Positions 1-18,494 of a DNA stretch of 18,494 nt are shown piece by piece. The notes beneath the pieces were generated by a model that searched no databases, was not told the origin of the DNA, and saw only the letters and a program-made list of their open reading frames with translations. The position numbers were made by a program, and so were the translations under genes. The DNA is from Bdellovibrionales bacterium (GTDB lineage: Bacteria > Myxococcota > XYA12-FULL-58-9 > SYDY01). The stretch lies in assembly GCA_005801425.1 (NCBI GenBank), contig SYDY01000094.1, positions 1 to 18,494 of the forward strand, read 5' to 3'. How positions within the stretch are numbered: position 1 is the stretch's first letter; every line of letters begins with the position of its first letter.

Positions 1-20
1 AGGATCAAACTCTCCAATTA
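1..20 (-). rRNA. rrs: 16S rRNA gene, extreme 5' end only (partial)
   Basis: Read on the minus strand, the first 20 bases give TAATTGGAGAGTTTGATCCT. This contains the near-universal AGAGTTTGATCCT block used as the '27F' site at the start of bacterial 16S rRNA. The mature 5' end should lie near position 19-20 by comparison with E. coli (AAATTGAAGAGTTTGATC). The rest of the gene lies beyond the left edge, so no taxonomic information can be read. A promoter and a leader with a boxA-like element lie directly upstream, which supports a functional rrn operon. Confidence 0.93.
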
Positions 21-60
21 AACTTGGTTTTTATTTATTTCCTGACCCGCACATCACGTC

Positions 61-86
61 AAATAAAAATGTGGAAATTTTTATTT
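61..86 (-). other. AT-rich perfect hairpin in the 16S leader
   Basis: Positions 61-70 (AAATAAAAAT) and 77-86 (ATTTTTATTT) are perfect inverted repeats separated by six bases. In the leader RNA they form a 10-bp AU stem between boxA and the 16S 5' end. A second, smaller stem (GTCGC/GCGAC, 121-125 with 130-134) lies close to the predicted transcription start. Such leader stems may help rRNA folding or processing; the role is inferred. Confidence 0.5.
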
Positions 87-102
87 CTAGCTTGTTATTC
101 AG

Positions 103-115
103 TTGTCAAAGACCC
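103..115 (-). promoter_or_regulatory. boxA-like antitermination element in the rRNA leader
   Basis: On the minus strand the sequence is GGGTCTTTGACAA. It resembles the E. coli rrn boxA (TGCTCTTTAACAA), which recruits NusB/NusE to protect rRNA transcription from Rho. It lies in the transcribed leader, about 25-35 nt after the predicted transcription start and about 85 nt before the 16S 5' end, as expected for boxA. The embedded TTGACA could in principle be a -35 box, but no acceptable -10 follows at 16-18 nt. Confidence 0.65.
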
Positions 116-147
116 ATTCAGTCGCTGTCGCGACCGGTGTGCTGCCG

Positions 148-176
148 CTTATAGGGAGACTGACGGACAAGGTCAA
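148..176 (-). promoter_or_regulatory. rRNA operon promoter (-35 TTGACC, 17-nt spacer, -10 TATAAG)
   Basis: On the minus strand, TTGACC (176-171) and TATAAG (153-148) are separated by exactly 17 nt. They are followed by a GC-rich discriminator, CGGCAGC. Transcription should start near position 140. This is the arrangement expected of a strong sigma70 rRNA promoter under growth-rate or stringent control, since a GC-rich discriminator makes open complexes sensitive to ppGpp. The -35 box begins only 16 nt past the tatA stop codon, so the upstream gene and the rrn promoter are almost contiguous. Confidence 0.75.
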
Positions 177-192
177 TCAAAAAAGTGAGTCC

Positions 193-378
193 CTAGCTTT
201 TTTTATCTGAGATATCCGTAGGATTGGCCACATCGGATTCATTTGCACGCAGGCCATCACGAAAACTACGCATTCCTTTGCCAAGGCCACGTCCTAGTTC
301 TGGCAAGCGCTTGGCGCCGAATAACAGAAGCACAATCACCAAAATAATCACTAACTCGGAGGTTCCAAGTCCAAACAT
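193..378 (-). CDS. tatA: Sec-independent protein translocase subunit TatA/TatE
   Basis: A 61-residue protein with the TatA layout. A short N-terminal segment (MFGLGTSE) leads into one membrane helix (residues ~8-21), then the diagnostic F-G hinge in LLLFGAKRLPELGRGLGKG, then an amphipathic helix and a short polar tail. TatA oligomers form the pore or membrane-weakening element of the twin-arginine pathway for folded proteins. A strong Shine-Dalgarno (AGGAGG, 5 nt before the ATG) fixes the start. It lies after the probable terminator downstream of rluD, so it may have its own promoter. tatB and tatC are not in the window, consistent with the scattered TatA genes of many deltaproteobacterial genomes. 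Its stop is 16 nt from the rRNA promoter. Confidence 0.95.
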   Translation of the reverse strand: MFGLGTSELVIILVIVLLLFGAKRLPELGRGLGKGMRSFRDGLRANESDVANPTDISDKKS

Positions 379-420
379 CGCTGCCTCCTAATCGGGTTCG
401 GATTTAGGGATATTCGCTAT

Positions 421-478
421 CACAAAAACAAAACACCGGCCAGGGGTGGCCAATGTAGGAATATGCGAGACTACATTG
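421..478 (-). terminator. Tandem hairpins with T-rich tail after rluD
   Basis: Two hairpins follow one another on the minus strand. The first is a perfect 8-bp stem (CTACATTG/CAATGTAG, arms 471-478 and 451-458) that begins at the rluD stop codon. The second is GGCCA/TGGCC with a four-base loop (arms 447-451 and 438-442). The second is followed by GGTGTTTTGTTTTTGTG, a T-rich run typical of an intrinsic terminator. It probably ends transcription of the fadN-to-rluD unit before tatA. The two stems share one base and might compete. Confidence 0.55.
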
Positions 479-1439
479 CGGTTAAAATTGCCAGGAGATC
501 GGGCGGGAGAGGCGCCTCGCAGCACAGCAGAATATCCAATATAGGATGCTGGAACTGAAGGCGACGGGCATGCAGGGCATGCCTCGTAACAGATCCAATG
601 ATAGAGCGAAGCGGTTCTGTGGGGGAATAAGAACGACGCCCATAGGTTGTATCGCCAAGAAGGGGGTATCCCGCATCACTAACGTGCACCCGGATCTGAT
701 GGGTGCGCCCTGTAAGGAGATTAAATTCGAGGTGAGTAAGGCCACTGCCCCGCTTGAGCGTTTTATATTCGGTGATTGATGGCTTGCCGCGACCCGTTTT
801 GGATGTAAAACGCTTTCGGTCAGTGGCATGGCGCTCAATGGGGGAGTCGAAACGCCCCACTGGCGGTGTGGGGCTTCCTATGACGATTCCATCATAAATT
901 TTTATAATCTGTCTGTTCTTGAATGCCTCGACAAGACGGATGTGCGCAAGATCGTGTTTAGCGACCACAAGGGTACCGCTGGTATCGCGATCGAGGCGAT
1001 GCACAATGCCAGGACGCTGCTTACCGCCAATACCAGAGAGATCAGTACAGTGGGCAAGCAAGCCGTGCACCAGCGTTCCGTGGGCATGCCCTGCGCCAGG
1101 ATGGACGACAAGGCCAGCGGGCTTGTTCACCACAACCAAATGCTCGTCTTCAAATAAAATATCGAGAGACATGGACTCTGGCACAAGATCGAGCGGTTCG
1201 GGCGCAGGGATCGTGACAAAAATAGTGTCGTTGGGTTTAAGCTTACAAGAGGCTTTGGCGGGCAGACCATTCACCAAGATAAATCCGCCTGCAATGAGCT
1301 TTTGTAGATAGCTGCGGGTAAGGCCATACATAGGATCCTCATCGGAGACCGATGTGGCGACGGATACGAGAAATTGATCGAGACGCATACCCGCTTCAAC
1401 GGAACCAACAATAAGCTGTACAACTTCGGGCTCGGACAT
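471..1439 (-). CDS. rluD: RluD-family 23S rRNA pseudouridine synthase
   Basis: A 322-residue protein with an N-terminal S4 RNA-binding domain (about residues 17-80) followed by the RluA/RluD catalytic domain. The active-site motif HRLDRDTSG lies at 147-155, with the catalytic aspartate at 150; the later GRTHQIRVH motif is also present. Enzymes of this family isomerise uridines in 23S rRNA (helix 69 for RluD); S4-containing members are usually RluC or RluD, so the exact target is inferred. I place the start at 1439 rather than an upstream ATG at 1502. The N-terminus then matches family members, and the ATG overlaps the stop of the preceding small gene as ATGA, a typical translational-coupling arrangement. 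Confidence 0.93.
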   Translation of the reverse strand: MSEPEVVQLIVGSVEAGMRLDQFLVSVATSVSDEDPMYGLTRSYLQKLIAGGFILVNGLPAKASCKLKPNDTIFVTIPAPEPLDLVPESMSLDILFEDEHLVVVNKPAGLVVHPGAGHAHGTLVHGLLAHCTDLSGIGGKQRPGIVHRLDRDTSGTLVVAKHDLAHIRLVEAFKNRQIIKIYDGIVIGSPTPPVGRFDSPIERHATDRKRFTSKTGRGKPSITEYKTLKRGSGLTHLEFNLLTGRTHQIRVHVSDAGYPLLGDTTYGRRSYSPTEPLRSIIGSVTRHALHARRLQFQHPILDILLCCEAPLPPDLLAILTAM

Positions 1440-1705
1440 CACCAGATCGCTGAAGGAATGCGCATGCGCGGGTAAATGACCACATCGACAATGGCTTGCC
1501 AATACAAATGCTGCTCAGGATCGACGCGAGGAATAATACGCGACGTATACAATGCACAGCCCGCTTCTAGCTCAACACGCGCCAGCTCAAACAGCGCGTC
1601 CTGGCGAATGCCCTCATCGAACAACTTGCCGTGATAAATCCCAAGCTCTGATGCAATACTTCGCGCAAAGCGTCGGGCGCGTTCAATATCTTGGGCTTTG
1701 GCCAT
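1439..1705 (-). CDS. Small conserved-type protein of unknown function, coupled to rluD
   Basis: An 88-residue acidic/helical protein without signal peptide or membrane segment. Its core, around ARRFARSIASELGIYH and the later ELEAGCALYTSRIIP, resembles a short module I associate with deltaproteobacterial and acidobacterial proteins (an ARRFARLLVSEIKLYNE-like motif followed by a segment of the type SRQMYEQRVSP). Those modules often sit at the C-terminus of larger zinc-ribbon or regulatory proteins, whereas here it stands alone. This resemblance is from memory and not verified. The ATGA overlap with rluD and the same-strand neighbours argue that the frame is real. The Shine-Dalgarno is weak. A possible promoter (TTGACC, 17-nt spacer, TAGCTT) lies between gltX and this start. 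No function is assigned. Confidence 0.7.
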   Translation of the reverse strand: MAKAQDIERARRFARSIASELGIYHGKLFDEGIRQDALFELARVELEAGCALYTSRIIPRVDPEQHLYWQAIVDVVIYPRMRIPSAIW

Positions 1706-1759
1706 ACCATGAAGCTATCTTCAGTGATGAAGGGGGTCAAGGCGAGTATTATTTGAAGG

Positions 1760-3202
1760 TTAGGATTCTAAATTGCGAAGTACGGCAACAGCACCACGCA
1801 GACGACGGCGGCAACGCTCTTTGCCGAGCACTTCCATGCTTTCAAACAAAGGAGGCGTCGCTTTGCTGCCTGTGACCGCAACGCGGACTGGCATAAACAA
1901 CTCTTTGGTTTTCCAGCCCAGCGATTCGCAATAAGCACGCAATTCCTGCTCTATATTGGTGCGATTAACCTCGGCCAACATATCGATGCGCTCGCACAAT
2001 CCTTCAAGAACTTCACGGATCTCCTTGACTGTACGGCCTTTCGGCTGCATTGCGTGCAAAGCATCATCGTCATAGCGCACATCACCGTTAAAAAAGAATG
2101 CGGTGTGCTCCATGAAATCTTCAAGCTTATCGACACGCTCTTGGACCAGTTTAGCCACTTCGACGAGGCGCGCATCAGAAAACAAATGCCCGCGCAAATG
2201 TTCAACCATCTGCTCTGGCGTACATTCACGCAAATACAAACCATTGAGCCATGACAACTTGGCTATGTCGAAAACAGGGCCACCGAGCGATATGCGATCA
2301 AAAGAAAAATTGGCGACCATGTCATCAACCAAAAACTTTTCACGCCCATCGGGCATCGTCCAGCCCATCATTGCCAAGTAATTCAAGATCGCAGGCGGTA
2401 AAAATCCTGCGTCTTTGTAATAATTCAAGCTCACAGGGTTTTTGCGCTTGGAGATTTTGCTTTTGTCGGCATTGCGCAAAAGCGGCATGTGGATCCACAC
2501 CGGCGGTTCCCAACCAAAGGCTTCATACAACAGGATATGCTTCGGCGTGGACGTGATCCACTCTTCCGCGCGCATGACATGCGTAATTTCCATGAGATGA
2601 TCATCGACCACATTCGCGAGATGATACGTGGGCATGCCATCGCTTTTGAGCAATACCTGATCATCGATTTGTCCATTGTCGAACGACACTTCACCGCGCA
2701 AGCGATCAACAAATTTGGTCACTCCCTCGTTGGGGACTTTCAAACGGAGCACAAACGGCGTTTCCGCTTGGATATGCTGGGCAATTTCTTCGTCGGTCAA
2801 ATGACGACAATGCCCATCATAGCCCGACGCCACATTGCGCTGACGCTGCTGCTTGCGCAATTGATCCAGCCGATCAGAAGTACAAAAGCAACGATAAGCA
2901 CGACCGTTGCTCAGCAAGATCTCCGCATGCTCACGGTAAATAGGACCACGTTCACTTTGGCGATACGGCCCATGAGGTCCGCCCACATCTGGACCTTCAT
3001 CCCATTGGATCCCCAACCACTTCAGCGCACTCATGATCATGCCCTCCCATTCGGGGCGTGATCGGGTTTGATCCGTGTCTTCAATACGAAGCACGAATTG
3101 GCCCCCATGTTGGCGGGCATAGATCATATTGAAAAGTGCGATGTAGGCGGTTCCCACGTGAGGATCACCTGTGGGTGATGGACCAATGCGTACGCGGACC
3201 AT
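1760..3202 (-). CDS. gltX: Glutamyl-tRNA synthetase
   Basis: A 480-residue class I synthetase that charges tRNA-Glu, and in organisms lacking GlnRS also tRNA-Gln for the amidotransferase route. The HIGH-type motif is HVGT at residues 15-18, in GPSPTGDPHVGTAY. The KMSKS-type motif is KISKR at 249-253. Cys105-x-Cys107 and Cys132-x-His134 reproduce the spacing of the zinc site of E. coli GluRS (C98, C100, C125, H127). Length is normal for the family. The start has AGGAG upstream, and this Shine-Dalgarno overlaps the TAG stop of the thiolase gene (TAGGAG), leaving only 12 nt between the genes. That implies co-transcription, and perhaps coupled translation, with the beta-oxidation pair. Confidence 0.97.
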   Translation of the reverse strand: MVRVRIGPSPTGDPHVGTAYIALFNMIYARQHGGQFVLRIEDTDQTRSRPEWEGMIMSALKWLGIQWDEGPDVGGPHGPYRQSERGPIYREHAEILLSNGRAYRCFCTSDRLDQLRKQQRQRNVASGYDGHCRHLTDEEIAQHIQAETPFVLRLKVPNEGVTKFVDRLRGEVSFDNGQIDDQVLLKSDGMPTYHLANVVDDHLMEITHVMRAEEWITSTPKHILLYEAFGWEPPVWIHMPLLRNADKSKISKRKNPVSLNYYKDAGFLPPAILNYLAMMGWTMPDGREKFLVDDMVANFSFDRISLGGPVFDIAKLSWLNGLYLRECTPEQMVEHLRGHLFSDARLVEVAKLVQERVDKLEDFMEHTAFFFNGDVRYDDDALHAMQPKGRTVKEIREVLEGLCERIDMLAEVNRTNIEQELRAYCESLGWKTKELFMPVRVAVTGSKATPPLFESMEVLGKERCRRRLRGAVAVLRNLES

Positions 3203-3214
3203 GGGCGGTTTCTC

Positions 3215-4390
3215 CTAGTGTGTTACTTCAAACAGGCCTGCCGCACCCATACCACCACCGATGCACATGGAGACAATGCCAAATCGGCCTCCAGTGCGCT
3301 TGAGAGCATGAAGAATCGTTGCAGTAAGCTTGGCTCCTGTGCAGCCCAAGGGATGCCCCAAAGCAATCGCACCGCCTGTGGCGTTAAGCTTGAGATGCGA
3401 AATACCCAGTTCACGACCGCAATACACGGCTTGGGCTGCAAAAGCCTCGTTGATCTCAAAGAGATCGATGTCGCCGATTGTAAGTCCTGTTTGTGCCAAA
3501 AGCTTTCGTATGGCTGGAACAGGGCCAATACCCATAACATCTGGTGCAAGCCCCGCCACCGCAAAACCACGCATTCTGCCCAATGGCTTCACACCTAGTT
3601 TTTCTGCGCGGGCTTCAGACAACAAAACCGACGCTGCTCCCCCATCGGACAAAGGCGATGAATTGCCTGCTGTCACGGTGCCACCGTTGGTAAAAGCTGG
3701 ACGCAGTTGTGAAAGACCTTCAAGGCTGGTGCCTGCGCGGGGGCATTCATCAATCTCAAACAATGCTGTGCCAAATTTTTTGCCATCGAAGGTGGTCGCC
3801 ATCAACGGAATGATTTCGTCTTTGAACAAACCCGCTTTGATCGCCGCTTGCGCACGGTCATGGCTTAATACGGCAAAGGCATCTTGATCGGCACGGCTAA
3901 CATTGTAGCGTGCCGCAACGCGCTCGGCCGTATGGCCCATACCGATGTACACTTCAGGACGCTCATCCATCATCACCGGATGCATACTCGGATTAAATCC
4001 ACCCATGGGAACCATGGACATGGACTCAACGCCGCCAGCAATCACAACATCGGCCAAACCGCATTGAATGGTTTGCGCAGCATGGGCAATGGCTTGCAGA
4101 CCACTGGAACAAAAACGATTGATGGTTTCAGCAGGCACTGAATCAGGCCACTGTGCACGAAAAACAATATTGCGTGCCACGTTGAAGCCTTGTGACGCTT
4201 CAGGCATCGCACAACCCAGCACCACATCGTCGACGTCTTCGGCCTTAAGACCCGGAACCGCTGCCAATGCACCCTGCAAAGCCGCCGCACCAAGATCTTC
4301 GGGACGGGTAAAACGCAACGAACCTTTAACACCGCGGCCCACTGCTGTTCGTTTGCTACTCGCGATAATGACGTTCATGGGAAATGACAT
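3215..4390 (-). CDS. fadA: Acetyl-CoA C-acyltransferase (beta-oxidation thiolase)
   Basis: A 391-residue thiolase that cleaves 3-ketoacyl-CoA with CoA to give acetyl-CoA and a shortened acyl-CoA. The nucleophilic cysteine is Cys94, in NRFCSSGLQA. The GGAIALGHPLGCTGA histidine block and the C-terminal CIGGGMGAAGLFE cysteine block are both intact. The ATG at 4390 is chosen over an upstream ATG at 4480. It has a purine-rich Shine-Dalgarno (GGAAAGGAAACG), gives the standard family N-terminus (MNVIIASSKRTAVGR) and starts after the stop of the upstream gene. It follows the dehydrogenase/hydratase gene by 20 nt, so the two form the usual FadN-FadA type multienzyme pair. A biosynthetic acetoacetyl-CoA thiolase is less likely in this context. 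Confidence 0.95.
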   Translation of the reverse strand: MSFPMNVIIASSKRTAVGRGVKGSLRFTRPEDLGAAALQGALAAVPGLKAEDVDDVVLGCAMPEASQGFNVARNIVFRAQWPDSVPAETINRFCSSGLQAIAHAAQTIQCGLADVVIAGGVESMSMVPMGGFNPSMHPVMMDERPEVYIGMGHTAERVAARYNVSRADQDAFAVLSHDRAQAAIKAGLFKDEIIPLMATTFDGKKFGTALFEIDECPRAGTSLEGLSQLRPAFTNGGTVTAGNSSPLSDGGAASVLLSEARAEKLGVKPLGRMRGFAVAGLAPDVMGIGPVPAIRKLLAQTGLTIGDIDLFEINEAFAAQAVYCGRELGISHLKLNATGGAIALGHPLGCTGAKLTATILHALKRTGGRFGIVSMCIGGGMGAAGLFEVTH

Positions 4391-4410
4391 GATCGTTTCC
4401 TTTCCGTTTC

Positions 4411-6762
4411 TTAGTTTCGAAGTGGTTTGCCAGTCATCAACAATGACTGCATTCTGCTTTGGGTTTTTTCTGTGCCGCACAAAGAGAGAAACGCTTCTTT
4501 TTCGAGATCAAGATAGTGTTGCTCTGTGAGCTCCGTTCCGGCGGGCACATCGCCACCGCACAGAATATTCACCACATGATTACCGATCAGCGCATCATGC
4601 TCTGAGGCGTATTTACCTTCTTGCATACTCCAAATGCGTGTTTGGATGGTACGTGCAACATCGCGTCCTGCCGCTTTGATGGTACGCGGCAATGCTGGGC
4701 GATATCCTGCATGGGCCATGGAAAGCGCCATTTCACGGGCACCGTACAACAAATCATCACGCTGCAACGTGATGCCATCGCGTGGCATCAAATAACGCAA
4801 ACGCTTGCCTTCTTCAGCACTGGTCGCAACTTTGGCGGTCGCAATTTGCAACGATGCTGTGCCGATAAATGGCAACAGTTCGGCGCCTTCGACATCTTGT
4901 ACGCTCTCGGTGAATCGCTCAACCAAGCGCAAACATCCACCCCCTGCAGGTACCAAACCTGCGCCCACTTCGACCAAACCAATATACGTTTCAGCATGGG
5001 CGTAAGCGGCATCGCAACCCATAGTAATTTCGCATGCACCACCGAACGTGTATTGAAATGGTGCTGCAACCACAGGAATACTGCTGTAACGAAAACGTTG
5101 CACCGTGGCTTGAAACATATCAACAATGTGGGCGATCTGGTCCCAGGCTTGTTGTTGCGCCCCCATGTAAATGAGCATGAGATTTGCGCCAGCACCGAAG
5201 TGTTCACCATCATTACCGATGACCAACGCTTCAAAATTTTTCTCAGCCTCGTCGATGCCTTTGTTCATCATCTCAAGTACATCGCCATCGATGGTATTCA
5301 TCTTGGTATGCACTTGAATGCACAAACATCCTTCGCCAATATCAACCAGCGATGCACCCATGTTGGATGCCACAACACGCGATTTCTCTGATTTGATTGC
5401 ATCAAGTGAGAGATGCTTGCGATGGGTGATCACCGGTTTTGTCTGCTTGTTGGCGACATCATAATATGAACGTTCACCGACAGAACCTGCGTAAAATGAT
5501 GTTTGACCACGGGCAAGCATATCCTTCACCCAGGCAGGCACAGCAATACCTTCTTTTTCCATGCGTGCCACGGACTCTTTAACACCCAAGGCATCCCATA
5601 CTTCAAAAGGTCCGAGATCCCAATTGAAGCCCCATTTCATGGCGTTGTCGACATTGAGAATATCGTCGGCAATTTCACCCACAAGTGCTGCGGCATAGCA
5701 AAGGACATGGGCTGTGGATTTCCAGGCAAAGCGTCCGGCAGCATCATCGAATGCAACCAATGCTTTTAAACGTGCGCCGACGTCTTCGATGTTTTTGATA
5801 GCACCAAGACTATCGAATTTGATTTTCTCTTCGGGACGGTAATCACCCGTTTCGGCATTAAGAACAAGGATCTCTTTACCCACTTTTTTGTAAAACCCTG
5901 CACCAGATTTGGCACCAAAGCGCTTGGTTTCAACAAGCATGGCGAGGGCTTTGGGGATCTTAAACAAGTTGCGTTCTGGATCCTTGGGAAGATTGTCGTA
6001 GCAATTTTGCGCGACGTGAACCAATGTATCGATACCTACGACGTCTGCCAGACGAAACACGCCACTCTTGGGACGGCCCATAGGTTTGGCCGCAATTTTG
6101 TCAACCGATTCAAACGACAGGCCTTCTTCTTCCATGGCCTTGATTGCGCGAACCATGCCGTACACACCGATACGGTTGGCCACAAAGTTGGGTGTATCTT
6201 TGCCGTAAACAATGCCTTTGCCTAGCTTTTCGCCAAGTTCGACGATCTTGTTCATGACCTCGGTTGACGTGTTAGGCCCGGCCACAAGCTCGAGCAACTT
6301 CATGTAACGCACGGGATTAAAAAAGTGCATCACGAGAAAGCGCGAACGAAGCGCAGCAGGCAATACCTGATTCATTGCTGCGATGGAGAGACCGCTCGTA
6401 TTGGATGCAAGCACTGCATCTGATTTCAGATGAGGCGCCACCCGTTCAAATAAACTTTTCTTGATATCAAGGCGTTCGACCACGGCTTCGATGACGAGAT
6501 CACAGGTTTTGAGGCGATCGAGATGATCGTCGAAGTTACCAGGTGTGATCATGCGCGCTGCTGCTGGATCAAAAAACGCTGCGGGTTTGATTTTCAGGGC
6601 ATTTTGAATACCTTGGCGGGCGATCGCATTGCGATCTGCACCTTCTTTGGGAACCATATCCAAAAGATGAACTTTGAATCCCGCACCCGCAAAATGGGCG
6701 GCGATAGCACTCCCCATCACACCGGCACCAAGCACAGCAACTTCTCGACACCAAATAGCCAT
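4411..6762 (-). CDS. fadN: 3-hydroxyacyl-CoA dehydrogenase / enoyl-CoA hydratase (FadN-type)
   Basis: A 783-residue bifunctional beta-oxidation enzyme. The NAD-binding motif GAGVMG is at residues 12-17 and the dehydrogenase catalytic histidine is His146, in HFFNPV. The C-terminal part is a crotonase-fold hydratase. It has the oxyanion-hole segment FGAGANL (~522-528), a catalytic Glu in GGACEIT (~578) and a second Glu in LVEVGAGLVPAGGG (~598). Dehydrogenase first and hydratase last is the FadN order (Bacillus), the reverse of E. coli FadB. It hydrates enoyl-CoA and oxidises the product to 3-ketoacyl-CoA for the adjacent thiolase. The start at 6762 has AAAGGAG 6 nt upstream; a longer reading from 6819 lacks family resemblance. 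No acyl-CoA dehydrogenase gene is in the window. Confidence 0.95.
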   Translation of the reverse strand: MAIWCREVAVLGAGVMGSAIAAHFAGAGFKVHLLDMVPKEGADRNAIARQGIQNALKIKPAAFFDPAAARMITPGNFDDHLDRLKTCDLVIEAVVERLDIKKSLFERVAPHLKSDAVLASNTSGLSIAAMNQVLPAALRSRFLVMHFFNPVRYMKLLELVAGPNTSTEVMNKIVELGEKLGKGIVYGKDTPNFVANRIGVYGMVRAIKAMEEEGLSFESVDKIAAKPMGRPKSGVFRLADVVGIDTLVHVAQNCYDNLPKDPERNLFKIPKALAMLVETKRFGAKSGAGFYKKVGKEILVLNAETGDYRPEEKIKFDSLGAIKNIEDVGARLKALVAFDDAAGRFAWKSTAHVLCYAAALVGEIADDILNVDNAMKWGFNWDLGPFEVWDALGVKESVARMEKEGIAVPAWVKDMLARGQTSFYAGSVGERSYYDVANKQTKPVITHRKHLSLDAIKSEKSRVVASNMGASLVDIGEGCLCIQVHTKMNTIDGDVLEMMNKGIDEAEKNFEALVIGNDGEHFGAGANLMLIYMGAQQQAWDQIAHIVDMFQATVQRFRYSSIPVVAAPFQYTFGGACEITMGCDAAYAHAETYIGLVEVGAGLVPAGGGCLRLVERFTESVQDVEGAELLPFIGTASLQIATAKVATSAEEGKRLRYLMPRDGITLQRDDLLYGAREMALSMAHAGYRPALPRTIKAAGRDVARTIQTRIWSMQEGKYASEHDALIGNHVVNILCGGDVPAGTELTEQHYLDLEKEAFLSLCGTEKTQSRMQSLLMTGKPLRN

Positions 6763-6804
6763 GGATTGCTCCTTTTTAACGGACCCAAGGTGTGTAACTC
6801 TCGC

Positions 6805-7248
6805 ATGATGACAGCGCAAGACACGAGCGATTTAGAACACGAACAAGGGCGGACACAGGGGTCCGCCCCTACAAAAGATAGGCAAGGATATGTTCGTTTG
6901 TTCGTCTATGGGAGTTTAAAACGAGGTTTTGAAAACGAAAGCGTTCTTGAAGGTGCCAAATTTGTGCAAGAAGCACGCACTGTGCCTGGATACGTACTGT
7001 TTGATATGGGTTCCTATCCTGCGTTGGTCGCCCATGGGGACGGCGTGGTGCATGGCGAGATCTTTGATGTTCCTGAGACCATGCTAAGCATGCTCGATAG
7101 CTTTGAATCAGATCCTTATCAACGCGACATCATCCAGCTCCATGCAACCCAAGATGCACATACTTATCTGGTTAAACACGCGCATGTGAAACACTTCCCT
7201 ATTCTCGCGGATGGCAGATGGCACGATCGAGCAAAAGAAGCACCGTAG
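6805..7248 (+). CDS. Gamma-glutamylcyclotransferase-like (GGCT/AIG2 fold) protein
   Basis: A 147-residue protein with the GGCT fold signatures. The N-terminal strand-loop is LFVYGSLKRG; GYVLFDMGSYPALV follows, then GEIFDVPETMLSMLDSFES, in which the acidic residue expected for catalysis lies. Family members release 5-oxoproline from gamma-glutamyl amines or peptides, or act in other gamma-glutamyl turnover; the substrate cannot be read from the sequence. The start is uncertain. ATG 6805 (or 6808) lacks a good Shine-Dalgarno, and its first ~30 codons include a dispersed palindromic repeat. TTG at 6898 is preceded by AAGGA (9-nt spacing) and would begin exactly at the conserved FVYGSL segment (116 residues). 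The 3' end overlaps the convergent small membrane gene by 50 bp. Confidence 0.82.
   Translation: MMTAQDTSDLEHEQGRTQGSAPTKDRQGYVRLFVYGSLKRGFENESVLEGAKFVQEARTVPGYVLFDMGSYPALVAHGDGVVHGEIFDVPETMLSMLDSFESDPYQRDIIQLHATQDAHTYLVKHAHVKHFPILADGRWHDRAKEAP
6847..6878. repeat. Dispersed GC-rich palindromic repeat, copy 1
   Basis: GGGCGGAC (6847-6854) and GTCCGCCC (6861-6868) form a perfect 8-bp inverted repeat around ACAGGG. The 3' part, CCGCCCCTACAAAAGA (6863-6878), is identical over 16 nt to 14807-14822. The element lies inside the longest reading of the GGCT-like gene and about 85-115 nt upstream of the divergent fadN start. It looks like a REP/MITE-type intergenic repeat. Confidence 0.75.
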
Positions 7249-7405
7249 AGGCGATCCAAGTTCCCAAAGCACTGTACCCAATCACCGCGATCACTTCTTC
7301 ATAACTCGCAGCACCAAAGAATACGCGGTCGCTCGGACCAAAGGTGATGTAAGCGGCAAGCAAGCTCATCAGGGGTGCGACCAAAAATGAAACAAAGCGA
7401 CGCAT
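7199..7405 (-). CDS. Small two-helix membrane protein of unknown function
   Basis: A 68-residue protein with two hydrophobic segments, about residues 4-22 (FVSFLVAPLMSLLAAYITF) and 40-60 (AVIGYSALGTWIASTVLLLL). An intervening polar loop (GPSDRVFFGAASYEE) and a short basic tail complete it. I recognise no family. The start has AAAGGG about 9 nt upstream and lies 4 nt after the stop of the LRAT-like gene, so the two are almost certainly co-transcribed. Its 3' end overlaps the convergent GGCT-like gene by 50 bp. The tight pairing with a putative cysteine hydrolase suggests that it anchors, assists or counteracts that protein; this is inference only. Confidence 0.68.
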   Translation of the reverse strand: MRRFVSFLVAPLMSLLAAYITFGPSDRVFFGAASYEEVIAVIGYSALGTWIASTVLLLLDRAICHPRE

Positions 7406-7409
7406 CTTG

Positions 7410-7847
7410 CTACCCTTTCATGAAAATAGGAAAACGTGAAAACCATGCGTCGGAAACACCGCCCGCATGCAAAATGTCCCGTACAAAATGGGAACAGTTG
7501 TGTGTCAATCGGTGATAATCCCAACTTGGATTGGCAATGCGATACTCCAAGCGTTGCTGCGCACCTAATGGATTAGGGATCGCGAGCACATGGCGCGTGA
7601 GCTCTTGCTTGCCTGAATTACTCAAGTAAACCCGATAGCCGAGAGATGACAGCGTAAGCACCGAGGTCCCTCCTGGACCTGCCACATGAAAATAATCATC
7701 GCCACCACACAAGAGAACATGTCCAAAGATATTGGGCATATCGCCCTCCACGACAACCACATCCGCAGTCCCTTGAGAAAAGCACTCTGGATAGCAGCGA
7801 ATGGCCGTATTCCCGAAACCATAACAAGATTGAGAAATGTTCCACAT
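7410..7847 (-). CDS. LRAT-like (permuted NlpC/P60 papain fold) putative cysteine hydrolase/acyltransferase
   Basis: A 145-residue protein. Residues 42-60 (GHVLLCGGDDYFHVAGPGG) and 116-122 (HNCSHFV) match the pattern of LRAT/HRASLS proteins: H followed about 11 residues later by a second H in a 'GDxxxHxA' context, then N-C-x-H-F-V. The candidate triad is His43, His54 and Cys118, in the H-H-C order of circularly permuted papain folds. Family members are thioester-forming acyltransferases, phospholipases or amidases. The bacterial substrate is unknown. There is no signal peptide or membrane segment; three cysteines (8, 18, 22) crowd the N-terminus. The start is firm, with AAAGGAGG 5-6 nt upstream. 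It forms a unit with the small membrane protein 4 nt downstream. No database match was checked. Confidence 0.72.
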   Translation of the reverse strand: MWNISQSCYGFGNTAIRCYPECFSQGTADVVVVEGDMPNIFGHVLLCGGDDYFHVAGPGGTSVLTLSSLGYRVYLSNSGKQELTRHVLAIPNPLGAQQRLEYRIANPSWDYHRLTHNCSHFVRDILHAGGVSDAWFSRFPIFMKG

Positions 7848-8041
7848 GAGATCCTCCTTTTGAGATCACATGCAAAATCCATACCTCTTGCTTATAGGCA
7901 CATGACTCCCATATCCTCCCCAGGGTGCAGTCTTGGATATGTCGGCGACCTTTCAGGCGTTGAACATACATCACCCAAGAAAGCGTAAAAGATTGTGTTT
8001 AACCGCTTTAAGCCCTGATGGGCACGGAGACGGAGGACGCC

Positions 8042-8902
8042 ATGAAACAAACAGTTCTCACCATTCAAGCCCGCAAGGGATCTTCTTCTAAAATCGTCAT
8101 GGTCACGGCATACGACGCCACATTTGCTGGATTGCTTGAAAACGCGGGTGCCGACGTGCTTCTCGTGGGGGATTCGGTCGGCATGGTGGTTCAAGGCCAC
8201 GAGAACACCATCCCTGTCACTTTAGACGACATGGTCTATCATACCCGAGCTGTTGCACGGGGAAGCCATCACGCACTGGTGGTCGCTGATCTTCCATTCA
8301 TGACCTACAAAGAGAGTAGCGTTCAGGCCATGCAAAGCGCCACGCGTTTGATGCAAGACGGACGCGCCCATGCAGTCAAACTCGAAGGCGGACAAGAAAT
8401 CGCCGACAGTGTGCATGCGATAGTCGCCGCCGGCATTCCCGTGATGGGTCACATCGGCCTCACGCCCCAAAGCGTGCATGCGTTGGGTGGCTTTAAAGTA
8501 CAAGGTCGCAAGCAAGAAGCAGCGGCGCTATTACGAGAAGATGCCATCGCTCTTGAAGAAGCCGGATGTTTTGCCCTGGTTCTCGAAGGGATCCCTGCAT
8601 CGCTCGCTGCGCAAATTACACGATCGATCAATATTCCAACCATTGGTATAGGCGCAGGCCCCCACTGCGATGGGCAAGTCCTCGTGTGTTACGATCTCTT
8701 GGGTTTAAATCCACATTTCAAACCTAAGTTTTTAAAACAATATGCACAGCTGCATGAGAACGTCTCCGATGCTGTAAAAAATTACTGCGAAGAAGTACGT
8801 GCTGGAATTTTCCCTGCGTCTGAACACAGTTTCGACGAACCATGGGCCGCGATTAACGACGACGATCTTCCCGAGGGGATCCGTTATGCGGGAAGCCATT
8901 GA
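8042..8902 (+). CDS. panB: 3-methyl-2-oxobutanoate hydroxymethyltransferase
   Basis: A 286-residue enzyme catalysing the first committed step of pantothenate synthesis: 2-oxoisovalerate plus 5,10-methylene-THF to ketopantoate. Family motifs are present: VTAYDATFA near the N-terminus, the metal-binding GDSVGMV block (Asp44), [16 protein letters not shown], the catalytic Glu in LVLEGIPAS and [14 protein letters not shown]. The start at 8042 is preferred over an ATG at 8018 because GGAGG lies 5 nt upstream of it and the N-terminus then matches PanB proteins. The gene overlaps panC by 17 bp, so the pathway pair is translationally coupled. It diverges from the LRAT-like gene across 194 bp in which I see no convincing promoter. 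Confidence 0.97.
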
Positions 8903-9728
8903 AATTTTTTATGATGTTGGAAGCATACGCGCATGGTCTGATCGCCATATCGTAAACAAGCAACGTATCGCGCTTGTGCCCACCATGGGCGCATTGCATG
9001 AAGGCCATTTGTCGCTTGTCCGCGAAGCAAAAAAACATGGTGAGCGCGTGCTTGCGAGCATCTTCGTCAATCCGACACAATTTGGACCAAGCGAAGATCT
9101 GGCACGGTATCCACGGGATCTGAATGGCGATGTGGCCAAGCTACATTCGGCCGGATGCGATGCTGTGTTTGCACCATCGCCTGATATCATTTATCCACCC
9201 GGATTTAAGACACGGATCGTCGTAGACGAGTTATCCCAACATCTTTGCGGTGCATCCAGGCCTACGCATTTTTCTGGTGTATGTACTGTTGTGAGCATTT
9301 TGTTTCGTATCACCCGTTGTCATGCTGCTGTCTTTGGAGAAAAAGACTTTCAGCAACTTGCGATCATCAGACGTTTGACACGCGATCTTCATCTTGATGT
9401 GGAGATCATAGGATGTCCCATCGTGCGTGAAAACGATGGTCTCGCCATGAGTTCACGCAATATGAATTTAGCACCCGAAGCACGTCGGCAAGCATCCGTT
9501 TTGTATCAAGCCCTGTGTGCAGCACGAGACTCAGGATATCGCGAAAGGCGTAACTTGATTGAGATCGCCACAGCGATCATCACGCAGGCTTCAGAGGCAC
9601 ACATTGATTATATTGAAGTGGTTGATGCAGAAACACTAGAGCCTATCAATTGCGTGAATAAACCCGCACGTATGGCTCTGGCCGTGAATTTTTTAGGGGC
9701 ACGGTTGATTGATAATATCGAGCTATAA
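8886..9728 (+). CDS. panC: Pantothenate synthetase (pantoate-beta-alanine ligase)
   Basis: A 280-residue enzyme, the usual PanC length, joining pantoate and beta-alanine with ATP through a pantoyl-adenylate. It has the nucleotidyltransferase HIGH motif in [14 protein letters not shown], then [34 protein letters not shown] and the KMSKS-equivalent segment [12 protein letters not shown]. The ATG at 8886 is preceded by GAGGGG and lies inside the last codons of panB. The product feeds coenzyme A synthesis. Two codons at the 3' end overlap the stop of the convergent unknown gene (6 bp). panD is not in the window. Confidence 0.97.
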
Positions 9729-10463
9729 AGGATCTGGCATCCCCGGGGGTGCAAAAATCCACGCAATGAATTCATCGAATTCTTCGTCGGTTTCTGGAAA
9801 TTTTCCAGGTTTTACACGACGTGGCCATTCATTAATGCGTTTAAATAATTCACGAAATGTGGCCCGTGGATCGTTGAGAAGCTGCAATCCCGTGCCTCCC
9901 GTCACCACATGCATCAGCAACAGCTTTGCCCGCATTTCTGCCTGCTGCAAACGCTGCAATAAAACGGTGATCCTGCGAATACGCTCAGCCATAGGGCCAC
10001 GCATTTGATCCAGTTGAAACTCGCTGATGCGCGCAAGATCAATATCAGAACCCATGTTTTTCATGAGAGTATCAAGACCCCCTTCATGCAATTCGCCTAG
10101 AATTTCGGTGATGGAATTAAGCGCAGATAACGCCTCAACTTCGGCCTTGGCCCCCACACCCTTGGCAAGAGAAACACCGTCGGCTTTAGAGGAACCCTCA
10201 CGCCTTGGATCGCGTGCCTGCCTTGTGTCCTCTTTTTTAGAAAGATTTTGCTGACTGCCACGATTTTTTTCCGAGGCATCAACACGCTTTTGCATGCCAT
10301 CGATAGCGCGCGCACGGTTCGCTGCATCACTCGCTGATTTTGCAGCCTCTTTTGCAAGGGCCTCCTTGGAACGGAGAACAGCGTTATGGGCATCATCGGC
10401 GAAATGATCCTCCGCGCCAAAATCTGCCGGAGGTGCTTGGGGTTCTATGGGTTTAATCGACAT
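9723..10463 (-). CDS. Unknown protein: charged/low-complexity N-terminus, helical C-terminus
   Basis: A 246-residue soluble protein; no family recognised. Residues 1-20 are proline/acid rich and 25-60 are Ala/Lys/Arg-rich and predicted helical. Residues 60-95 are polar and very basic/acidic (probably disordered). Residues 100-210 look like a compact helical domain containing heptad-like QLDQMRGPMAERIRRITVLLQRLQQAE. The C-terminus (FPETDEEFDEFIAWIFAPP) ends acidic then hydrophobic. There is no signal peptide or membrane segment. It follows ssb on the same strand by 51 nt, across a perfect dyad. AAGG stands just before the ATG, and TATACT in that gap might be a -10. Convergent with panC, overlapping 6 bp. 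Confidence 0.75.
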   Translation of the reverse strand: MSIKPIEPQAPPADFGAEDHFADDAHNAVLRSKEALAKEAAKSASDAANRARAIDGMQKRVDASEKNRGSQQNLSKKEDTRQARDPRREGSSKADGVSLAKGVGAKAEVEALSALNSITEILGELHEGGLDTLMKNMGSDIDLARISEFQLDQMRGPMAERIRRITVLLQRLQQAEMRAKLLLMHVVTGGTGLQLLNDPRATFRELFKRINEWPRRVKPGKFPETDEEFDEFIAWIFAPPGMPDPL

Positions 10464-10484
10464 AGGCCTTAAGTATACACCGAA

Positions 10485-10509
10485 ATGACTGTGTCAATGA
10501 CACAGTCAT
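10485..10509. promoter_or_regulatory. Perfect 25-bp dyad between ssb and the downstream gene
   Basis: ATGACTGTGTCA (10485-10496) and TGACACAGTCAT (10498-10509) are perfect 12-nt inverted repeats around one base. The dyad begins 5 nt after the ssb stop and ends about 21 nt before the next start on the minus strand. The minus strand reads TTGACA within it and TATACT just downstream (14-nt spacing, too short for a standard promoter). It could be an operator for the downstream gene or a stem-loop terminating ssb mRNA, though only a weak T stretch follows. The odd-length perfect symmetry favours a dimeric-protein site, but this is inference. Confidence 0.6.
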
Positions 10510-10514
10510 GTGTC

Positions 10515-10967
10515 TCAAAATGGGACATCGTCATCGGTGATGCCACCAGAAAAACCACCACCCGCTGGGGGTTCGTGGTCATGACCACCGCTTTGTGCAT
10601 CCGAACCACCTTGCGCACCGTGGCCACCTTCACCGCGCCCGCCCCCTAAAAATGTCACTTGGCTGGCGATAATTTCGGTTGTGAAGCGTTTATTGCCGTC
10701 TTTATCTTTCCAATCTCGGGTTTGGATGCGCCCTTCCAAATAGACTTGGCGTCCTTTGCGCAAATATTCGCCGCATAGTTCAGCGGTTTTCCCCCAGACA
10801 ACTATGCGATGCCATTCGGTTTGCTCTTTGCGACTGCCATCTTTATCGGTCCACGATTCGCTCGTGGCCACGTTAAAATTAGCGACAGCTTTGCCGCTTG
10901 GCGTAAAACGCAACTCTACATCACCGCCCAAATTACCAACAATAATCGCTTTGTTAACGCCTGCCAT
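10515..10967 (-). CDS. ssb: Single-stranded DNA-binding protein
   Basis: A 150-residue SSB. The N-terminal OB fold (about residues 1-110) has the family blocks [50 protein letters not shown] and [15 protein letters not shown] flexible Gly-rich linker follows, then the acidic tip DDDVPF, the protein-recruiting tail (consensus DDDIPF) used by replication and repair partners. It coats ssDNA during replication, recombination and repair. I choose the second of two adjacent ATGs because AGGAG then lies 6 nt upstream; the other start adds one Met. It diverges from the FHA operon across about 205 bp and is followed by the dyad repeat. Confidence 0.96.
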
Positions 10968-11100
10968 CATAATCTCCTTGGATCAAAGTTATTAACACAC
11001 TTGCCTGACAATCCCAGGGGCTATGCAATGACCGCGCCAACCTACATGAACCCTCAAAAGATCACCCCTATTCCCCAATGAACGCACCTGGATTTCGTTG

Positions 11101-11106
11101 TACAAT
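11101..11106 (+). promoter_or_regulatory. Candidate -10 box (TACAAT) for the FHA operon
   Basis: TACAAT is a good -10 hexamer, 70 nt upstream of the first FHA gene's ATG. ATGAAC lies 17 nt further upstream (11078-11083) as a weak -35 (three of six matches). The gap between the divergent ssb and FHA genes must hold promoters for both directions; no stronger candidate was found by eye. Confidence 0.3.
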
Positions 11107-11175
11107 GCATTCATATGGGTTAGAGGGCGGTTATTTATCCTACCCCCGCCATCCCAGAGCAAGGTTTGTTGAAGG

Positions 11176-12933
11176 ATGTTTACTGTAACCGTTACAGAAA
11201 AAGGTGCCGAGCCGACCATTCTTTCATTTGATCAGAATGAGGTCACCATCGGCCGCGTGCCTGGAAATGATATTATCCTGCCAAAAACCAATATTTCGAA
11301 GCAACACGCAATCATTGAATACAAAACGGACGAAACGTTTGTGGTTACCGATGCTAAGAGCACCAACGGAACCTATGTTAATGCGCGCAAAATCGATGCA
11401 CCCGTGCGACTCATCGCAGGCGATAGGATCTCAGTCGGGGATTTTCTCATTGAAGTATCCATAGAAACAGCGCATCGCTCACAGCCTCATCCCCCGCCGC
11501 CGCCTCATGAAGCCCGTGAATTTGCACTCCCAGAGCCATTCCTGCACTTCACAGAAGAAACACCGCCTTTAGCAACTCCCAATATGGTATTCGCAGCATC
11601 GGACTACACCGATTCGATGCTCTTGCGTATTATTGAAAGTCCCAAGGCGCTCTCCAAAAAAAGTCATAATACTCAAAGTGTGGGCCATTTGGTCGAAAAA
11701 TCAGCCCATCAGGTGCGGAGCCATTTAGGCAAAAAACACGGACTTCCTCCAAACATACCCGTTCCTAGCGATGACCCTGCCGTCGAGGAAGCACTCGAAC
11801 AAGCCGTTCGCGAATTGGTAGCAGATCTGGAAATCAACGGGAAACTTCCTGGAGACCAAGACACCGACAATTTGGTGCATTCGATCCTGATCGAAGCGCT
11901 CTTGCGCTCGCCGTTTGAAGAATTACTGCACGACGAATCGGTACTAGAGATTGTCGTCACCGGGCCCTCCCATATTTTTGCAAGGCGCAATGCCGCACTC
12001 GAACCCTTTGACGGTGCATTTGCCGATGGCCCTGCCATCATTCGAGGCCTCAAAGGTCTTCTGGGTGAACACGCCAAACGTCTTAGCGCCGACAAAACCG
12101 TTTTAGATATCCGACTTGCACGTGGTCTTCATATTCAAGCCCTGCTCCCTCCCTTATGTGAACATCCAACCATTCGTATCAGTCGAACACGCGCAGATGC
12201 CGTTGAACTCGACGATCTGGTGATGGAAGAGTGTCTGGATGCCAACATGGCACAATTTCTAGACGTGTGTGTTCAAGGTCGAAAAAACATCTTATTTTCT
12301 GGGGCTCCAGGAACACGCCGCGTGCAAATCATGTCAGGTGTGGCAGGCATCATTAGTTTCGACGAACGTGTTGTAAGTATTGAAACCCGCGATACCCTCG
12401 GGATCCAGCTTCCTCTGCTAACCCGTGTGCGGCCCTCAGTCACTGAGCGACGCGCAGCACTGATCCACGCCGTTGCCTTCAATCCTGAGCGCATACTCAT
12501 TGACCAGCTTGATCGCACACTGGCTTTTGAGTTTCTTGCAACATTACAATCATGCTGTTGGGGTTCTATGGCGGCCATTGAAGCCAATACGCCGCGTCAA
12601 GCACTTGCGCGTCTGGCCAATTTGGCTATGGCCGGAGAGCATCATCTTAAACCAGAAGCCGCAGATCAATTGGTGAGCGAAGCCATCGATATCGTGGTCC
12701 ATTTGATGCAGTTTGCCGATGGTTCGGAGCGCATCGTACGTATCAGCGAGGTGATGCCCATCATCGAAGGTGAAATCGGCCTACGCGACTTGTTTGTATT
12801 TAAGCCCAATGGACATGCCGACGGTGGACGCGTTACAGGAACATTTGGCCCCACAGGTGCACAGCCTACGTTTTTGAAGGCACTGCAATCTTTGGGGATC
12901 GATATCAATTCACAGATCTTTGAGACAAATTGA
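11176..12933 (+). CDS. FHA domain fused to a degenerate CpaF/TadA-type secretion ATPase domain (pseudo-ATPase)
   Basis: A 585-residue protein. Residues 1-95 are an FHA phosphothreonine-binding domain with its key residues: Gly26-Arg27, Ser41 and His44 in SKQH, Asn64-Gly65 in STNGTYVN. A Pro-rich linker (100-130) follows. Residues ~165-585 resemble CpaF/TadA, the ATPase of Flp/Tad pilus and type II/IV secretion machines. The match includes LVHSILIEALLRSPFEELLHD and C-terminal IVVHLMQFADGSERIVRISEV-type sequence. The catalytic parts are gone: the P-loop position reads SGAPGTRRVQ (375-384) instead of GxxGxGKT/S, the Walker B region reads RILIDQLDR (439-447) instead of the usual R-I-V-V-G-E-x-R-G, and the histidine of TTIHAN is replaced (AAIEAN). 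The reading frame is intact, so it is a pseudoenzyme, not a frameshift. It precedes a double-FHA membrane protein by 15 nt. Confidence 0.87.
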   Translation: MFTVTVTEKGAEPTILSFDQNEVTIGRVPGNDIILPKTNISKQHAIIEYKTDETFVVTDAKSTNGTYVNARKIDAPVRLIAGDRISVGDFLIEVSIETAHRSQPHPPPPPHEAREFALPEPFLHFTEETPPLATPNMVFAASDYTDSMLLRIIESPKALSKKSHNTQSVGHLVEKSAHQVRSHLGKKHGLPPNIPVPSDDPAVEEALEQAVRELVADLEINGKLPGDQDTDNLVHSILIEALLRSPFEELLHDESVLEIVVTGPSHIFARRNAALEPFDGAFADGPAIIRGLKGLLGEHAKRLSADKTVLDIRLARGLHIQALLPPLCEHPTIRISRTRADAVELDDLVMEECLDANMAQFLDVCVQGRKNILFSGAPGTRRVQIMSGVAGIISFDERVVSIETRDTLGIQLPLLTRVRPSVTERRAALIHAVAFNPERILIDQLDRTLAFEFLATLQSCCWGSMAAIEANTPRQALARLANLAMAGEHHLKPEAADQLVSEAIDIVVHLMQFADGSERIVRISEVMPIIEGEIGLRDLFVFKPNGHADGGRVTGTFGPTGAQPTFLKALQSLGIDINSQIFETN

Positions 12934-12948
12934 TAAGGTTTACCCGAC

Positions 12949-14793
12949 ATGGCGCAGATCGTAGTACACAGTCCTCGCGATTCAGAAGCACGTGTTTTCC
13001 CCTTGGTGGATCTTCAGGTCATCATCGGTCGTGATCAGGACGTTGAACTTCCCCTCGATGACACCTCCATTTCAAGGCGCCACGCACGGATATTTTTTGA
13101 AAATTCTGGGCACTATGTGGAAGATTTAGGAAGCGTCAATGGTATATCACTCAATGGACAACCCGTTGCTTCACGCAAACGACTTCGCCCTGGTATGGAA
13201 ATAACTGTCGGCGATTGCCTTCTTGAGTATACATTTACTGCCGAAGAATCTGCACGATTCGCATTGCTTGGGGTATCTCCTGAAGTTGAAGGGGAATTGT
13301 ATCTTCTTCCGAAGGAAGGTGAATCCAGCATTGGCCGAGACAAAGAAGCAAGCATTGTGATCGATCATGCGTCTCTCTCACGCAAACATGCAAGCATTGT
13401 CGTCGATGGCCCTACGGTTGTGATCGAAGATCAAGGAAGCGGCAATGGAACACGCATTGGACGTGACAAAATAAAACGACGCGCCGCACAGCTGGGCGAT
13501 CACATCTTTTTTGGCAACATTGAAATGATACTTACCCATGGGAGCCTTGATCACCCCAAACATCCCCATGCCATTGCCACACCGCGCTGGATATTCATGG
13601 TGATCGGCACCGTGATTGCATTGGGCATCATTGCAGCCGCTGCAAAACGTGTCGCATGGCAGGCACAAGAAGCCACCGGATCCCTGCAAGATGCTTTTGA
13701 CCGCACCGTACGTGCATCCATTGATTCTGCCAAAAAATATACCCAGGAAGGCAAATGGGAAGAAGCAAGTACAGCCTATACACAAGCTTTGGATCGCGAC
13801 CCTATCAATCCTGATGCACTCAAAGGGCTTCTACAAGCGGAACAAGACACTGCCGATGCACGCTTGATTTCCGATGCAAAAGCCGCCGCACAAAATCCGA
13901 CAAAACTTCCTGAAGCAATCACCATCCTAACCCGAATCACTGCCGGAAGTAATTTGTATTCACAAGCACAAACACTTCTTGCGGACCTAACAACTCTAGC
14001 AGAAAAAAACTGGATCCAGGATGCCAATCAAGCCTGTCGTCAAGGACAATGGTCTGCATGCCAACGCTGGGCAGCCGCTATGTTGCGTATTGTTCCGAAT
14101 CACACCGCAGCACGCGCTTTGATCTTCGAAGCCCAAGTAGGCCTGGATCATGAAGGCCAATCTTTTGCACCATGGGGCATGGAAGACACAACATGGCGAC
14201 GGATTGAAACAGATCTGCGTCGACGTCATCCTAATTTCGGGGCACTGCGTGCAGCCATGCGGATGACAAGCGGAGATACAGAAGGTGCACTGCAATTGAT
14301 TTCGCATGCTGGGTCCCAAGGGACCGACCGGATCAGAAATACCATTCAACGCATCAATCAATCGATGGAAATTGGCGCCAAAGCCACCGAAGATGCGCAA
14401 CGAGAACAAGCGATGAATACATTCGAAGGTGCCGTTGCACTATTTGACAGCATGATCCCACCTGTTGTTCCCTCACCAACCCGGCTGGCTATGGCACATC
14501 AGGCAGCCAATGCTGCAGCGCTGCTTGCCGATCACGCGTACCAACGCGGTGATTATCTCAATGCAAAAAAAGCAATCAATCGCGGACTTCTACTGGCACC
14601 TGGCCATGTGGAACTCTTGCGCGAAAAATCGGTGCTAGAAGAACGTGCCAAAGTATTGCTTGATGGCACCGCAGATCAACCGTCAAACGACAATCGTCGC
14701 TGCGGTACACTTCGTGACATTTTGGGAATGATCGACAGCAACACCGAAATATACAAACAAGCGGAACAGATGACAAAATCATGTAAACATTAG
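12949..14793 (+). CDS. Double-FHA, single-pass membrane protein with TPR-rich C-terminal region
   Basis: A 614-residue protein. FHA1 (about 1-95) has Gly27-Arg28, the SRRH block at 42-45 and Asn64-Gly65, but GSVNGIS in place of the usual STNGT. FHA2 (about 105-195) has Gly129-Arg130, SRKH at 144-147 and GNGT at 165-168. One hydrophobic helix lies at about 213-232. The remaining 380 residues are helical, with TPR-like units around 258-292 (KKYTQEGKWEEASTAYTQAL), 352-388 and 520-557. A basic N-side flank suggests FHA domains in the cytoplasm and TPRs outside or in the periplasm. It probably reads phosphothreonine signals and couples them to an envelope assembly. It is co-directional with, and 15 nt after, the FHA/pseudo-ATPase gene. 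No kinase gene is in the window. Confidence 0.88.
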   Translation: MAQIVVHSPRDSEARVFPLVDLQVIIGRDQDVELPLDDTSISRRHARIFFENSGHYVEDLGSVNGISLNGQPVASRKRLRPGMEITVGDCLLEYTFTAEESARFALLGVSPEVEGELYLLPKEGESSIGRDKEASIVIDHASLSRKHASIVVDGPTVVIEDQGSGNGTRIGRDKIKRRAAQLGDHIFFGNIEMILTHGSLDHPKHPHAIATPRWIFMVIGTVIALGIIAAAAKRVAWQAQEATGSLQDAFDRTVRASIDSAKKYTQEGKWEEASTAYTQALDRDPINPDALKGLLQAEQDTADARLISDAKAAAQNPTKLPEAITILTRITAGSNLYSQAQTLLADLTTLAEKNWIQDANQACRQGQWSACQRWAAAMLRIVPNHTAARALIFEAQVGLDHEGQSFAPWGMEDTTWRRIETDLRRRHPNFGALRAAMRMTSGDTEGALQLISHAGSQGTDRIRNTIQRINQSMEIGAKATEDAQREQAMNTFEGAVALFDSMIPPVVPSPTRLAMAHQAANAAALLADHAYQRGDYLNAKKAINRGLLLAPGHVELLREKSVLEERAKVLLDGTADQPSNDNRRCGTLRDILGMIDSNTEIYKQAEQMTKSCKH

Positions 14794-14796
14794 AGA

Positions 14797-14822
14797 GGTT
14801 CGCGAGCCGCCCCTACAAAAGA
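14797..14822. repeat. Dispersed GC-rich palindromic repeat, copy 2 (between convergent genes)
   Basis: GGTTCG/CGAGCC (14797-14808) is a palindrome with one wobble mismatch. It is followed by CCGCCCCTACAAAAGA (14807-14822), identical to 6863-6878. On the minus strand the TAG of this block is the stop codon of the polyprenyl synthase gene. It fills the whole gap between two convergent genes and may act as a two-way terminator. Confidence 0.72.
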
Positions 14823-15757
14823 ACATTCGTGAGATGCTTCAGCGGTTCCATCATGCTTTGTGCAAGGCCATCATAAACCGCATACAATCGTGGCATGCAC
14901 CGTGAACGACCTTTCTCAATGTTTGTTTGTATATGGTCTAACACTTGACCAAGTGCACCGCTTTGTCGAAAGGCTTCGATTGCCCATACGATTTCAGATT
15001 CAGGTGTTGCATCGCGGGGTGCTTTTAGTAAGGCTCGCAGGCGCGCTGTCTCTTGAGGAGCACGCACGACATGTGTCACCACCAAACCGCTGATCTTGCC
15101 TTCTTTTAAATCCGACCCCGGTGATTCGCGACCTTTGTTTCCATACAAATCAAGCACATCATCCTGCATTTGAAACGCAAGTCCCAACAAATCAAAGCCT
15201 TTGGCTTCTGGATGCGCATTACCCGCGAGCGTCAAAGCACCTTGCACAGGAAGCTCGAACAAACCGCTTGTTTTGCCTCGCACAGCATGTTCATAGCGCT
15301 CTTGTGAAAAATCCATCGCTTCGCGTATTGCTGCTTCATCAGCCTGGCCCCGGATCACATCAGCAATACGCGAAGCAAGCAATCTTCCCAAACGCCAACG
15401 AACTGCTTCATCAACCGGGATCGTATCAATGAGAGAAAAAGGCGCCATCAATAGAAGATCGCCCACATTGATCGCCTGTACCATACCATGACGTGCCCAG
15501 GTGGTGGATACACCACGCCTAAGCGTATCACCGTCCTGAAGATCGTCATGGATTAATGTTGCATTGTGCGCCATCTCGCATGCAGCAGCCCAACCGATCG
15601 AAACTTCTTCGGTGACACCCAATGCCGCGCATGAAGCAAGAGCAAGGCGTGCACGCAAACGCTTTCCGCCCGTTTGTAAATGCTCGATGGCCATGGATGC
15701 AGCACAGCCCGTGCCACATGCCGCTATCATCATCGATTCAAGTGCAATTAGATCCAT
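14813..15757 (-). CDS. Trans-isoprenyl (polyprenyl) diphosphate synthase
   Basis: A 314-residue class I prenyl elongase. GGKRLR (30-35) binds isopentenyl diphosphate. The first aspartate-rich motif is DDLQD at 71-75, followed by Arg-Arg (80-81); the second is DDVLD at 199-203, after LAFQMQ. These are the magnesium/diphosphate sites of head-to-tail synthases making GPP, FPP, GGPP or longer chains. Chain length cannot be fixed from the sequence; residues before the first motif include small side chains (AHNATLIH), so a C20 or longer product is possible. Its last codons and TAG stop lie in a dispersed repeat, hinting at a repeat-modified C-terminus. No clear Shine-Dalgarno precedes the ATG, and an upstream in-frame stop rules out a longer start. 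Confidence 0.92.
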   Translation of the reverse strand: MDLIALESMMIAACGTGCAASMAIEHLQTGGKRLRARLALASCAALGVTEEVSIGWAAACEMAHNATLIHDDLQDGDTLRRGVSTTWARHGMVQAINVGDLLLMAPFSLIDTIPVDEAVRWRLGRLLASRIADVIRGQADEAAIREAMDFSQERYEHAVRGKTSGLFELPVQGALTLAGNAHPEAKGFDLLGLAFQMQDDVLDLYGNKGRESPGSDLKEGKISGLVVTHVVRAPQETARLRALLKAPRDATPESEIVWAIEAFRQSGALGQVLDHIQTNIEKGRSRCMPRLYAVYDGLAQSMMEPLKHLTNVLL

Positions 15758-15808
15758 GAACGCAGATATGTCTAACGACGTATATCAAGCAAGCACAGAA
15801 CAGGACAT

Positions 15809-15825
15809 GCGGGCGGGACGCCCGC
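15809..15825. repeat. GC-rich palindrome upstream of pgi
   Basis: GCGGGCG (15809-15815) and CGCCCGC (15819-15825) form a perfect 7-bp hairpin around GGA, followed by GCTCCCAG. Its base composition differs from the neighbouring intergenic DNA. It resembles a common class of GC-rich bacterial intergenic repeats and lies between the divergent polyprenyl synthase and pgi genes. It may be a second repeat family, related in style to the copies at 6847 and 14797. Confidence 0.5.
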
Positions 15826-15903
15826 GCTCCCAGAGATCGCAAAGCATTAGGAATTTTGGTCAGAGCTCTCGTGCATGTTAATCCACTGGTGGGGGAACAT
15901 CAC

Positions 15904-17487
15904 ATGCCGCTCCATCCAAAGTCACCCGCGTGGGATCGGGTTAATGCACATTTTCACAAGCTTCAAGCAACATCGCTTGGTCAGCTGTTCAGTCAAGATC
16001 CCGATCGTTTTGAACGCATGAGCATGGAGGCTGCTGGTGTCTTTGTGGATTTCTCGAAAACCCATGCAAATACGGAAACTTGGGCGTGCCTTGATGCACT
16101 GGCCGAAGGGATCCCACATGGCTTCACACAACTTATGGACGGCGAAAAGCTCAATCACACAGAAGACCGCGCCGCATGGCACACAGCACTTCGAACGCCC
16201 ACACCACCACGCGAAGTACAAATTGTATTAGATCGTATGGGACATTGGGACAGACAACTTCGAACAGGCATTCTCAATGGGCACACCGGACAACCTTTTC
16301 GTCGGGTTGTTAATCTTGGGATCGGCGGGTCAGATTTAGGGCCTGCACTGGTTTGCGAGGCGCTTCATACCTTTCGTAAACACGATGTAGATGTTCGTTT
16401 TGTGAGCAATATCGATCCCACCTCTCTTGAACATGCTCTTGATGGAGCAGATGCAAGCACCACACTTTTTATTGTCACATCGAAAACATTCACAACCCTT
16501 GAAACCCTTGCCAATGCGACCGCAGCACGGCGCTGGGTTTTAAGCGCCTTAAATGAGCCATCCGCCATTGCCAAACATTTTTGTGCGGTAACATCCGCAC
16601 CCGACAAAGCCCATGAATTTGGGATCGATCCCGCCAATATATTTGAATTTTGGGATTGGGTTGGGGGCCGTTACAGCTTGTGGTCGGCTGCGGGTCTTGT
16701 GATTGTTGCAGCACTGGGTATGGATCGTTTCGCTGAACTTCTGGCGGGTGCCCACAGCATGGATGAGCACAGCGAAACAGCACCCATTGCATCCAATCTT
16801 CCCATTCGTTTTGCGTTAAATGATATATGGTATCGTAACTTTTGGGGCAACAACACCCTATGCCTTGTGCCCTACTGCGAGGCCTTGCGCGCTTTACCTT
16901 CATTTTTTCAGCAGCTGAATATGGAGAGCAATGGAAAATGCGCACGCCGCAATGGTGAACCGACACATTATCCAACATCACCCATCATCTGGGGTGGCGT
17001 TGGAACAACCGCACAACATGCATTTTTTCAAGCATTGCACCAGGGCACACAACCACCTCTCGTAGAATTTATTTTACCTCTAACATCCACACGCAGCCAT
17101 GATGGCAGACATGCCCATTTGGTGGCCAACTGTATTGCCCAGAGCGAAGCATTGCTACTTGGAAGCATTCCTGATGAATCAACACCATGGTCCAAACATC
17201 GAACAATGCCAGGAAATCGTCCGAGCATTACCATTACGTTGGATACACTTACCCCACGTACACTGGGCGCATTGCTTGCCATGTATGAGCATCGTGTATT
17301 TGCCCAGGCCATGCTTTGGGACATCAATCCGTTCGATCAATGGGGTGTCGAACTTGGAAAAAATATGGCGCGCATCGTGACCCCTGAACTTGAAGGTCTC
17401 GTCACCCATGCCCATGATGTCTCGACGAGTGGTTTGATTGCACGCTATAGGCGGCTTCAAAACAAAGTCCATCAAGGAGCTGCCTGA
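15904..17487 (+). CDS. pgi: Glucose-6-phosphate isomerase
   Basis: A 527-residue cytosolic enzyme interconverting glucose-6-phosphate and fructose-6-phosphate. Its N-terminus (SPAWDRVNAHFHKLQ) aligns with the E. coli-type Pgi. Family signatures are intact: NLGIGGSDLGP, DWVGGRYSLWSAAG, WGGVGTTAQHAFFQALHQG with its conserved His, and FDQWGVELGK. I place the start at the ATG at 15904, which follows GGGGGA at 7 nt. An upstream TTG at 15856 would add 16 residues without family support. ygfZ follows with no gap. No strong promoter stands out in the 146-bp gap to the divergent polyprenyl synthase. Confidence 0.97.
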   Translation: MPLHPKSPAWDRVNAHFHKLQATSLGQLFSQDPDRFERMSMEAAGVFVDFSKTHANTETWACLDALAEGIPHGFTQLMDGEKLNHTEDRAAWHTALRTPTPPREVQIVLDRMGHWDRQLRTGILNGHTGQPFRRVVNLGIGGSDLGPALVCEALHTFRKHDVDVRFVSNIDPTSLEHALDGADASTTLFIVTSKTFTTLETLANATAARRWVLSALNEPSAIAKHFCAVTSAPDKAHEFGIDPANIFEFWDWVGGRYSLWSAAGLVIVAALGMDRFAELLAGAHSMDEHSETAPIASNLPIRFALNDIWYRNFWGNNTLCLVPYCEALRALPSFFQQLNMESNGKCARRNGEPTHYPTSPIIWGGVGTTAQHAFFQALHQGTQPPLVEFILPLTSTRSHDGRHAHLVANCIAQSEALLLGSIPDESTPWSKHRTMPGNRPSITITLDTLTPRTLGALLAMYEHRVFAQAMLWDINPFDQWGVELGKNMARIVTPELEGLVTHAHDVSTSGLIARYRRLQNKVHQGAA

Positions 17488-18306
17488 GTGCTGCAATATA
17501 CAACCCAAGCATGCGTGATCCGTGTGTCAGGCAAAGATGGCATTGATCTTCTTCATCGCCTGTCCACGGCAGATCTTCGTCCATTGAAAACCCATCCCGG
17601 AAATTTACCGACTGTGTTTACCAATGCACAAGGACGGATCATTGATTGGTGCCATGTGATCCGAACGGATGATGATCTCTTTTTAATCGGCTCACCTAAC
17701 CGTGCAAGCACCATCATTGCATGGCTTGAACAGTTCACAATCATGGAAGATGTGACTTACACACATCTTATCGATTGGCATGTGGTACAAACTTTTGATG
17801 AAATTTCAATATGCGAAGGTATTGTGATCCCAGGATTGGATGCATGGGGAAACAACTCACTCACGATAGGACCTCATCAAAGCACGTCGATATCCAAAGG
17901 ATCCTACGAAATTCGCCGCGTGATTGCAGGCATTCCTTCCTCGGAACATGAATTTCCAACACAGGTTAATCCTCTTGAACTTCGCCTTAAACCATACATC
18001 GCATGGGACAAAGGCTGTTACATTGGGCAAGAAGTGATCTCGCGCATTGATTCATACAATAAATTATCATGGGTGTTGATGGGGTTTTCTTGTGCGTCAC
18101 CTGCACAACAAAGCGTCGATGCCAAATTACGCCTCGATGGAAAACCATTGGGGCGCGTGACATCGTGGGTGAATACCGAACAAGGTTCTGCGGGACTGGC
18201 TATTGTTAAAGCCAGTGAAGCGTATCCACAAACGATTGAAGTTTTTTCGAACGATGTCACATATGCAGCACAGCTTGAGGATAGACCATTTTGGAAGAAT
18301 ACCTAG
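17488..18306 (+). CDS. ygfZ: YgfZ/GcvT-family tRNA/Fe-S maturation protein
   Basis: A 272-residue folate-binding-like protein of the YgfZ family, related to the glycine-cleavage T-protein. The diagnostic motif KGCYIGQE is at residues 175-182, with the conserved Cys177. YgfZ supports Fe-S cluster enzymes and MiaB-type tRNA modification in E. coli; it is not a glycine-cleavage enzyme. Translation begins at GTG immediately after the pgi stop (TGAGTG), with AAGGAG 8 nt upstream, so it is translationally coupled to pgi. The C-terminal segment (LGRVTSW, SAGLAIVKASEA) is also typical. The stop is followed by a short GC-rich stem-like sequence. Confidence 0.93.
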   Translation: MLQYTTQACVIRVSGKDGIDLLHRLSTADLRPLKTHPGNLPTVFTNAQGRIIDWCHVIRTDDDLFLIGSPNRASTIIAWLEQFTIMEDVTYTHLIDWHVVQTFDEISICEGIVIPGLDAWGNNSLTIGPHQSTSISKGSYEIRRVIAGIPSSEHEFPTQVNPLELRLKPYIAWDKGCYIGQEVISRIDSYNKLSWVLMGFSCASPAQQSVDAKLRLDGKPLGRVTSWVNTEQGSAGLAIVKASEAYPQTIEVFSNDVTYAAQLEDRPFWKNT

Positions 18307-18330
18307 GGCGGTTCGCGTGTACGTTCGCCA

Positions 18331-18380
18331 ACATAGGTAACACTTTTTGTTCCCTACATTGGTGACAAAATTAGTTAACA
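18331..18380 (+). repeat. Tandem 25-bp-spaced repeats, candidate insertion-sequence end
   Basis: ACATAGGTAACA (18331-18342) and ACATTGGTGACA (18356-18367) match at 10 of 12 positions and are spaced 25 bp, a pattern typical of transposase-binding repeats at element ends. The preceding GGGCGGTTCGCG (18306-18317) resembles half of the 14797 palindrome. Beyond 18380 to the window edge I see no gene. An open frame of 11 codons from ATG 18462 runs off the end without a Shine-Dalgarno. The mobile-element reading is an inference. Confidence 0.35.
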
Positions 18381-18494
18381 ATTTCGCAACGTCTCGCGTC
18401 AATAGCACCAATTCTTAAGGCCCTAAAGTATATACTCCACAATCCGTCCTTCTCTTCCTCGATGAGCCCTATGTGTTCTCCTATGAGAGTCTCG

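Follow-up and report, generated by a model that had tools for sequence, protein, structure and literature searches.

The window analysed here, a stretch of 18,494 nucleotides from a Bdellovibrionales bacterium (GTDB phylum Myxococcota), carries a gene in which an FHA domain is fused to a CpaF-type secretion ATPase domain devoid of its catalytic motifs. The frame is open over 585 codons, with zero stops or frameshifts (Table 1). Pfam recognizes an FHA domain at residues 23-88 (E 2.9e-19) and a T2SSE domain at residues 246-508 (E 9.3e-7, above the gathering score). NCBIfam models for TadA/VirB11/TrbB ATPases match with E-values of 1e-14 to 8e-32, all far below the equivalog cut-offs, and the two collections together place the T2SSE/VirB11/TadA-type domain at about 220-530. 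Comparison with solved CpaF (8rkd, 8rjf, 9e24) by phmmer gives a continuous alignment over residues 210-575 (E about 1e-37). The AlphaFold2 model, obtained with 25 aligned relatives, has a mean pLDDT of 83.6: about 95 for the FHA domain and mostly 85-97 for the CpaF part, with a core at about 90. The best solved matches of this model are CpaF with ADP, apo CpaF and CpaF with AMPPNP (Z 32.5-35.1, about 409 residues). With 8rjf, 409 residues are aligned at Z 35.1, and the CpaF fold (an N-terminal and a RecA-type domain, about 420 residues) is present. The FHA part matches FHA structures (Z about 15-16). The protein thus has the same fold as CpaF/TadA over residues 164-585. It differs in that the N-terminal extension of CpaF is replaced by an FHA domain and in that the catalytic residues are lost; as the fold is kept, the loss is confined to catalysis. 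The sequence-only reading had described a continuous homologous frame with a CpaF/TadA-like fold, and both points are borne out by the profile searches and the structure overlay.

Table 1. Coordinates of the kilF-kilD region in the window.
Feature	Position	Strand	Evidence
Degenerate KilF orthologue, FHA - disordered linker - CpaF/VirB11-type domain, 585 aa	11176..12933	+	domain searches, predicted structure, orthology
FHA domain, residues 1-96	11176..11463	+	Pfam, predicted and matched structures, column counts
Pro-rich disordered linker, residues ~97-165	11464..11670	+	AlphaFold2 pLDDT <50 for 99-165
CpaF/VirB11-type domain, residues 166-585, complete fold, catalytic motifs lost	11671..12930	+	CpaF alignment, AlphaFold2, structure matches
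Former Walker A at residues 375-383, SGAPGTRRV (SGGTGSGKT in intact copies)	12298..12324	+	orthologue columns, CpaF alignment
Former Asp box at residues 401-406, SIETRD (T(V/I)EDAA in intact copies)	12376..12393	+	orthologue columns
Former Walker B at residues 440-447, ILIDQLDR (I(V/I)VGECRG in intact copies)	12493..12516	+	orthologue columns, CpaF alignment
Former His box at residues 466-473, AAIEANTP (TT(L/V/I)HANTP in intact copies)	12571..12594	+	orthologue columns, CpaF alignment
KilD-like partner with two FHA domains, a single TM segment (residues 214-232) and a TPR region	12949..14793	+	Pfam, synteny

Motif columns were counted in 66 aligned orthologues, 51 intact and 15 degenerate. The Walker A lysine (position 382) is present in 51/51 intact copies and replaced by Arg in the window protein, the Asp-box aspartate (position 404, 51/51) by Thr, the Walker B glutamate (position 444, 50/51) by Gln and the His-box histidine (position 469, 51/51) by Glu. 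Gly-Glu of Walker B has become Asp-Gln, and the Walker A threonine is also gone (columns 381, 382 and 383 being Gly, Lys and Thr); Glu403 in the Asp box is retained, as is Arg313. In the alignment to solved CpaF, GTRRV is paired with GSGKT, IDQ with VGE and AIEANTP with a TLHANSP-type sequence. The losses first read at the P-loop, the Walker B/Glu region and the histidine therefore all fall on motif columns, and the Asp box is a fourth altered signature. The protein has no alternative P-loop elsewhere in its sequence. An alternative genetic code or a frameshift was considered for this gene and dropped, the frame being open and alignable end to end. The FHA domain presents the opposite picture: it has the residues predicted to bind phosphothreonine (Arg, Ser and Asn in the FHA loops), and these are invariant, R27, S41, K42 and N64 in 66/66 orthologues and N69 in 65/66. 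Such residues, in the same fold, are also found in GarA/OdhI and EmbR, which, unlike the window protein, have no secretion-ATPase domain. Judging from these residues, the FHA control that had been proposed for the protein is plausible.

The gene is an orthologue of kilF. In Myxococcus xanthus, KilF (MXAN_3107) is the motor of the Kil/Tad-like contact-killing pilus and is described as a fusion protein with an FHA domain at its N-terminus; the published order of Kil cluster 1 is kilA-kilC-kilF-kilD, kilD being directly downstream of kilF (PMC8460266, PMC12075869). In M. xanthus AM003 (L204) and G014 (L047) we observed an A24 peptidase, a secretin with pilus N-domain (PF13629), the FHA-CpaF protein and a double-FHA protein, in that order. 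This corresponds to the published order and so identifies the window gene as a KilF orthologue; its product can be aligned with M. xanthus KilF over the whole length (about 31% identity). Full-length FHA-CpaF orthologues were found across Myxococcota. A contig scan with the window protein as single query confirmed nothing, and an order-level orthologue alignment was needed as query. A record labelled Comamonas sp. KCTC 72670 (L208, BNCN01000010.1) carries a Myxococcus-type kilF and is probably a mislabelled or contaminated assembly.

As in M. xanthus, the N-terminal FHA domain is followed by a full-length CpaF-type domain and the gene by a KilD-type double-FHA gene. The latter begins 15 bp past the kilF stop and is co-directional, and the two genes probably form an operon. 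The kilF-kilD pair is conserved across the phylum, KilD being absent or non-adjacent in several degenerate lineages (G005, G010, G050 and G052). The locus is syntenic among genomes of the window's order: gene order is ssb-kilF(degenerate)-kilD-polyprenyl synthase-pgi-ygfZ in the window and ssb-BrkB-kilF(degenerate)-kilD-polyprenyl synthase-ygfZ in G001. It is ssb-BrkB-kilF-kilD, without kilC, in G002, BrkB-kilC-kilF-kilD-polyprenyl synthase-ygfZ in G003 and kilC-kilF-kilD in G004. Two other ORFs of the window, at 9723-10463 (-), between panC and ssb, and at 7410-7847 (-), upstream of panB, have no Pfam match.

The window differs from the M. xanthus Kil locus, first in the four catalytic residues, second in that neither kilA nor kilC is present upstream of kilF, and third in the rest of the host genome, which lacks the Kil core. 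This genome is a draft of 3.38 Mb in 121 contigs, estimated 100% complete. It was searched for an intact CpaF paralogue and for TadB/TadC, and neither was found: apart from KilF, the only proteins with T2SSE are two PilB/GspE and a PilT, no platform of the TadB/TadC (KilG/H) type is present, unlike the usual setting of CpaF/TadA, and T2SSF domains occur only in two tandem-domain PilC/GspF proteins of 401 and 409 aa, located in pilus/T2SS loci. The genome contains no KilC-type secretin (PF13629), its only two secretins being of 667 and 956 aa, and no KilB/CpaB (RcpC). Absence calls in draft genomes depend on completeness, and here three markers agree. Without platform, Kil/Tad secretin, CpaB or another CpaF, no Kil/Tad pilus can be built. 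Given the motif loss and the absent machine, this KilF would not be able to power pilus polymerisation.

The same absences bear on the suggestion of the sequence-only reading that the protein is a regulatory or structural subunit of a Tad/T2SS-like machine. A structural subunit it probably is not, as the host genome has no TadB/C-type platform, Tad/Kil secretin or CpaB/RcpC. In its remaining form, this explanation has the dead CpaF-type ring docking on the platform of the type IV pilus or T2SS still present and modulating the motor there. It is the strongest rival to the explanation given below, and we nevertheless regard it as unlikely. Candidate partners are at hand in the two PilB/GspE, the PilT and the two PilC/GspF, and the fold of a docking-competent CpaF is preserved in the model; yet CpaF-type and PilB-type ATPases have different platforms, all three Tad components are absent, and kilF adjoins no pilus gene in the window.

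The inactive form had been thought unusual, but at least 9 families of the phylum have it, and the motif loss is common to 15 of the 66 aligned orthologues: G000 (the window's genome, f1), G001 (f2), G005 (f6, P-loop kept), G008, G017 and G023 (f7), G010 (f9), G022 (f18), G027 (f19), G043, G054 and G056 (f21), G050 and G194 (f22) and G052 (f24). Families f3, f4 and f5 of the window's own order have an intact KilF. Named relatives with motif loss include Polyangium sp. (L222), Byssovorax sp. (L227) and many Myxococcales bins. As in the window, these copies (G001, G005, G052, G054, L222, L227 and others) have an intact FHA domain and have lost ATPase motifs, but the lost residues vary by lineage: in L234, L236 and L237 the P-loop is shortened to SGYGRLVMLG, and G005 retains a GxxxxGKT loop, the other motifs being lost. 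The number of losses was counted on one marker gene, rpoB, and not on the full-length KilF gene tree, which is unusable for this purpose because long degenerate branches attract each other. Mapped on the rpoB tree, the degenerate copies require 6 changes, of which well-supported branches force at least 3. A single degenerate clade is rejected (p-AU 1.3e-5); one loss for the three degenerate families of the window's order (f1, f2, f6) is allowed (p-AU 0.47). Motif loss thus arose elsewhere in the phylum at least twice, and probably three or more times. Since the lost residues differ between lineages and a single origin is rejected, the losses are largely parallel, and such a repeated change suggests a distinct function for the dead motor. 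In a survey, Sorangium, Polyangium, Haliangiales and Nannocystales were reported as lacking Tad/Kil genes (PMC10196010), which fits the motif-lost KilF copies of Polyangium and others.

In the degenerate-KilF genomes tested, the Kil core is absent in nearly all, as in the host of the window. It is lost in 14/15 degenerate genomes versus 3/21 intact ones; PF13629 is present in 1/15 versus 18/21 (Fisher p 3e-6, a test that ignores phylogeny) and RcpC in 1/15 versus 13/15. When Kil loss was compared with motif loss over independent pairs, the direction was the same every time, but supported pairs were not numerous enough to reach significance. Kil-core loss therefore coincides with motif loss, over few independent events and not significantly after phylogenetic correction. 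G017, the sole exception, carries an additional, intact FHA-CpaF in a separate Tad cluster that also includes RcpC, secretin and TadB/C-type genes. This genome (L066 2133-4214 and L065 3333-5069) offers a natural side-by-side comparison of a degenerate KilF with an intact FHA-CpaF (SGGTGSGKTT, RPDRIVVGECRG, TLHANSP). Two other genomes inform on the order of events: KilF of G002 (L039 7580-9619) is near-intact, with Walker B Glu changed to Asp, and KilF of G016 (L071 3619-5709) is near-intact with an altered P-loop and HAN changed to HAH. Both genomes are without Kil secretin or CpaB, and these copies are apparent early stages. As the Kil core is missing there while the motifs are nearly intact, loss of the machine appears to precede loss of the motifs. 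In genomes without a Tad system we also observed short proteins (317-422 aa) of diverged sequence that carry two weakly scoring T2SSF domains (G043:C11:396273-397154, G027:C16:403558-404337, G056:C322:6150-7028, G010:C44:6523-7416); they could be odd platform proteins.

Such a sequence of events is also what would be expected of a slowly decaying relic, in which the motifs are lost by drift after pilus loss and the open frame survives by chance, and the selection acting on the two domains has to be considered. The degenerate ATPase domain evolves several-fold faster (tree branches of 1.3-9.7 versus a median of 0.27 for intact copies), and the two early stages are in keeping with decay. Domain identities were compared in pairs matched for rpoB identity (0.70-0.72): in the intact-intact, intact-degenerate and degenerate-degenerate classes, the mean values are 0.53, 0.54 and 0.58 for the FHA domain and 0.68, 0.33 and 0.26 for the ATPase domain. 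FHA is more conserved than ATPase in 14/14 degenerate genomes with rpoB, and the reverse holds in 12/13 intact ones. Constraint has therefore shifted selectively, that on the FHA domain being undiminished, which speaks against a relic. In other lineages the dead ATPase domains evolve under strong purifying selection in close pairs, dN/dS being 0.02-0.12 in six of them: 0.019-0.042 among L234, L236 and L237 (KilF at about 6001-8210), the close relatives with shortened P-loop, 0.08-0.09 in f21, and 0.12. More distant degenerate pairs give 0.19-0.74, and the upper value, for L222/L231, indicates that constraint on the dead domain varies. Between the window KilF and its nearest available relatives synonymous sites are saturated, so for this lineage it is the open frame that carries the argument: in simulations of neutral drift about 8-10 stops accumulate by a comparable divergence, with 8.5 at 38% identity, where 0/200 runs stayed stop-free. 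All 15 degenerate copies are full-length frames, one assembly-type split (G056) aside. A decaying relic is accordingly quite improbable. With the loss shared by orthologues and the fold kept, the original description of a stable pseudo-ATPase holds.

Less probable still, and by our estimate very much so, is an unorthodox binding of nucleotide, with Arg382 standing in for the lysine and the protein acting as a nucleotide sensor. The retained Glu403 and Arg313 and the GxxxxGKT loop of G005 would suit it, but the window protein lacks both the Lys and the Thr of Walker A as well as Asp404, Glu444 and His469, and other degenerate copies have the P-loop deleted altogether (L234, L236, L237). An assembly or sequencing artefact, for which only the 121 contigs of the draft could be invoked, is refuted for the phenomenon as a whole by the same kind of loss in independent genomes. 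For the single gene it is highly improbable, the ATPase region being free of frameshifts and similar to the neighbouring genes in codon-position composition.

The explanation that we favour, and consider somewhat better than evenly probable, is that a catalytically dead KilF has been kept together with KilD as an FHA scaffold after loss of the pilus. The pilus is gone from this lineage, and the ATPase domain keeps its fold without the residues that bind and hydrolyse ATP, FHA and KilD remaining. KilF would now work without ATP: its FHA domain would bind a partner that a Ser/Thr kinase has phosphorylated on threonine, its CpaF-type domain would form oligomers or retain a partner, and the complex would be tethered to the inner membrane through KilD. 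Ancestrally, pilus assembly at prey contacts would have been the task of the FHA/KilF/KilD layer, and the phospho-signalling half would here have outlived the motor half. Under the terms used, pseudo-enzymes among secretion and pilus ATPases were not found in the open-licence literature searched.

More broadly, and more tentatively, since we hold this a little short of an even chance, several parallel conversions within Myxococcota may have turned the predation-pilus motor into a conserved pilus-independent pseudo-ATPase signalling scaffold with KilD. If so, the FHA/KilF/KilD layer would have had a function apart from the pilus from the start, perhaps even in predators whose Kil system is intact. 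A KilF pseudo-enzyme arises repeatedly, in step with pilus loss and with the phosphopeptide-reading domain untouched, and the motor function of KilF is thereby separated from a second, selectable function that can now be tested, through a possible non-catalytic role of M. xanthus KilF and through what KilD and the FHA domains read at prey contact. Surveys of predation systems can be refined in the same way: lineages scored without Tad/Kil, such as Polyangium (PMC10196010), can carry a KilF homologue, so KilF alone is not evidence for a pilus.
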